From an uncultured Verrucomicrobiota bacterium (GTDB taxonomy: Bacteria; Verrucomicrobiota; Kiritimatiellia; CAIVKH01): a stretch of 64,000 nucleotides of DNA. The notes under the pieces are model-generated. The model saw nothing but the letters and a program-made list of their open reading frames with translations, searched no databases and was not told where the DNA came from. Shown here one piece after another: positions 1-64,000 of the stretch. Location: contig CALMYG010000006.1 of NCBI GenBank assembly GCA_937873455.1, positions 62,001 through 126,000 of the forward strand, given 5' to 3'. Made by a program: the position numbers and the translations under genes. Numbering within the stretch: position 1 is the first letter of the stretch; each line of letters begins with the position of its first letter.

Positions 1-1
1 T

Positions 2-2338
2 TGTTTTTATTTGCTCGGGTTGGTCCTTGCGCGCGAGGTTGCGGGGGATGACCAACCCTGGGTGTTCAAGACCATGCTCACCCAGGCGCAGTTCGATGCG
101 GAACATGCCGCTTGGTCGGCCGCGCCGTATCGCCTGCGCTTAAGCAGCCTGAACGGCATTACCTTGCTGGGGAACATCTACTACGATGCGGTCTGGAGCG
201 ATAACCCCCAGGGAAAAACCCAATACGTGGGTCGCGGGATGACCAGCTCGACGTTCAGCTTCACGCATGGCCTCCATGTCAACCAGGGCCGCGGGTTACT
301 CTGGGTTTCCGGCTTCGAGGGCCCCAGCGGACCGCGCTACAACGCGGTGTGGGAGGACGGCGCCCCAACCTCCAACCGGACGGTCGCGATCGGCTTGACC
401 AAGGCGCAGTTGGATGCCCAGATTGCCGAGAATTCAGCCGAGGGGCGTGAGCTTTCCGACGTGCTGACATTCAATTCAGGGCCACAGGTCCTGCACAATG
501 GCCTCTGGCGACCGGCCGGCAATCCGGTGTTTGCCAATGCCATCCGCTACAACCAAACCTTGGCCGAGCTGGAGGAGGAAATCGCTTCACGGTTCAGCAA
601 CAATTGGCAACTCATCCGGATCACCGGCGGCCAAACCCTGGCGGGCGTGGTCCACTGCTCCGTCTGGGCGCGTGGATTCGGACGCCAAAACGCCTATGCC
701 CAGCCCCGCGTGGTCTACACCGACATCAACGGGCAAATCGAAAACGCCTTGTATTCCGGATACCGGCCGCAATGGATACAGCAATACGAAATCCAGACCG
801 GGGGCGGTAATAACCGGTATTATATCGCCCATTATGTCCGCAACGGCGGGTTGCCCATCTCCTACATCGAGCGCTTGAGGGTGGCATATCGGTATCACCA
901 CGTCGGCATCTCCCATCAAGGACGATTGATCTATGCCGCCGGCCACAAGCCAATTCCCGGCAGTGCTCGTGCCCATTGGCCGGACCTGCGCGCCAATCAC
1001 CGGGTGCGGATCGGCAGCGTCTCGAAGATGATCACCGCCACCGCCATCCTCGACTTGGTGAATCGCGGTCTTTTGAGCCTGGATGACCGGGTGCTGGGGC
1101 CGGGTTCGATCTTTGGCAACGAAATCGGCTGGCGGGCCCATCAACCGTTTACCGCCTGGGAACAGCAAATCCGGATCCGCCACTTGCTGACCATGACCAG
1201 CGGGTTTGCAACCGAACCGGATTGGCATCCTTATACCAGCAACCCCAACGTGCTGGACATTCTGGATCAATGGGTTCGCGACCACGACCCGATCAGTCCG
1301 CCGGGAACGACGAACCGATACGTCAACGCCAACACCGCCATGCTCGGCGCCGTGATCGAGCGCATCAGCGGGATGTCGTACGAGGAATATTGCCGTCAAC
1401 GCATCCTGCGGCCGGCCGGCATTCAAGACCAGCACATGACCTTTCTCACCGGGGCTCTGAATGAACATCAACCCGGGGAGCCGTTTTACATTTTCCACAC
1501 CAGCAATTATCCCCCGGATTTATATTCCACCAACCTTCATTGGCGGATCAACAATCCCGGCGGGGGCTGGGTCGCCCGGCCTCAGGACGCCCTGATGTTT
1601 CTGCGACGGGTCGATCAATTGGCCTTCAACAAGGATATCCTGCCAGAGGCCTTGCTGGATCAGCGCTTTGATACCGGCGGCGCGGTTCGTACCGATGGCA
1701 CCCCCAGCAGCTACGGCATGGCCACCATGATCTTTGGCTTCGGTTGGGGACATAATGGCCAGTTCCCTCAAGCCGGAGGATCAACCTGGCTGTTGCAATA
1801 TGGCGATGCAGGGATGTTTCTGCACGTGCCGGTGGTCGATCAGGGGTTGCCCTCTACGGTGGCGTTACGCCAGATCATTGACGACATCACCGCCGCCGGC
1901 GATTGGCCCGAACAGCTCAATCTGTTTGACTCCATCAACCCCGGTTACGATTCCTGGGTGCAGTCGCGTTTTCCGGCGGCCATGCGCGCAAACGCCTCGT
2001 TCCGGCACCGCTTCACCGCTCCCTATGTCGACCCCGATCAGGATGGTTACGCCAACGTCGCGGAGTTTTATCACGGGCTTGATCCCCTGAGCGTCAACCT
2101 GTCACCGCAATGGTTTATCGCCCTGACGGCCGACGGTATCGCCCTGGAGTGGTGGAAGCGGTTGGATGCCTTTGGCGTTCATGCGTTTCCCCAGCGCAGT
2201 CCGAACCTTGGGTTGTGGACGGGTTCCACCGCTGTAACCCCGCAACTCTCCACGCGCCTGGGCTTTGAGCGGTTTCGCCACACCATCGGCTTTAATTCGA
2301 TCCATCGCTTTGGCCGACTCCGGTACGAGCTCGATTAG
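2..2338 (+). CDS. Secreted serine hydrolase, beta-lactamase/polyglycine hydrolase-like (5' partial)
   Basis: The reading frame is open to the left edge, so the true start and probable signal peptide lie outside. The first ~280 visible residues are repeats with a YRLxSLNG...YxAVW pattern, resembling the bacterial tandem repeat domain (BTRD1) found in polyglycine hydrolases. A class C beta-lactamase-like domain follows: SxxK nucleophile motif (SVSK), then a YxN motif (YVN) about 100 residues on. The C-terminus has a DPDQDGYANVAE calcium-binding type-3 repeat, as in many exported PVC proteins. Seen: motifs and architecture. Inferred: secreted or surface peptide hydrolase; substrate unknown. A true antibiotic-degrading beta-lactamase is unlikely with this repeat domain. 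Confidence 0.8.
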   Translation, partial: CFYLLGLVLAREVAGDDQPWVFKTMLTQAQFDAEHAAWSAAPYRLRLSSLNGITLLGNIYYDAVWSDNPQGKTQYVGRGMTSSTFSFTHGLHVNQGRGLLWVSGFEGPSGPRYNAVWEDGAPTSNRTVAIGLTKAQLDAQIAENSAEGRELSDVLTFNSGPQVLHNGLWRPAGNPVFANAIRYNQTLAELEEEIASRFSNNWQLIRITGGQTLAGVVHCSVWARGFGRQNAYAQPRVVYTDINGQIENALYSGYRPQWIQQYEIQTGGGNNRYYIAHYVRNGGLPISYIERLRVAYRYHHVGISHQGRLIYAAGHKPIPGSARAHWPDLRANHRVRIGSVSKMITATAILDLVNRGLLSLDDRVLGPGSIFGNEIGWRAHQPFTAWEQQIRIRHLLTMTSGFATEPDWHPYTSNPNVLDILDQWVRDHDPISPPGTTNRYVNANTAMLGAVIERISGMSYEEYCRQRILRPAGIQDQHMTFLTGALNEHQPGEPFYIFHTSNYPPDLYSTNLHWRINNPGGGWVARPQDALMFLRRVDQLAFNKDILPEALLDQRFDTGGAVRTDGTPSSYGMATMIFGFGWGHNGQFPQAGGSTWLLQYGDAGMFLHVPVVDQGLPSTVALRQIIDDITAAGDWPEQLNLFDSINPGYDSWVQSRFPAAMRANASFRHRFTAPYVDPDQDGYANVAEFYHGLDPLSVNLSPQWFIALTADGIALEWWKRLDAFGVHAFPQRSPNLGLWTGSTAVTPQLSTRLGFERFRHTIGFNSIHRFGRLRYELD

Positions 2339-2355
2339 GAGCTGTTACATGAAGG

Positions 2356-2412
2356 TGTAGCCGCGGGCGTTGACCCGCGGCGTGCCGGACGCCCCCACCG
2401 TGGGCGTCTACA
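2356..2412. repeat. REP-like double hairpin bounded by TGTAG/CTACA
   Basis: Two adjacent stems can be drawn: 2360-2367 with 2374-2381 (8 bp) and 2388-2394 with 2402-2408 (7 bp). The whole is bounded by TGTAG and CTACA. The same outer ends enclose two hairpins at 35936-35995, and a variant lies at 25386-25441. It sits just 3' of the hydrolase gene and could act as an mRNA 3' end structure or REP element. Confidence 0.5.
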
Positions 2413-2828
2413 GAAGGTAATTCCAGCCAGCCTGAGTTCCGAGCTGGTTAAAAACGCATAGGCAACTCATTGGTTTGCAGTGATGCGATCGCGTGTTTGG
2501 GTGACCCACGTGGATGGAGAGATGATGGCTCGCCGCGTCCGGACGTCGCTCGCACGCGTGCATCGCTGCGCCGATGACGTCGCAGAGAGAAAGAGAACAT
2601 CACCACGTTCATGTTCCCTTCATCATCCGCTACACAAGGAACATGAAGATGACGGCGTAGCGTGCCAGACCATTCTTTATGCGCCGAAGGCGCATGCGGT
2701 ACCGCGGGAAGCCGTCGGGCAGGCACCGCGCTTCGCGGGGTCCGGGGAGCCGGTTGATCCAGCGGGCCGAGCCTGTCGCAAGCGACAGGCGGCCAGCAAG
2801 GCGGAGCATCCGGTGGTGAGATCGGCAC
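2413..2828. other. Non-coding stretch with a degenerate, inverted copy of the intergenic element
   Basis: No credible gene is seen between the hydrolase and rpsI, which converge here. The reverse complement of about 2630-2715 resembles the middle of the element at 28129-28342: a CCCGCGGTACCGCATGCGCC core, then GGCGCA, then a GATGATGAA segment. The GGGCGCATC ends are missing, so this is an old or partial copy. A perfect GCCTGTCG/CGACAGGC hairpin lies at about 2773-2792. Confidence 0.45.
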
Positions 2829-2864
2829 AAAAAAACCGGAAGGCGTGAGACCTTCCGGTTTTTT
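2829..2864 (-). terminator. Rho-independent terminator of rplM-rpsI
   Basis: AAAAAACCGGAAGG and CCTTCCGGTTTTTT form a 14-bp inverted repeat around a 7-nt loop. Read on the minus strand it gives a GC stem followed by a T run, 24 bp after the rpsI stop. The A/T symmetry would let it work in both directions, ending any transcript from the left as well. Confidence 0.9.
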
Positions 2865-2887
2865 GTTCGTCGCGGTTCGCGATCGGA

Positions 2888-3286
2888 TTAGCGCTTGGAG
2901 AACTGGAAGCGCTTGCGGGCGCCGGGCTGGCCGGGCTTTTTGCGTTCCTTCATGCGGGGATCGCGGGTCAGGTAGCCGGCTTGTTTCAGCGCGGCGCGGA
3001 AAGAGGGATCCACCTGCAAGAGCGCGCGGGCGATGCCGTGGCGGATGGCGCCAGCCTGACCGGAAAGCCCGCCGCCGTCGGCGAGGGCGATCACGTCAAA
3101 CCGCTGCTGGGTTCCCGTGATTTCAAAAGGTTGCTGGGCGATCCGGCGCAACGTTTCCAGCGGGAGGTATTCCTCCAGGGGACGTTCGTTGACGGTGAAT
3201 TTACCGACGCCATTCATCAGGCGGATGCGGGCGGTGGACGTCTTGCGACGGCCGGTAGCAATGTGTTCGACAACTTTGGTAGCCAC
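2888..3286 (-). CDS. rpsI: 30S ribosomal protein S9
   Basis: 132 residues, the usual length. The family signature GRRKTSxARxRL lies near the N-terminus, [19 protein letters not shown] is in the centre, and the C-terminus is basic, ending SKR, as is typical of S9, whose tail reaches the decoding-site tRNAs. It follows rplM by 16 bp, the universal rplM-rpsI pairing, and is closed by the terminator at 2829-2864. Component of the small ribosomal subunit. Confidence 0.97.
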
Positions 3287-3302
3287 GGATTCTTACCTTT
3301 CC

Positions 3303-3731
3303 TTAAACAGCCAGCGCCTGGGGTTGCTGGGCGACATGGGGATGCTCGGCGCCGGCATAGACTTTCAGCCGTTTGAGCTGGTTGCGGGTCTGATGATTTT
3401 TCGGCATCATCCCTTTCACCGCCTGCTCAATGATGCGGGCCGGGTTGCGTTTGCGGACTTCGGCGGCGGTGAAGGTTTTCAGGCCGCTGGGAAACCCGGT
3501 GAAATGCTTGTAAATCTTTTGCTCTTCCTTGTTGCCGGTCAGCTTGACCTTGGCCGCATTGATGACCAGCACAAAGTCGCCGCCATCGATGTGGTTGGCG
3601 AACGTCGGCTTGTTCTTGCCGCGGAGAATGTATGCGATCTTGGCGGCCAGACGTCCGGCCGGTTGACCGGCGGCGTCGATTAGAAACCACTGCCGCTTGA
3701 TTTGATCTGCTTGTACTAACGTTGTCTTCAT
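3303..3731 (-). CDS. rplM: 50S ribosomal protein L13
   Basis: 142 residues from the chosen ATG at 3731, matching the normal L13 length. An in-frame ATG seven codons upstream is rejected because a GAGAAGG ribosome site sits about 8 nt before 3731. Conserved L13 features visible are QxWFLIDAxGQPxGRLA, the GDFVxVINA block and the KGMxPKN segment. It is the first gene of the rplM-rpsI operon and encodes a component of the large ribosomal subunit. Confidence 0.97.
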   Translation of the reverse strand: MKTTLVQADQIKRQWFLIDAAGQPAGRLAAKIAYILRGKNKPTFANHIDGGDFVLVINAAKVKLTGNKEEQKIYKHFTGFPSGLKTFTAAEVRKRNPARIIEQAVKGMMPKNHQTRNQLKRLKVYAGAEHPHVAQQPQALAV

Positions 3732-3868
3732 GCCTTGAACCTTCTCATGCAAAATGAGCGGTGAAGATAACGAATGACCGCCGGAGTGTCAATGACCGGA
3801 TTACAAAAAGCGAACGGGGCGAGCATCCCGCTGACCAGCAACGGGTTAGCCGCGCGCCCGGCCCGGCC

Positions 3869-4309
3869 TCAGCGCTGCAGGGACTCAATGGCGAGCACGA
3901 TGCCTTCGGTAAACTCCACCCGCATGCGTTCGTATTCGATGTCGCGTGCGACATCAACCCACACCCAGTCGCTCCCGCTCCGCATGGAGCCGCCGGCATC
4001 GCGGTAACGGAAGTTGGCATTCACGCGCTGGCGGTCGGTGGTGGTTTGTTTGGCGGTGTAGGACCAAACCTCAAGGATGCCCTGGCGGGTTTGCCGGGTA
4101 TACGTGCGGTTGGGTGCGCCGAGGGCCATGGTTACCATTTCGGGGGTGAACCCGATATCGATCTGGCCCTGTTGAATCAAGGCTTGCGCTTCCGGGGGAA
4201 AGGACGCAAACAACTCCGGATTCTGCTTGATTCGGGATTGCGGCGTGGCGCAACCGCACACCACCACCAGCGCACAACTTAACACACCAAGAAACGTAAA
4301 CGTCTTCAT
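3869..4309 (-). CDS. Small lipoprotein, BamE/SmpA-like fold suspected
   Basis: 146 residues. A hydrophobic signal ends in VVVCGC, so Cys18 or Cys20 may be the lipidated residue. The mature part has the pattern IxxGFTPEMVxMALGxPN...EVWxYT, which resembles the short BamE/SmpA-type domain (two helices then beta strands containing a G-x-P turn). The domain call is from pattern only. It lies upstream of rplM on the same strand with a 137-bp gap, probably as its own transcript. It could be an outer-membrane assembly or envelope stress lipoprotein, but function is not established. Confidence 0.75.
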   Translation of the reverse strand: MKTFTFLGVLSCALVVVCGCATPQSRIKQNPELFASFPPEAQALIQQGQIDIGFTPEMVTMALGAPNRTYTRQTRQGILEVWSYTAKQTTTDRQRVNANFRYRDAGGSMRSGSDWVWVDVARDIEYERMRVEFTEGIVLAIESLQR

Positions 4310-4489
4310 GAAGCGACATCTTACCGTATGGCCGGGGGCGGGACAAGCCGCCAGTGAAGAACAACAGAAGCTCTACCGGCTGTAGGACTTGCATTTCGGA
4401 GGCAGGTAAGCCTTGCTTGTCGTTGCGCCATTTAGATCCCATTTTAGCCGACACTTGACGCATCTTCGGGCCTCGCATAACATTTCGTT

Positions 4490-4750
4490 ATGAACGTGAC
4501 GCTACCAGCTCGAATGGAAGCCCAATTGTCGCCACAAGATGTTGCTCTGCATCTGGCTCTCGGCTTGTTTGTTGCCGACGAAGCCACCCTCGGCCAGGCC
4601 GCAGAGGTTGCGGGGATGTCGCAGGGCGCATTTCTGCACGAGCTTGGGAAGCGCAAAATTCCGCTTCATTATGGACCTGAGCAGCTCGCGGAAGATTTGC
4701 AACGGACTCATCTCCTCCGCTCGCGATTTGCTGCGCCAGATCGCAGATGA
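4490..4750 (+). CDS. UPF0175-family antitoxin, toxin partner deleted
   Basis: 86 residues from ATG 4490. The central part matches UPF0175 antitoxins: a helix-turn-helix-like segment, GQAAEVAGMSxxxFLxxLGxRxIPxxY, followed by an acidic EQLAEDL helix. These antitoxins normally precede a DUF3368 PIN-type ribonuclease toxin. Here the frame runs past the domain into about 13 residues (HLLRSRF...) that look like out-of-frame readthrough, and only the tail of the toxin follows (4716-4811). It may still be expressed as an orphan antitoxin. Confidence 0.75.
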   Translation: MNVTLPARMEAQLSPQDVALHLALGLFVADEATLGQAAEVAGMSQGAFLHELGKRKIPLHYGPEQLAEDLQRTHLLRSRFAAPDRR

Positions 4751-4811
4751 GGCCGGCGCATATCTTGCCCCGGACCTTGTTGAAGCCGCACTCAAATCCG
4801 TGGGCGAATGA
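4716..4811 (+). pseudogene. C-terminal remnant of a DUF3368-like PIN toxin
   Basis: In a frame shifted relative to the antitoxin, 31 codons read SARDLLRQIADEAGAYL... and end VEAALKSVGE before TGA at 4809-4811. This resembles the C-terminal end of DUF3368 toxins (a helix, AG.YLS, then an LxxxGE end). The N-terminal catalytic PIN part is absent, so an internal deletion joined the antitoxin to the toxin tail at about 4700-4716. Assignment rests on pattern memory; a profile search of the 31 residues would test it. Confidence 0.5.
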
Positions 4812-4839
4812 TCCTCCTGAAGATTCTTTATTTTTATGA

Positions 4840-6933
4840 TCACCACGTTGCTTGCTTGTGCCGAAGATCATCCAGAAACTCTGAAGCTGGCGCTACGGCA
4901 CTGATCATAAGGTGGTCTCGGGCTCGGGTGCAGGCGACGTACAGCAGGTGGCGTTCGGTGTCGTAAATTTCCTGGAGGTCGGCATCGTCTCCAACTTGTT
5001 CAATGCGCTCCTGCAACGGCAACACTTCGTCGTCACAGGCCATGACGGCAACTGCGCGGAACTCCAACCCCTTAGCTAGGTGCATGGTCCCAATCGCGGC
5101 ATACCCGCTGGCGACGTCAGCGTGATCATCCAGCACCCTGCAGGGCAGGCCGGCGGCTTTGGCGGCGGCCTCGGCTCTCGGTATTTGCGCGGCCGACCGG
5201 ACAAAGATGCCGATTTCATGCGGGGTAATACCGGATGTCAGCATCTCCTTGAGCCAAGCCCCGACCCCATGGCCTTCTTCTTCCTCGGTGGTGTAGTCGC
5301 AGATTACGGGAGGCACTCCGTTAAAGACGGATACGGTATCGCTGCGCTTTTCGGTGTTCCCATCGATGTCAGCGACCTCGGGACCGAGCAGTCGGTCGGC
5401 ATGCTTACGAATTTGATGTGATGTCCGGTAATTGACCCGCAAGGTCTTGGAGCGTCCGCGCACATCCACGCCCAGCGACTTCCACGAAAAGGGAGCCTGA
5501 AAAATTCGTTGGCCAAGATCGCCGGCGAAGAACAGTGCGTTTGGTCGGTCTTCACCGAGTGCCGCCAGGAAGCGTAGCTGCGCCACGGAGATGTCTTGCG
5601 ATTCATCGATCACGGCAAAGTCAAAGGGGCGATGCTTTTGCTGACCGGTCGCCGTGGTGAGTGCGCTGAACGCACCAGACAGGGTCATCCCTCCGGACTT
5701 GTTCAGATCTTCCCTTGCATACTCAAATATTGACCACAGCACCCTCCGTTGGGTTTCCGGCAGCCGCGTCTTACGTCCGAGCCGGGCGACATCCCGATAG
5801 GCGTCCCACGTGGCGAGTTGCCATGCATCCACCACCTGATCCCATTCGGACATCAGAAAGGAAAGACTGAAGTGGTGTCCGGCTACCCGTGCCGATGCAT
5901 CCCGGATGGCGTTACGAAGCGCCTCCCGGGACATCAGCGTTATGGGTCCGATCCATGACTTGTGCAGGCGAATCGCCAAGGCCGGAAGCGAGTAGACATC
6001 AATTCGTTCGGCCAGTCTGGGTTCATTACCGATAAGTCGGCGGAGTTTGGTTTGAAGGGCGTGGGCCAAAGGGTCGGAAAATGTCGTGAGAAGAACCCGG
6101 GCTTCCGGGTGGCGGCGGGCGAGTGATACCGCACGGTGCAGGGCTACGATGGTTTTGCCGGTTCCAGCCGAACCAGCGACGCGGGCCGGCCCATTGAACT
6201 CTTTTTCGACCAATTCACGCTGCTCCGGATGCAGAAAGACAGTCCACTTGTCCCAAGGGAATTCCAACGCTTGTTGTAGCTCCTCGGCGCTGGACACAAC
6301 CTTGAACCGGCGTTGAGCATCCGGGTGATCGAACGGGTTGTCAGCGGTAGCCGTGGTTTTGACTGGCCGTGGTTTGCCCCCGGTCGCCAACTCCAACAGC
6401 GCCTCCGAGGCCTCGGCCGGCAAGTGCTCGGCTAACACCAACAAACTGTCTTCGTCGACTTTCTTAACGTTCGGGATCCATTCGGATGGAACGCCATACC
6501 CCAGCAAATCTTCGTCGGATACGCGATCGAACAACAAAGGCTTGGGGGCGGTGACCGGTTCCGCCTGCTTCTTCACGTAAACGGGCACGACGATCTCTTT
6601 GACCGTCTCCCGTATCTCAACGAATTGCGCCGCGCCGGTTTTGGGATGGGTCTCCAGCTTGCGCCGTTCCGCCCAAGCATAAGCTTTGTCGTGGTGATCC
6701 ACGTAGCAAAGAAGAAGGCTCCCGGCTGTTTTATGAACAATAATGCGGATGTCCGCGCTGACCCGCACCGACCAGAAGTTTTTGTCCTTCGCTTTGTCGA
6801 GCTTGTGGAAACTCATGCTCGGACTGGCCGGATTGATTTGGAGGTCGAAGGCGGTTTGTTTGGTCGCCTTTTGCTCGTCTGGTGTTAAGCATCCAAGGCT
6901 ATCGGTGAAGGTATCGGCGATGCGGAAGTGCAT
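4840..6933 (-). CDS. UvrD/SF1-type helicase with N-terminal RelE-like domain
   Basis: 697 residues. Residues ~35-92 resemble RelE/ParE toxins: FHKLxKAKxxNFWSVRVSxDIRIIVH, then LCYVDHHDxAYxWAERR. From ~235 on it is a UvrD-family SF1 ATPase: Walker A GSAGTGKT (254-261), Walker B DESQD (443-447), an RVNYRTS motif, GTMHLAKGLEFRAV (motif V) and YVACTRARDHL (motif VI). The fusion is recurrent in bacterial genomes; its activity is unproven. It is the last gene of the island cluster, 16 bp after its upstream neighbour, which suggests co-transcription. It may sense or process foreign nucleic acid, or the RelE-like part may be a regulatory or effector domain. Confidence 0.85.
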   Translation of the reverse strand: MHFRIADTFTDSLGCLTPDEQKATKQTAFDLQINPASPSMSFHKLDKAKDKNFWSVRVSADIRIIVHKTAGSLLLCYVDHHDKAYAWAERRKLETHPKTGAAQFVEIRETVKEIVVPVYVKKQAEPVTAPKPLLFDRVSDEDLLGYGVPSEWIPNVKKVDEDSLLVLAEHLPAEASEALLELATGGKPRPVKTTATADNPFDHPDAQRRFKVVSSAEELQQALEFPWDKWTVFLHPEQRELVEKEFNGPARVAGSAGTGKTIVALHRAVSLARRHPEARVLLTTFSDPLAHALQTKLRRLIGNEPRLAERIDVYSLPALAIRLHKSWIGPITLMSREALRNAIRDASARVAGHHFSLSFLMSEWDQVVDAWQLATWDAYRDVARLGRKTRLPETQRRVLWSIFEYAREDLNKSGGMTLSGAFSALTTATGQQKHRPFDFAVIDESQDISVAQLRFLAALGEDRPNALFFAGDLGQRIFQAPFSWKSLGVDVRGRSKTLRVNYRTSHQIRKHADRLLGPEVADIDGNTEKRSDTVSVFNGVPPVICDYTTEEEEGHGVGAWLKEMLTSGITPHEIGIFVRSAAQIPRAEAAAKAAGLPCRVLDDHADVASGYAAIGTMHLAKGLEFRAVAVMACDDEVLPLQERIEQVGDDADLQEIYDTERHLLYVACTRARDHLMISAVAPASEFLDDLRHKQATW

Positions 6934-6949
6934 GTGTTATGAGCCAACA

Positions 6950-7366
6950 CTATCGCTTAAGAATTGGTCTGCTTGCTACGCTTGCCAACTGGTTGGCCAA
7001 ATCCTTCCTCCTCGCTTTCTCTGCTTCGGGGTCAATGCCCTCCCATGGCCAATCGGAAATGACCGCATGCCGAGGTGGAGGTTCATCAGAGATTATATCA
7101 AGGCCAATTTTGCGGACCACAGAAGCCTCGATAATGACCGCCCCGTGTAAATTTCGCCCACTCTCTGCTACCACCATTTCGCCGATTGCCCAAAGTTCAT
7201 CCATTGGATCGGCGGCATGGCGCGACACAGAAGTGGTTCGATCATTCGGGTTTGGCAGAAACGCAACAGGCTTGGCTTGAATGTGGTTGTAATGCCCGCT
7301 TTGCGTTAAAAACCGCGCGAGGCTTTCGCCATCATCAACAATCTCAGGCAACCCCGACGGCAACAT
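6950..7366 (-). CDS. Conserved unknown protein of the island cluster (ORF Y)
   Basis: 138 residues if started at ATG 7366, which overlaps the preceding gene by 23 bp. A longer frame exists (to 7498) but its extra 44 residues fall within the preceding gene's coding region and look random. Visible blocks: AKPVAFLPNPxDRTTSVSRH, ELWAIGEMVVAxSGRNLHGAVII, and DEPPPRHAVISDWPW, followed by a charged helix. No signal peptide or membrane segment is seen. I do not recognise a named family. The compact, motif-rich sequence and tight coupling to ORF X and the TIGR04255 gene suggest a functional module. Confidence 0.65.
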   Translation of the reverse strand: MLPSGLPEIVDDGESLARFLTQSGHYNHIQAKPVAFLPNPNDRTTSVSRHAADPMDELWAIGEMVVAESGRNLHGAVIIEASVVRKIGLDIISDEPPPRHAVISDWPWEGIDPEAEKARRKDLANQLASVASRPILKR

Positions 7367-7880
7367 CTTGAATACCCATAACCATTTTGATGCCCTGGCA
7401 GATAGCCTCTGGAACATGGGTTCCGTTAAACCGGACCACACCGTGCGCCTTGTCCATTCCAATAAGCCATGCGTAAGCCAATCGATTCCCGTTACCAACG
7501 CTCAAGGAAAACAACTCGCCGCGACGTGCAATCCAATCCAACTCTATGGCACCATCTGGCTCAACAGCAAAATCTGGCGACGGGAGATCATCCGGAAGCG
7601 CAACAATAAAATCCCTGACAGTCCTAACCGCAACGGGGTCAGCCGGTGGCGAATCACCGCAGGCGGCGTTGTGTTCTTCAAGTATATCGTGCAAACGCGA
7701 CAACATTTCTGCCTTTCTGCCAAACAACGCATCTGAACCCTCCGCAGCCTTGACAATGGCAGACGCGCTTGAGGATGCCACAGCAGCCTCACGCGATAGC
7801 GCGGTACCAAAACGCGCATATCCATTCAGTGCGATGTAGCTAAGGCAAACTCCTAAGGTTGTCGAAATAGGTTCAGGCAT
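7344..7880 (-). CDS. Unknown protein of the island cluster (ORF X)
   Basis: 178 residues. The start at 7880 overlaps the end of the TIGR04255 gene by 28 bp, and no clear ribosome site is seen, so translation is probably coupled to it. The N-terminus is mildly hydrophobic (ISTTLGVCLSYIALNG), then a helical stretch with an HDILEEHN segment, then a beta-rich half with the block GNGNRLAYAWLIGMDKAHG and VRFNG. No catalytic motif is recognisable. It is always read here with the TIGR04255 gene upstream and ORF Y downstream. Confidence 0.65.
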   Translation of the reverse strand: MPEPISTTLGVCLSYIALNGYARFGTALSREAAVASSSASAIVKAAEGSDALFGRKAEMLSRLHDILEEHNAACGDSPPADPVAVRTVRDFIVALPDDLPSPDFAVEPDGAIELDWIARRGELFSLSVGNGNRLAYAWLIGMDKAHGVVRFNGTHVPEAICQGIKMVMGIQDVAVGVA

Positions 7881-8617
7881 GACTCGCTCAATGTTTGTTC
7901 GAACACTTCATTCTTCATGCGCCGTAATACGCGTATTCGATCTGAAATCCAAGTCCAATCAGAAGGATCGCCGCCATGGGGAGAAGATGCTGCGATGTCG
8001 AGAATGACCGGCAAAACCCCCGAAACGAACTGATTGGCTGTTAGCACGGTCGTCACTTGATTGCCTGTTTCCTTGTCTGCGGCAGAATACTGGTTCAAAA
8101 ATCCCAGCAGCGCCATCGAGTCTTCGTTGGGAAGTCGAGGTCCGATGCGGAAGTATTCGTTAAGCTCAACCTTGCCATCCTTGGCAGGCAAGGGGAGATT
8201 GTTGATGTATCTGAGCTGGATGGCGCGTACATGCAGGGGCGATGATATTTCACGGTAAATATCCCAAGTGCGTCGGATTTCTTCTAGGTAGTCATCAAGA
8301 GTTGTGTATGGCGCTAGTCGATTAAACGAATAACCACCCCGCCTGACTTGAACGATTTGCTTTTCATCGCTACTCCTAAATTGAAGAGATTGCAAATCAC
8401 GCGATGCATTCGTCAACCGTGGCTCCTCACCTTCCCGATGCTCAATTTGCTGTTGAAGCAGGAAACCGGCACGATAAATGGGGTATGAATCCCTCAGCAG
8501 TTGCTTTGACTTGGCCTCCAATTCTTTCAAATCCTGTGCCGGGGGCAGATCGCACTCAATATCCAAGACTGCTTCCACTATTGGAGGCTTATTCAGCCTA
8601 AGCTTCTTGTCATTCAT
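7853..8617 (-). CDS. TIGR04255-family protein
   Basis: 254 residues. The N-terminus (NKPPIVEAVLDIEC) and the central segment GGYSFNRLAPYTTLDDYLEEIRRTWDIY match my recollection of TIGR04255, a sporadically distributed bacterial family of unknown function. RAIQLRYINNLPLP and DRIRVLRRMKNEVFEQTL complete the family pattern. An AAGGAAG site lies 9 nt before ATG 8617, inside the 24-bp gap after mod. The family's patchy distribution and its place behind a restriction-modification methylase suggest a role in defence or in controlling it. Confidence 0.8.
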   Translation of the reverse strand: MNDKKLRLNKPPIVEAVLDIECDLPPAQDLKELEAKSKQLLRDSYPIYRAGFLLQQQIEHREGEEPRLTNASRDLQSLQFRSSDEKQIVQVRRGGYSFNRLAPYTTLDDYLEEIRRTWDIYREISSPLHVRAIQLRYINNLPLPAKDGKVELNEYFRIGPRLPNEDSMALLGFLNQYSAADKETGNQVTTVLTANQFVSGVLPVILDIAASSPHGGDPSDWTWISDRIRVLRRMKNEVFEQTLSESCLNLFRQP

Positions 8618-8641
8618 AAATGGGCTTCCTTGAGGTGACTA

Positions 8642-11374
8642 TCATACCCGAAACACCTTCATCACCTCATCACCCAAATGATTGATGACTTTGACGGCGA
8701 TGCGTCCGCTTTTCGGCTTTTCAAACGGCCTTGAGGTGTCGCTGTTTAGCGTGGCCCAGGCTTCGGGGTTGATTTCGGCTTTTAGGGTTGTCTTGAGTGA
8801 GCTGTAGGGGTCGTTCTGGCCGAGGAAGTAGGCGTGGCGGACGAAGAAGCTTTCTTCGTTGTAGTCGGTGTCGATGAACCAGCAGGCGATGCCGTCGGCG
8901 CCGTCACTGCGGACTTCGCCGGTGCTGGGGTCGAAAACGTCTACGCCGTTGACCTTGATGCATACCTGGTTGTGCGGTTGCGGCAGGATCACAATGTCCG
9001 GTTCGCCGAAGATTACGAAGAGGTTGCCTTTGCCGGTGCTCTTGAGTTCGTCGGCCATGTGCAGGTCGGCGTTCATGCGGGCCTTGAGGACAGGGATCCG
9101 GCCGAGTTTGTCGAACTCGCTGGCGTGGGCGTCGTAGTTGAAGGCGCAGGCGATCAGGACATCGAAGCCGGCATCGCCGGCTTCCCTGGCTGCGGCCACG
9201 AGGTCGGGGCGACTGACCGTGCCGAACTCTGGGCCGATGAGGATGGCGGCACGTTTTTCAGTATCGCCCTCACGGAAGCGTCCTTCGGCGCAGACCAGAT
9301 CGCCCGGCCACGGGGTCAATGCCGTGAAGGTGATCTTGTCCTGTTTGTGGGCTTGCTGGACGCCGGCGACCTTGAGGTTTTCGAGGATCATCTGCTCGAA
9401 GGTGTAGGTGGAGCCGAAGCCGCTGTGGGCCGACTCCTTGGCCGGATCGATCAGATCATCGTCTTCGTTTACGCTCAGCACGCGGTGCGGACTTAGACTC
9501 TCGACGGTGAAGGGTCCGGCGACGCGCACCTTCTTTTTGTCGTCGTAGGGTTTGTCGTAGAGGTATTCGTATTCCGCCTTGGCGGCGATGGAGGCGTCGA
9601 TCTCCTTCTGGCGGGCGATCCGGGCGGTCCACCAGTCGGCATGGAGTTTCTTCGCCGCATCCGACCACTTGGCGTCCGCCTCGCGGGGGATTTCCCATTC
9701 CTCCCACTTCGTTTTCAGCTCCTTGTTCAACTTCTCGCGCAGCGGTTCCAAGGTCTTCTGCCACGTGTCCCAGATCACATCGATCTCGGTATTGTTGGCG
9801 ATGGACTTCAGCGTGATGTGCGGCACCCGTTCGTACACGAAACCGTGCCGGATGTTGCCGTAGGTCGGCTTGGTCGAAGGAGCGGTGCGGGTCAGCTCAG
9901 CTTCCTTGTATTGTCCCTCCTTGCTGTCGGCCAACAGGTAATACGGATAACGCGCACCCATGATGCGCGACCGGGCCAACGCCAGTGCCACCCGCGAGGT
10001 ATCAATCGTGATCCAGCGACGTCCCCATTGTTCGGCCACATAGGCGGTGGTGCCGGACCCGCAAGTCGGGTCAAGCACGAGGTCGCCGGGATCGGTGGCC
10101 ATGAGAAGGCAGCGCTCGACGACTTTTTGTGCCGTCTGAACGACATAAACCTTGGATTCAGTGAAGCTTCCCGTTCCTGTATCCGCCCAAAAGTTATTTC
10201 TTGGAATGATCGGATAGTCGTTAAGAAACTGACGATAGCGGATCGATCCACTTACCCGCTCAATGCGGTTAGCCCGGCCAACTCGATCCATGCTGTCCTT
10301 TGTCGTTCTCCAGCCGCGTGGAAGAGGGTTGAATGTTTTTCCCTCAAACACGAAATCAAAGACCGTGGTTGGCTTTTGAGCGGTAATGTCTGAAAGGGTA
10401 AACGGGTTATCCTCTGTGCCTCTCGTATAAACTGCATCATATGAAGACCCGTCCTCTTTGGGCTTGTATAGTTGCCGATATTTTGTGCGGGAAGGGTCTT
10501 TTGCATACCACAGGAGGAAATCGGTGGTCGAAGGCAGCACCATTGTTTTCCCGGTCGGACTATTCGTGCTGCTCGATTTCGAGAATGAAATCACGGAGAG
10601 CATGTTCTCATCACCGAACACTTCATCTAGCAACGCTTGAACACGGTGGACATTTTCTGGCCCGATCTGCACAAAGATCGATCCGGAATCCGTCAATAAA
10701 TCCCGCGCCACGGTCAGGCGGTCGCGCAGATAGGTCAGGTAGCTGTGAATCCCATCGCGCCATGTATCCCGAAACGCCTTCACTTGTTCCGGTTCGCGGG
10801 TGATGTGGTCGGCTTTGCCGTCTTTCACGTCGCGGCTGGTGGTGGACCATTGGAAGTTGCTATTGAACTTAATGCCGTATGGCGGATCAAAATAGATGCA
10901 CTGCACCTTGCCCCGCAATCCTTCGCGTTCAGCCAGGGAGGCCATGACTTGCAGGGAATCGCCGAGGATCATGCGGTTCGACCAGTTCTGGTCGTGGGCG
11001 TAGAACTCGGTCTTGTCCGCTCCCTTAGGGATGCCGTTGAAGTCGGCGAAGAGGTCGAGCTGGTTTCTGGCTTCTTGTTCCTGGTTTCTGGTTTGCCGAA
11101 GCAGGTCTTCAATCAGAACCTTGGGGTGAACCTTTTCCTGGATGTAGAGCGGCGGGGCGTGGACCACCAGGTCGGACCAGTCCTGCTGATCCTTGCCGCG
11201 CCAGACCAGTTGCGGGTCGAGATCCACGTTGCGCGGGTATTTCACCGTCCGCACTTCCTGCTGGTCATGTTGCAGAACCGACTGATGCTCGGCGGTCGGG
11301 ATGTTCTTCCGTTTGGCATCCTCGTGCTTGATGGTTTCGACCGATTTGAGGCTGGTGGTTTTACGTTTGGCCAT
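8642..11374 (-). CDS. mod: Adenine-specific DNA methyltransferase, type III-like Mod
   Basis: 910 residues. Motif IV DPPY at 163-166 precedes the AdoMet-binding motif DPTCGSGTT at 435-443, the order expected of beta-class N6-adenine methyltransferases of type III systems. An N-terminal stretch names its target preparation region (LVWRGKDQQDW). The C-terminal ~400 residues lack methylase motifs and may hold target recognition or Res contacts. The start follows the NYN gene stop by 2 bp. With Res (12556-15633) it forms a restriction-modification pair, protecting host DNA by methylation; its recognition site cannot be read from sequence. Confidence 0.92.
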   Translation of the reverse strand: MAKRKTTSLKSVETIKHEDAKRKNIPTAEHQSVLQHDQQEVRTVKYPRNVDLDPQLVWRGKDQQDWSDLVVHAPPLYIQEKVHPKVLIEDLLRQTRNQEQEARNQLDLFADFNGIPKGADKTEFYAHDQNWSNRMILGDSLQVMASLAEREGLRGKVQCIYFDPPYGIKFNSNFQWSTTSRDVKDGKADHITREPEQVKAFRDTWRDGIHSYLTYLRDRLTVARDLLTDSGSIFVQIGPENVHRVQALLDEVFGDENMLSVISFSKSSSTNSPTGKTMVLPSTTDFLLWYAKDPSRTKYRQLYKPKEDGSSYDAVYTRGTEDNPFTLSDITAQKPTTVFDFVFEGKTFNPLPRGWRTTKDSMDRVGRANRIERVSGSIRYRQFLNDYPIIPRNNFWADTGTGSFTESKVYVVQTAQKVVERCLLMATDPGDLVLDPTCGSGTTAYVAEQWGRRWITIDTSRVALALARSRIMGARYPYYLLADSKEGQYKEAELTRTAPSTKPTYGNIRHGFVYERVPHITLKSIANNTEIDVIWDTWQKTLEPLREKLNKELKTKWEEWEIPREADAKWSDAAKKLHADWWTARIARQKEIDASIAAKAEYEYLYDKPYDDKKKVRVAGPFTVESLSPHRVLSVNEDDDLIDPAKESAHSGFGSTYTFEQMILENLKVAGVQQAHKQDKITFTALTPWPGDLVCAEGRFREGDTEKRAAILIGPEFGTVSRPDLVAAAREAGDAGFDVLIACAFNYDAHASEFDKLGRIPVLKARMNADLHMADELKSTGKGNLFVIFGEPDIVILPQPHNQVCIKVNGVDVFDPSTGEVRSDGADGIACWFIDTDYNEESFFVRHAYFLGQNDPYSSLKTTLKAEINPEAWATLNSDTSRPFEKPKSGRIAVKVINHLGDEVMKVFRV

Positions 11375-11376
11375 GG

Positions 11377-12240
11377 TTATTCCTCAAGCGGGTCGGATGG
11401 CGGTGTGTTTGCAAAATCATCCTGATCATCCGGCTCTGCATCGGCTGGACTGCGAAATCCGGAAACGATGCCATCCACATGCTCGTGAAGATCGTCTTTT
11501 ACCGACTGCCACATGGGATCGAGCAAAAACTCCACGCCTTCTCGACGGGCAAGTTTGGCGGCCGGAACAAAATCGCTATCGCCTGTGACGAGGACAATCG
11601 TATCCACCTGCTTTTTGAGGGTGAGCGTGGAAATATCCAACCCGATGCGCATGTCCACGCCTTTCTGGCGAAGACCGAGCCGGACATCTTGCGGGGTCAA
11701 TCCCCTCCAGGCCGCCGCGATATTCTTAAGCTGAATGGCCTCCTCTTTGGTGATCGGTTGTACAGTTGCACCACTCTCGGCTTGGGCTATGGCCGAGTCA
11801 AACACGTGCATAAAGTTCTTGGTCCGAAGAAGCTTTTTGGTGACCTGCGTGTCCTTGATGTGCCAACCATCCTCTTTCACCACATGCCCGAGGCGAAGGG
11901 CAAATTTACGTGCGCGGCGCAACTCCCGGAACAATTCATCCCGAAACAATGCCTCCGGCGTTTTGGCAAACTGTATTTGTTGATTGAGAATCGGGTGGTG
12001 AGCAACCTCGTCGAATGGACGGGCGTCATAATAAAAAAGCCGGTATACTTGGTCCAACCATCGGCTACGTGGAGAGGAAAATGGTTCGCCTGTTAACTTC
12101 TGGACATGCCGTTTGCATAACATGCGTGCAGATTTTGCCACAGCAGCAGCACTTTCGTGTTGTTCGGGGGGAACCAGTTTGGGCAGGCGCTTGAGAAAGA
12201 AGGCGCCATCAATGAGTACAGCTATGCGCCTCACACGCAT
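11377..12240 (-). CDS. NYN-domain (PIN-like) putative ribonuclease
   Basis: 287 residues from ATG 12240, chosen because GGGAGG lies about 6 nt upstream; a frame extending to 12327 is rejected. N-terminal RRIAVLIDGAFFLKRL supplies the first acidic residue of the NYN/PIN-like fold, and LVTGDSDFVPAAKLARREG supplies the paired acidic site, as in LabA/DUF88 proteins. A Lys/Arg-rich central region could bind nucleic acid. The tail is acidic (DDQDD). It lies between res and mod, an unusual place, and abuts mod by 2 bp. Family knowledge predicts metal-dependent RNA cleavage; the target is unknown. Confidence 0.88.
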   Translation of the reverse strand: MRVRRIAVLIDGAFFLKRLPKLVPPEQHESAAAVAKSARMLCKRHVQKLTGEPFSSPRSRWLDQVYRLFYYDARPFDEVAHHPILNQQIQFAKTPEALFRDELFRELRRARKFALRLGHVVKEDGWHIKDTQVTKKLLRTKNFMHVFDSAIAQAESGATVQPITKEEAIQLKNIAAAWRGLTPQDVRLGLRQKGVDMRIGLDISTLTLKKQVDTIVLVTGDSDFVPAAKLARREGVEFLLDPMWQSVKDDLHEHVDGIVSGFRSPADAEPDDQDDFANTPPSDPLEE

Positions 12241-12251
12241 GAGAACCTCCC

Positions 12252-12290
12252 TGAAAAATAAAAAAGCCCCAGGATTTCTGACCGCCCGGG
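12252..12290 (-). terminator. Possible attenuator hairpin upstream of the NYN gene
   Basis: Read on the minus strand, CCCGGG (12285-12290) can pair with CCTGGG (12268-12273) with one G-T pair, and is followed by GCTTTTTTATTTTT. It ends 12 bp before the NYN start. A terminator so close to a start codon could attenuate the operon, but the 6-bp stem with an 11-nt loop is weak. Confidence 0.35.
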
Positions 12291-12435
12291 ATATGTGGAC
12301 GGCCATACTCTCAAGGAGCGGATACATTTAATGTCACATCTTTTGATCACAAAATCAACCCTTTTCACAAGCAAAGGCTAAACTGGTAATTGATACCCGA
12401 GCATCTCCCATGGCTTGGTGGGAGCCAGAAAATGC

Positions 12436-12464
12436 AAAAGCCGCACATTTTGGTGCGGCCTTGC
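12436..12464 (-). terminator. Terminator after res
   Basis: On the minus strand GCCGCAC, a 6-nt loop and GTGCGGC are followed by TTTTGC, 92 bp after the res stop. It suggests that res is partly transcribed apart from the NYN-mod unit. The rest of the 315-bp gap between res and the NYN start holds no gene. Confidence 0.6.
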
Positions 12465-12555
12465 GCCTCACCGCCGAAGCATGTGAGGGGGATTTATTGA
12501 CCAAATAATCACGATCGCAAGGCGCGGTCAAATAGAATCCCGAGAGCTGATTCAC

Positions 12556-15500
12556 CTACCGCCCCTCCTTAGCCAACGCCTTTTCTATGGCGTCATCGAA
12601 CGCTTCTTTCACTCGTTGCTCGAACCCGGATTCGATTTCATAGATCTCGGTTAACTCGATGAAGGCCCAGCGGCCGTAGGTTTTCAGGTTGTTCACGCCG
12701 GGCACCCAGTAGGTATCCATGGTGGCCTTCTTGTCTTTCGCGTCTTCGCGGCGATACCCTTTGATTTCCACGACCAGATGCAGCGGGTCTTCCAGACCGC
12801 GACCGTCGTCCACCATCACGATGAAGTCGGGCAGGTATTTGCGGATTTCCGACCCGTAGCGGTAAGGCACTTCGAAACCGAGGTTGTGATTTTTGGTATA
12901 GGCCAGCACCTTGGGGTGCGTTTCGGCGACCCGGCAGAATTCAGCCTCCCAGTCGCTGTCGAGGACGACCCAATTCAGGTGGTTCTTCGGGGGCGGTCCT
13001 TTGGTATCCCACCGGTCTTTGCGGGAGGTGGAGAAGCGCACATGCATGGTGGAGCCGGTGGGATTGTAGGGGTCGAGCAGGGCTTTGATGGGGCGCTGGC
13101 CTTCGAAGGCATTGGTAATGCCGGTCGTTATCCGGTTGCACGCTTGATCGGCCAACTCCTGATAAAGCAGCAGGCCGGGATACGTTCCTCCCTTGCAGAC
13201 CAGGCAGGTATCCATCCATTGCTTGGTGATGCGCTTGAGCTGACCAAACAGGTGCAACTTGGGCTCTTCGCCGGGATCACGCCACTTGGTGTACAACAGC
13301 CGGTGGGTCAGATGGAACAGGATGGTGGAGGGGCGAACATCCTGGAGGTGCTCTACGGTAAGGATCTCGGTCTTGCCAATGATACCGGCGTTTTCGTTTT
13401 TGGTGGGGCCAACCACATCCGGGGTCAATTCCATGACCGAGTCAGCGGTAAATTTGGCGGTCAATCGTTCCTCGGGCAGTTCGACGCGGTATCCTTCTAC
13501 GCGGGGGAAGCGAATTTCCAAGGAATCACGCTCCGGGCGGACGGCCTTTACTTGTACCGTTTCGATCGGGGGGCGCGGGGGAGCAATGACGGGCTTGGCG
13601 GTGAAATCAAACGGCACGCCGAAGATGTCGGCATACTCGGCGTTGAAGAGTCCGTCCTCGTTCAGATCATACGACTGGCGGCGAAGGGCGCGGCCGATCA
13701 CCTGTTCGCACAACAACTGCGTGCCAAAGGCCCGGATGCCGAGAATGTGGGTTACGTTGTTGGCGTCCCACCCTTCGGTAAGCATGGATACGGAGACCAC
13801 GCAGCGGATCGACGCGCCGAGCTGATCGGGCTTCCCGACCGTATTCATGACCTCGCGGAGCAATTCCTGATCGCTGAGGTTGTCGGCGGCGCGGGCGTCG
13901 CCAGTGCGTTCCACGACTTCTCGGCGAAACCGCTCGATTTCGTCCTCGGCCATGGCTCGGAAGCTTGAATCCAGGGCATCACCCGCCTCCAGTTGCTCGG
14001 AGTCAATCAGCAAGGTATTCGGGCGAGGCAAGGGAAGTCCGGTTGATTCGTCATAATTACGGAACAGGGGAAGTCGTCCGTTTTCGAGAACGGAGGTGCC
14101 ATCATCGTTCTTGCGGAAAAAACCGGACACGAAATCGAAAACGAGTTTTGATATGGCGGTGTTCTGGCAAACGATAATAAAGCAAGGCGGGACCTTGATT
14201 CCGCTTTCTTCCCAGAGGCGGAAGGTCTTTTCGTAGTGTCCGTAGAGCGATTGGATGGCGGTTTGAAGCAGGGCGGGCAGTTTGAGCGGGTCGAGATCGC
14301 CGGCCACCCGGCGGCCGGCCATGGGCAATCGCGGCTGGGCTTTTTTGAGGTTCTCCCACAGATCGCGGTAGATCGGCATTTCATCGCCGGGAATGTTCTG
14401 GGCCACCGGGACGCGGGGAAGTTTTACGATACCGCATTCAATCGCGTCCATGAGGGAAAAGTCGCTCATGGTCCACGGGAACAGCGTTCCTTCAGCATAG
14501 CCCGAACCGCGCAGGAAAAAGGGGGTGGCGGAGAGGTCAACGACACGGTTGAGGCCGATTTTCTCATTCACGGCCTCCAGCCCCGAAATCCAAAGCCGGG
14601 CGGCTTCGTTATTCTTTTCCGCCTCTTTGCGTTCATCGCCCTTCAAGTCTTCATCTTCTTCCGCTTCGGCGGGCTTCTCGCGGTAGCAGTGGTGCGATTC
14701 ATCGTTGAGGACCATGATGTTCTTCAGGCCCATCAAGTCGGGCATGACACGCTGGATCATCTGGCCGGCGTTTTCCGTGGTATTCAGCTCCTCACCCACT
14801 CGGCCCTTGAGCAACGCCCGGCCGCCGGCGGACAACTCGATGCGCTCGCGCAGTTTGAACGCATGGAAGTTGGTAATCACGATTTTGGCCCGTTTGATTT
14901 CATCGAGCATGTCGTGGGGTACCAGCTCGCGGCTCGCGTAGTAACTGTCGGGATCGTTGGGCTGGAGCACGCGGAGGCGGTCTTTGATGGTCAGGCCGGG
15001 AGCCACGACGAGAAAACCTCGGGTGAAGTTTTTACTGCCGGGGCGCCGCACGGCATTGATGGTTTGCCAGGCGATGAGCATGGCCATCACGGTAGTCTTG
15101 CCCGCTCCGGTAGCCAATTTGAGGGCCACACGCTCCAGTTTCGGGTTGGCATCGCGGTTGGCGGCGGCGAGATGCTCCAGCAGGCGTTTGCCGGGTTGGA
15201 GGTGCGGAGCGACCTCGGTCAGCCAGATGATGGTTTCAATCGCTTCGACTTGGCAGAAGAAGGGTCGAACGCCACTGAACGCGTGATGCCGCCAGTGCTG
15301 TAACAGGCGAGAGGTTTCGGGGGTGACCTGCCATTGGCTAACCGGGAGATCGCGCCATGTGTCTACGTGCTGCCGGACTTCGTTGATGATGGATGTAACG
15401 TCATACTGCTGTTTGGCGGTCGAGAGGCCCTTGCCCTCGTCAAATACCATCTCTTCCTGCTTAGCCGATGCCCGCCTCTTCTTGGGTTTTGGAATGGGGG

Positions 15501-15633
15501 TGATAAATTCGGCCCGACGGCGGGTATCAATAATTTGCTGGGTTGGCTGACCCGACGGGTCCAACTCCCAATGGCGTCGCGGGTACTCGTAGGGCGAGTT
15601 GAGTATGGGTTGATCAAAAAATGGATTGGTCAT
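12556..15633 (-). CDS. res: Type III-like restriction endonuclease Res (DEAD/SF2 helicase plus nuclease)
   Basis: 1,025 residues from ATG 15633; the frame is open for 31 more codons and the ribosome site is weak, so the start is uncertain, but MTNPFFDxPILNSPYEYPxxHWEL is a typical opening of this Res family. SF2 helicase: Walker A ATGAGKT (~174-180), Walker B NDESHH, and SMLTEGWDxxNVTHILGIRAFGTQLLCEQVIGRALRR (motifs V-VI). The C-terminal YLPDFIV...LVVEIKGY fits a PD-(D/E)xK nuclease site. It should translocate or scan DNA and cut unmodified sites together with Mod. A terminator lies downstream. Confidence 0.92.
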   Translation of the reverse strand: MTNPFFDQPILNSPYEYPRRHWELDPSGQPTQQIIDTRRRAEFITPIPKPKKRRASAKQEEMVFDEGKGLSTAKQQYDVTSIINEVRQHVDTWRDLPVSQWQVTPETSRLLQHWRHHAFSGVRPFFCQVEAIETIIWLTEVAPHLQPGKRLLEHLAAANRDANPKLERVALKLATGAGKTTVMAMLIAWQTINAVRRPGSKNFTRGFLVVAPGLTIKDRLRVLQPNDPDSYYASRELVPHDMLDEIKRAKIVITNFHAFKLRERIELSAGGRALLKGRVGEELNTTENAGQMIQRVMPDLMGLKNIMVLNDESHHCYREKPAEAEEDEDLKGDERKEAEKNNEAARLWISGLEAVNEKIGLNRVVDLSATPFFLRGSGYAEGTLFPWTMSDFSLMDAIECGIVKLPRVPVAQNIPGDEMPIYRDLWENLKKAQPRLPMAGRRVAGDLDPLKLPALLQTAIQSLYGHYEKTFRLWEESGIKVPPCFIIVCQNTAISKLVFDFVSGFFRKNDDGTSVLENGRLPLFRNYDESTGLPLPRPNTLLIDSEQLEAGDALDSSFRAMAEDEIERFRREVVERTGDARAADNLSDQELLREVMNTVGKPDQLGASIRCVVSVSMLTEGWDANNVTHILGIRAFGTQLLCEQVIGRALRRQSYDLNEDGLFNAEYADIFGVPFDFTAKPVIAPPRPPIETVQVKAVRPERDSLEIRFPRVEGYRVELPEERLTAKFTADSVMELTPDVVGPTKNENAGIIGKTEILTVEHLQDVRPSTILFHLTHRLLYTKWRDPGEEPKLHLFGQLKRITKQWMDTCLVCKGGTYPGLLLYQELADQACNRITTGITNAFEGQRPIKALLDPYNPTGSTMHVRFSTSRKDRWDTKGPPPKNHLNWVVLDSDWEAEFCRVAETHPKVLAYTKNHNLGFEVPYRYGSEIRKYLPDFIVMVDDGRGLEDPLHLVVEIKGYRREDAKDKKATMDTYWVPGVNNLKTYGRWAFIELTEIYEIESGFEQRVKEAFDDAIEKALAKEGR

Positions 15634-15823
15634 AACGCCATTGATGTAATTTGTTGTATGACAAGGCTCAAAACAACAACCGCCGTACCAGTCGCGAAGA
15701 CTAGTCAAACGGGTCAATTCTAGCAAGCGCGCAAAATCCGATTCGGAGCTTTTTCATGAATTTAACTTGGCGAACAGGGGGGTTCCCGTTATAAACCCCG
15801 CCTTTTCAGGAAGGATCAGGACC

Positions 15824-16405
15824 ATGGCAGACTACAGCGCATCGGATTTACGCAAGGGGTTGAAGATTGAACTGGAGGGCGTGCCCTTCGAAATCACCGA
15901 ATTCCAGTTCGTCAAACCGGGCAAAGGCGCGGCCATGTACAAATGCCGCATCCGCAACATGATGACCGGCGGCACCCAGGACCGCACCTTCCGCGAAGTC
16001 GAAAAAATCGGCAAGCCGGACATCATGTCCCGCGAATTGGTTTATACCTACCAGAGCGGCGACCACTTCGTCTTCAGTGACCCGGAAACCTACGAGGAAG
16101 TGGAAATCAACGCCGAGGCCATCGGCGACCGCAAGTGGTTCCTGAAAGAGGAAATGCACGTGGACATCCTGTTCCACAACGGCAAACCCATCGATTTCGA
16201 TCTTCCCGTTTTCATCGAACGCGAAGTCATCGACACCGAACCCGGTTTCCGCGGCGATACCGCCAACAATGTGACCAAGCCGGCCAGACTCGACAACGAT
16301 TACGAAGTGCAGGTGCCGATCTTCATCAATGTCGGCGACATCATCCGCATCGACACCCGCACCGGAAAATACGCCGATCGCGTCAGCAGCGCCGGACGCA
16401 AGTAA
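15824..16405 (+). CDS. efp: Elongation factor P
   Basis: 193 residues from ATG 15824, preceded by a CAGGAAGG site; an upstream in-frame ATG (15767) is rejected. The KOW-like first domain carries FVKPGKGAA with Lys34 at the tip, the residue that EpmA beta-lysylates in E. coli-type EF-P. The C-terminal OB domain ends with IFINVGDIIRIDTRTGKYADR, the EF-P signature. It relieves ribosome stalling at consecutive prolines. The epmA gene starts 28 bp downstream, so substrate and modifying enzyme are co-encoded. Confidence 0.96.
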   Translation: MADYSASDLRKGLKIELEGVPFEITEFQFVKPGKGAAMYKCRIRNMMTGGTQDRTFREVEKIGKPDIMSRELVYTYQSGDHFVFSDPETYEEVEINAEAIGDRKWFLKEEMHVDILFHNGKPIDFDLPVFIEREVIDTEPGFRGDTANNVTKPARLDNDYEVQVPIFINVGDIIRIDTRTGKYADRVSSAGRK

Positions 16406-16432
16406 ACGCGCGGCAACCGCAAGCGCCCTGAC

Positions 16433-17305
16433 ATGGCCGACGAAACCGCCAGGCTGCTCGCGATCAAAGGAAACCTGGAGCGGCGAAGCCGGATGCTGGG
16501 AAGCATCCGGCGCTTTTTTTCCGACCACGGCTTCATGGAGGTCGAAACCCCGGTGCGCCTTCCCGCCCCGGCGCTGGAGGCCCACATCGACGCCGAGCCC
16601 TCCGGCGAATTTTTTCTTCGCACGTCCCCGGAACTCCACATGAAGCGCCTGCTGGCCGCGGGCTACGAAAACATCTTTCAACTTGGACCCTGCTTCCGCA
16701 AGGGCGAGCGCGGCGACCGCCACCACCCGGAATACACCATGCTCGAATGGTACCGCGCCGGAACCGATTACCTCGGCATTCTCGACGACACCAAGGCCCT
16801 GCTCGCCGCGGCCGGCTTTCCGGATCAACCGTGGGAGATCATACCGGTGGCCGACGCCTTTCGCCGGCACGCCGGATGGGACCCGACGCAAAACTTCGAT
16901 GAAGCGCGCTTCGACCTCGACCTCGTGGATCGGGTCGAACCGGCGCTGCCGGTTGATCGCGCGGTCGTGCTGATCGATTATCCGATCCAGGCCGGCGCGT
17001 TCGCCCGACCCAAGCCCGGGGCGGAACACCTTGCCGAGCGCTGGGAGCTCTATCTCGGCGGCCTGGAAATTGCCAACGCCTACAGCGAGCTGACCGATCC
17101 CGGGGAACAAGCGGCCCGTTTCGCCGCCGCCGCCGCCGCGCGCGAGCACATGGGCAAGCCGGTGTATCCGCTGGACGAAGCCTTCATGGCCGCGCTGCGC
17201 GCCGGGCTGCCGCCCTGCGGCGGCATCGCACTTGGCGTCGACCGCCTGGCCATGGCCCTCACCGGCGCCGCCACCCTCGACGACGTCATGGCCTTTCGCC
17301 ACTAG
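16433..17305 (+). CDS. epmA: Elongation factor P--(R)-beta-lysine ligase
   Basis: 290 residues resembling the catalytic core of class II lysyl-tRNA synthetase without the anticodon-binding domain. Class II motifs are visible: FMEVETPVRLPAPALE (motif 1), LFRTSPELHMKRLL-like and GPCFRKGERGDRHHPEYTMLEWYR (motif 2), and GIALGVDRLAMAL (motif 3). This is the EpmA/PoxA/GenX layout, slightly shorter than the E. coli protein. Adjacent efp with Lys34 makes EF-P lysylation the obvious role. EpmB, the lysine 2,3-aminomutase that makes beta-lysine, is not in this window. Confidence 0.94.
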   Translation: MADETARLLAIKGNLERRSRMLGSIRRFFSDHGFMEVETPVRLPAPALEAHIDAEPSGEFFLRTSPELHMKRLLAAGYENIFQLGPCFRKGERGDRHHPEYTMLEWYRAGTDYLGILDDTKALLAAAGFPDQPWEIIPVADAFRRHAGWDPTQNFDEARFDLDLVDRVEPALPVDRAVVLIDYPIQAGAFARPKPGAEHLAERWELYLGGLEIANAYSELTDPGEQAARFAAAAAAREHMGKPVYPLDEAFMAALRAGLPPCGGIALGVDRLAMALTGAATLDDVMAFRH

Positions 17306-17461
17306 ATGCAGCTTGGCCCCCAAGGGGGCAAACGGTGCAATCTTCACTCAGAGTTGCGCCCTTTCCCTTGTTTTGGCGAATACAGGACGAAAGGTAAGTA
17401 GTATCGGCATTGAACAAACCGCCTGGAGCAAGGTCGATACGATCAACTCCGGGAATTTATT

Positions 17462-18394
17462 ATGACGACGACATCCGAATACCGCGCGATTGTGACCATC
17501 AGCCTGATGGCTTCGTTTGCCGATGGCGCAAAGAATGATCGCGAGCGGGAAAAGCTGGCCGAGGTGTTGAACGGGTTGGGCGCGGCAGACCTCAATCTTT
17601 CCGGCGTGTACCACGACGTCCTAATGAAAAAGACGAATCTCGAACAGGCCTGCGCCGATCTGACCACACCGGAAATGCGCCAATTAGCCTACGAGATGGC
17701 GGTGGCCATGTGCGATGCCGACGGGTCCACCGGCGAGGCGGAGCGCGCCTTTTTGAACGATCTCGCCGCCCGCCTGGGTCTCCCCCAAACCGCCGCCGTA
17801 GCCGTCGTCGCGCAAGCCGATGCCGTGGCGTCGATTTCACCGCCTCCCTTGCCTGAAACGGCCGCGCAACCCGCCAGCGACGCCGCGATCGAGCCGATGA
17901 TCATTCGGTATTCCATCCTCACCGGGGCGCTTGAACTACTTCCGCAGTCCCTCGCCAGTCTGGCCATCCTACCGCTACAGGTGAAGATGGTGTACCGCAT
18001 CGGCCGGCACTTCGGATTCACCCTCGACGCCGGCCACATCAAAGAGTTTATCGCCACCCTCGGCCTTGGCATGACCGGCCAGATGCTCGACGGCATGGCC
18101 CGCAAGCTGCTTGGCGGACTGGCTAAAAAGATGGCGGGCGGGCTGGTGGGGAATGTGGCCCGCGGCGCGACCAGCGCCGGCGTGACCTTCGCGACCACCT
18201 GGGCGATTGGACAAGTCGCCCGGCAATACTATGCCTCGGGGCGTCGGTTCGATACCGGCCAGCTGCGCGCCCTCTTCGGCTCGCTGAAAACCCAAGGCGA
18301 AAAGGTCTACCAGCAATATGCGGGCGATGTGCAACAGCGCGCCGGCAACCTCGACCTCTCCCAGGTCATGTCCGGCAAGCTGGACGCGCCGTGA
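17462..18394 (+). CDS. TerB-like/DUF697-like membrane-associated protein
   Basis: 310 residues. The N-terminal ~110 residues resemble a TerB-like helical domain (MASFADGAKNDxEREKL; AMCDADGSTGEAERAFL). A Pro-rich linker follows (~115-145). The C-terminal part (~150-260) has two or three moderately hydrophobic helices with Gly-rich turns (LTGALELLPQSLASLAILPLQVKMVYRIGRHFG; GLTxxMLDGMARKLLGG), as in DUF697/YcjF-type proteins. Such proteins are linked to stress response and membrane-associated signalling, but no specific function can be assigned. The 156-bp upstream gap has no gene. Confidence 0.75.
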   Translation: MTTTSEYRAIVTISLMASFADGAKNDREREKLAEVLNGLGAADLNLSGVYHDVLMKKTNLEQACADLTTPEMRQLAYEMAVAMCDADGSTGEAERAFLNDLAARLGLPQTAAVAVVAQADAVASISPPPLPETAAQPASDAAIEPMIIRYSILTGALELLPQSLASLAILPLQVKMVYRIGRHFGFTLDAGHIKEFIATLGLGMTGQMLDGMARKLLGGLAKKMAGGLVGNVARGATSAGVTFATTWAIGQVARQYYASGRRFDTGQLRALFGSLKTQGEKVYQQYAGDVQQRAGNLDLSQVMSGKLDAP

Positions 18395-18493
18395 CGCGCA
18401 AGAAGATGCAACGCTGGAAGGGCGCTCGAAGAAGACGTGGACGCATCCAGCGTCACCGTTGATGTCCAAGGCTTGGAGGGTTTGATTGGGTGG

Positions 18494-18570
18494 TTTTCCA
18501 AGGATTGGAACTTATCCCGACGGCTTTCGGAACTACTTCTGTGTCCCCGCAATCTTTCCCCGCAATCTTC
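18494..18570 (+). repeat. 56-bp intergenic repeat, copy 1, with tandem 13-mer tail
   Basis: The 56-bp core 18494-18549 runs from TTTTCCAAGGATTGGAAC to CTTCTGTGTCCCCG. It differs from copy 2 (19927-19982) at one base and from copy 3 (23041-23096) at about eight. Just upstream, TCCAAGGCTTGGA (18465-18477) is a related palindrome, shared with copy 3. Just downstream, CCCCGCAATCTTT is repeated in tandem. It precedes fic. Confidence 0.8.
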
Positions 18571-18614
18571 CGGAGCCCCGGAGAACCCCGTCCCAGCCTC
18601 CACCCCAACGGGTC

Positions 18615-18644
18615 TTGTTAAACAAAACGGCCTTTATCTTTAAT
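18615..18644 (+). promoter_or_regulatory. Possible fic promoter
   Basis: TTGTTA (18615-18620), an 18-bp spacer and TTTAAT (18639-18644) lie in a locally AT-rich patch 26 bp before the fic start, downstream of repeat copy 1. Matches are partial, so this is a weak call. Confidence 0.3.
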
Positions 18645-18669
18645 AAGAAATCCTTTATTAAAGTTCTCA

Positions 18670-19830
18670 ATGAGCCGTTCATGTTCAGGTCGTTATGAGG
18701 TAACCCGCGTTGGCGGGGAGGAGGTCCGCGCTTTTATACCGGATGCTTTGCCCCCATCGCCGCCCATCGATCTTTCGGGACCACGCCTGGCCTTGTTGGA
18801 GAGGGCCGTCCTTTCGATCGGACGCCTGGACAGTGTGGCGACCTTGCTTCCTGATCCGGGTTTATTTCTTTACGCCTATGTTCGGCGGGAAGCCGTGCTT
18901 TCCTCCCAGATCGAAGGCACGCAGTCCTCGCTGTCCGACCTCCTGCTGTTCGAGCTCGAAGAAGCGCCCGGCGTACCGTTCAATGATGTGGTTGAAGTGT
19001 CCAATTATGTCGCCGCCTTGGAACATGGGGTCATGCGCTTGCGGGGGGGGGTTCCCTTGTGCTGTCGCCTCCTCCACGAGATGCATGAGCAGTTGATGCA
19101 ACGAGGCCGTGGCAGCGCCAAGGAGCCGGGTCAATTCCGGAGCAGCCAGAATTGGATCGGCGGCACCCGGCCCGGAAATGCCCATTTCGTGCCGCCCCCG
19201 CCGGGACACGTTTCGGCGTGCATGGCGGAACTGGAGCGCTTTCTGAATGAAGAAAATACCGGGCTTCCACATCTCATCCGCGTCGCCCTCGCGCACGTCC
19301 AGTTTGAGACGATCCATCCATTTCTCGACGGTAACGGACGCCTCGGGCGTTTGCTGATTGCCCTGCTGCTTCATCGGGACGGCCTCCTGACCCAACCCCT
19401 GCTTTACCTGAGCCTGTATCTCAAGCAACACCGGAAGTTGTATTACGAGCTGCTTGACGGCGTTCGCGCGGATGCCCATTGGGGGGCGTGGGTGGATTTC
19501 TTTCTCGAAGGCGTCGAACAGACCGCTCAAGGCGCGGTGCAAACGGCCGGGCGGTTGGTGGCCTTGTTTGAGGAAGACACCCGCCGCATCCACGCCACCG
19601 GTCGCACGGCATCAACCACCCGGCACGCGCTCGACGCCTTGCGGCGGCGGCCGGTCATCAACCTCAAGCAACTCTGCACGGACGCCGGCATGACGTTCCC
19701 CTCGGCCTCCAAAGCCATGGGCCGACTCATCGACGCCGGTATCGCCCGCGAACTCACCGGACAACGCCGCAACCGCGTCTTTGTGTACGACGCCTATATC
19801 GCCATCCTCAACGAAGGCGGCGAACCCTGA
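18670..19830 (+). CDS. fic: Fic-family protein (AMP-transferase type, class II)
   Basis: 386 residues. The Fic active-site motif HPFLDGNGRLGR is at about residue 217. An N-terminal inhibitory helix motif of the form [S/T]xxxE[G/N] is visible (SSQIEG, ~77-82), placing it in the self-inhibited class II group. GNAHFVPPPP forms the target-clamping flap region. The C-terminal ~80 residues look like a winged helix (INLKQLCTDAGMTFPSASKAMGRL). Such proteins usually transfer AMP to a protein target, often controlling growth or acting as toxins. It is flanked on both sides by near-identical 56-bp repeats (copies 1 and 2), hinting at a cassette. Confidence 0.92.
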   Translation: MSRSCSGRYEVTRVGGEEVRAFIPDALPPSPPIDLSGPRLALLERAVLSIGRLDSVATLLPDPGLFLYAYVRREAVLSSQIEGTQSSLSDLLLFELEEAPGVPFNDVVEVSNYVAALEHGVMRLRGGVPLCCRLLHEMHEQLMQRGRGSAKEPGQFRSSQNWIGGTRPGNAHFVPPPPGHVSACMAELERFLNEENTGLPHLIRVALAHVQFETIHPFLDGNGRLGRLLIALLLHRDGLLTQPLLYLSLYLKQHRKLYYELLDGVRADAHWGAWVDFFLEGVEQTAQGAVQTAGRLVALFEEDTRRIHATGRTASTTRHALDALRRRPVINLKQLCTDAGMTFPSASKAMGRLIDAGIARELTGQRRNRVFVYDAYIAILNEGGEP

Positions 19831-19926
19831 AACATTCCTGGCCCGCAAGTTGAAAAATGTGTGCCCGCCCGATGAACACTGAGCGCAAGATCATCCCGCG
19901 CTTCCTCTCTGACCCCGATTTTCCTG

Positions 19927-19982
19927 TTTTCCAAGGATTGGAACTTATCCCGACGGCTTTCGGAACTGCTTCTGTGTCCCCG
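19927..19982 (+). repeat. 56-bp intergenic repeat, copy 2
   Basis: Identical to copy 1 except for one base (ACTGCTTC instead of ACTACTTC). It lies about 100 bp after the fic stop, so fic sits between two direct repeats. The tandem 13-mer tail seen after copies 1 and 3 is missing here. Confidence 0.8.
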
Positions 19983-20326
19983 ACGCGTCCCACCTCGGGG
20001 GAAAAGTTGCCATGCTTGGAGGTCCGGCCATCAGAAAGGTTCTTCCGGGATTGGCGGGGGTTTTTCCGTTGATGTTCACGCAGGATCGTAAAAATCTTTG
20101 TCGCAAGCTATGTCGCGAGCTTTGTCGAGAAGGACCATCATCCGGGACAAGGAGCCAGTCGGAGGCGAATCGGTGAATGGGTACGCGCGGAGACATCACG
20201 TTGACCCAGGCATCCAGTACGTTCCTTTTCACATGTATTCGACGAAGCTCGCGACAACGGGGATCAAGAAGGGACACATACGCATGAAGGGGACATAGAG
20301 CTAAGCGTTGCGACATCCCGGTTGCA
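19983..20326. other. Non-coding stretch with transposon-end-like motifs
   Basis: No gene is supported between repeat copy 2 and the LytTR gene. GGGGACATAGAG at 20291-20302 matches the left end of the small element at 22974-23095, and AGGGACACATA lies just before it. Together with TCTGTGTCCCC at the end of copy 2 these look like outward-facing ends of a lost insertion. Confidence 0.4.
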
Positions 20327-21148
20327 TCACGACTTGCCCGTCCTTCCGATCGTGGCTTTTACCTCTCCCACCTTTGACCGGCTGACCGGCACTTTGGCGC
20401 CGTCGCTCATGGTCAGCGTGGCCAGGCGGCCGTCGGTCTCGAAATGCTTGATGTGGGCAAGATTCGCCCAGTAGGACCGGTGGGTTTGAATTCCCGTACC
20501 CGGCGGCAGTTCGCGGATGGCATCGCGAAGCGTGTAGAGAATCAGGCTTTGTCCCTTGGGCGTCGCCACACTGAGGTAATGCAGCTCCGACTTCATGTGA
20601 ATCACCTCGCCCCGTTTTGTCGCGGGGAGAAGGCCCAGAAAAAAAGGATCCCCGGATGGCGCCGGTTGCGAAGGTGGCGGGAGCGAAGCTTCGGGCACGG
20701 CGGCAACCTCCCGGCGGAGCGAGTAGCCGAGCTGAAAGGGCGCATTGATGGCAATCCAGGTAAAGGCGACGGGCACCAGCACCGCGCCGAGTTCCTCCAG
20801 CCATCCGGCAAGATGCGAAACTCCGGGCGCCGGCCACTCGACCAGAACAAGGTCGATCCCATACGCGATGGGGGCAAACAGGAACGCACCCAGACAACCC
20901 GAGGCCAGAAGTTTAAGCCACGGATTCAGGCGGTCGAAGGTTGCCGATTGGTGAAGCGCCAAATGGGCGGCGATGCAGAGCGCCATCGGAATTATCGCCT
21001 GCGCCAGCCATTGAACAAGCGCGGGGATCACTCCGTTTTTAGTGGTTCCCTCCGGACCGAGGGCGGCAAAAAGAACACCCAAGGCGATCGAAATCCCCAG
21101 AAAATATTTCCAAGGCGTTGGATCCCCGACTCGAAATACGGCTCGCAT
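20327..21148 (-). CDS. Membrane-anchored LytTR-family transcriptional regulator
   Basis: 273 residues from ATG 21148; the longer frame to 21331 would run through the operator repeats and is rejected. Four hydrophobic segments occupy roughly residues 14-150 (e.g. YFLGISIALGVLFAAL, LAQAIIPMALCIAAHLAL). The C-terminal ~95 residues form a LytTR DNA-binding domain: VIHMKSELHYLSVATPKG, LRDAIRELP, THRSYWANLAHIKHFE, and DGAKVPVSRSKV. No receiver domain is present, so signals are likely sensed in the membrane. It is divergent from the outer-membrane gene at 21361, with three LytTR-like sites between them, suggesting direct control. Confidence 0.88.
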   Translation of the reverse strand: MRAVFRVGDPTPWKYFLGISIALGVLFAALGPEGTTKNGVIPALVQWLAQAIIPMALCIAAHLALHQSATFDRLNPWLKLLASGCLGAFLFAPIAYGIDLVLVEWPAPGVSHLAGWLEELGAVLVPVAFTWIAINAPFQLGYSLRREVAAVPEASLPPPSQPAPSGDPFFLGLLPATKRGEVIHMKSELHYLSVATPKGQSLILYTLRDAIRELPPGTGIQTHRSYWANLAHIKHFETDGRLATLTMSDGAKVPVSRSKVGEVKATIGRTGKS

Positions 21149-21215
21149 GGAGCGGAATCTAGCCAATCGAAAGAGTAAGCGTCCATCGAAAACACGCCGG
21201 ATGGGGGCATTCCTT

Positions 21216-21271
21216 GTCCCGCTGATGCGCCGGTTGTCCCGTTCGTGCAAAAACCCGTCCCGTTCGTGCAA
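21216..21271. promoter_or_regulatory. Three tandem LytTR-type operator sites
   Basis: GTCCCG starts at 21216, 21236 and 21257, a pitch of 20 and 21 bp, two helical turns. The second and third copies contain CCGTTCGTGCAA, close to the AlgR-type LytTR core CCGTTCGTC; the first is degenerate (CCGCTGATGCG). A TATTAT hexamer at 21301-21306 without a good -35 lies 34 bp downstream, as expected for an activated promoter of the outer-membrane gene. Confidence 0.65.
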
Positions 21272-21360
21272 TAGCTGTAATTTCAGCCGGTTACATTGCG
21301 TATTATGTCGTGTGCGCGCATGGTGCCGCACGAGATTGTTATCACAAAACGAAAGGTTAT

Positions 21361-22071
21361 ATGACGATGAATAAGATGAACATGGTGGCAGGGATGGTGG
21401 CGGTGATGCTCCTGGGCGGGGTGTCGTTTGCCGAGCGGTTGGGGGGAGATCGTTATCTGTCGGGGCGGGCCGGGATCGGCCAGCACAGCTTTGAAGGCCC
21501 TGCGATCACCGGGCCGGTCGATGACGCCTTCGAAGACGCCGAGGAGAGCGGATACGGCATTCAGGTGGAAGCATCTCAACCCTTGGGGCACGGTTGGTTT
21601 GCCCGCGGGACGGGCGAATGGATGACCTACGGCGATGATGAGAGTTTTGACACGATTCAGATCTCGCTTGGCGTCGGATATGTCGCCGACCTGTTCACGA
21701 CGGAAAAAAGCACGATCTACGGATACGGCATCGTGGGTGGCGAGTATTACCGGGCCGATGGTCTGGGGGAGTTTGAAGCCAATCCGAAATACGGCGGCGC
21801 CGGCACGGGAGAAGACGGGGATGATTTCGGATTCTCGGCGGAAGTCGGCCTCGGGGCTACCTTTGCTGAAAGATGGGACACCACGCTCTACGCAAAATAC
21901 TATAACTTCGGCGACGGAAGCGGCCCGGGTTTCGGAGCGCGGGTCAGCTATGCGTTGAACGATGCCTGGACCCTGTTGGGCAGTTGGGATGGCATCTGGG
22001 TGGAAGACGCCGGATACAACATCGACATCGATACCCAGCATTTCACCCTCGGCGCTGCTTATACGTACTAA
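21361..22071 (+). CDS. Outer-membrane beta-barrel protein
   Basis: 236 residues from ATG 21361 (GAAAGG about 7 nt upstream). A signal peptide (MVAGMVAVMLLGGVSFAE) is cleaved after about residue 22. The rest alternates in the manner of an 8-10 strand barrel: ARGTGEWMTYG, ISLGVGYVADL, GYGIVGGEYY, FSAEVGLGATF, TTLYAKYYNF, GARVSYAL, HFTLGAAYTY, ending in the aromatic residue typical of BAM substrates. It lies downstream of the LytTR sites and is followed 29 bp later by a MipA-like gene. Function unknown; perhaps an envelope stress porin. Confidence 0.8.
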   Translation: MTMNKMNMVAGMVAVMLLGGVSFAERLGGDRYLSGRAGIGQHSFEGPAITGPVDDAFEDAEESGYGIQVEASQPLGHGWFARGTGEWMTYGDDESFDTIQISLGVGYVADLFTTEKSTIYGYGIVGGEYYRADGLGEFEANPKYGGAGTGEDGDDFGFSAEVGLGATFAERWDTTLYAKYYNFGDGSGPGFGARVSYALNDAWTLLGSWDGIWVEDAGYNIDIDTQHFTLGAAYTY

Positions 22072-22100
22072 CCGAATTTTCAAATTAAGGAACATCTTCC

Positions 22101-22952
22101 ATGAAATTAATCTCAACAATTTCCGCCCTACGCGTCGTCGTTGCCATCATGGTTGTCGGACTCTTGAATGTAACCCCGGCAAACGGGCAGGAACAGCAAC
22201 CCGGAGCCCTGGTGCCGCTACCTTCGATACTTGACTTCACGCGCGGCGAGGGCTGGGGCATCGCCTTGGGGGTAGGCGTCGAATACGAAGCGGCCTACGA
22301 TGGCTCTGACGAATATGAATTCGGCCTGGATCCGGCGGGGGCCATTCAATGGCGAACCGGCAACCATCTACTCTTCTGGGAGGGGATGGAGCTCGGATGG
22401 CGAGGGCGGCTCGCGGATGTATGGCTGGTTCAGGCGGGGGCGCGCTACGAATACGGACTCGAGCCTGATGATTCAGACGACGGTGCGCTGGATGGCATTG
22501 AAGAGCGCGACGCGCATATTGTCGGATTCCTGGAGGCGCGACGCAGTATCGGCGACGATTGGCGAAGCTGGATCGGAGGCCGCGTCATGGGCGGGGAAAG
22601 CGGATTCGGGTGGCTGGGCGTCATCGCGGCCGGACATCGCTTTGGTGACCAACGCGATGGTACCGGGACCGAGATCTTCGCCTTCTCGACGTTTGGAACG
22701 GATACGTTTATCAACAAGGACTTCGGCGTCTCGGCAGCGGATGCGGCATCATCAGGCTTGGCTCAGACGGATCTGAGCGGCGGCTATCGCTCGACCGGCG
22801 CTAATCTCATTCACCGGCTTTACCTGACCGACCACATTCACGTGATTGCCGCGGCCGAAGTTGAATTCTACAACAGCGACATTGGCGATAGCCCCATCGC
22901 CCGCGATGATTATGAGTATGGTGTAGAGCTTTCCGTGCTCTGGCACTTCTAG
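22101..22952 (+). CDS. MipA/OmpV-family outer-membrane protein
   Basis: 283 residues. A signal peptide ends at about residue 29 (NVTPANGQ). GWGIALGVGVEYEAAYDGSDEYEFGLDP and the following strands match the MipA/OmpV pattern (GxGxGxxYxPxYxGSDxY...P), and it ends in an aromatic residue (LWHF). In proteobacteria MipA is a scaffold for murein enzymes and OmpV a small porin; which applies here is unknown. It is probably in an operon with the preceding barrel gene under LytTR control. Confidence 0.82.
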   Translation: MKLISTISALRVVVAIMVVGLLNVTPANGQEQQPGALVPLPSILDFTRGEGWGIALGVGVEYEAAYDGSDEYEFGLDPAGAIQWRTGNHLLFWEGMELGWRGRLADVWLVQAGARYEYGLEPDDSDDGALDGIEERDAHIVGFLEARRSIGDDWRSWIGGRVMGGESGFGWLGVIAAGHRFGDQRDGTGTEIFAFSTFGTDTFINKDFGVSAADAASSGLAQTDLSGGYRSTGANLIHRLYLTDHIHVIAAAEVEFYNSDIGDSPIARDDYEYGVELSVLWHF

Positions 22953-22973
22953 ATGGATCAAAAGTGATCAAAA

Positions 22974-23117
22974 GGGGACATAGAATTATTCTTTGTCGTA
23001 ACACGTTGACTTCCAATGCTTGGAAGTTTTCGATGGGTCGTTTTCCAAGGGTTGGAACGCGTCCCGATAGCTTTTGAAACTACTTCTGTGTCCCCGAAAC
23101 TTTTCCCGAAACTTTTC
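22974..23117 (+). mobile_element. Small non-coding element with GGGGACATAGA/TCTGTGTCCCC ends, containing repeat copy 3
   Basis: 22974-23095 (122 bp) starts GGGGACATAGA and ends TCTGTGTCCCC, an inverted match at 10 of 11 bases. Inside are TTCCAATGCTTGGAA (23010-23024) and the 56-bp repeat (23041-23096). A near-tandem 12-13-mer (CCCGAAACTTTT) follows to 23117, as after copy 1. No coding capacity. It may be a MITE or a remnant of a Y1-type insertion. Confidence 0.55.
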
Positions 23118-23167
23118 CGCGAGCGCGGTCAGGCGCCGGGAACCGCGGATCGGCAGGACCATCCGGG

Positions 23168-24415
23168 TTACATACCCAGCGCGCGGACAACCGCATCGGC
23201 ATCCGGTTCGACGGTGATCGGCTCTCCGGCGGCCTGGCGGGCGCGGGCGACATCCTTGAGGCCGTTGCCGCTGATCAGGCAGACCACGCGCTCGTCGGGA
23301 TGGATTTTCCCGGCGGAAGTCAACTGGACCAAGCCGGCCCAGGATGCGGCGGCGGCCGGTTCGGCGAAAACACCGGTGGCGCGGGCAAGTTCGGGAATGG
23401 CGGCGACAATTTCCTCGTCGGATACCGTGACCGCCTCGCCTCCGGTCTCGAACACCGCGCGCACCCCGGCGATGCCATCGCGCGGGTAATCCACCGAGAT
23501 GGAATCAGCAATCGTATTCGCGGGAACCGTGGGAATCACCACATCGCCCCAGCGCGCCGGGCGGGTGCCGTCCACTTCGCGCACCGCCATGGAGATGGCC
23601 GCGCTTTTTTCCGACTGCACGCAATGCAGGCGAGGAAGTTTTTCGATCAGACCCAACGCTTTGAGGTCGCGAAACCCCTTCCAGATGCCGCTGATGATAT
23701 TGCCATCGCCGGTGCAAACCAGCACGCGATCGGGGGCGCGGCGGCCGAGTTGTTCCCACATTTCAAAGGCGCAGGTTTTTTTGCCTTCGCGGGTGTAGGG
23801 GTTATAACCGGTGTTGCGATTAAACCAGCCGAGGCGGTCGCACACCGCACGGCAAAGATCGTAGGCTTGATCATAGGTGCCGCGCACAGCGAGGACCTTG
23901 GCCCCAAAAACGAGTAGTTGGGCGAGCTTGGCCGCCGGGGCGGATTGAGGAACAAAAATCACGCAGGGAAATCCGGCGCCGGCGGCGAGACAAGCCATGG
24001 AGCTTCCGGCGTTGCCGGTGGTCGCGCCGGCGATCATCGCGGCGCCTCGTTCCCGGGCCACGGCCAGGGCCACCGCGCTGGCCCGGTCCTTGAACGACGC
24101 GCTGGGATTCAGTCCATCGTCCTTGATGAAGAGCTGTTTAAGACCGAGCAATTCCCCGGCGCGCCGGGCGTGGTAAAGCGGGGTTTGGCCGATGCGCTGA
24201 GGCGGGATAAACTCGAGGGAGCGAATCGGCAGAAGCGGGGCATAGCGGAACATGTCGTCGCGATCGAGCAGCCAGTTATTCGGGTCGATGGCCGTGTAGT
24301 CGTATTCGATATCGAGGTTGCCGCCGCAGGCGGGACAAAGCATACCGCTGAATGACGCCGGCAGCACGGCCTCGCAAGCGAGGCAACGAAATCCGCTGAT
24401 CGGGTTGGTTTTCAT
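23168..24415 (-). CDS. thrC: Threonine synthase-like PLP enzyme
   Basis: 415 residues from ATG 24415, whose ATGA overlaps the carbamate kinase stop. An N-terminal zinc ribbon (CLAC...CPACGG) precedes a fold type II PLP domain: the Schiff-base lysine lies in NPSASFKDRA, a glycine loop is at ATTGNAGSS, and LISGNGLKD is near the end. This is the layout of zinc-ribbon threonine synthases (O-phosphohomoserine to threonine). Its place behind ygeW and carbamate kinase, where E. coli has the PLP lyase ygeX, leaves open a catabolic ammonia-lyase role. The gene symbol follows domain similarity only. Confidence 0.8.
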   Translation of the reverse strand: MKTNPISGFRCLACEAVLPASFSGMLCPACGGNLDIEYDYTAIDPNNWLLDRDDMFRYAPLLPIRSLEFIPPQRIGQTPLYHARRAGELLGLKQLFIKDDGLNPSASFKDRASAVALAVARERGAAMIAGATTGNAGSSMACLAAGAGFPCVIFVPQSAPAAKLAQLLVFGAKVLAVRGTYDQAYDLCRAVCDRLGWFNRNTGYNPYTREGKKTCAFEMWEQLGRRAPDRVLVCTGDGNIISGIWKGFRDLKALGLIEKLPRLHCVQSEKSAAISMAVREVDGTRPARWGDVVIPTVPANTIADSISVDYPRDGIAGVRAVFETGGEAVTVSDEEIVAAIPELARATGVFAEPAAAASWAGLVQLTSAGKIHPDERVVCLISGNGLKDVARARQAAGEPITVEPDADAVVRALGM

Positions 24416-25374
24416 GGCACAATATGCGTTCCGGCTTTTCCCGCCACCGCCTTTTCCAGCAGGTGGGGCTGGGTGATAATCACGCGTTTTCCGCCGGCAC
24501 GCAAATAGGCGATCGCGGCCTCGATTTTCGGCTTCATGCTGCCGTCGGCGAAGTGACCCTGCTTCAGATAGCGACGCGCCTCGGCGAGGGTGATTTGTTT
24601 CAAGGCCCGTTGTTCGGGCTTGCCGTAATGGATGCAGACATAATCCACGCCGGTGGAAATGATCAACACATCCGCGCCCAGATGGCGGGCCAACAGGCTC
24701 GAGGCGGCATCTTTGTCGATGACCGCCGCGCACCCGCGCAACCGGCCGCCGCGTTCACGCACCACCGGAATGCCCCCGCCGCCGACGGCGATGACAATGA
24801 CATCGCTCTCCAGCAGCGCCCGGATCACCGGTTCCTCGATAATTTCGCGGGGTTTCGGCGACGGCACCACCCGGCGCCAGCCACGCCCGGCGTCTTCGCG
24901 CACCGCCCATCCATCGCGCTCGGCGTGCTGTCGGGCGTCCACCTCGGAATAAAAGGGGCCGATCGGCTTGGATGGATTTTTGAATGCGGGATCTTTTTTA
25001 TCCACGACAACCTGGGTGACCACGGTGGCGGCGGGTTTCCAGATTTTCAGGCGGCGCAATTCGTTTTCGAGGGTTTGTTGAATCTGGTAACCGATGGCGC
25101 CCTGAGTATCGGCCACGCAACTCTCCAGCGGCACCTGGTGCAGCTTGTCTTTTGCGATTTCCGAGCGCAGCAGGATGAATCCGACCTGCGGCCCATTGCC
25201 GTGGGTGACGACGACGCGATAGCCGGCTTTGACCAGGGCGGCAATGTGGTGGCTGGTTTCGCCGGCCGCGCGGTACTGGTCGAGCACGGTCATGTGGCGG
25301 TTGTCGGTGATCAGCGAATTGCCGCCGATGGCGATCACCGCGAGCGGTTTCGTTTTTTTTCGCACACTCATCAA
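24412..25374 (-). CDS. arcC: Carbamate kinase
   Basis: 320 residues. Amino-acid kinase fold with VIAIGGNSL at the N-terminus, VTHGNGPQVG, GGGGIPVV, DKDAASSLLA, and FADGSMKPKIEAA near the C-terminus, all carbamate kinase signatures. It converts carbamoyl phosphate and ADP to ATP, ammonia and bicarbonate. It is sandwiched between the ygeW-type carbamoyltransferase and the threonine synthase-like gene, which starts inside its stop codon (ATGA). An alternative start is the second Met. The context is fermentative ATP recovery from a carbamoylated compound. Confidence 0.95.
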   Translation of the reverse strand: MMSVRKKTKPLAVIAIGGNSLITDNRHMTVLDQYRAAGETSHHIAALVKAGYRVVVTHGNGPQVGFILLRSEIAKDKLHQVPLESCVADTQGAIGYQIQQTLENELRRLKIWKPAATVVTQVVVDKKDPAFKNPSKPIGPFYSEVDARQHAERDGWAVREDAGRGWRRVVPSPKPREIIEEPVIRALLESDVIVIAVGGGGIPVVRERGGRLRGCAAVIDKDAASSLLARHLGADVLIISTGVDYVCIHYGKPEQRALKQITLAEARRYLKQGHFADGSMKPKIEAAIAYLRAGGKRVIITQPHLLEKAVAGKAGTHIVP

Positions 25375-25385
25375 CTTCAGCTTTC

Positions 25386-25441
25386 GTAGCCGCTGACGTG
25401 CGTCAGCGGATCATTTGCCACGGTCTAACGACTGCGGCTAC
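25386..25441. repeat. Intercistronic palindrome over the ygeW stop codon
   Basis: GTAGCCGC (25386-25393) and GCGGCTAC (25434-25441) are perfect inverted ends, and the ygeW stop codon (25438-25440) lies in the right one. Inside, 25390-25409 form a 9-bp hairpin (CCGCTGACG/CGTCAGCGG). It resembles the REP-like unit at 2356-2412 and may set mRNA processing between ygeW and arcC. Confidence 0.5.
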
Positions 25442-26619
25442 ATCCTGGGTGTTTTTTTATTCACCAGCGCCTGCAGCACGGCCGCCGGATCCTTAAACCG
25501 GTTGGCCAGCATCATGGCGGCGATGATGAACGGTTTGCCGCCCGCTTCGTGATAGGTGCGCAGGCGGTATTCCTCGAAAACGTCGGCCTGGACTTCGCCC
25601 TGTTTGCAGGAGACGCCGGTGATGTCGGCGGGCAGGCAATGCATGTAGAGGGCCTTGCCGCCCTTGGTCGACCGCATTTTGGTGGCGTCGCACTCCCAGT
25701 TCATGTGGGTGGCGTTCTCGGCCAGGCAGGCTTTTTCCAGATCCTTCAGGCCGGCATGGTCGTTGTTGCGCAGCAGCCCGGTGCGCTTTTCCATCACCGA
25801 ATAGGACGCCCAGGATTTGGGATAGACGATATCGGCGTTCTCGAAGGCTTCCTCCATCGAGTGGGTATGCACGAATGAACCGCCGGAGTCCTTGGCCTGT
25901 TTGGCCGACAACTGAACGACCTCGGGAATCAGGTCATAGCCCTTGGGATGAGCCAGAGCTACGTGCATGCCAAACCGGCTCATCAGGCCGATGATCCCCT
26001 GCGGCACGGAGAGGGGTTTTCCGTAGCTCGGTGAATAGGCCCAGGTCATGGCGATTTTCTTGCCGCGCAGGTTGTCGAGCGACCCGAAGGTTTTTTCGAG
26101 CCACAGCAGGTCGGCCATTGATTGCGTCGGGTGATCGATATCGCACTGGAGGTTCACGATGCCAGGACGTTGAGGCAACACGCCGGCCTGGAAACTTTCG
26201 TCGAGGGCGGCGGCGACTTCGAGCATGTAGGTGTGGCCGGCCCCGAGAAACATGTCGTCGCGGATCCCGATCATTTCGGTAAGGAAGGAGATCATGGTGG
26301 CCGTTTCGCGGACCGTCTCGCCGTGGGCGATTTGCGACTTGCCCTCGTCGAGGTCCTGGACGGCCAGGCCGAGAAGGTTCGAGGCCGAAGCGAAGGAAAA
26401 GCGGGTGCGGGTGGAGTTGTCGCGGAAGTTGGAGACGGCCAGGCCGGAGTCAAACAACCGCGCCGACAGTCCCTGCTTGTGGATCAGGCGCAGTGTTTCG
26501 GCGATACGCAGAATGGCGGTCAACTCATCAATCGAGCGGTCCCAGGTAAGCAAAAAGTCTTTCTGGTGCAAATCAATGGAGAGCTTCTTCAGGTCGGCAA
26601 GGGCGTTTTCAATAGTCAT
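25438..26619 (-). CDS. ygeW: Knotted carbamoyltransferase, YgeW type
   Basis: 393 residues from ATG 26619, with AAGGAA about 7 nt upstream; the frame beyond is noise. The carbamoyl-phosphate loop reads DNSTRTRFSF, and HCLPAD is the second conserved transcarbamylase motif. The long insert with LQCDIDHPTQSMADLLWLEK and the overall length match YgeW rather than ornithine or aspartate carbamoyltransferase. The natural substrate of YgeW is uncertain. With carbamate kinase downstream it would work catabolically, forming carbamoyl phosphate. First gene of a three-gene operon, divergent from the serine ammonia-lyase. Confidence 0.92.
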   Translation of the reverse strand: MTIENALADLKKLSIDLHQKDFLLTWDRSIDELTAILRIAETLRLIHKQGLSARLFDSGLAVSNFRDNSTRTRFSFASASNLLGLAVQDLDEGKSQIAHGETVRETATMISFLTEMIGIRDDMFLGAGHTYMLEVAAALDESFQAGVLPQRPGIVNLQCDIDHPTQSMADLLWLEKTFGSLDNLRGKKIAMTWAYSPSYGKPLSVPQGIIGLMSRFGMHVALAHPKGYDLIPEVVQLSAKQAKDSGGSFVHTHSMEEAFENADIVYPKSWASYSVMEKRTGLLRNNDHAGLKDLEKACLAENATHMNWECDATKMRSTKGGKALYMHCLPADITGVSCKQGEVQADVFEEYRLRTYHEAGGKPFIIAAMMLANRFKDPAAVLQALVNKKTPRM

Positions 26620-26805
26620 CGTTATTCCTTCATCGCCGCCGTCCCCCACGGACGACGGACTGCATTTGAGAAAGCTTTGCAAACATTCCTCGCTGCCGCA
26701 ATCGGGGGAACCCTGATTGTGCAGGCGAGCCGCTACGGCCCCCGAAGCCATAGATTTCCGCGATTTGCCCTTACATTCCTTAACGCCCCACGTTAAACTG
26801 CCCCC

Positions 26806-28092
26806 ATGACCCCCGCGGTGGAATCCATCTTCGAGACGTTTAAAGTTGGCGCTGGCCCGTCGAGTTCGCACAGCATCGGCCCCCAGCGCGCGGCCAAGGC
26901 ATTTCTGGCCCGGCAAACGACCGCCCCGGCGCGCATCACCGTGGTCCTGCAAGGCAGTTTGGCCGAAACCGGCGCCGGCCATTTAACCGACCGCACCATT
27001 CTCGCCGCGCTATATCCCGCATCCTGTGAACTTATATGGGACACGACCACCACCGACTTACCCCACCCCAATACCATGCTGTGGACGGCCTACGATGCCA
27101 GCGGCAAAGAGGTCGACCACTGGCGGGTTTACAGCATTGGGGGGGGGTCGCTTCGCGATGACCACGGTCCGGTTTTCGCAGAACCGATCGTCACGTATCC
27201 CATCAAAAGTATCGCGGATGCCATCGCGTGGTGCGAGAAAAACGCCGCGTCGTTTTGGCAATTTATCGAACAACACGAAGTCGATCCCTGGCCGCGCCTT
27301 GACGCGATCTGGACCACCATGCGGACGAGTGTCGAACGCGGATTAAAAAGCACGGAAACGCTGTTGCCGGGCTCGCTTCGCCTCGCCCGTCGCGCCCACA
27401 CCACGTGGCTGCGCGGGCAGTCGCTGCAAAGCCCGCAGCGCGATATTGCCCTGTTGTCCGCATATTCACTCGCCGTGGCCGAGGAGAACGCCAATGCGGG
27501 AACGATTGTTACCGCGCCCTCCTGCGGTCCGGCGGGGGTGGTTCCCGGCCTGTTGTATTATTTCGAGGTGGTCAAGGAATTCCCGCGCGAGGAAATTCTC
27601 CGCGCGCTGGCCACCGCCGGACTTTTCGGCTCGGTCATTCGCGCCAACGCCTCGGTTTCGGGGGCGGAAGTCGGCTGCCAGGGCGAAATCGGTTCCGCTT
27701 GCTCCATGGCGGCGGCCGCCGGCTCCCAACTGATGGGCGGCAACCTGCATCAAGTCGAATACGCGGCGGAAATCGGCATGGAACACCACCTCGGCCTGAC
27801 CTGCGATCCGGTTGAGGGCTACGTGCAAATTCCCTGCATTGAGCGCAATATGACCGCCTGCCTGCGCGCCTTCGAGTGCGCGTCGTTTTCCATGCTCACC
27901 GATGGCAAACATCTGGTCAGCTTCGACGAAGTGGTTGAAGTCATGTACCGCACCGGTCTCGACCTGCAAAGCGCCTACCGCGAAACCGCGCGAGGCGGAT
28001 TGGCCGCCCTTTGGCGCAAGCGGGCGGCGCCGCAACCACTCGCCGATTCGCCGTCGGTGAAACACGAAACTTCGAGTAACCCCTGCGACTAA
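26806..28092 (+). CDS. sdaA: L-serine ammonia-lyase, iron-sulfur type
   Basis: 428 residues. The N-terminal beta domain starts FKVGAGPSSSHSIGPxRAA, the family signature. The alpha domain has TAPSCGPAGVVPG, SGAEVGCQGEIGSACSMAAAA and GLTCDPVEGYVQIPC, which carry the cysteines binding the catalytic [4Fe-4S] cluster. It deaminates L-serine to pyruvate and is oxygen-sensitive, in keeping with an anaerobic lifestyle. The last ~20 residues are an unconserved tail. Divergent from ygeW with 186 bp between starts. Confidence 0.95.
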   Translation: MTPAVESIFETFKVGAGPSSSHSIGPQRAAKAFLARQTTAPARITVVLQGSLAETGAGHLTDRTILAALYPASCELIWDTTTTDLPHPNTMLWTAYDASGKEVDHWRVYSIGGGSLRDDHGPVFAEPIVTYPIKSIADAIAWCEKNAASFWQFIEQHEVDPWPRLDAIWTTMRTSVERGLKSTETLLPGSLRLARRAHTTWLRGQSLQSPQRDIALLSAYSLAVAEENANAGTIVTAPSCGPAGVVPGLLYYFEVVKEFPREEILRALATAGLFGSVIRANASVSGAEVGCQGEIGSACSMAAAAGSQLMGGNLHQVEYAAEIGMEHHLGLTCDPVEGYVQIPCIERNMTACLRAFECASFSMLTDGKHLVSFDEVVEVMYRTGLDLQSAYRETARGGLAALWRKRAAPQPLADSPSVKHETSSNPCD

Positions 28093-28128
28093 CCTTCCGG
28101 CTTTCATCCGCCGGGCGCCCCCGCCTTG

Positions 28129-28342
28129 TGGCGCATCCGTGATTGGCTGACTTCAGTGTGACGCCGGCATCCTTGCCTGTGCACGGGCCTGAGCCAGGCG
28201 GGAATCCGTCGGCGGGGATTCCCGCGGTATCGCATGCGCCTGCGGCGCACTAAGAGGGCTGGCTCGTTGCACAATCCCTTTATAATCCTGACGGGATGGA
28301 TGATGAACGAAAAGGCATAGTCAAGGAATCAGGGATGCGCCC
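28129..28342 (+). mobile_element. MITE-like element, copy 1 (214 bp)
   Basis: The left end TGGCGCATCCGTGATTGG and the reverse complement of the right end (GGGCGCATCCCTGATTCC) agree over ~25 bp with about six mismatches. The body shares CATCCTTGCC, GTGCACGG, AGGCGGGAATCCGTCGGCGG and GATGATGAACGAAA with the copies at 37432 and 43137. No target duplication is obvious, so it is older. It fills most of the 302-bp gap between sdaA and uppP and encodes nothing. Confidence 0.65.
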
Positions 28343-28394
28343 GCCCGGCCGAGGAAACCTTGACCTTTACCCGTGATTTCCGTTATCTCCAACC

Positions 28395-29195
28395 ATGCCC
28401 GACATTGTTAAAGCATTCATTCTCGGCATCGTCGAGGGGTTGACGGAATTTCTTCCGGTTTCATCGACCGGCCACTTGATTATCGTCTCGGAACTGATCG
28501 ACTTCACCGGGCGCGAGGCGGCTACCTTTAATGTGTTCATCCAGCTCGGGGCGATTCTCGCCGTGCTGTGGTACTTTCGCGACCGCTTCCGGGGCTTGTT
28601 GACGTTCCGGGACGCACCCGGTTTCACCGGCCGCCGCGGACTTTTGTTTCTATTTCTCACCACCCTGCCCGCGCTGGTGGCGGGATATCTCGCTCATGGG
28701 TTCATCAAGGAATATTTATTTTCCTCTAAAACCGTGGCCATGGGGCTGGCGTTCGGGGCGGTATGGATTCTGCTCACGGAAAAATTCTACCGGCAAGAGG
28801 ACCCCAAGGATATCGACCAACTCACGTGGATCACCGCGTTGGGGATCGGAATCTTTCAGTGCCTGGCCATGTGGCCGGGCATGTCGCGCTCGGCCTGCAC
28901 CATTCTTGGCGGCATGTTTCTCGGCCTTCGCCGCCGCGCCGCAACCGAGTATTCCTTTTTTGCCGCGGTGCCGATGATGATGGCGGCGACAATGTACGAC
29001 CTTTACTCCGAATGGTCCCACTTGCGACCGGAATCCCTGGCGATTTTTGCCGTCGGGTTTGTTGCCGCGTTTGTGAGCGCCCTGGCCGCGGTGGCGTTTT
29101 TCATCCGGTTTGTATCCCGTCATACGTTTACCCCCTTTGCCTGGTACCGGTTGGTCGTGGCGGCGCTGCTCTTCTGGTGGGTATACGGCGCCTGA
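28395..29195 (+). CDS. uppP: Undecaprenyl-diphosphatase
   Basis: 266 residues, almost wholly hydrophobic with about eight membrane helices. The two catalytic signatures are present: EGLTEFLPVSSTGHL near the N-terminus (Glu-rich helix and SxxGH) and WPGMSRSACTILGGM in the middle (PGxSRS). It recycles undecaprenyl pyrophosphate to the monophosphate carrier for peptidoglycan and other cell-wall polymers, and confers bacitracin tolerance. It is 15 bp upstream of the oxidoreductase pair, possibly sharing a transcript. Confidence 0.96.
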   Translation: MPDIVKAFILGIVEGLTEFLPVSSTGHLIIVSELIDFTGREAATFNVFIQLGAILAVLWYFRDRFRGLLTFRDAPGFTGRRGLLFLFLTTLPALVAGYLAHGFIKEYLFSSKTVAMGLAFGAVWILLTEKFYRQEDPKDIDQLTWITALGIGIFQCLAMWPGMSRSACTILGGMFLGLRRRAATEYSFFAAVPMMMAATMYDLYSEWSHLRPESLAIFAVGFVAAFVSALAAVAFFIRFVSRHTFTPFAWYRLVVAALLFWWVYGA

Positions 29196-29210
29196 CATGA
29201 AAGGGTATTC

Positions 29211-30362
29211 ATGAAAACTGTACAATGTGGCGTGATTGGCGCCGGCAATATGGGTTCGTTCTACGCCGACCGCCTGCATCGCGGCGAAATTCCACGCGCC
29301 CGGCTGGTCGCGGTCTGCGACGAAGATGAGACCCGGCGCCATCGCTGGGAGGGCGTTCCCGGCTACGCCCGCGCGGAAGACCTGTTCGGACGCGCCGAAC
29401 TGGACGCGGTGATCATCGCGACCCCGCACTATGCCCACACCACACTCGGCATTGCCGCGCTGGAACGCGGCCTGCATGTGCTGGTCGACAAGCCGATCTC
29501 CGTGCACAAAGCCGATGCGCTTCGCTTGCTTGCCGCACATCGCAAACCGGAACAGGTTTTCGCCGCCATGTTCAACCAACGGACCGACGAATACTTTCTC
29601 AAGATCCGCGAGCTGATCACCGGCGGTCGTCTCGGCGAAATCCGCCGGGTAAACTGGATCATCACCAACTGGTTTCGCACCGAGGCGTATTATGCCTCCG
29701 GGGGCTGGCGGGCCACCTGGGCCGGCGAGGGAGGCGGCGTGTTGCTCAACCAGTGCCCGCATCAACTCGACATGCTCTGCTGGCTGGCCGGCACTCCGGT
29801 GTCCGTCGAAGCCCATTGCCACTTCGGCAAGTACCATGACATCGAAGTCGAAGACGAAGTCACCGCCTACCTCGAATTCGCCAACGGCGCCACCGGGGTG
29901 TTTATTGCCGGCACCGGCGAGGCCCCCGGAACCAACCGCCTGGAAATCACCGGAGAAATGGGTAAGGTCGTGCTTGAGAATGACCGGCTCACCTTCTACA
30001 AAAACGCAGAGCCGATGTCGCGGTTTTCCAAGACCTCCCCGGAATCGTTCGCCGCCCCGGCGGTGACGGAGGAAGCATTCGAAGGTTTAAGCCATGGAGA
30101 ACAACACACGGGCGTTCTGAAAAATTTTGTTGAGGCCGTGCTGGACGGCGCGCCGTTGATCGCCCCGGCCGCCGAAGGGTTGGCCTCGGTCGAGCTGGCC
30201 AATGCCATGCTGCTTTCAACATTTGAACGAAAGCGCATTGAGTTGCCGATCGATGCCGGTCATTACGAAAAACTGCTTCACGCGCGCATCGCTTCGTCCA
30301 CCCGGCGCAAGCGCGTGATCGAATCGTCCGCTCCGGCGGACATGACGAGGTCCTTCTCATGA
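29211..30362 (+). CDS. Gfo/Idh/MocA-family oxidoreductase
   Basis: 383 residues. Rossmann domain with GVIGAGNMGSFYADRL, and VDKPISVHKADAL matching the E-K-P catalytic motif (here D-K-P). The C-terminal dehydrogenase domain has GGGVLLNQCPHQLDMLCWLAG, the usual (G)xxxDxxxHxxD-like active-site block. Such enzymes oxidise or epimerise sugars and inositols with NAD(P). Its stop overlaps the next oxidoreductase by 4 bp, so the two are co-translated and likely act in one pathway. Substrate cannot be told from sequence. Confidence 0.9.
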   Translation: MKTVQCGVIGAGNMGSFYADRLHRGEIPRARLVAVCDEDETRRHRWEGVPGYARAEDLFGRAELDAVIIATPHYAHTTLGIAALERGLHVLVDKPISVHKADALRLLAAHRKPEQVFAAMFNQRTDEYFLKIRELITGGRLGEIRRVNWIITNWFRTEAYYASGGWRATWAGEGGGVLLNQCPHQLDMLCWLAGTPVSVEAHCHFGKYHDIEVEDEVTAYLEFANGATGVFIAGTGEAPGTNRLEITGEMGKVVLENDRLTFYKNAEPMSRFSKTSPESFAAPAVTEEAFEGLSHGEQHTGVLKNFVEAVLDGAPLIAPAAEGLASVELANAMLLSTFERKRIELPIDAGHYEKLLHARIASSTRRKRVIESSAPADMTRSFS

Positions 30363-31444
30363 ACACACCAGTCGCCGCTGACGGCATGAACTATGCGCCC
30401 AAGGGCAAACCCGCCCCGGTCTGCGGACCGGACGACTTCGTATTCGCCGCCGCCGCCCTCGACCACGGCCACATCTACGGGCAAGTCAACGGGCTGCGCG
30501 AGGCCGGAGGACGGTTGAAGTGGGTGTACGATCCGGACCCGGAAAAAGTCGCCAACTTCATCAAATCCTATCCGGAATGCCAAGCGGCGCGCAGCCTGGA
30601 GGAAATCCTTGAGGACGCCGGGGTGCGCCTGGTCACCGCCGCCGCCATCCCCCGTGACCGCGGACCGCTGGGTATGAAGGTGCTGGATGCCGGCAAGGAT
30701 TACTTCACCGACAAATCACCCTTCACCACCCTGGACCAACTGGAGCAGGCGAGGGCCAAGGTGGCGGAAACCGGACGCAAATACATGGTCTATTACAGCG
30801 AGCGCCTGCACACCGAGTGCGGCATGTTCGCCGGGGAATTGATTGAACAAGGTGCGATTGGGCGGGTGTTGCAGGTAATCGGACTCGGTCCTCACCGGCT
30901 CAGCGCCCCGCACCGCCCCGCCTGGTTTTTCCAGAAAGACCAATACGGGGGCATCCTGACCGACATCGGCAGCCACCAGTGTGAACAGTTTCTTCACTAC
31001 ACCGGCGCCAAAAACGGCACGGTCATGGCCGCCCGCGCGACCAACCACCACCATCCGGAATACCCGGAGCTGGAGGACTTTGGCGAAGCGATGATCCTCG
31101 GCGATAACGGAACGTCATTTTACTTCCGCGTCGACTGGTTCACGCCCGATGGCCTGCGGACGTGGGGCGATGGCCGCACGATCATACAGGGAACCGACGG
31201 GTACATTGAACTGCGCAAATACGTGGACATCGGCACCGAACGGATGGGCGACCAGGTGTATCTCGTCAACGGAAAAGGGGAAAAGCGCTTTGAGGTGGCG
31301 GGGCAAGTCGGCTTCTCCTATTTCGGTCGCTTGATCCTCGACTGCCTGCACCGCACGGAAACCGCCATGACCCAGGAACACGCCTTCAAGGCGGCCGAAC
31401 TTTCCATGCGGGCGCAGGCGATGGCCGATTCCGCCCGGCGATAA
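30359..31444 (+). CDS. Divergent Gfo/Idh/MocA-family oxidoreductase
   Basis: 361 residues. The fold is recognisable from DPDPEKVANFIKSYPECQAARSLEEIL, TDKSPFTTLDQLEQA (the E-K-P motif reads D-K-S-P) and YGGILTDIGSHQCEQFLHYTG. The usual N-terminal GxGxxG nucleotide loop is missing: the first strand runs into AAALDHGHIYGQVNGL. It may bind the cofactor differently or act on a carrier-bound substrate. It overlaps the preceding oxidoreductase gene by ATGA. About 95 bp without genes follow before vapB. Confidence 0.85.
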   Translation: MNTPVAADGMNYAPKGKPAPVCGPDDFVFAAAALDHGHIYGQVNGLREAGGRLKWVYDPDPEKVANFIKSYPECQAARSLEEILEDAGVRLVTAAAIPRDRGPLGMKVLDAGKDYFTDKSPFTTLDQLEQARAKVAETGRKYMVYYSERLHTECGMFAGELIEQGAIGRVLQVIGLGPHRLSAPHRPAWFFQKDQYGGILTDIGSHQCEQFLHYTGAKNGTVMAARATNHHHPEYPELEDFGEAMILGDNGTSFYFRVDWFTPDGLRTWGDGRTIIQGTDGYIELRKYVDIGTERMGDQVYLVNGKGEKRFEVAGQVGFSYFGRLILDCLHRTETAMTQEHAFKAAELSMRAQAMADSARR

Positions 31445-31503
31445 TCGGCATACGGCAGGACCAGACGGAAAGCCCGAGCCACCCTCTTGCCCGGAAGGGA
31501 ATC

Positions 31504-31532
31504 TTGACATAAATACGGATTTGCCGTATTTA
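31504..31532 (+). promoter_or_regulatory. vapBC promoter with embedded operator
   Basis: TTGACA (31504-31509), a 17-bp spacer and TATTTA (31527-31532) form a near-consensus promoter. The palindrome AAATACGG (31511-31518)/CCGTATTT (31524-31531) fills the spacer and overlaps the -10, as expected for autorepression by the VapBC complex. The ATG at 31540 is only 7 bp after the -10, so the transcript should start at or next to the start codon. Confidence 0.75.
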
Positions 31533-31539
31533 CGGCATC

Positions 31540-31794
31540 ATGAAGACCACGCTAATCCTGCGCGATGACCTGGTAAGGCGGGCCAAGGCCCGGGCCGCAT
31601 TGTGCGGTCAACCGATGAGCCGCTTTGTGGAGGAGAGCCTGGAGCGCGCCCTGCGGACTGCCGATACAAAAGCGGCAACGGCGGGCTCCTGGCTGGATGA
31701 ATTGCCGCGGGGTTCCCGAGCCGCCGCCCGGGAGGCGCGGGCGTTATTTGAACGGGACGATTTCCGGGAAATTGATGCCGAGATGTGGCGATGA
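31540..31794 (+). CDS. vapB: VapB-type antitoxin
   Basis: 84 residues. The N-terminus (MKTTLILRDDLVRRAKARAALCGQPMSRFVEESLERAL) has the ribbon-helix-helix pattern of VapB antitoxins: a short strand, then two helices. The acidic C-terminus (FERDDFREIDAEMWR) would wrap the toxin. It has no room for a ribosome binding site because the promoter lies 7 bp away, so leaderless translation is inferred. Its stop overlaps the toxin start (ATGA). Confidence 0.85.
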   Translation: MKTTLILRDDLVRRAKARAALCGQPMSRFVEESLERALRTADTKAATAGSWLDELPRGSRAAAREARALFERDDFREIDAEMWR

Positions 31795-32168
31795 TTCTGG
31801 ATACAAACGCGCTGTCGGCCCTTGCCGGGCGGGACAAGGCTTTATTGGCCCTCATCCGCAACGCACCCCGCTTGCATGTTACCCTTATTTCGCTGGGTGA
31901 GTTCCAGTTTGGCTTGGAATCGTCGCGAATGCGTAACGAGCTTGAAGCGTGGTTGAAAGCTTTTTTAACGGGAGCCGAGGTGCTGACACCCGGCCTGCCT
32001 ACATTGACGCATTACGCAGCAATCCGGAGGGAGCTCAAGGCGTCGGCCACGCCGATTCCCGCCAATGATGTCTGGATCGCCGCGCTGGCACGTCAGTATA
32101 AACATCCTGTAGTTACACGTGACCGTCATTTCTTCCATGTGAAAAATCTTGAGGTTCTTTCCTGGTAA
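31791..32168 (+). CDS. vapC: VapC-type PIN-domain ribonuclease toxin
   Basis: 125 residues from ATG 31791; a GTG two codons upstream is also in frame. PIN-domain acidic residues are visible: MILDTNALSAL (first Asp), SLGEFQFGL (Glu), and PANDVWIAALA followed by VVTRDRHF (the last Asp pair). VapC toxins cleave tRNA or rRNA. It is coupled to vapB through ATGA, guaranteeing stoichiometric synthesis. Convergent with the large fusion gene at 32188, leaving 19 bp. Confidence 0.92.
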   Translation: MILDTNALSALAGRDKALLALIRNAPRLHVTLISLGEFQFGLESSRMRNELEAWLKAFLTGAEVLTPGLPTLTHYAAIRRELKASATPIPANDVWIAALARQYKHPVVTRDRHFFHVKNLEVLSW

Positions 32169-32187
32169 GGCCTGAAAGCCCGTCCTC

Positions 32188-35100
32188 CTACAACTCCTCG
32201 AGCTTGAAGCGGAAGAAGAGGTTCGTCACGTCGCCAGAAACCGGCAAAAAGCGAACGGCGCCCGGACCGATCGGCAGGCCGTTGTTTTCGGATATGTTCC
32301 AATGCGCCCATGCGGCTTCAACCAGGCTGGTGCTGGTTTCCACCCAAACCGCGCGATGAGCGAGGTCATGGGTTAGGTAGTGCTGACCATCCGCCTCGAC
32401 GAGTTCCGCGCTCCAATACTCGAATGCATCATTCGGATTGGTATAGGTCAGAAACTCCTCGTAATTGGTGCGGCCATCGCCATCGGGATCAGCATCAGGG
32501 GCGGCATTGGGATCGTTAACATCGCCAAACCGGTCGGCTTGCCACTGCGCAAAACTCTGGCGGCCGGACAACTCGCCGTTGATCCAATCGGCCAGCAGCT
32601 TCACGCTGACATGATCGATTTCGGTGGAGCCGATCGGCGGCATGCGGCTGAAATTGTTGGAGGCGCCGATACGGTTCCAGATGATGCTGTGGGCCGTGTC
32701 GTTGGGAACGAGGAGGAGGTTGTTGGTGTTGCCGCCATTGCTCGCCGCCGAACCAAGCAGCATCGCCGTGTCGTGCAGCTTGACGAAGGAACGGGAGTCG
32801 AACATGCCGGGAACCGGACTGTCGGGACCCATATGGCAGTAGCTGCAGTTGACGGCGAGATAAGAGCGGGCGCGCACTTCGAGGCTGTATTCCTCCTCAT
32901 CCGGCCGGACGTAACGGGCCAGTTGGGCGGGATTGCCCAGGCTGTTGCTGGTGTAGCCTGCGTTTTCCAGCATGGTTATGAAATTCCCGGAGGCGTTGCC
33001 GATGGTACCGGGGCAATTCAACTGGCGGGTATTGAAACTGAGGGCGTGTCCACCGTCCGGATTGTGGCAAATCATACATTCAGCCCGACTGGGAATACGC
33101 CAGTCCTGGACCACCTGCTGCTCGTTGTTGGTGATGGTGAGCTCGAAATTAACGCCGGCGTCCGGAACAAGAATGGCTTGCGTTTCCTCTTCATTCCACT
33201 GGTAACTGACCCCATAGGCGCCGCCGGGATTTTTCACCAGTACACGGGTCTCCAATCGTTTTTTCGTGTCCGGGTTGCCCCGTTCCATCTCGATATCAAA
33301 ATGCTTCACCCACATCATGCCGTCGGGGTAGGTCCAATTGCCGTCCCGCGACATCCCGATCCGGTCGGTGGTGTTGGTAATGACGAACCAGCGGGACTTG
33401 ATCCCGTAGTCAGACCAAAATGAAAGATTGGGTTCATACCCGATGATGCCGGGATTGGGGGAGAGATCGGCGAGGTCGGCAAAAAAGCCGGTGGCGGATA
33501 ACGTCTCGGGGAAATTGGCGCCCTGGCTCGGGGTGGCGATCAACTTGCGAACAACGCCATCGCCGTGATCGAGCATGATAATGTCGCCGTTGGCCGGATT
33601 TATTCCGAAGGCAATCAAGCCACCCTCGCCGGTGATGCGCGTGACATTGGTGGCGCCAGCGGTTCGCTCAATCGTCCAGATGTTGCCGGAAACGTAATCC
33701 GCGCAAAGATACTTGCCGTACAGGCTGGAGTATGTCGTACCGCGGTATACAAAACCCCCGATGACGGAAAGCCCCTGGAACTCGCCAAATCCATGGGTGT
33801 ACTCCCACACCGGTCGCTCGTAGGTAAAGCCGGGTGGCGGGACGCGGTCAGGGCGGGGACCGGGGGCCGTTCCCTCAAAAAAGACCCATCCGCCATTGGA
33901 ACCGGGCGGCATAATGGTGACCTCCTCGCGGGCGGAATTGCCTACATCGGCCACCCACATTTCGCCGGTCAGTTCATCAAAGGAAAACTGCCACGGATTC
34001 CGCAGCCCGACGGCGAAGAACTCCGTACGCACGTTATTCGGGTTGACCGAAAGTCCATTAAAGCTGGTGGCGCCGACAAATGGATTGTCGGCGGGAATGG
34101 CGTAGCGGGCGTTGCCGCCATCCAGCGGAATGCCGGGGTGACTGTTGGGGGCGAGGCTCTCCGGCTTCTTGTCCACATCGATGCGAAGAATCGCCGACCA
34201 CATGTTGCTGTCGATGCGTTGGCTGTTATTGCGCCCATCCGGGCCGGGTCCGGTAAAGCCTTCATCGCCCATGCCAAGGTACAGGTAGCCATCCGGGCCG
34301 AAGACGATGTTGTTGATATTATGCACATTCAGAAGATTCCGGTGGTTGATCAACATCAACTCGGAGTTGGCATTCCCGGCGTTGGGGTTGCCGCCCTGGA
34401 CACTGAAGCGGCTAAGCCGGACAAAATCCTGGCCGCCCGTGCGATGGCAATAACTTACATAAAAGTAGCCGTTCTGGGCATAGTCGGGATGAAAGTTGAT
34501 GCCTTTTAATCCGAGTTCATTGCCGTCGTTGTAAATGCGCCCGCTGATGTCCATGAAGAGTACTTTTTGCGGGTTGGGTCCCCCCACCCCGGTGATGACA
34601 TAGATTCGCCCGTTGCGCTGGGCTACGAATATCCGGTTTGTCTCTCCCGGAGGGCTGGCCATGGCCGTCGGTGCGGAAAAGGTGATGCCGGGAAACGCGT
34701 CGGCAACGCTGAAGCTGGTCGGCGGCGGCTCCAGTGGAACCGTCACCGTGGTGTTGGGGATACGCGCATCGGAGGAGAAGGTAACGGTTACCGTTTCCGG
34801 CGCGGAATTTGAGCCGCCCGGCGTACTGACCCGGTAGGTGAAGGCGTCCTGCGCGGGCAGGCCGCTGGTATGCTGATACAGGATGCGACCGTCCGGCATC
34901 GGCGCGGCGGTTCCATGCGCCGGGGGCGTCACCACGATCAGGGTGGAGGGGTCGATGCTTCCAACATCATTTCGCAATACATCAATGCCGGCCTTGGACA
35001 GCCGCGGCATGACGATGGCATCCGGAGCGGTGGTGATGGTGTTGAGGTCGGGCGTGGTGATTTCCAGATCGTTGAAATAAAAGTTGTATTCTCCTCCGGT

Positions 35101-35757
35101 ACCGGCAGAAATATTCCAGAACCGTGTCCGGTCAATGGTCATATTGGCCCGGCTGACCAGCGTCCCGGTGTAGGTGTGGGTGGTTGTTCCGGCCCGGACT
35201 ACCGTGACCTCGTATTCCGTGGCCGAGGTCAGGGTGAAGGTGATATCCAATCCTTGATCGGTCCAGCCCATATCCGTCACCTGGTCGGACATCCGGTAAG
35301 AAGACTCGCCGCCGATAAACTCAAGGAACCAAAGGTGTTGTTGATCGCTGTTGGAAAGATGCACGGCGGTGATGCCGTTGTCTTCGATCCAGTTATTATC
35401 AAACCGGACGCGGAATACCGACCCCACGACGAGCGGTTCATTAAACGTCCGCTCCGCCCAGGTTGTTTGACCGTTGTTGGCATACAGGCCCCAGGCGCGG
35501 GGTCCGATATTCAGGTTTCCGGCGCCTTCGCCCATAAAGAAGCCGCCATTGGCGGGATCACCGGAGGTATTCAAATTCCACGATCCAAAACCAAAGCCGC
35601 CGTTCGATCCATTCGGCCACGAGGACGCATACACGGGCGCGCTCCCGCTATCGGAGGCATTGGTGATGATCACGGCATGGGCTTCGGAAATCAGCGCCAT
35701 CCAGCCCGCGGCCACGCACCACGCCAGCGGCGTTGCATTACGTTGCAATATCTTCAT
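32188..35757 (-). CDS. Secreted glucose/sorbosone dehydrogenase-diheme cytochrome c fusion
   Basis: 1,189 residues from ATG 35757 (GAGGAG site); signal peptide to about residue 28. Order: N-terminal beta-sandwich (~30-230), an Ig/cadherin-like module (PPAHGTAAPMPDGRILYQ...DAFTYRV), a six-bladed PQQ-type sugar dehydrogenase (~350-750; FVAQRNGRIYVI, GLRNPWQFSFDELTGEMWVADVG), then an HNE_0200-like domain with two heme motifs, CMICH and CSYCH, and a DPDGDGRTNYEE calcium repeat. It would oxidise a sugar or polyol outside the cell and pass electrons to its own hemes. Substrate unknown. The N-terminal promoter region (35758-35904) holds no gene. Confidence 0.9.
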   Translation of the reverse strand: MKILQRNATPLAWCVAAGWMALISEAHAVIITNASDSGSAPVYASSWPNGSNGGFGFGSWNLNTSGDPANGGFFMGEGAGNLNIGPRAWGLYANNGQTTWAERTFNEPLVVGSVFRVRFDNNWIEDNGITAVHLSNSDQQHLWFLEFIGGESSYRMSDQVTDMGWTDQGLDITFTLTSATEYEVTVVRAGTTTHTYTGTLVSRANMTIDRTRFWNISAGTGGEYNFYFNDLEITTPDLNTITTAPDAIVMPRLSKAGIDVLRNDVGSIDPSTLIVVTPPAHGTAAPMPDGRILYQHTSGLPAQDAFTYRVSTPGGSNSAPETVTVTFSSDARIPNTTVTVPLEPPPTSFSVADAFPGITFSAPTAMASPPGETNRIFVAQRNGRIYVITGVGGPNPQKVLFMDISGRIYNDGNELGLKGINFHPDYAQNGYFYVSYCHRTGGQDFVRLSRFSVQGGNPNAGNANSELMLINHRNLLNVHNINNIVFGPDGYLYLGMGDEGFTGPGPDGRNNSQRIDSNMWSAILRIDVDKKPESLAPNSHPGIPLDGGNARYAIPADNPFVGATSFNGLSVNPNNVRTEFFAVGLRNPWQFSFDELTGEMWVADVGNSAREEVTIMPPGSNGGWVFFEGTAPGPRPDRVPPPGFTYERPVWEYTHGFGEFQGLSVIGGFVYRGTTYSSLYGKYLCADYVSGNIWTIERTAGATNVTRITGEGGLIAFGINPANGDIIMLDHGDGVVRKLIATPSQGANFPETLSATGFFADLADLSPNPGIIGYEPNLSFWSDYGIKSRWFVITNTTDRIGMSRDGNWTYPDGMMWVKHFDIEMERGNPDTKKRLETRVLVKNPGGAYGVSYQWNEEETQAILVPDAGVNFELTITNNEQQVVQDWRIPSRAECMICHNPDGGHALSFNTRQLNCPGTIGNASGNFITMLENAGYTSNSLGNPAQLARYVRPDEEEYSLEVRARSYLAVNCSYCHMGPDSPVPGMFDSRSFVKLHDTAMLLGSAASNGGNTNNLLLVPNDTAHSIIWNRIGASNNFSRMPPIGSTEIDHVSVKLLADWINGELSGRQSFAQWQADRFGDVNDPNAAPDADPDGDGRTNYEEFLTYTNPNDAFEYWSAELVEADGQHYLTHDLAHRAVWVETSTSLVEAAWAHWNISENNGLPIGPGAVRFLPVSGDVTNLFFRFKLEEL

Positions 35758-35904
35758 TTCCTGCTCCTCATGGTTATCCACACACACTGGAACCGCACAC
35801 ACGAAGAAAATCCGCGCCCGCAACCCCGCCAAGGTAAAACGTATTACCATTATACCCCGATGCGGGCATCGGGTAAAACATTATCGGCCGCAACGGACAA
35901 AAAA

Positions 35905-36027
35905 GGGCGCATCTCCGAGTTTGTGCAAAGGTTCCTTGTAGGCCGGGGCTCTGTCCCCGGCGCCTCTCCGCCGACCGCAGAGGGTCGGCCTACACCAAGG
36001 CACTTGTCAAAACTCGGAGATGCGCCC
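35905..36027 (+). mobile_element. 123-bp MITE with perfect 18-bp TIRs and 9-bp target duplication
   Basis: The ends GGGCGCATCTCCGAGTTT (35905-35922) and AAACTCGGAGATGCGCCC (36010-36027) are perfect inverted repeats. GACAAAAAA occurs directly on both sides (35896-35904 and 36028-36036), a 9-bp target-site duplication. Inside are two 7-bp hairpins between TGTAGG and CCTACA (about 35938-35994). No coding capacity; a transposase would have to be supplied in trans. It lies between the DUF1015 gene and the cytochrome fusion gene. Confidence 0.85.
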
Positions 36028-36107
36028 GACAAAAAATGCACCGCCAGCACCAAACAAAAAGGCGGCGCGCGGATAAAGGAGGCCAGAACCTGGCGGCATT
36101 CCGTGAT

Positions 36108-37328
36108 TTAGTGGAGTTCGTGGACAAATAGTCCCGAACGGAGCTTGGGCTCGAACCAGGTGCTCTTGGGCGGCATGATCTGGTCGGCATCGGCAATCGC
36201 CATCAGTTGTTCGACGGTGGTCGGATACACCGAAAAAGCCACCGCTGCGCGCCCGGCATCCACTTTTTTACGGATACGCTCTATGCTGTCAAAGCCACCC
36301 GCGTATTCAATCCGGCTATTGGTGCGCGGATCGTCGATGCCCAAAACCGGACCGAGCAAGCGCGATTGCAGCACACTAACATCCAGCGCGGAAACCGGGT
36401 CGGCAGCCGGATCGGACGCCCAGGTCAGCCCATACCAGCGCCCGCCCAGATACATGGAAATTTCTCCCGGCCGCTCCGGCATTTCCGGGGCGGGTTCGGT
36501 GACGGTAAATACATTGCGGGTCTTGTTTAAAAAGGCCTCGGGAGTCAACCCGTTCAGATCCTTCAGCGTCCGGTTATACGCCAACACCTTTAAATGGCTG
36601 GCCGGGAAAAGCACGGCGGGAAACCAGTTGTATTCTTCATCGCCGCGGTGTTTTGGATTCGCGGCACGGCGCTCCATGCCGGCGCGCGCGGCGGCGGCGG
36701 TCCGATGATGGCCGTCGGCCACGTAGGCCAGCGGAATTCCGTCAAACGCGGTTACCCAGGCGTCGGCATCGGCAATTTTCCACACTTCATGCCGGATACC
36801 GTCGATCGCGGTAAAATCCAACAACGGCGCCGGACGCACCGCGGCGTCGATCATCGCGGCAATCGAAGCATCGTCACGGAACAAGAGAAAGATCGGTCCG
36901 GTATGGGCGCCGGTAACCTGCACATGGCGGGTGCGCTGGTCTTCCACCGGCTTCTTGGTTTTTTCGTGTTTTCGAATGATGTTGTTTTCGTAGTCCTCAA
37001 TATGGCAGCAGGCGACGACGCCGGTTTGACGGTGTTCGCCGAGGGTGATGCGGTAAACGTACAGCGCCGGTTCGGACTCCTTCACCAACCACCCTTCGCG
37101 GAGAAACAACCGCAGGTTTTTCGCGGCGGTTTCGTGGTCGATACCGGAGGCGTGGTCGTAGTCGTTCGGCAAATCCACTTCCGGGCGTTCGACGTGGAGA
37201 AAACTGCGCGGGTTGGTTTCGGCCAGGACGCGGGCGTCTTCGAGTTCGCCGACGTCATACGGCAAACTGGCAACGTCACGGGCCAATTCGGGTGGCGGTC
37301 TTACGGCTTGAAAGGCTTGTATCTTCAT
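36108..37328 (-). CDS. DUF1015-family protein
   Basis: 406 residues, the standard family length. Visible blocks: VASLPYDV near the N-terminus, NPRSFLHVERPE, the central GVVACCHIEDYENNIIRKHEKTKKPVEDQRTRH, and YVADGHHRTAAA, the family hallmark. DUF1015 proteins are related to the ParB/sulfiredoxin-like fold, and some members are reported to be free serine kinases feeding amino-acid synthesis; whether that holds here is not shown. It begins about 100 bp after the MITE at 37432-37643 and is probably monocistronic. Confidence 0.88.
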   Translation of the reverse strand: MKIQAFQAVRPPPELARDVASLPYDVGELEDARVLAETNPRSFLHVERPEVDLPNDYDHASGIDHETAAKNLRLFLREGWLVKESEPALYVYRITLGEHRQTGVVACCHIEDYENNIIRKHEKTKKPVEDQRTRHVQVTGAHTGPIFLLFRDDASIAAMIDAAVRPAPLLDFTAIDGIRHEVWKIADADAWVTAFDGIPLAYVADGHHRTAAAARAGMERRAANPKHRGDEEYNWFPAVLFPASHLKVLAYNRTLKDLNGLTPEAFLNKTRNVFTVTEPAPEMPERPGEISMYLGGRWYGLTWASDPAADPVSALDVSVLQSRLLGPVLGIDDPRTNSRIEYAGGFDSIERIRKKVDAGRAAVAFSVYPTTVEQLMAIADADQIMPPKSTWFEPKLRSGLFVHELH

Positions 37329-37431
37329 GGTGGTTGTCCTGAATATCCGCCGAAGTATCCACGGATTTCCGATTTTGACAAATCGGAAGTACGCCCGCTG
37401 CGGTTTTCAGGCTTCGAGGCGGGATTATGCC

Positions 37432-37643
37432 GGGCGCATCCCCGATTGGTTGACTTGTTCGTGACACCACATACCTGAAGCCCGTTCATGACATGAAGGG
37501 GTTTGATCATGCGGTGCGTGAGCCAGGCAGGAATCCGTCGGCGGCGCATAAAAAAGACCGGCTTGTTGCGCCATCCCCTTTAAAATCTTCATGAACTGAA
37601 TGATGAACGAAATGACATCAGTCAGTGAGTCCGGGATGCGCCC
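37432..37643 (+). mobile_element. MITE-like element, copy 2 (212 bp), inserted at a stop codon
   Basis: The left end GGGCGCATCCCCGATTGG and the right end ...CCGGGATGCGCCC are inverted matches (first 11 bp exact). The flanks GATTATGCC (37423-37431) and GGTTATGCC (37644-37652) form a 9-bp duplication with one mismatch. The right flank contains the pyrophosphatase stop codon (37646-37648). The body matches copy 1. It occupies most of the 317-bp gap between these genes; the remaining ~100 bp hold nothing recognisable. Confidence 0.75.
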
Positions 37644-37645
37644 GG

Positions 37646-39319
37646 TTATGCCGGAACCGATCCGTCAGGCTCGCCGATCCGGGACAGCAAGGTGATGATA
37701 TGCGGCAACAGTTGTTTTTTACGGCTGACCACATTGCCCATCTCAAACAAGCGATCCTCGCGGGGCGGATAATCGACCGCGCTGACAAAGTCCCGATGCC
37801 CGGCGACCATCAACAAGCTGTTCTGGCGGGTGATATCGGTGACCATCAGACAAACAAAGTGATACCCTCGCTTTTTGACCAGCTTGTCGAGGGCGGCCTC
37901 GATTTCCGCCTTGCGGTTCCAGAAACGATCCAGCCCGTTTTCCTCAATCTGGGCCACGGCAAACTTCCATCCGCCCTCCTCGTAATCCTTGCAGTCCAGG
38001 CGCACCGCCTTGTCCGGCGAGTACATTTCCAGCGCGGAACCGGCGGCGAAGAAGTCGGAAGCAAACGCATCGATATCCACTTCGGCCGCTTGGGCGATCC
38101 AGGCCAGCATGGCGCGGTCGATATCGGTCGTGGTGGGCGAGGTCAATTTAAGTGTATCGGAAATCATGCCGGCGGCCAGGCAGTAGGCAATCGGCTTGGC
38201 CGGGGTTAATCCGTGGCTGTGATAAAACCGCGCCACCATGGTGCAGGTGGACCCGACCGGCTCGTTGTGAAAACGAATCGGCTCGCGCGATACCAATCCG
38301 CCGCCCAGTCGATGGTGATCGATCACTTCGACGATCTCCGCCTCGTCCGCGCCGGTGACCGCCTGGCCGATCTCATTATGATCGACGAGAATCAACCGGG
38401 TGGGTTCCGGATTCACCAGGTCGGACTTGGAAAATACCGCGACCAACCGTTGCCGGTCATCCACCACGGGAAAGAGCACTTGCGGCGACTTCTGGACCTG
38501 TTTGCGAATATCCTGAAGCAGCGCATCCTCGGAAAACGAGAGGTAGTCGGCATCAATGGCCCGGGTGATCCGTTTGGCTCCGCGAATCAGGAGCGTGGTG
38601 GTGGCGGTATCGAGCGGGCTGGTGAGTACGGTCACCCCTTTTTCCCGGGCGAGCGAGATCAACCCGGATGACAAGGCATAACCGCCGGTGACGACAAGGC
38701 CGCGCACGCCGTATTCAATGGCCGGCAACTGCACCGTGGGCCGGTCGCCGGCCACAATAACCAAATTGGCGGAGGGAAATTGGTGCATGCGCTTGGTGAA
38801 GTTATCCGCGCTCATCGCGCCGACCATCATGGTGAGGGTTTCCTCACGCTCCGGCTCTTCGGCATGTTGAAAGGAGCCATGAATGACTTTTGCGATCCGG
38901 GAAAGACTGGACTCGACGTTGCGGTTGTCGATCGGGTCGTCGCTATCGGGCAACAACAACTCCAACAAGTTCAACAACGAGCACATGCCGCGCACATTGC
39001 CTTGTCCGTCAAGAACGGGAATGGCCCGCAATCCGCGATTACGCATCCGTTCATAAACATCCACCAGGGAGTCGGAATCCAACGCGGTCACGACATCCCG
39101 CCGACCAATGCGCCCGGCGCGCGGGCGGACATCGAGCAGGATCGTCGGCAGCGGAATGCCGGCGCGCTCCAGCGCCATGCGGGTGCGGGCGTTGGCATCG
39201 CCGCAGGCGGCTGCCACGGCGTCGGGGCGGGTCGTCAAACGCAAAAAATCCGCATAGCCGATGGCCGAGCAAATGGCATCGGTGTCCGGATTTTTATGGC
39301 CGATTACATAGGTAGTCAT
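37646..39319 (-). CDS. Manganese-dependent inorganic diphosphatase with CBS-DRTGG insert
   Basis: 557 residues. Family II pyrophosphatase N-terminus VIGHKNPDTDAICSAIGYADFL, then CBS repeat (~70-125), a DRTGG-like domain (~180-260; VTGGYALSSG), a second CBS, and the rest of the catalytic core with VDHNE and EVIDHHRLGG (DHH motif), ending in the DHHA2-type domain. CBS domains of this family bind adenine nucleotides and regulate activity. It hydrolyses pyrophosphate, pulling biosynthesis forward. Its start overlaps the rsmE stop by 4 bp, and a MITE abuts its stop codon. Confidence 0.93.
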   Translation of the reverse strand: MTTYVIGHKNPDTDAICSAIGYADFLRLTTRPDAVAAACGDANARTRMALERAGIPLPTILLDVRPRAGRIGRRDVVTALDSDSLVDVYERMRNRGLRAIPVLDGQGNVRGMCSLLNLLELLLPDSDDPIDNRNVESSLSRIAKVIHGSFQHAEEPEREETLTMMVGAMSADNFTKRMHQFPSANLVIVAGDRPTVQLPAIEYGVRGLVVTGGYALSSGLISLAREKGVTVLTSPLDTATTTLLIRGAKRITRAIDADYLSFSEDALLQDIRKQVQKSPQVLFPVVDDRQRLVAVFSKSDLVNPEPTRLILVDHNEIGQAVTGADEAEIVEVIDHHRLGGGLVSREPIRFHNEPVGSTCTMVARFYHSHGLTPAKPIAYCLAAGMISDTLKLTSPTTTDIDRAMLAWIAQAAEVDIDAFASDFFAAGSALEMYSPDKAVRLDCKDYEEGGWKFAVAQIEENGLDRFWNRKAEIEAALDKLVKKRGYHFVCLMVTDITRQNSLLMVAGHRDFVSAVDYPPREDRLFEMGNVVSRKKQLLPHIITLLSRIGEPDGSVPA

Positions 39320-40089
39320 AAGGGCTCCGTGGCGCGATCCGGCGGGCGAGCCGTCGGCGCGAATTCATAGTGGAGGATACTGAGTACAAACAAGGCGGCG
39401 GTCTCGCTCCGCAGAACCTGACCGCCCAGCGTAACCATGCGGGCGCCGGCGTTGCGGGCGGCGGCGCGCTCGCGGGCGGTGAGGTCGCCTTCCGGTCCGA
39501 CGAGAAACGCAATCCGGCGGGGCGGATGCGCGCGCGCCGCCTGCACCACCTCGCGCAACGGAAGGCTGTCCGGATCCAGCGAGCAGGTCATCCACACATC
39601 AAAGCGAGGCATGGCGGCGATGTAGTCCAGCAGCGGAGTGACCGGATGGATATCGGGCAGCCACAAGGCGCCGGACTGCTTGGCCGCGCTCAAGGCGATT
39701 TTCCGCCAACGATCACGTTTGCCCGCGTCTTCACCGGCCTTAAGCCTCACCACGCCTTGGTCGGTAATCACCGGCACGATGCCGGTCACGCCGAGTTCCG
39801 TGGCTTTCTGGATGATAAAATCCATTTTTTGCTCGCGAGGTACGGCTTGAATCAGGGTGATCTCCACCTCGGGCGGCGGAACCGTGATCTGGCGCAACAC
39901 GGAAAGCCGCGCCTCCCGCCGGGATGCTTCCTCGATGCGGGCCACCGCCTGCCGGCCGCGGCCATCCATGAGCAACACCTGATCCTCCACCTTGCCTCGC
40001 AACACATGCAGCAGATGATGGGCCTCTTCGCCGGCCAAGGTCATCCGGTCGTTTGACCAGTGTTCCGGTTCTATGTAATACCGCATCAT
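39316..40089 (-). CDS. rsmE: 16S rRNA (uracil1498-N3)-methyltransferase
   Basis: 257 residues from ATG 40089 (a second ATG follows immediately). SPOUT-fold signatures: EEAHHLLHVLRGKVEDQV near the N-terminus, PREQKMDFIIQKATELGVTGIVPV, and the knot region FLVGPEGDLTARE...LGGQVLRSETAAL. It methylates U1498 of 16S rRNA. The longer frame upstream is rejected because it overlaps the ppdK terminator. It is followed by the pyrophosphatase with an ATGA overlap. Confidence 0.95.
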   Translation of the reverse strand: MMRYYIEPEHWSNDRMTLAGEEAHHLLHVLRGKVEDQVLLMDGRGRQAVARIEEASRREARLSVLRQITVPPPEVEITLIQAVPREQKMDFIIQKATELGVTGIVPVITDQGVVRLKAGEDAGKRDRWRKIALSAAKQSGALWLPDIHPVTPLLDYIAAMPRFDVWMTCSLDPDSLPLREVVQAARAHPPRRIAFLVGPEGDLTARERAAARNAGARMVTLGGQVLRSETAALFVLSILHYEFAPTARPPDRATEPL

Positions 40090-40195
40090 GTCGTTTGCTC
40101 CACCCGGAAACCTCGCGTCGCGTCCGTGGACCCGACAATCCTTACGGGAGCGGGAGGCGGTTGGCAATCCCGCTCTTACGCCGAAAGGGTTGAGG

Positions 40196-40229
40196 AAAAA
40201 ACAAGGCGCGCCGAATCCGGCGCGCCTTG
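40196..40229 (-). terminator. Terminator of ppdK
   Basis: CAAGGCGCGCCG (40202-40213) and CGGCGCGCCTTG (40218-40229) form a perfect 12-bp stem with a 4-nt loop, followed on the minus strand by TTTTTT. It lies 25 bp after the ppdK stop and separates ppdK from rsmE. Confidence 0.95.
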
Positions 40230-40253
40230 CGAAGCTGGTAACCGCTGCCTGGG

Positions 40254-43025
<2,772 letters not shown>

Positions 43026-43136
43026 GTCTATGAGATCTCCTGTCTGTGAATTAACCCGTACTCGGGAAAAAGTAGGCAGAGACTAACAAAGCAGGGCCGG
43101 GAGTCAAGCGCCGACAACACGGCGCAACGGGCGTGT

Positions 43137-43225
43137 GGGACGCATCCTTGATTGGCCGGTTTCAGCGTGACACAGGCATCCTTGCCCGTGCACGGACCCG
43201 AGTCAGGCGGGAATCCGTCGGCGGA
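43137..43225 (+). repeat. Truncated MITE-like element, copy 3
   Basis: The left portion matches copies 1 and 2: GACGCATCCTTGATTGGCC, CAGCGTGACACAGGCATCCTTGCC, GTGCACGGACC and CAGGCGGGAATCCGTCGGCG. The right half and right inverted repeat are missing; the match stops at the end of the amidohydrolase gene. Like the other copies it lies just 3' of a gene. Confidence 0.65.
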
Positions 43226-44542
43226 TCACGCGAGACCGGCCCGCTCGAGCAACTTCTTGCGCTCACGGCGGACATCGGCCTTCAGCTTGTCTTCATCAAT
43301 CGTGGTCAGGTGGCCGTCTTCGTAGAGTATTTTCCCGTCGACCATGGTCATCACGACATCGTTGGCGGTACAGGAGTAGACGACATTGGTGGCCGGATCG
43401 GTCGAGGGCAGGGTGTGAAAGCCGGATTGATCGACCAGAATTAAATTGGCCCGCTTGCCCGGATCCAGTGTGCCCATCTCGTTTTCCCAACCCAACAGCT
43501 TGGCCCCGCCTTCGGTTGCCATTTTGACGATGGCGCGGGCGGACAACGCCTCCGGGCCGAGCCGGATTTTTTGCATCATGCCGGCCAGGCGCATTTCAAG
43601 GAACTGATCGAGGCGGTTGTTGCAGGGGGCGCCATCGCCGCCGATGGCGACGTTGATGTCTTGGGCCAGGTATTCCGGAATCGGGGCGATTCCAGAGGCG
43701 AGCTTGAAATTGGCCGAGGGGCAATGCAGTACGTGGGTCCCGGTTTCAACCAGAAAACGCCGCTCCTCCGGCCGCACGTGAACGCAGTGTGCGAGTCCGA
43801 CATCCGCGCCGGTCAGACCGACATCGTTGAGATAACAAATGTTGCACCGGCCGGTCCTCTCCTTGACCAGGGTGATTTCCTCCTGCTGCTCGGAGCTGTG
43901 GGTGTGCAGCAGCAATCCGCGAGAGCGGGCATAGGCGCAGGCGTCCCGCATGTTGCTCTCGGAGCAGCTCAAGACAAAGCGGGGCGCCACCGCCAGCTTG
44001 AGCCGGGGGTGATCGCCCCAGCGATCCAGCAAGACATCGCAATAGGCCAGTGCGTCGCGGTTGTCCACGGCAATGGGCGGATAACCGCCGGTTTCGTCCA
44101 TCAGACAGTGCCCGATGGCGCCGGCCAAACCGGCTTCATGAACCGCCTGAAAGGTGTCGTCGGTGTGCCGTGTCGTTTCAATGGATAAAAACGCGGTCGT
44201 GCCGCCCCGGATCAACTCGGCGCAGGTCAACAGGGCCGAGGCGCGGATGGATTCGGGTTGATGCGCCGCCTCGGAGGGCCAGATGTAACCGCGCAACCAG
44301 GGAAGCAAGGCAAGGTCTTCGGCGATGCCCCGGAGCAAGGTCTGGCACATGTGGATGTGACCCTGAATCAGGCCGGGCATCACCAGGCAGCCGTCGGCAT
44401 CGATGACGGTATGCGCCCGGGCGGAAAATCGACCGGCCTCGACGATGCGTCCGTCGCGTATCAGCACCGATCCGCCCTCAAGGGCATCCCGATCAGCGGA
44501 CGGCCAGACCAACGCATTGCGTATTAAGATATCTCCGGTCAT
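43226..44542 (-). CDS. Amidohydrolase, MTA/SAH deaminase-like
   Basis: 438 residues, preceded by AAGGAG. Metal-binding amidohydrolase pattern: PGLIQGHIHMCQTLLRGIAEDLALLPWL (HxH), LLHTHSSEQQEE, LAHCVHV, and GGDGAPCNNRLDQF (catalytic Asp). This combination is typical of 5-methylthioadenosine/S-adenosylhomocysteine deaminases and related nucleobase deaminases such as 8-oxoguanine deaminase. MTA/SAH deamination is favoured, but the substrate is not settled. It stands alone, divergent from the LysM lipoprotein gene. Confidence 0.85.
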   Translation of the reverse strand: MTGDILIRNALVWPSADRDALEGGSVLIRDGRIVEAGRFSARAHTVIDADGCLVMPGLIQGHIHMCQTLLRGIAEDLALLPWLRGYIWPSEAAHQPESIRASALLTCAELIRGGTTAFLSIETTRHTDDTFQAVHEAGLAGAIGHCLMDETGGYPPIAVDNRDALAYCDVLLDRWGDHPRLKLAVAPRFVLSCSESNMRDACAYARSRGLLLHTHSSEQQEEITLVKERTGRCNICYLNDVGLTGADVGLAHCVHVRPEERRFLVETGTHVLHCPSANFKLASGIAPIPEYLAQDINVAIGGDGAPCNNRLDQFLEMRLAGMMQKIRLGPEALSARAIVKMATEGGAKLLGWENEMGTLDPGKRANLILVDQSGFHTLPSTDPATNVVYSCTANDVVMTMVDGKILYEDGHLTTIDEDKLKADVRRERKKLLERAGLA

Positions 44543-44625
44543 TTCGTTGCTCCTTTTTATTCGTTCGTACTTGGAAGCTGCTCCAAACGTGGCATAGTGG
44601 TAACAGGATTTTGGGAGAGATTACG

Positions 44626-45219
44626 ATGACTTTTTCGCATGGAATTCGAATGGGCCTGGCCGCGATGGGCTTGGCCGTGTTGTTTGCCGGAACGACCGGT
44701 TGCGTGGTCAACAACGAGGAAGAACAGCGGATGATCATGCAGCAACAGCGTGAAGACAGCTTGCTGTTTCAAGACGAAATGCGGCGCCTGCGCGCGCGCA
44801 TCGATGCCCTGGAGTCCGACATCGCGCGGTTGAATCAGCAGGTGAACACCGCCAACCAGGAACAAAGCCGTGCCGTGCAATCGCAATTACAGGGCGTGAA
44901 CGCGTCCCTGGAGGAATTGCAGAAACGCATCCGGACCGTGGATGCCGCGCGGGAAAGCGACAAAAAAGAAATCGTGGACACCCTCTCCAAGCGCATTACC
45001 GAAGTCATGAGCCGTCAGCAGGCCGCCGCGCGACCGGCCGCCACCGCCCGCCGCCCGGTGAGCAGCGAGGGGTATGAACACACCGTTCAGACCGGGGAAA
45101 CCTTGTCCGCTATTGCGAAGGCTTATGGGGCGCGGACCGCCGACATCATTGAGGCGAACAACCTGCGCAGCGCGGATATGCTTCGGGTCGGCCAGAAATT
45201 GTTTATTCCCGCGCCTTAG
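44626..45219 (+). CDS. LysM-domain lipoprotein with coiled coil
   Basis: 197 residues from ATG 44626 (GGGAGAGA upstream). Signal peptide and lipobox AGTTGC with Cys26. Residues ~30-125 form a long coiled coil rich in Gln, Arg and Glu. After an Ala/Pro/Arg linker, a C-terminal LysM domain (YEHTVQTGETLSAIAKAYGARTADIIEANNL...GQKLFIP) should bind peptidoglycan. Inferred to be an outer-membrane lipoprotein tethered to the cell wall. Confidence 0.9.
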   Translation: MTFSHGIRMGLAAMGLAVLFAGTTGCVVNNEEEQRMIMQQQREDSLLFQDEMRRLRARIDALESDIARLNQQVNTANQEQSRAVQSQLQGVNASLEELQKRIRTVDAARESDKKEIVDTLSKRITEVMSRQQAAARPAATARRPVSSEGYEHTVQTGETLSAIAKAYGARTADIIEANNLRSADMLRVGQKLFIPAP

Positions 45220-45265
45220 TGTTGTAAGCCCGAATCCAGGCGATGGCAGGCGGGCGGGCGCGAAC

Positions 45266-46129
45266 TCAGGTCCAGGGCTGAACGGCCAGTTCCTCTTCCT
45301 GGAGGTAGGCCTTGAGCCCTTCCCGCCAGCTCGGCATCAAGCTGCCGGTCCATGCGGTATAGCGGTCCGTAGCCAGCACCGAATAGGCTGGCCGGGGCGC
45401 CGGGTACTTTAACTCCGCCGCCGCCATTGGGCGGACGTCAACCCCGCGCAAGCCGAGCAGGGAAACAATTTCCTGGGCGAATTGATGCCAGGAACACGCG
45501 CCGCGCGCGGCGACATGAACCAGGCCCGTTTCCGCCACCCCCGCCAGATTCAGCAGCGCTTCGGCCAAATGGCGCGTGTAGGTCGGCGAAGACACCTGGT
45601 CAGACACCACCGTTAATTCCTTCTTGCCCTGACGCAACTGATTGAGGATTGCCTTCACAAAGTTTCGGCCATGCACGCCGTATAACGACTGGGTTCGTAC
45701 GATGACGGACGATCCTCCCGCCTCGCGGACCAGCACCTCGCCCTGCCACTTGGTGATGCCATAGACACTGAGCGGATCGGGCGCATCCGCCTCCAGGTAC
45801 TCCGTCCCTTTGCGCCCGTTGAATACATAATCGGTGCTGACATGCAGCAGGCGGATGCCGCGCTCCGCGCAGACCCGGGCAACATGACCGGCGCCATCGG
45901 CATTGATGCGCCGGGCCGGTTCGATTTCCCGCTCCGCGTCGTCAACGCGGGTAAAGGCCGCACCGTTGATGACGACATCACACTCGGGCAGAACGGCGGC
46001 CACGCTTTCCGGATTCGTGATGTCGAGCTCCGGCAAATCGAGTCCGATCACCTCCACGGCGCGCGCGCGCGCGGCATCGAGAACATCACGGCCCAGCATC
46101 CCCCGGGCGCCGATATAGACAACCTTCAT
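45266..46129 (-). CDS. rfbD: dTDP-4-dehydrorhamnose reductase-like protein
   Basis: 287 residues. The NAD(P) loop is IGARGMLGRDV, followed by LDITNPESVAAVLPECDVVINGAAFTRVDDAE, then the STDYVFNG motif and YGITKWQGE with the catalytic Tyr and Lys. This is the RmlD/RfbD pattern, the last step of dTDP-L-rhamnose synthesis. No rfbA, B or C lies nearby, so the exact sugar is uncertain. It follows the redoxin gene by 20 bp and may share its transcript. Confidence 0.88.
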   Translation of the reverse strand: MKVVYIGARGMLGRDVLDAARARAVEVIGLDLPELDITNPESVAAVLPECDVVINGAAFTRVDDAEREIEPARRINADGAGHVARVCAERGIRLLHVSTDYVFNGRKGTEYLEADAPDPLSVYGITKWQGEVLVREAGGSSVIVRTQSLYGVHGRNFVKAILNQLRQGKKELTVVSDQVSSPTYTRHLAEALLNLAGVAETGLVHVAARGACSWHQFAQEIVSLLGLRGVDVRPMAAAELKYPAPRPAYSVLATDRYTAWTGSLMPSWREGLKAYLQEEELAVQPWT

Positions 46130-46149
46130 GGCCTCGGGGATATGGCCGC

Positions 46150-47136
46150 TTAACGCGACAACGCCTGGCGTACCGCCGCCTCGAGATCGGAACCGTAGAG
46201 GTCACGACCGATCACCATGCCGTTGCGGTCGAGCAGGAAGTTGGTGGAGTCGCCGAGAATACCCAAGGTGTGCAACAACGGCCGGGGCGCGGAGGCAATC
46301 GGCCAGGTGATGCCGTTGGCCTGGGCAAACGACTGGCCAGTAGCAAGATCGCGACCGATGTACAGGCCGAGCACCTCGAATCCGTTCCGGCGATGGCGAT
46401 CATACACCCCCAAACGATAAGGCAGATCACGACGCCAGATAAACCAGCCCTCCACCCAGAAATCGACCAGAACGACCTTGCCCTGAAAATCACGCAACGA
46501 GACGGAACGACCGGCGGCATCCAAGGCGTTAAAATCCGGGAACGCGGTTCCGGGCGCGTGCTGCGCACGCTTGCGTTGCACCTCCATGGCGGTCATGGAT
46601 ACGGAATCGCCAATCGCCACGGTTGGGCGGGGCACCACCAGGGGATCGTTCGGCCCGAAGCCCCCGGAGAACGAATAGGTACGCCCATCGTAATGCGGGC
46701 TACTCTTGAATTCGTCCATGATCCGCTTCACGCCGGCCTCGTCACCTTCCCGGGCGTAGAGCGAGGCGATCTCCACATACACCTTCTTGAGGGCGGGCAA
46801 GGGTTGGGCGCGAAACTCTTTCAGGGCGCCTTGCATCAAGGCCATGGCGCCGGCGTGGTTGCCGCGGGCGGCCATCACTTTCGCGCGGATGACTTGCGTT
46901 TCGATCACGCCATCCCAATCCCCGGCGGCCCGGGTATCGACCAGCAATTGGTCGAGGCGGTCGAGAACGCTGTTCCACTCCGCCTCGGTAAACGTTCCCT
47001 GGGCCATGATCTGCAACTGGCTGACAATTTCATGATGGCGGGCGGAATAGCCTTGCGCCCGGGCAATCATCGGCGCGGCAAGCATGGTCAACACCGTCAG
47101 CGCGCAAACCACTCGACCCCAATACGGATTTTTCAT
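46150..47136 (-). CDS. TlpA/redoxin-like protein with both CxxC cysteines replaced
   Basis: 328 residues from ATG 47136, with AGGAG upstream. Signal peptide to about residue 28. The N-terminal half is helical and TPR-like (HHEIVSQLQIM, ETQVIRAKVMAARGNHAGAMALMQGA). The C-terminal thioredoxin-like domain begins FPDFNALDAAGRSVSLRDFQGKVVLVDFW. Where TlpA proteins have WCxPCRxxLP, this one reads GWFIWRRDLP, so the two redox cysteines are tryptophans. The rest of the fold (GLYIGRD, TNFLLDRNGMVIGRDLYG) is intact. It is probably not a thiol oxidoreductase; a binding or chaperone role is possible. Confidence 0.85.
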   Translation of the reverse strand: MKNPYWGRVVCALTVLTMLAAPMIARAQGYSARHHEIVSQLQIMAQGTFTEAEWNSVLDRLDQLLVDTRAAGDWDGVIETQVIRAKVMAARGNHAGAMALMQGALKEFRAQPLPALKKVYVEIASLYAREGDEAGVKRIMDEFKSSPHYDGRTYSFSGGFGPNDPLVVPRPTVAIGDSVSMTAMEVQRKRAQHAPGTAFPDFNALDAAGRSVSLRDFQGKVVLVDFWVEGWFIWRRDLPYRLGVYDRHRRNGFEVLGLYIGRDLATGQSFAQANGITWPIASAPRPLLHTLGILGDSTNFLLDRNGMVIGRDLYGSDLEAAVRQALSR

Positions 47137-47209
47137 ATCAAAAGCTCCTGATTTAGAATGAATCGACACTCATGTTATCATAATCTTTCAAAAAATCATC
47201 AACGATCGC

Positions 47210-48115
47210 ATGAAATCAACCTGTCTGGTCATTGGCGGTTCCGGATTCCTTGGGCGGGAAACCGTTCCCGCGCTTTCGGAACGCTATCATGTGCTGTCGA
47301 CGGGCCGGCGTGAACACGGGCCGGACACCCTGGCCCTCGACCTGCGCGATGCCGATGCGGTAGCCCGGGTTGTCCACGACCTACGCCCGGCCGCCGTGGT
47401 TGCGCTGGCCGCCTACCGGGATCCCGATGCCTGCGAGGACGCCCCGGAAGAAACCCGCCGCCTGAACACCGAGCCGTACCGCGTCCTGACCCGCCTGCTC
47501 GCCCCGGAAACGCCGCTGGTGTTTGTCAGCACGGATTATGTGTTTGATGGGGACCACCCGCCCTACCATGAACATGACGAACGCCGCCCGGTGAACGTGT
47601 ACGGGGAAAGCAAGCGCGACGCGGAGGATTGTGTCGCCAGCTTTCCGGGCGGGGTGATCGTACGGGTTCCACTGCTTATGGGTTGGACCGCCGACCCCGG
47701 AGCATCCGGTTTTTTCAGCCAACTCATCGGCGATCTTCGTGCGCGGGAGCCCCGCCTTCTGGATGACACCCTGGCCCGCCGCCCCACCTGGACCCGGGAT
47801 GCAGCCCGCGCCATTGCGCGCCTGCTTTGTAATCACGAGCGGGGAATGTTCCACTTCAGCACGTCGCGACGCTGGACGCGCTACCAGGCCGCCGTGGAAA
47901 TGGCGGGGATTATGGGCTGGCCGCACGACCACTGCCGACCGAGCGACGCCGTGGTCCCGCGTCGAGCGCGTCGCCCCCGTGATGCCCAACTGGCCATGTC
48001 CACATGGAGCGCCCGAGGCTATCCCCCGCCCTTGGAATTTCCCGGGGTAGCCCGGGAGTTTGTGCGGGCTTTTGCCGGCCACCCGTTCTTGATCCCGGAA
48101 ACCGGAAAGGCGTGA
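47210..48115 (+). CDS. NAD(P)-dependent sugar-nucleotide reductase/epimerase (RmlD-like)
   Basis: 301 residues. Extended SDR: VIGGSGFLGRETV nucleotide loop, LDLRDADAVARVV, FVSTDYVFDG and VYGESKRDAED (YxxxK). It resembles RmlD and the MAT2B-type reductases, though its C-terminal substrate region differs from rfbD at 45266. Divergent from the redoxin gene with 73 bp between starts. Two related reductases around the redoxin gene suggest a surface-sugar function, unproven. Confidence 0.82.
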   Translation: MKSTCLVIGGSGFLGRETVPALSERYHVLSTGRREHGPDTLALDLRDADAVARVVHDLRPAAVVALAAYRDPDACEDAPEETRRLNTEPYRVLTRLLAPETPLVFVSTDYVFDGDHPPYHEHDERRPVNVYGESKRDAEDCVASFPGGVIVRVPLLMGWTADPGASGFFSQLIGDLRAREPRLLDDTLARRPTWTRDAARAIARLLCNHERGMFHFSTSRRWTRYQAAVEMAGIMGWPHDHCRPSDAVVPRRARRPRDAQLAMSTWSARGYPPPLEFPGVAREFVRAFAGHPFLIPETGKA

Positions 48116-48123
48116 CCGCGGAA

Positions 48124-48756
48124 TCAGGCCTCTTCGGGAGGCAGCTCGATCCGCATGGTGGAAGACTTCATGCTTTCCTCAATGCTGACGATTCGATCGA
48201 CCAGGGAGGCGACCGCGTTCCGGCAGGAAACGTCGTCGCGGGTGGCGGTGAGCACCGGCACAGCTTCGGTCAGCATCAGAAACGAGGTAATGAAGGCTTT
48301 TTGCGTGGGAATAAAAAAGGTTTTGCGGCACTGCGGACAATTGCCCCGCCGTCCGGCATCGCGATCCCGCACCCACAGTTTTTGCCCGCAATAGGTGCAA
48401 CTGATTTTAAATTCTGTTTCCTTCGGCTCCCGCATCACCACCATCGATTTGGGCAGAAAGGTTTCGGCCTGGACAAGACGGAACACTTCCTTGATGCGGT
48501 TCATGGAAAGCTGATCGAGAAAACGGATCAACATCAGGGTGGCGTCGGCCTTGCTTAAAATCGCCTCCACGCCATCCGGGCTGTTTTCAATCATCCGGAA
48601 GAGCTCCAGGTTGACCTTGCGATCGCCCAGAGGAAGCTCGCCTACCTGATTGGGATCAAGGCCAAGCGACTCAAAAAAAGCCTCGCCGACTCCGTCCGTA
48701 AAGGAGAAAACCGGCACATAGACCTTGCCATCCCGGAAAGCTTGACGCGAGTTCAT
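48124..48756 (-). CDS. Zinc-ribbon protein of unknown function
   Basis: 210 residues from ATG 48756; the longer frame is rejected as it would overlap the fusA stop region. A central zinc ribbon reads CTYCGQKLWVRDRDAGRRGNCPQCRKTFFIPT, as in MJ0042-type and verrucomicrobial CxxC ribbons. The flanking parts are helical and charged (LELFRMIENSPDGVEAILSKADATLMLIRFL), and the end has SIEESMKSSTMRIELPPEE. No enzyme motif is seen. It lies 52 bp after fusA on the same strand and convergent with the reductase gene. Confidence 0.75.
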   Translation of the reverse strand: MNSRQAFRDGKVYVPVFSFTDGVGEAFFESLGLDPNQVGELPLGDRKVNLELFRMIENSPDGVEAILSKADATLMLIRFLDQLSMNRIKEVFRLVQAETFLPKSMVVMREPKETEFKISCTYCGQKLWVRDRDAGRRGNCPQCRKTFFIPTQKAFITSFLMLTEAVPVLTATRDDVSCRNAVASLVDRIVSIEESMKSSTMRIELPPEEA

Positions 48757-48808
48757 GCCGCCATAGTAACAAGCGACCCAGGCTTCGGCAAGACCGGTAT
48801 TGGAATTA

Positions 48809-50899
48809 TCAGCGAATCTTGTTGGCGGCCCGGCGCTTCTCGATGATGCCCTCGGCAATGGCGAAGGGCACTTCCTCGTAGTGCTCGAACTGCATGGTAA
48901 AGTTCGCGCGGCCCTGGGTCAGGGTGCGCAAGTTGTTCGCGTAGCCGAACATTTCGGCCAGCGGCACCATGCTCTGGATCACCTTGGCGTTTCCGCGCTG
49001 CTCCATGGACTCGATTCGTCCGCGGCGCTGGCAGATCGAACCGGTAACCGCTCCCATGAAATCTTCCGGAGTGACGACTTCCACCGCCATGACCGGCTCC
49101 AACAGCTCGGGCTGCGACTTCATGAACAAATCCTTGAACGCCATGCGGGCCGCTTCCTGGAACGCGATGTCGCTGGAGTCGACATCGTGGTAGGAACCGT
49201 CCCACAGCTCAACCGCCATGTCGACCACCGGATAACCGGCATACGGACCGGACAACATCGCCTTGACGATGCCTTTTTCGACCGAGGGAATGAAGTTGCC
49301 GGGAATGCGCCCGCCAACAACCGAGTTGATGAAGGAAAAGCCCTGGCCGGGTTCGCGTGGAAGAAGACGGATTTTGACATGGCCGTATTGACCGCGACCG
49401 CCCGACTGCTTGATGTACTTGCCTTCGCCCTCAACCTGGACGCGACCGGTTTCACGGTAAGCCACTTCGGGGCGCCCGACCGTCGCGCTGACGTTGAATT
49501 CGCGGCGCAACCGGTCGACGATGATTTCCAGGTGAAGCTCGCCCATGCCGGAAATGATGGTCTCCGAGGTTTCCTGGTCGAAGGACACGGTAAAGGTCGG
49601 ATCTTCGTCGGCCAATTTGTGCAGGGCTTCGGAGAGCTTTTCGTTTTCCGCCTTGCTGTCCGGGGAGATGCTGATGGACACCACCGGCGAGGGAAATTCA
49701 ATCGCCATCAGGTGGATCGGATGGTCCTCGTTACACAAGGTGTCGCCGGTCTTGGTGTCGGACAACCCGACAATGGCGACGATATCGCCGGCATAGGCGA
49801 CATCCAAAGCCTCTTGCTTGATCGCGTGCATGCGCAGGATGCGCCCGATACGCTGGGTTTTGTTGCGGGTGCTGTTGAACACCGTCGTGCCTTGCTCCAG
49901 CTTGCCGGAGTAGATGCGGATGTAGGTGAGCTTGCCCATGTGTTTGTCGGACATGATCTTGAACGCCATCGCGGAAAACGGAGCGTCATCGGACGGGGCG
50001 CGCTGGTTTTCCTCTTTTTCCTCGGCGCAAATGACCGGGGCAATGTCCAGCGGCGAGGGCAAGTACGCCACAACCGAATCCAACAGGCGCTGAACGCCTT
50101 TGTTCTTGAACGCCGACCCGCAGAATACCGGCACCACATGGCGGGCGATGGTCGCCTTGCGCAGCACGGAGTGGGACTCCGCCTCGGTCAGGTCGCCGGT
50201 TTCGAGATACTTGTCGAGCAGGACTTCGTCCAGCTCCGCGCATTTTTCCAGCAGGTTGTTGCGCCACTTCAGGGCCTCTTCCTTCAGATCCGCCGGCACC
50301 TCCACGACGTCGTAGTTGTTGCGGGGGTCATTCGACTCCTTGTACATGATCGCCTTCATGTTGATCAGGTCGATAATGCCGCGGAAGTCCTCGCCCGCGC
50401 CGACGGGAATCACCACCGGAACCGCGTTGGCGCCCAGCTCCTTCTTGATCTGTTCAAGCACGGCGAAAAAGTCCGCTCCGGTACGGTCCATCTTGTTGAC
50501 GAACGCCAGCTTGGGCACCCCGTACTTTTCGCTCTGGCGCCAGACCGTTTCGGACTGGGGCTCCACGCCGCCGACCGCGCAGAACAAGGCAATCGCCCCG
50601 TCGAGCACGCGCAAACTGCGCTCCACTTCGACGGTGAAGTCCACGTGCCCGGGGGTGTCGATCAGGGAAATCTGGTGGTCTTTCCAGGTCAGCGAGGTCG
50701 CCGCCGAGGTAATGGTAATCCCGCGTTCACGTTCCTGCTCCATCCAGTCCATCACGGCGGCGCCGTCATGCACTTCGCCGATCTTGTGGATTTTTCCGGC
50801 ATAAAACAGAATGCGCTCGCTGCAGGTCGTCTTGCCCGCGTCGATGTGCGCCATGATGCCGATGTTGCGTACTTTATCCAGGGTTACTGCTCTGGCCAT
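48809..50899 (-). CDS. fusA: Elongation factor G
   Basis: 696 residues. GTPase motifs: [17 protein letters not shown] (G1), [11 protein letters not shown] (G2), [22 protein letters not shown] (G3) and [10 protein letters not shown] (G4). The later EF-G domains are complete, with [27 protein letters not shown] and [24 protein letters not shown] near the end. It drives ribosomal translocation. It starts 283 bp from the divergent gene at 51183; no rpsL/rpsG or tuf neighbours are present. Confidence 0.97.
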
Positions 50900-51182
50900 A
50901 ATCTTCCTCTACTTTCATTGCAAAATGGGTGTTGCGACCGGTTTGGCCGCCGGGTTTTTCCCACGAAAGCCGCGCAATATGCACCGGTTGAACCGTCTCG
51001 GCAAGGTTAAAAGTTGATCTTCCGGGGTGAATCCGCTAGGTTGCCGCCTGATTTGCCGCCGAAGATCACATAAACATCCCGGCGGCGGTCCATTGACCTC
51101 ATCCGCGCCCGACGGGCGCCGAGGGCCGCCCAAGCGTCCGGCCGGATGGGAGAAGCGTAAACCAAAGAGAAGAAGGAACGTT

Positions 51183-51878
51183 ATGAGTCTATTGGGGAAA
51201 ATAGCCGCCCTGTTTGGCGGCTCATCCGACCGCAAAACCTGCGTGGTGGATGGGGATCGTTTGGCCGGAGGCGACCGGGTTGGACCCGGCGAGCGCTTCC
51301 AGGCCTTGAGCAAACTGGGCCGCTTTGCCGCCCGTGAAGAACTGGAAATTCATGTCGTGTTCGGCGGGCGACCGCTCCGGGAAGCCGGCGATGGCGACAC
51401 CTACAACGGCGTGCATGTGTACTACGCCGAAACCCCTTCGGAGCTTCGGCCCCGGATGGAAAAAGTGCTGGGTTCGGCCGGGCGCGGAAAATCCGTGCTG
51501 GTCATCTCCGATCAAGCCTGGGAAACCGAATGCCAAGCCAAGGGAATCGCCCTCCTCCGTATCGGCACCCTGCGCAAGGCGATGGAAGCCTCCGCCTCGG
51601 AAAACAGCGGGCGCGAAGGCGGCGACCGCTTTGGCAACCGCGACCGGAGCGACCGGGGTGAACGAGGCGACCGTGGCGACCGCGACGGCGGCCGCCGGGG
51701 CAACCGCAACCGCAATCGCGGACCGCGGCGTCAGCCCCAGGATGAAAACCGCGCCCCGCGTCCCGCCGAATCGGGCTCGGGCGAATCCGCCCCTACCCGT
51801 CCCGCCGCGGAATCCCCGGCCAAACCGGCGAGCGGCGCCGACACCACGGTGAAAAACCTTATCGACCTCGTGGAGTAA
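51183..51878 (+). CDS. NYN-like protein with RG-rich tail, putative RNA-binding
   Basis: 231 residues from ATG 51183 (GAAGGAA upstream). The N-terminal ~125 residues have a Rossmann-like layout: CVVDGDRLAGGDRVGPGERFQALSKLGRF, EIHVVFGGRPL, VHVYYAE and SVLVISDQAWETECQAKGIALLRIGTL, reminiscent of YacP/NYN-type nucleases. Residues ~140-185 are a run of R, G, D and N (GDRGDRDGGRRGNRNRNRG), like an RGG box. The C-terminus ends VKNLIDLVE. Inferred to act on RNA near the ribosome; the divergent fusA and a strong terminator frame it as its own transcript. Confidence 0.75.
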   Translation: MSLLGKIAALFGGSSDRKTCVVDGDRLAGGDRVGPGERFQALSKLGRFAAREELEIHVVFGGRPLREAGDGDTYNGVHVYYAETPSELRPRMEKVLGSAGRGKSVLVISDQAWETECQAKGIALLRIGTLRKAMEASASENSGREGGDRFGNRDRSDRGERGDRGDRDGGRRGNRNRNRGPRRQPQDENRAPRPAESGSGESAPTRPAAESPAKPASGADTTVKNLIDLVE

Positions 51879-51906
51879 GCCGCTTAAGCGCTCCCGAAGC
51901 CGTCGA

Positions 51907-51937
51907 GGAACGCACCGCCCGGTGCGTTCCTTTTTTT
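51907..51937 (+). terminator. Terminator of the RG-rich protein gene
   Basis: GGAACGCACC (51907-51916), a 4-nt loop and GGTGCGTTCC (51921-51930), followed by seven T residues. It lies 28 bp after the stop codon and works on the plus strand; it touches the stop of the convergent exonuclease gene. Confidence 0.95.
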
Positions 51938-52790
51938 ACCCCAATTGCCCGGTCGCCTGCTGAAGCCGCTCCCACTCCTCGAGGTATTTTTCCAGAAACT
52001 GCAGCTCGGGCTTGTCCATCCAGCCGATCATCGAATCGCGCAGCAAATCCTGCTCCTCGCGGTACTGCTCAGCGCTGAAATAACCGGCGAAATGCGCCAT
52101 GCGAAGCCAGACCAGGTAGGTGGTAAGCGCATCAAAGCAGTTGTACTCCACAATCTCCCGCCAGCGTCCGGTCAGCCACATCCGGGCCACCTGTTCGCCC
52201 TCGGTTTCAAATTTTCCGGGAATGCCCGACAGCGCGGCGACCTCGTTCAGCGACAAGGTGGACTTCCCCCACGCCCCGAGAATTTCCAGCAGATCGATGT
52301 TCATCTCGCTGCCCCGGGCGAAATAATCCACGCCCTCCCAGGGCTTATCCGGACGCCGGCAAAATTCCGGCGCGGATAACCCCTGTACCACGGCCCGCTG
52401 CACCAGGATTTTCAGGTCCGCCCCGTGGGAGTTGTACCCGACCAATTGGGGGCGGTGCTTGCCCAACGCCTGAAGAAAGGTGCCGATCACATGCGCTTCG
52501 GCCTGCTGGGGAGGATCGTCCACGTCGCGCGGCAACCACAACAAACTCAATTCCGCGGTATTGTTCTTCACCCTGCGCTGCACCGCGGCAATCGACACGA
52601 CCCGGCACAATACCGTCTTGAGAAACGGGGTCGGGTCCTCCTCGGTCGCCCCGCCCTGCCGCCACATTTCCACCACCACCTCCGGATCGGACAGTTCCGG
52701 CGGGCAGCGGTACAAGATGCGACCGGCCCGCGGGTCCGGCGCCCACTCGGCATCAAATGCCCACACCAGCGGGTGAACGGTCTTAAACAT
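51936..52790 (-). CDS. Predicted 3'-5' exonuclease, PolB-like
   Basis: 284 residues from ATG 52790 with AGGAG upstream. DEDD exonuclease motifs: WAFDAEW (Exo I), LVGYNSHGADLKIL (Exo II) and YNCFDALTTYLVWLR (Exo III, YxxxD). This is the stand-alone PolB-like exonuclease family. It should degrade DNA or RNA from 3' ends; no polymerase domain is present. Divergent from nadK with ~100 bp between starts. Confidence 0.88.
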   Translation of the reverse strand: MFKTVHPLVWAFDAEWAPDPRAGRILYRCPPELSDPEVVVEMWRQGGATEEDPTPFLKTVLCRVVSIAAVQRRVKNNTAELSLLWLPRDVDDPPQQAEAHVIGTFLQALGKHRPQLVGYNSHGADLKILVQRAVVQGLSAPEFCRRPDKPWEGVDYFARGSEMNIDLLEILGAWGKSTLSLNEVAALSGIPGKFETEGEQVARMWLTGRWREIVEYNCFDALTTYLVWLRMAHFAGYFSAEQYREEQDLLRDSMIGWMDKPELQFLEKYLEEWERLQQATGQLG

Positions 52791-52891
52791 CGTTAATTCT
52801 CCTGGCCCGGTTGTAGAGCAGCTTCCGGGTGAAAACAAGTTTTCTCGCATTGTGTTTGACCGCCCGGTAACGCATAGTAACCCACGGAATC

Positions 52892-53773
52892 ATGAACCCA
52901 ACCGCGCCCATTCAAACCGTCGGTGTTCTGGTGAATGCCGCCAAGCCGGCCGCCCTCGCCCTGCTGCCGGTATTGGCCAAGGAAACCCGCGAGGCCGGCC
53001 TCCCCCTCGTCCCCTGCCATCGCGAGGAAGCCCACACCGCCGGCATCACCTGCCTCGAGCGGGACGACTTCGCCCGCGCGATCGACGCCCTCATCACCCT
53101 CGGCGGCGACGGCACCCTCCTGCAAGCGGTCAGCCTGGTTCGCAAAGAAGGCCTGCCGATTCTCGGCGTCAACCTTGGCAGGCTGGGCTTTCTCACCGGC
53201 GCCACCACCGCCGAACTTGGTGAAGGCATCCGCGCCCTTGTCGAAGGCCGCTACCAAACCAGCGTGCGCACCATGCTGGACGCCCGCCTCTACACCCGCG
53301 AAGGACTCGAACGGGGCCGCGCCCGCGCCCTCAACGACATGGTCGTCGGCTGGGGCCAGTCCACCCGAATCGTCACCCTCGACGTCGCCGTGAACGATGA
53401 ACCCGTCACGTCCTACCGGTGCGACGGAATCATCGTGTCCACCCCCACCGGCTCAACCGGCCACTCCTTATCCGCGGGCGGACCGATCATTCACCCGGCC
53501 TCCGCCTCCCTGGTGCTTAACGTCGTGTGCCCGCACACCCTCAGCGCGCGCCCGCTGGTCGTTCCGGACTCCGTGCGCATCGCCATCACCGTCGCCCAAA
53601 CCGGTAAACGCCTCCTGCTCTCCGTTGATGGACAAGACGCCGACTCGTTAACCGATGGCGACCGGCTGGTGATTGAAAAAGCGCCGCTTGCCTTCCACCT
53701 CGTCCACTTGCCCGGCTACCGGTATTTCGGCGTGCTGCGGGAAAAACTGCAGTGGAGCGGCTCCAGCGCCTGA
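52892..53773 (+). CDS. nadK: NAD kinase
   Basis: 293 residues. The family motif GGDGTLLQAV is at ~71-80, LGVNLGRLGFLT follows, LNDMVV replaces the usual NE/D motif, and YRCDGIIVSTPTGSTGHSLSAGGPI is the catalytic segment. It phosphorylates NAD to NADP. The ribosome site is weak. It is convergent with the YfgM-like gene, 38 bp away. Confidence 0.95.
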   Translation: MNPTAPIQTVGVLVNAAKPAALALLPVLAKETREAGLPLVPCHREEAHTAGITCLERDDFARAIDALITLGGDGTLLQAVSLVRKEGLPILGVNLGRLGFLTGATTAELGEGIRALVEGRYQTSVRTMLDARLYTREGLERGRARALNDMVVGWGQSTRIVTLDVAVNDEPVTSYRCDGIIVSTPTGSTGHSLSAGGPIIHPASASLVLNVVCPHTLSARPLVVPDSVRIAITVAQTGKRLLLSVDGQDADSLTDGDRLVIEKAPLAFHLVHLPGYRYFGVLREKLQWSGSSA

Positions 53774-53811
53774 ACGGCAACCGGATCGGGTGGCGGCGGG
53801 CGAAGCGAGCT

Positions 53812-54492
53812 TTACGGGGCCGTTTGGGCGGCGCGCTCTTGCTTCCGGACAAATTCAAGCCCGGTTTCCGCGCGGATGGTCCAGCGGCTTTCCGGATTTT
53901 CGGCGATGAAGGTCTCGTAGACCGCCTTGGCATCGTCGAACCGGCTCATGGCTTCAAGGACGCGGGCCTTGCCGAACGTTGCGCTCGGAGCCATGAAGTG
54001 GTTGGCGTGTTGGGCGAGATAGCGGTCGTAGGCGCTGAGCGCCTCGGTGAGGTTGCCGATCGATTCCAGGCTCTGGGCGATGCCCAACTCGGCGACGGCG
54101 ATCATTGTGTGCCGGGGGTGCTTTTCCTTGAACTGCTCGAAGGTCTGACGGGCCAGATCGAATTGGCCCTGATCAAAATACGCGCCAGCGAGGGAAAGAT
54201 ACGCGAGCGCGGCCGCCGGCGTGTCCGGGTAGTTGTTGATGATTTCCTGAAATTGGGGCGCGGTCTGGGAGTTGGCGAGGAGCGAGGCCGCGGTGTCGAT
54301 TTTGGCCGCGCGGGTGTTTTTCCATACCGTAAAACCGACGAACCCCACCACCGCGATCAAGACGCCCACCACAATCGCGATGGCGTTTTCCTTGAGAAAA
54401 TCAAGGACCTCCGGCACTTCGTGTTGTTCGAGCTGCTGGACCTGAGCCGGTTTTCCCGGCGCTTCCTGATGAGTAGTTTCGTCGTTATTCAT
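53812..54492 (-). CDS. YfgM-like membrane TPR protein
   Basis: 226 residues from ATG 54492. After ~30 polar residues, one membrane helix (NAIAIVVGVLIAVVGFVGFTVW, about 36-57) is followed by periplasmic TPR repeats: TPAAALAYLSLAGAYFDQGQFDLARQTFEQF, VAELGIAQSLESIGNLTEALSAYDRYL and ATFGKARVLEAMSRFDDAKAVYETF. This is the YfgM/ancillary SecYEG translocon subunit layout. It lies 46 bp after aroK. Confidence 0.85.
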   Translation of the reverse strand: MNNDETTHQEAPGKPAQVQQLEQHEVPEVLDFLKENAIAIVVGVLIAVVGFVGFTVWKNTRAAKIDTAASLLANSQTAPQFQEIINNYPDTPAAALAYLSLAGAYFDQGQFDLARQTFEQFKEKHPRHTMIAVAELGIAQSLESIGNLTEALSAYDRYLAQHANHFMAPSATFGKARVLEAMSRFDDAKAVYETFIAENPESRWTIRAETGLEFVRKQERAAQTAP

Positions 54493-54538
54493 AACAAGGG
54501 CGGGATTGTATGGCGGTTTTACCGGGATAACGCAAGTT

Positions 54539-55048
54539 TTATCGCAGGCGGGCGAGTATCGCCTCCGCGGTGTCGGCCGGGCGATGACCCTCCGTGTCCA
54601 CCTGTTCGGGGATGGCGTCGTACAGGAGTTGACGCCGGGCCAGCAGATCGGAAATTTTCGCCAGGCGATCCTCGCCCTGCAGAAGCGGGCGGTTGGTGTC
54701 TTGGGCGACGCGGGCGAGAATGGTTTCGGGTTTTGCTTTAAGACAAAACACCCGTCCGCCGACGGCAAAGTCGCGCAGATTGTCCGGATTCAGCACAATG
54801 CCGCCTCCGGTGGAAATCACCAGACCGGTTTGGCCGGCCAGCTCGACGACCAACGCCCGCTCCAGGGCGCGAAAAGCAGCTTCGCCCCGGTCGCGAAAGA
54901 TGTCCGGAATCGAACATCCTTCGCGCCGGACGATTTCTTCATCCATGTCGATGAAGGTCATCCCCAGCCGTTCGGCGAGGACGCGGCCGGCGCTGCTTTT
55001 GCCGGTGCCCATGAACCCGACGAGAACAATGTTGGGAAGGACGCTCAT
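54539..55048 (-). CDS. aroK: Shikimate kinase
   Basis: 169 residues from ATG 55048. Walker A GFMGTGKSSAGR, FIDMDEEIVRREG (shikimate-binding DxD), FRxxE in IFRDRGEAAFRALE, STGGGIVLNPDN, and the lid RPLLQG. It phosphorylates shikimate for chorismate and aromatic amino-acid synthesis. It follows potD by 13 bp, so it may be the last gene of the pot operon, an odd pairing. Confidence 0.95.
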   Translation of the reverse strand: MSVLPNIVLVGFMGTGKSSAGRVLAERLGMTFIDMDEEIVRREGCSIPDIFRDRGEAAFRALERALVVELAGQTGLVISTGGGIVLNPDNLRDFAVGGRVFCLKAKPETILARVAQDTNRPLLQGEDRLAKISDLLARRQLLYDAIPEQVDTEGHRPADTAEAILARLR

Positions 55049-55061
55049 GCCGGATCGCGGA

Positions 55062-56099
55062 TTAGTCGGCGGCCTTGATTTCGTCCCACATCCGGGTGTA
55101 GAGGGCGAGCGCTTCGCCGACATCGTCGATAAATTCGCTGCGCGCGCGGATCTCCGGATCCATGAAGATCGTGGGGTCTTCCTTGATTTCGTCGCTCAGC
55201 AATTCGTAGGCGCCGATGTTGGGGCACAGGTAGGCGATGTATTCAATGTTGGCGGCGGCATTTTCCGGATCGTGCATGAAATTGATGTAGGCATGCGCGA
55301 GTTCAACCTGCTTGGCGGTGTTGGGGATGACGAAGTCATCGGAAAACGTCGAGGTGCCCTCTTGCGGCGTGACAAACACGATGTCTTCGTTGTCTTCCAT
55401 GACCTGAACGATGTCGCCGCTGTAGCCTTGGACGAGCAGGAAGGCCCCGGAGGCGAGCCCGACCTTGTATTGTTCGTTGTCGAACTTGGCGATGTTGCGC
55501 TTCCAGCGAATGACGACATCACGGGCCTCGGCCAGTTCGTTTTCGTTGGTGGTGTTCAGGCTGTAGCCGAGAAACTTCAGGGCGGCGCCGATGGTTTCCC
55601 GCATGTCGTTGAGGAGGGTGATGCGTCCGCGCAGGTCTTCGCGGTCAAACATGGCCCAGGACGGCTCGACATTTTCAACCCGGCTTTCCAGATAGGCGAT
55701 TCCGGTATGGCCTACCATGTAGGGAACGCTGTGGTCCATGTCTTTGTCCTTGGCATACTTGAGATGATCGGGATCGACGTACTTCAGGTTGGGGATCAAC
55801 TCCTTGTTGATGGGCTGCAGCATGCCCTGGCGGTTCATGGTAATGATCATGTAGCTGCTGGGAATGATGAGGTCGTAGCCGGTGGCGCCGGCCTGGAGCT
55901 TGGCAAACATGGCTTCGTTGGAGTCGAAGGTGTCGATGACAACGCGGCAATTGAATTCCTTTTCAAACTGCTTGACCAAGGCGGGGTCGACATAGTCAGC
56001 CCACGTGTACAGGTGCAGACGGGGCTTCCCGGCGCCGCAGCCCGACACGATTCCCGCCAGTCCAAGGGCGATCACGCCCAGCATTAGTTTTTTTGTCAT
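55062..56099 (-). CDS. potD: Spermidine/putrescine-binding lipoprotein PotD
   Basis: 345 residues. Lipobox LAGIVSGC with Cys21. The mature protein begins RLHLYTWADYVDPALVKQFEKEF, the PotD/PotF opening, with YDLIIPSSYM, VPYMVGHTGIAY and FVTPQEGTSTFSDDFVIPNTAK. It captures polyamine in the periplasm or at the inner membrane for PotBC. Its ATG overlaps the potC stop by 4 bp. Confidence 0.94.
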   Translation of the reverse strand: MTKKLMLGVIALGLAGIVSGCGAGKPRLHLYTWADYVDPALVKQFEKEFNCRVVIDTFDSNEAMFAKLQAGATGYDLIIPSSYMIITMNRQGMLQPINKELIPNLKYVDPDHLKYAKDKDMDHSVPYMVGHTGIAYLESRVENVEPSWAMFDREDLRGRITLLNDMRETIGAALKFLGYSLNTTNENELAEARDVVIRWKRNIAKFDNEQYKVGLASGAFLLVQGYSGDIVQVMEDNEDIVFVTPQEGTSTFSDDFVIPNTAKQVELAHAYINFMHDPENAAANIEYIAYLCPNIGAYELLSDEIKEDPTIFMDPEIRARSEFIDDVGEALALYTRMWDEIKAAD

Positions 56100-56872
56100 G
56101 TTCGTTTCTCCCGGGTTAAGCGTTGACTACTCCATACCGCCAAAAAGGTTACCACCAAAAGGATCGTGGACAAAGCATTAATGATAGGCATGTTCCGGCT
56201 GTGCTTCATCATGCTGTAGATCCGGATGGGCAGCGTGGTTGAGCCGGGGCCGGAGACAAAAAAGGTGATGACGAAATCATCGATGGACAACGTGAACGCG
56301 AGCAGGCCGCCGGCGGCAATGCCCGGAGCGAGCATGGGCAACAACACCCGCCACAAGGTATCCCACCAACCCGCGCCAAGATCCTGCGAAGCTTCGATCA
56401 CCGAAAAATCGAAGTCCTGGAGCCGGGCGAGCACAACCATGGCCACATAGCTGATGCAGAACGTGACGTGGGCGAGAAAAATCGTGGTGAGTCCGAGCTG
56501 GAAGCCCATGGCGACGAAAAACAACAACAGGCTCATGCCCATGAGAATGTCGGGAACCACCAGCGGGGTGTAGATCAGGGTGTAATGGATCCGCTGGAGT
56601 CGGGTGTTGTAGCGGTGCAGGGCAAAAGCGGCGAGGGTACCGAGAATCATGGAAACCAGGGTGGAGGATACCGCGATGATCAGGGTGTTGCGCAGGGCGG
56701 TCCAGATGGGGCCGTCATTAAACAGGCGCACATACCAATTCAGGGTGAAACCCTCCCAGCTTCCGCCGAACCGGGAGGCGTTGAAGGAGTTGAGGACGAG
56801 CAGTAGAATCGGCACGTAAAAGAACAGGAGAATAAAAACCGTGGTGAACAGCGGGAGCCGACTGCGCTTCAT
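56096..56872 (-). CDS. potC: Spermidine/putrescine ABC permease PotC
   Basis: 258 residues with six membrane helices. The EAA loop that docks the ATPase reads VIEASQDLGAGWWDTLWRVLLPMLAPGI. The N-terminal FTTVFILLFFYVPILLLVLNSFNASRFGGSWEGFTLNWY is typical of PotC. It overlaps potB upstream and potD downstream by 4 bp each. Confidence 0.94.
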   Translation of the reverse strand: MKRSRLPLFTTVFILLFFYVPILLLVLNSFNASRFGGSWEGFTLNWYVRLFNDGPIWTALRNTLIIAVSSTLVSMILGTLAAFALHRYNTRLQRIHYTLIYTPLVVPDILMGMSLLLFFVAMGFQLGLTTIFLAHVTFCISYVAMVVLARLQDFDFSVIEASQDLGAGWWDTLWRVLLPMLAPGIAAGGLLAFTLSIDDFVITFFVSGPGSTTLPIRIYSMMKHSRNMPIINALSTILLVVTFLAVWSSQRLTREKRT

Positions 56873-57750
56873 GCCGGGCCCTCCTTGTTGGCGGCTGGCT
56901 GTCGCCGCCCCTGCAACATAAGCACCACGACCATCGGCCCGAGCACGGCGAGGGTGAGCAGCGCCGAGAGCCCGCTGGCGTGCGGCCAGTTGCGGTCGGA
57001 AAACGTCCGCTGGGCAATTTTGTTGCCGATCATCTTGCTGGAGGGACCTCCCATGATGTCGGGAATGACGTAGGAGCCGAGGGCGGGAATGAACACGACG
57101 AGAAACGCGGTGAGCAACCCGCGGTTGATGCCGGGAATAAAGACATTCCAGAAGGCGCGCAAGGCGCCCGCGCCCAGATCGCGGGCGGCCTCGGTGAGGC
57201 GAAAATCAAATTTTTCGGCGGCGGCATAGATCGGCAATATCGCGAACGGTAGGTGGGTGTACACAAGGACAAGCAACACCGCGTACTCGTTGTAGAGCAG
57301 TTGGGCCTCCGGAGCGGCCAGGCCGAGAAACACCAGTCCCTGCTTGAGCCATCCCTCCGGGTGCAGCAACTCGCGCCACGCGAAAACCCGAACCAGAAAA
57401 TTCGTCCAGAACGGCACCACCACCAGCAGGAGCAGCGCTTGCCGCCAGGACTCGCGAACCCTGGCCATGAAATAGCCGCAGGGAACGGCCAGGGCGAGGC
57501 AGATGAAGGTGGTCGCCACGCTCAAGCGCACGGTGCGCCAGACGATCGACGGATAATTCGGATTGGCCAGGCCGCGCCAGGTCTCCAGCGTCCATCCGGT
57601 GCCGATTCCGCCGTCAAGGTTAACCGGGCGGAAAGCGATGGCGAAGATGGTGAGGGTCGGCACAACGAAAAACACCAGCAACCAGACGACGGTGGGAATG
57701 GATACCAGCCACTCGGTCAGGGATTTTCGGGAAGCGGTTGCGCCGTGCAT
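56869..57750 (-). CDS. potB: Spermidine/putrescine ABC permease PotB
   Basis: 293 residues from ATG 57750; a TTG five codons upstream (57765) is also possible, but GGGAA sits about 10 nt before the ATG. Six membrane helices; EAA loop LTEAARDLGAGALRAFWNVFIPGINRGLLTAF. PALGSYVIPDIMGGPSSKMIGNKI is characteristic of PotB. It follows potA by 24 bp and forms the channel with PotC. Confidence 0.94.
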   Translation of the reverse strand: MHGATASRKSLTEWLVSIPTVVWLLVFFVVPTLTIFAIAFRPVNLDGGIGTGWTLETWRGLANPNYPSIVWRTVRLSVATTFICLALAVPCGYFMARVRESWRQALLLLVVVPFWTNFLVRVFAWRELLHPEGWLKQGLVFLGLAAPEAQLLYNEYAVLLVLVYTHLPFAILPIYAAAEKFDFRLTEAARDLGAGALRAFWNVFIPGINRGLLTAFLVVFIPALGSYVIPDIMGGPSSKMIGNKIAQRTFSDRNWPHASGLSALLTLAVLGPMVVVLMLQGRRQPAANKEGPA

Positions 57751-57774
57751 GTTCGTGGTTCCCAATGCGGCGGA

Positions 57775-58929
57775 TCAGGGTTTGGCCGGAGCGTCGGGCA
57801 AGGTCATGAGCAGTTCGTCGTGTTCGCTGTATTGTTCCAGCATGAAACCGTCGTCGGCGTGCCACCAGATGAAAACCTGGTCCTTCCACTTGATCGCTCG
57901 TTCGTCGAGCAGGAAGCGTCCATGTTGCTGGTTGATGGAGATGCGGTAGTCGCCGGTGCGGACCCAATAGCGCGTGTGGGAACCGAGGTAGACAATGTCT
58001 TCCACCACCCCGGACAAGACATTGAAATGCGGGTTGGGATCGGGGCGGTCGCGTGAAATGCGCAATTTTTCCGGGCGGACGCTGAGGTGGATCGGCGCGT
58101 TCAACTGAATGTTCTTGTCGTTGAAGCACACGACATCGCCGAGGCCTTCGACCCGGGTGCGGTTGTAGTCCTTGTCGAGTTCGGCGGCGACCACGCCCTC
58201 GAAGAAATTGGTGTCGCCGATGAACGCGGCGACGAAGCTCGATCGCGGCGCTTCGTAGATTTCGCCGGATGTGCCGATTTGTTCGATGCGGCCGCCGTTC
58301 ATCACGGCGATGCGATCGCTCAGACTCATCGCTTCGCCCTGATCGTGGGTGACGTAGATAAAGGTAATGCCGACCTCGTCATGGATGTTGTCGAGTTCGA
58401 TCAACATACGCTGGCGCAGCTTGAGGTCCAGGGCGGCGAGAGGCTCGTCGAGGAGCAGCACCTGGGGTTTGTTGATCAGGGCGCGGGCGATGGCCACGCG
58501 TTGTTTTTGTCCGCCGCTGATCTGGTCCGGCTTTTTGTACGCCTGTTCCTCCATCTGGATCAGCGCGAGCATTTTTTCTACTTCCTGCTTGATCTCGGCC
58601 TTGCCGCGGCGGGCGATTTTGAGGCCATAGGCAATGTTGTCCCACAAGGTCATGTGGGGAAACAGGGCGTAGCTTTGGAAGATGGTGTTGACCTTGCGTT
58701 CGTTCGGAGGCAGGCGGGTGATGTCCTCGCCGTTAAGCAGCAACTGGCCCTCCTGCGGTTGTTCAAACCCGGCGATCATGCGGAGCAGCGTGGTCTTCCC
58801 GCAACCGCTGGGCCCGAGCAGCGAGAAAAACTCACCCCGACGGATCGACAACGAAACGTTGTTTACGGCGGTAAACGAGCCGAACCGTTTGGTTACGTTG
58901 ACAATTTCCACGCTGTTTTCTTCGGTCAT
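57775..58929 (-). CDS. potA: Spermidine/putrescine ABC ATPase PotA
   Basis: 384 residues from ATG 58929, with GAGAGGAG just upstream. ABC motifs: Walker A GPSGCGKTT, Q-loop IFQSYALFPHM, signature ISGGQKQRVAIARAL, Walker B QVLLLDEPLAALD, and His switch THDQ. The C-terminal TOBE domain (HLSVRPEKLRI; VEDIVYLGSHTRYWVRTG) fits PotA. First gene of potABCD. It powers polyamine import. Confidence 0.95.
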   Translation of the reverse strand: MTEENSVEIVNVTKRFGSFTAVNNVSLSIRRGEFFSLLGPSGCGKTTLLRMIAGFEQPQEGQLLLNGEDITRLPPNERKVNTIFQSYALFPHMTLWDNIAYGLKIARRGKAEIKQEVEKMLALIQMEEQAYKKPDQISGGQKQRVAIARALINKPQVLLLDEPLAALDLKLRQRMLIELDNIHDEVGITFIYVTHDQGEAMSLSDRIAVMNGGRIEQIGTSGEIYEAPRSSFVAAFIGDTNFFEGVVAAELDKDYNRTRVEGLGDVVCFNDKNIQLNAPIHLSVRPEKLRISRDRPDPNPHFNVLSGVVEDIVYLGSHTRYWVRTGDYRISINQQHGRFLLDERAIKWKDQVFIWWHADDGFMLEQYSEHDELLMTLPDAPAKP

Positions 58930-59045
58930 GCTCCTCTCCACGTTGGGCAAAACGTGGGGTTTTTGTGAAGAAAAATCAACCCCTGATGCGCGAAAATTCA
59001 CCGGAGGCGTTCCCGGCGCTCGCCCGGCATTCGCGCTGAGCGATC

Positions 59046-60530
59046 TTATTCGCGTCGCGTTTGCAGTTCGAGGCAGAGCTCGAGGTTTTTCCGGGCGATG
59101 GCGTGATCCGGCCGGCGGTCGAGGACCGCACGGAGGATGCGCTCGGCTTCCACCAGATCGCCGTCTTCGCCGGCGAGCACGGCAAGATTCACCGCGGCGG
59201 ATACATCGTGCGGGTTGAGGGTCTCGGCGCGCTGAAAGAATGTACGCGCGGCCTCGCGGTTGCCTTCGGCTTTTTCCAGCAAGCCAAGCCAGGTATGGGC
59301 GCGGGCGCTGTCCGGTTCAACCCGAAGCGCGGCCTCCCACAAGGCCCGGTCATCACGCCAGTCTTCAAGGCGGTTAACCGTCAACCCAAGATAGGCGCCC
59401 ACGAGCAACAACCCCGCGAGTACGCCGCGCAGGCGCAAGACCCCCAAAACGCCCGCCACGACCAGCAAAAAGCCCGGCAGCAGGCTGTAGGCGTAACGAT
59501 CCGCCACGGGATTCAGTAGCGGCACGAGGTTGCTGACCGGCGCGTACGCAATGATCGTCCACGCCAACCCCCAGGCAAGGGCGGGATAACGCGCGCGGGT
59601 CAGCGCGAAAGCGGTAGCCATGATGCCGATGATAAAGAGTCCGGCGACAAACCGGGGATCGCCCGGCCCGGTAACCGGATTAAACCGGTAGTCGACCGAG
59701 AGCGAGAGCGGAACCAACATGGTTTGCTGCACGTGATAAAGCAACCAGGGCGGCGTCCATATGCGCTCCATTCCGCGCAGGGCATGACCGTTCCAGGCGG
59801 CGCCAACCGCCTGCACATCGCCCCGGGCGAACAACGCGCCCAGATACACGGCCGTGATCAGCGCGAGCGCCACAACCAGCCGGCGGCGAAACGGGGCCGC
59901 AGGCCGGCATTCGGGAAAACACCACCAACCGGCAACGAGTATACATGGAAACGCCACCGCGGACTCCTTGGCCAGCAACGCGAAGGCATACGCGACGATT
60001 CCCAGCGCGGCGTTCCGGCCGGTCACCGCCGGGCGCAAAAGAGTCGCCAACAATACCAGGCCGCCCAACGTGGCCAGCGTGTCTTCGCGAAACGCCGGCG
60101 ACTGTACCGCCTCGACGGCAAGCGGATGCCAACCAAAGCCCAGCGTCACCAAAACCGCCGGCCAGGGCTTGCCCCGGAACCGCATCCCGGGCAACCCGTA
60201 CAGGATCGCGAAAACCAACAGGGTATTCGCGCCGTGCAAAAGCAGGTTGGTCAAACGGTATCCGGGCGGCCACAACCCCCAGGCCCACCGATCGGCGAAA
60301 TAACTGGCCACGACCAACGGGCGCTGGCCATCCACCACCGAGGGGTCCATCCAGGTACGGAAGGTCGCGACACGCCAGGCGTTCGATGGGCGGGCGATAA
60401 ATTCATTTTCGACCAACACCCCGTGGTCGTCATACACCAAGGCGTGATTCAGCCCCCGCCCATACGGAAGCACGGCCAGCACGGCCAGCGCCACGCCCCA
60501 CCCCCAACGGAATCGCGCCTTATCCGACAT
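59046..60530 (-). CDS. TMTC-like membrane protein with C-terminal TPRs
   Basis: 494 residues. About ten membrane helices fill residues 10-380, with an early luminal/periplasmic loop (ALVYDDHGVLVENEFI, the DD motif of TMTC and GT-C-like transferases). The last ~100 residues are TPR repeats (ALWEAALRVEPDSARAHTWLGLLEKAEGNREAARTFFQRA; NLAVLAGEDGDLVEAERILRAVL). TMTC proteins are linked to protein O-mannosylation in eukaryotes; in bacteria the function is unknown. Overlaps the era stop by 11 bp. Confidence 0.8.
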   Translation of the reverse strand: MSDKARFRWGWGVALAVLAVLPYGRGLNHALVYDDHGVLVENEFIARPSNAWRVATFRTWMDPSVVDGQRPLVVASYFADRWAWGLWPPGYRLTNLLLHGANTLLVFAILYGLPGMRFRGKPWPAVLVTLGFGWHPLAVEAVQSPAFREDTLATLGGLVLLATLLRPAVTGRNAALGIVAYAFALLAKESAVAFPCILVAGWWCFPECRPAAPFRRRLVVALALITAVYLGALFARGDVQAVGAAWNGHALRGMERIWTPPWLLYHVQQTMLVPLSLSVDYRFNPVTGPGDPRFVAGLFIIGIMATAFALTRARYPALAWGLAWTIIAYAPVSNLVPLLNPVADRYAYSLLPGFLLVVAGVLGVLRLRGVLAGLLLVGAYLGLTVNRLEDWRDDRALWEAALRVEPDSARAHTWLGLLEKAEGNREAARTFFQRAETLNPHDVSAAVNLAVLAGEDGDLVEAERILRAVLDRRPDHAIARKNLELCLELQTRRE

Positions 60531-61440
60531 AACCGAACTTCTTCAACAACCAGAAATTCCGACTCCAATCCTTCTCAACCTTGACCCAAAGCTCCACCGT
60601 TACCGGAACCTCATACAGATTCGACAACTCGGCCTCGGAGGAACGCTTGGCTTTGCGCAACATCCGGCCCTTTTCGCCAATCACGATACCCTTCTGCGAG
60701 TATTTGTTGACGTAGATAATCGCCCGGACGTGCCACTCCGGGCCCTCGTCCTCCAGCTTCTCCACCCAAACCGCGATGGCATGCGGCAACTCTTCCCGCA
60801 GGGAAAGAAAAAGCTTTTCCCGGATGACATCCGCGATGGCCAGCTTGCGCGGATAGTCGGAAAAAATATCCTCGGGAAAAAGCAACGGCCCCAGCGGCAA
60901 CCCGGCGAACAACGCATCGAGCAACTCGGATTGTCCGTCACCGGAAACCGCGGAAACCGGAAACCACCGAGGCTCCGGAACTTCCCGGCCGGACTCGGCG
61001 GCGATGACCCGCCATCGCTCGCGGTAATCGGATTCGTGACGACGCCCGAGGTCCGTTTTGTTCAGCGCGATGACGATGGGAAGCTCCTCCCGGACCAGAC
61101 GGCGCATCCAACCCTCGTCTTCATCGCGCGGAGGCGCGGAGGCGTCGACGACCAACACGATCGCATCGACACCCTCCACCGAGGAGCGGGCCAGCCGGTT
61201 CATGACCTTGCCGAGTTCGCCCGGCGCCTTGTGAAGCCCCGGGGTGTCCACCAGCACCAACTGCCCGCGCGCATCGGTAAGCACGCCGCGAATCACATTG
61301 CGCGTGGTTTGGGCCACCGGGCTGACGATGCTCAACTTTTCGCCGAGCAACGCGTTGCTGAGCGATGATTTCCCGACATTGGCTCTTCCGACGACGGCGA
61401 CCATGCCGACGCGGCGATTTTCCGTGGCTTCCTGGCTCAT
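60520..61440 (-). CDS. era: GTPase Era
   Basis: 306 residues from ATG 61440, which overlaps the upstream nuclease stop (ATGA). G1 VVGRANVGKSSLSNALLG (RAN where RPN is usual), QTTRN (G2), DTPGLH (G3) and NKTD (G4). The C-terminal KH domain has QKGIVIGEKGRMLRKAKRSSEAEL (GxxG-type loop). Era chaperones 16S rRNA and 30S assembly. The TMTC-like gene starts 11 bp inside its end. Confidence 0.96.
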   Translation of the reverse strand: MSQEATENRRVGMVAVVGRANVGKSSLSNALLGEKLSIVSPVAQTTRNVIRGVLTDARGQLVLVDTPGLHKAPGELGKVMNRLARSSVEGVDAIVLVVDASAPPRDEDEGWMRRLVREELPIVIALNKTDLGRRHESDYRERWRVIAAESGREVPEPRWFPVSAVSGDGQSELLDALFAGLPLGPLLFPEDIFSDYPRKLAIADVIREKLFLSLREELPHAIAVWVEKLEDEGPEWHVRAIIYVNKYSQKGIVIGEKGRMLRKAKRSSEAELSNLYEVPVTVELWVKVEKDWSRNFWLLKKFGYVG

Positions 61441-62831
61441 GTCAGCTCCGCCGTTTCGCCGCGTCGCGGCAGATACACCTTGACTGCGAGTTCGGTGCGC
61501 AACGCTTCCGCAAGGGCTTCGCGCGCGTCTTCTTCGCCATGCACCAGGTACACGGCGCGCGCGCCGGATTGCGCGGCGCACGCAATCAGATCCTTGCGGT
61601 CGGCATGGGCGCTGAAGGCGTCCAACACTTCGACCGAGGCGTTGCGATCAAACATGTCGCCGAAAATCCGCACTTCTTTTTGTCCCTCGACCAGACGCCG
61701 GCCCAGCGTGTGGACGGCTTGATAACCGACGATGACCACGGTGTTGGCCGGGTTTTCAATGCCGTGCTTGAGGTGATGCAGGATGCGCCCGTGCTCGCAC
61801 ATGCCGGATGCGGCGATGACCACGCAGGGCTCCCTGGCGGCGGTAATGCGCCGGGACTCATCGGGCGTGGCGGCAACCTTGACCCAGGGCGGACACATCA
61901 AGCAGGTCATTTTTTCCCGCATGGCGTGGTATTCCTCGTCGAGATAGTCGGCGTGCTGGTCGAAGATGCGGGTGACGGCGGCGGCCATGGGGCTGTCCAG
62001 GTAGACCGGCCGTTTTTCCAACTCGCCGTCAATCATCATGCTGGAAATGTGGTAGATCAATTCCTGGGCGCGCTCAAGGGCAAATGCGGGGATCAACACC
62101 TTGCCGCCGCCAGCCCAAGTCCGGGTGATCACCGCCCGCAGTTGGTCGCGCGCATTCTCCGCCGGGCCGTGCAGCCGGTTGCCGTAGGTGCTTTCCAGCA
62201 CGAGCACATCCACCGGCGGCATGACCTCCGGGTCGCGGATCAGCGGAAGATGGTGACGCCCGAGATCAACGGCGAAACCCAGCTTCACGGTTTTCCGTCC
62301 ATCGTTGAGTTCGAGGTACGAAAGTTCCGCACCGAGGATATGGCCGGCTTCGTACGCGGTGGAACGAATGCCCGGAGCCAACGCCACCGGCTGGTGATAG
62401 GCGTGCCCGCGGAGCAGGGAGATCGCCTGCTCGGCATCCGCCAGGGTATAGAGCGGATCAATCGCCGGTTGACCCTTGCGGTTGGTTTTCTGATTCAGGT
62501 AGGCGGCGTCCTGCATTTGAATTTGGGCGGAATCACGCAACATCACTTCGGCAATGCGGGCGGTGGCGGCCGTCGCGTGGATCGGGTTCCGGTACCCCTG
62601 CGCGCACAGGCTGGGAAGGTTGCCGCAATGATCAATGTGGGCGTGGGACAACAGCACCGCATTTATATCGCCGGGGTTGAAGCCGAACGAGCGGTTAATC
62701 CGGCGGGCGTCCTCGCGGCGGCCCTGAAACAGTCCGGCATCGCGCAAGACGCGCGCGCCGTTGACTTCGATGAGGTGCATGGAGCCGGTGACCGTATCGG
62801 CCCCGCCGTGAAAATGAAGATTGATTGTCAT
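61437..62831 (-). CDS. Metallo-beta-lactamase/beta-CASP ribonuclease
   Basis: 464 residues from ATG 62831. Metal site HAHIDHCGNLP (HxHxDH), STAYEAGHILGA, and LESTYGNR; beta-CASP motif PAFALERAQELIYHI and RMBL-like end VRIFGDMFDRNASVEVLDAFSAHADRKDL. This matches the CPSF/YSH1-type exo/endonuclease family that processes RNA 3' ends. First of three genes (nuclease, era, TMTC-like) in an overlapping operon that couples RNA processing to ribosome assembly. Divergent from the glycosylase with 28 bp between starts. Confidence 0.93.
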   Translation of the reverse strand: MTINLHFHGGADTVTGSMHLIEVNGARVLRDAGLFQGRREDARRINRSFGFNPGDINAVLLSHAHIDHCGNLPSLCAQGYRNPIHATAATARIAEVMLRDSAQIQMQDAAYLNQKTNRKGQPAIDPLYTLADAEQAISLLRGHAYHQPVALAPGIRSTAYEAGHILGAELSYLELNDGRKTVKLGFAVDLGRHHLPLIRDPEVMPPVDVLVLESTYGNRLHGPAENARDQLRAVITRTWAGGGKVLIPAFALERAQELIYHISSMMIDGELEKRPVYLDSPMAAAVTRIFDQHADYLDEEYHAMREKMTCLMCPPWVKVAATPDESRRITAAREPCVVIAASGMCEHGRILHHLKHGIENPANTVVIVGYQAVHTLGRRLVEGQKEVRIFGDMFDRNASVEVLDAFSAHADRKDLIACAAQSGARAVYLVHGEEDAREALAEALRTELAVKVYLPRRGETAELT

Positions 62832-62859
62832 GGTGGTGCGGGCAGGATAGTCCGTTGTC

Positions 62860-63534
62860 ATGCCGCATGCAAAACCAAAGCTTCCGCTTCCCGCGGTTTA
62901 TCGCGCCTTGCTGCGGGCGTGGGGTCCGCAACGGTGGTGGCCGGCCCGGACTCCGTTCGAGATGATGGTCGGGGCGATTCTGACCCAGAACACCGCATGG
63001 ACCCATGTGGAAAAAGCCATCGCCAACCTCCGGGCGGCGGGCGCCTTGCGGGTACGCGTATTACACGAGGCGCCGGCGTCGCGCGTGGCCCAATGGATTC
63101 GACCGGCCGGTTATTTCAACCTGAAAGCCCGGCGGCTGAAAAACCTTGCCGCCTGGTATCTGCGCGTCTATGGCGGATCCATTGCGCGCATGCAACGCGA
63201 AGAAACCCGCGTGCTGCGCCAACAACTGCTGGACGTCAATGGCATCGGCAAAGAAACCGCGGACAGCATCCTCCTGTACGCGCTCCAGCGTCCGGTGTTC
63301 GTGGTCGATGCTTACACCCGCCGGTTTCTGACCCGCCATAAGTGGTTGGAGACGCCTGCGGGGTACGATGATGTCGCGGACTTGTTTGAGCGGGACTATC
63401 GCGGAATGCCCGCCGAACAACGCGCACTCATCTATAACGAATACCACGCCTTGATCGTGGCCCTGGCCAAACGCCATTGCCGGACCCGCCCGGATTGTGC
63501 ATCCTGCCCGTTGAAGCCATGGTTACCATCCTGA
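62860..63534 (+). CDS. HhH-GPD DNA glycosylase, EndoIII/MagIII-like
   Basis: 224 residues. FEMMVGAILTQNTAWTHVEKAI opens the HhH-GPD fold; the helix-hairpin-helix is LLDVNGIGKETADSILLYAL with the catalytic Lys of EndoIII type in place, and VVDAYTRRFLTRH supplies the catalytic Asp. The C-terminus has CRTRPDCASC but no fourth cysteine, so the usual [4Fe-4S] ligand set is incomplete. Helicobacter MagIII, a 3-methyladenine glycosylase, is of similar size and lacks the cluster. Base-excision repair role; substrate uncertain. Confidence 0.88.
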   Translation: MPHAKPKLPLPAVYRALLRAWGPQRWWPARTPFEMMVGAILTQNTAWTHVEKAIANLRAAGALRVRVLHEAPASRVAQWIRPAGYFNLKARRLKNLAAWYLRVYGGSIARMQREETRVLRQQLLDVNGIGKETADSILLYALQRPVFVVDAYTRRFLTRHKWLETPAGYDDVADLFERDYRGMPAEQRALIYNEYHALIVALAKRHCRTRPDCASCPLKPWLPS

Positions 63535-63878
63535 AATGTGCGGTTGCGGCGGCCCTGGTCGGCCTGTCGGTTTCCGGTTGCGCCGGATCGGGACGCAGCG
63601 GTCCGGTCGCCTCCGGCGTGACCGCCCCACCGCCCCGCCTGGCCGACCAATACGGCCAGGTGGTGCGGGTCAACCGCATGGAGAGGTATGTCGTCCTCGA
63701 ATGTGCGGTCTTGCCAAAACCCGGGGATCGGTTCACAGTATATGACGGTATTGAACGGACGGGCGTGGTCCGTATTGGAACATGGCGTTCCGGAAGGTTC
63801 GCCATCGCGGAAGTGGAGGAAGGCTATCCGCAACCGGGAAATTGGTTCCGTTCCGAAGCGGATACGCCCGAGAGGTAA
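63519..63878 (+). CDS. Small lipoprotein of unknown function
   Basis: 119 residues from ATG 63519, overlapping the glycosylase end by 16 bp. Signal peptide with lipobox SVSGC and Cys21. The mature part forms a small beta-rich domain (GQVVRVNRMERYVVLECAVLPKPGDRFTVYDG...TGVVRIGTWRSGRFAIAEVEEG). No homolog is named from memory. Translational coupling to the glycosylase is likely. Confidence 0.75.
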   Translation: MVTILKCAVAAALVGLSVSGCAGSGRSGPVASGVTAPPPRLADQYGQVVRVNRMERYVVLECAVLPKPGDRFTVYDGIERTGVVRIGTWRSGRFAIAEVEEGYPQPGNWFRSEADTPER

Positions 63879-63892
63879 TTAAGGTTGCTCGT

Positions 63893-64000
63893 ATGATGCG
63901 AAATTTCAGCGTAACGGAAATCGTCCTGATCCTGCTGGCTCTCATTCTGTTGTTTGGAGCCCGGCGCATTCCCGAGTTGGCCCGCTCGCTGGGGCGCAGC
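63893..64000 (+). CDS. tatA: Sec-independent translocase subunit TatA/TatE (3' partial)
   Basis: 36 codons run to the window edge: MMRNFSVTEIVLILLALILLFGARRIPELARSLGRS. One short membrane helix is followed by the FGxxRIPELARSLG hinge of TatA-family proteins. A second ATG follows the first directly. It forms the pore-like component of twin-arginine export. It begins 14 bp after the lipoprotein stop. Confidence 0.85.
   Translation, partial: MMRNFSVTEIVLILLALILLFGARRIPELARSLGRS

Follow-up and report, generated by a model that had tools for sequence, protein, structure and literature searches.

A TIGR04255-family protein with exchangeable partner genes: a possible toxin–antitoxin-type module carried in a type III-like restriction–modification operon

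Do three small overlapping genes located inside a restriction–modification (R–M) operon belong to this operon, or do they represent a unit of their own, and what could such a unit do? This question was raised by a 64,000-nucleotide stretch of DNA from an uncultured Verrucomicrobiota bacterium, hereafter referred to as the window.

The gene trio and its recurrence

All three genes are encoded on the minus strand. These are T (7853..8617; 254 aa), a TIGR04255-family gene and the first gene of the trio; X (7344..7880; 178 aa), a distant relative of the C-terminal domain of PDC-M32A and presumed to play an antitoxin-like role; and Y (6950..7366; 138 aa), a distant relative of PDC-M32B and the putative effector. 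The three reading frames and their successive overlaps (28 bp for T/X and 23 bp for X/Y) agreed with the initial annotation, and the conserved-looking blocks quoted there were all located, GNGNRLAYAWLIG within X and both SRHAADPMDELWAIGEMVVA and DEPPPRHAVISDWPW within Y. The assignment of T to TIGR04255 was also sustained, with a score of 108.2 bits versus a curated cut-off of 30 over positions 1-251 of 252. No Pfam match to T was obtained at E 1. The mechanical ORF of Y begins upstream, with a TTG at 7498, but homologues align from the ATG at 7366, which is therefore the preferable start.

Four aligned T proteins served as the query for scanning ~85,000 species genomes, with no condition placed on X or Y. 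This T-only scan revealed 76 loci. In 61 of them, T is followed on its own strand by X and then Y, as judged by iterated X and Y HMMs with a threshold of E < 1e-8 for each of the three proteins. Several of the other 15 loci are cut by a contig end or divergent (L044, L052, L085, L092, L093, L098, and L104). When used alone, the Y profile matched 3 of 195 genomes of the window's phylum, each time at a T-X-Y locus. X and Y are therefore not restricted to the window and do recur together with T, and the suggestion that the three genes form a module, which the initial annotation had tied to co-occurrence in TIGR04255 neighbourhoods, is borne out. The 70 trio loci considered below comprise these 61 loci, two loci from viral contigs, the window, and locally fetched loci; a few genomes are present in both collections. 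At these loci, the X domain starts no more than a few tens of bases from where T ends, with Y overlapping or almost touching X. The arrangement seen in the window is not a matter of chance, because the gene order of the trio, with overlapping or nearly overlapping genes, is repeated across all 70 loci.

The hosts of T-X-Y, represented mostly by metagenome-assembled genomes, span at least 12 phyla. These include Verrucomicrobiota, Pseudomonadota, Thermodesulfobacteriota, Nitrospirota, Planctomycetota, Bacteroidota, Methylomirabilota, Hydrogenedentota, Spirochaetota, Kiritimatiellota, Lentisphaerota, Acidobacteriota, and Gemmatimonadota, and the phyla are intermixed on the T tree. The distribution of TIGR04255 is sporadic, as the initial annotation had stated: 12 of 289 genomes of the window's phylum, 30 of 398 Pseudomonadota, and 12 of 247 Bacteroidota were positive. 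The trio was already visible in several of the 12 positive genomes of the window's phylum, and a genome from the same genus as the window (G038) contained neither T nor Y. T-X-Y is a genuine travelling unit, apparently self-contained and spread horizontally.

X and Y diverge too rapidly for single-sequence queries, which returned nothing from plasmids, viral contigs, and genome contigs. When diverse Y sequences were aligned instead, the alignment proved too variable for a genome scan and gave no matches in viral contigs. No T was found in phage records, and plasmids yielded two T relatives only, neither of them with X-Y by HMM. In the mobilizable plasmid of the cultured cyanobacterium Crinalium epipsammum (NC_019754.1; L226, 4001-5831), a TIGR04255 gene precedes two hypothetical genes that overlap or adjoin each other and are not X-Y by HMM. 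Two trio copies are apparently decaying or sequencing-damaged: one carries an in-frame stop within T (L060, 6872-7741), and the other has T and Y each split across two frames (L083, 6971-8668).

The host operon and its variable slots

In the window, the trio occupies the slot between two genes of the same strand. The upstream border is formed by the gene for Mod, a type III-like DNA methyltransferase (8642..11374; 910 aa; PADLOC MTase_III, 1419 bits), and the downstream border by that for a UvrD-like helicase (4840..6933; 697 aa; Pfam UvrD_C and UvrD-helicase). Further upstream are genes for an NYN-domain protein (11377..12327, minus strand; 316 aa; Pfam NYN, 3.6e-10), which lies outside the trio in the slot between Res and Mod, and for Res, a restriction endonuclease of the BPTD_3080 family (12556..15726, minus strand; NF046055, 1348 bits versus a cut-off of 800). 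Accordingly, both components of a type III-like R–M system, the Mod methyltransferase and the Res helicase-endonuclease, are present. The NYN gene has no homologue in other trio loci at E 1e-10. As judged from translations, the island has apparent ribosomal protein genes on one side (about 2.9-3.75 kb) and an EF-P gene on the other (15.77 kb). A Fic-like motif, HPFLDGNGRLGR, was noticed in a 386-aa protein encoded a few kb from the island (window positions 18670-19830). Also, an N-terminal stretch of the UvrD-like helicase resembles toxins of the RelE/HigB type (E 0.012 with Pfam HigB-like_toxin, below the cut-off), a feature kept in its relatives.

A Mod of the window type is located directly upstream of the trio in 24 of the 70 loci and a UvrD of the window type directly downstream in 21; Res was identified within the available flank in 15 (the window is included in each count). 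A UvrD-based search was positive for 16 of 329 Pseudomonadota and 11 of 269 genomes of the window's phylum. Reading upstream in 24 UvrD operons revealed T, X, Y, or M32 in none; the window and one other locus (L050) do carry such genes. In operons with both Mod and UvrD, the contents of the gap between them are diverse. They include an AAA_16/STAND-like ATPase (L201), AAA_15/SMC-type ATPases (L208 and L218), an HTH and Peptidase_M78 protein (L216), a Schlafen AlbA_2 protein (L224), and other genes elsewhere; the gap is empty in L203, L207, L212, and L222. In L217, a nucleotidyltransferase protein is encoded upstream of UvrD, and the contig ends before any Mod. The gap between Res and Mod is a second variable site, with a PIN gene in L207 and the NYN gene in the window. 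The R–M context of the trio switches at least six times across well-supported branches of a quick T tree and 15 times by parsimony. The variable gap contents and these context switches identify T-X-Y as exchangeable cargo and not as a core part of the R–M operon. The proposed insertion inside a restriction operon is thereby supported, since the Mod–UvrD gap is variable and the majority of T-X-Y copies occur away from operons of this kind.

The Res-x-Mod-y-UvrD operon looks like a cargo-carrying R–M scaffold, whose slots x and y hold unrelated and often conflict-type genes in its relatives. The same arrangement, Res-Mod-T-X-Y-UvrD, is present on a 55.5-kb IMG/VR contig classed as viral (L115); this contig could represent a provirus or an island, or it could be misclassed. 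A fixed fourth component of the trio was considered and rejected, as no dominant Pfam family occurs near the trio loci that lack the R–M operon. Our literature search found no paper on embedded R–M cargo of this kind or on a T-like third component. A type III-like R–M operon with exchangeable conflict-type cargo between Mod and UvrD is a place to seek further systems.

Genes behind T and the relatives of X and Y

The genes behind T were read in a census of 57 TIGR04255 loci (15 from the window's phylum, 30 from Pseudomonadota, and 12 from Bacteroidota). T was the first gene in all 57. The T-X-Y arrangement was present in 32, of which 25 were recognized by HMM or close reading and 7 by motif only; in L014, X was seen and Y was not. 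In 14 of the 57 loci, a second type of third-position gene, with a '[QN][ST]CDL'-like motif, follows an HTH or small protein. Third genes of this kind were noted in L004, L006, L007, L133, L134, L136, L137, L141, L143, L145, L149, L158, L161, L094, and L100; those in L134 and L136 had no Pfam match. Seven loci encode members of known RNase-toxin families in the third position, namely MazF (L135, L162, and L163), HEPN (L002, L151, and L159), and PIN (L013), and four display other or ambiguous architectures. Pfam supports PIN (2.8e-11), PemK/MazF (1.1e-18), and HTH_3 (3.4e-5), and the HEPN match (5.4e-4; 20.5 bits) is below the cut-off of 22; the remaining toxin and motif assignments were made by eye. 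Behind the module, a DUF1156-type DNA methylase is encoded in L094 and L135. Additionally, T is followed in L096 (2445-2879) and L097 (1395-1856) by 'YNCIAWAAGD ... PTHAARQL' proteins, which have the look of cysteine peptidases and are possible effectors.

Thus, X-Y is exchanged for known toxins behind T. The presence of RNase toxins suggests that the place of Y is usually taken by an effector gene, with the middle gene coding for its partner. We found no paper naming TIGR04255 and no proposed role for it. The census offers this family a testable one, that of a constant component in three-gene modules, the last gene of which belongs, in several genomes, to an established RNase toxin family.

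The initial annotation could name no family for X and Y. Indeed, neither protein has any match in Pfam or NCBIfam, but both are distant kin to PDC-M32A/B, a candidate pair for phage defence in PADLOC. In the PADLOC scan the similarities were below the significance threshold, with E 0.071 for X versus PDC-M32A (positions 281-342 of 375) and E 0.034 for Y versus PDC-M32B. The M32A model matched X proteins from other T-X-Y loci at 1e-6 (G129), 4e-5 (L010), and 0.0025 (L009). Profile–profile comparison by hhalign linked X to the C-terminal domain of M32A (prob 80, E 1.3e-5), at the level of remote homology only, and Y to M32B (prob 91.5, E 8.6e-7). By these profile comparisons, X and Y qualify as distant relatives of the M32A C-terminal domain and M32B, respectively. 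In a bridging locus (L052), T is followed by an M32A-type X, an M32B-like protein, and UvrD. Given this locus and the kinship of the two pairs, T and X together correspond to M32A with a different first half. T itself is not a relative of the M32A N-terminal domain (hhalign prob 0.1).

The two systems share the order of the M32A C-terminal domain/M32B and X/Y and the adjacency of these genes. They differ in that M32A has a fused N-terminal domain, whereas X is a stand-alone protein of 178 aa with a separate T gene in the position of that domain, and in that X and Y of the window remain below PADLOC significance with the PDC-M32 models. In L016 and L017, PDC-M32A/B pairs adjoin type I methyltransferase genes, as read from translations. 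PDC-M32 is named in one paper as a PADLOC hit without function; the present comparison gives it a wider family and a modular logic, with an exchangeable first part and a common pair behind.

Confident AlphaFold2 models were obtained for T (62 rows; pLDDT 95.2, pTM 0.89) and Y (61 rows; pLDDT 93.6, pTM 0.87). Nine residues are invariant in the 62 rows of T: E15, D19, Y104, W118, R136, N139, D207, R232, and F239. The best matches in a fold search with T were TBP and YwmB (prob 0.94-0.97, E 0.008-0.017, low TM-score), none of them significant, and SecB was absent from the 50 best. The model is consistent with, and no proof of, a fold of two beta-alpha-beta(4)-alpha units. A sequence search of solved structures gave noise only; 9hnh, considered as a structural relative of T, was dismissed, since only two short stretches were aligned (i-Evalue 0.5 and 1.1).

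In the main Y family, R18 and S46 are each conserved in 60 of 61 rows and H100 in all 61; R49 is conserved as well. Nearly all members of a divergent Y set retain the Arg of the first strand, the Ser of the second strand, and the His of the last strand. The best PDB fold match of Y was KptA (E 0.2, TM 0.37-0.43; not significant), and AvrPphF ORF2, which we take to have an ADP-ribosyltransferase-like fold, ranked seventh. Such a fold is only hinted at for Y by these model-based matches. Y was not recognized as KptA by sequence (hhalign prob 0.1 versus one KptA sequence, a weak test with a single template), and it had no significant match in a viral fold library.

A toxin–antitoxin-type reading and its alternatives

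T-X-Y may be a three-gene conflict module of the toxin–antitoxin type, carried in the window as cargo between Mod and UvrD; among the readings considered, this one is the most likely, although we regard it as about evenly poised between right and wrong. Conflict as the function, the trigger, and the chemistry of Y are inferred by us, and the roles of the three proteins are deduced from the position and company of their genes. T, the shared component that pairs with many downstream couples, would serve as the sensor and would also hold the second protein or stabilise it. X, of the M32A C-terminal type, would be the antitoxin-like partner restraining Y, the effector of the M32B type. If T were removed or X destabilised, either by infection or because the resident restriction system is lost, Y would be freed and growth would stop. 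In favour of this reading are the recurrence of the trio (61 of 76 T loci), the known toxins in the third position behind T, the kinship with PDC-M32A/B and its bridging locus, the variable Mod–UvrD slot, the mixing of phyla and the changes of R–M context on the T tree, the Arg-Ser-His set retained by distant Y proteins, and the mechanistic precedent of CmdTAC, described below. Against it speak the lack of a SecB match for T, the non-significant resemblance of Y to KptA, the census architectures assigned by motif or by eye, and the missing W-D-G motif in X of the window.

The closest working parallel is CmdTAC: when its third protein detects a capsid protein of a phage, degradation of the antitoxin follows and an ADP-ribosyltransferase toxin is set free (PMC11618068). 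Dependence on a third protein is transferable between unrelated toxin–antitoxin pairs (PMC5105189). A short hydrophobic N-terminal segment in X and several other middle proteins behind T is a weak hint at such dependence. The trio resembles TAC systems in its three-protein logic, in the use of one common component for unrelated toxin–antitoxin pairs, and in the known toxins behind T. Unlike in TAC systems, where the shared component comes last, T comes first and the gene order is reversed. TAC systems employ a SecB-like chaperone, whereas T is not SecB-like by Pfam or by its best fold matches; the module may therefore work like a TAC system without being a member of the TAC family. Another parallel is PrrC, which the linked EcoprrI R–M enzyme keeps silent and an anti-restriction factor of a phage activates (PMC2610378). 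Here, too, a conflict gene is carried within an R–M cassette, but the R–M system is of type I in place of type III-like, and no sequence relation was seen. The module in the window could likewise serve as a back-up to restriction, as PrrC does for EcoprrI.

A broader proposal, which we put forward tentatively and hold to be slightly less probable, is that TIGR04255 marks a large undescribed class of tripartite, toxin–antitoxin-like defence systems. These would combine a non-SecB, possibly TBP-like, sensor or stabiliser with exchangeable antitoxin–effector pairs (MazF, PIN, HEPN, X-Y, and '[QN][ST]CDL'-like). Y would then represent a new family of small Arg-Ser-His effectors, and PDC-M32 the same pair under a different sensor domain.

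Alternatively, the trio could be an R–M accessory, which binds Mod, Res, or UvrD and tunes or protects the R–M complex with no toxicity of its own. The neighbouring Mod (24/70) and UvrD (21/70) and the type I methyltransferase genes beside the PDC-M32A/B pairs of L016 and L017 fit this explanation. We consider it rather unlikely, given that about two-thirds of the trio loci lack the R–M operon and have no dominant family among their neighbours, that the Mod–UvrD slot is elsewhere empty or filled by unrelated genes, and that T pairs elsewhere with MazF, HEPN, and PIN. This last observation also bears on the improbable case that T is the effector, kept in check by downstream pairs acting as exchangeable sensors or regulators: the third gene belongs to a known RNase-toxin family, that is, an effector, in seven loci, and T matches no enzyme fold, its best weak matches being TBP and YwmB. 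In defence systems, it is often the sensor that varies. The variable downstream pairs would suit that role, T is the constant part of the modules, and several of its nine invariant residues are polar or charged.

A slightly smaller probability still is given to a conserved operon that serves the cell in a way unconnected with conflict, as might be expected from three families without assigned function and from the many trio copies standing alone among ordinary genes. The sporadic distribution (12/289, 30/398, and 12/247 genomes), the lack of both T and Y in the genome of the same genus (G038), the mixing of phyla on the T tree, and the R–M, DUF1156-methylase, and toxin neighbours all argue against such a role.

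The copy of T-X-Y in the window may be a divergent or weakened form, since its X is devoid of the W-D-G motif kept in nearly all other X proteins. The motif is likewise missing from its relative in L127.
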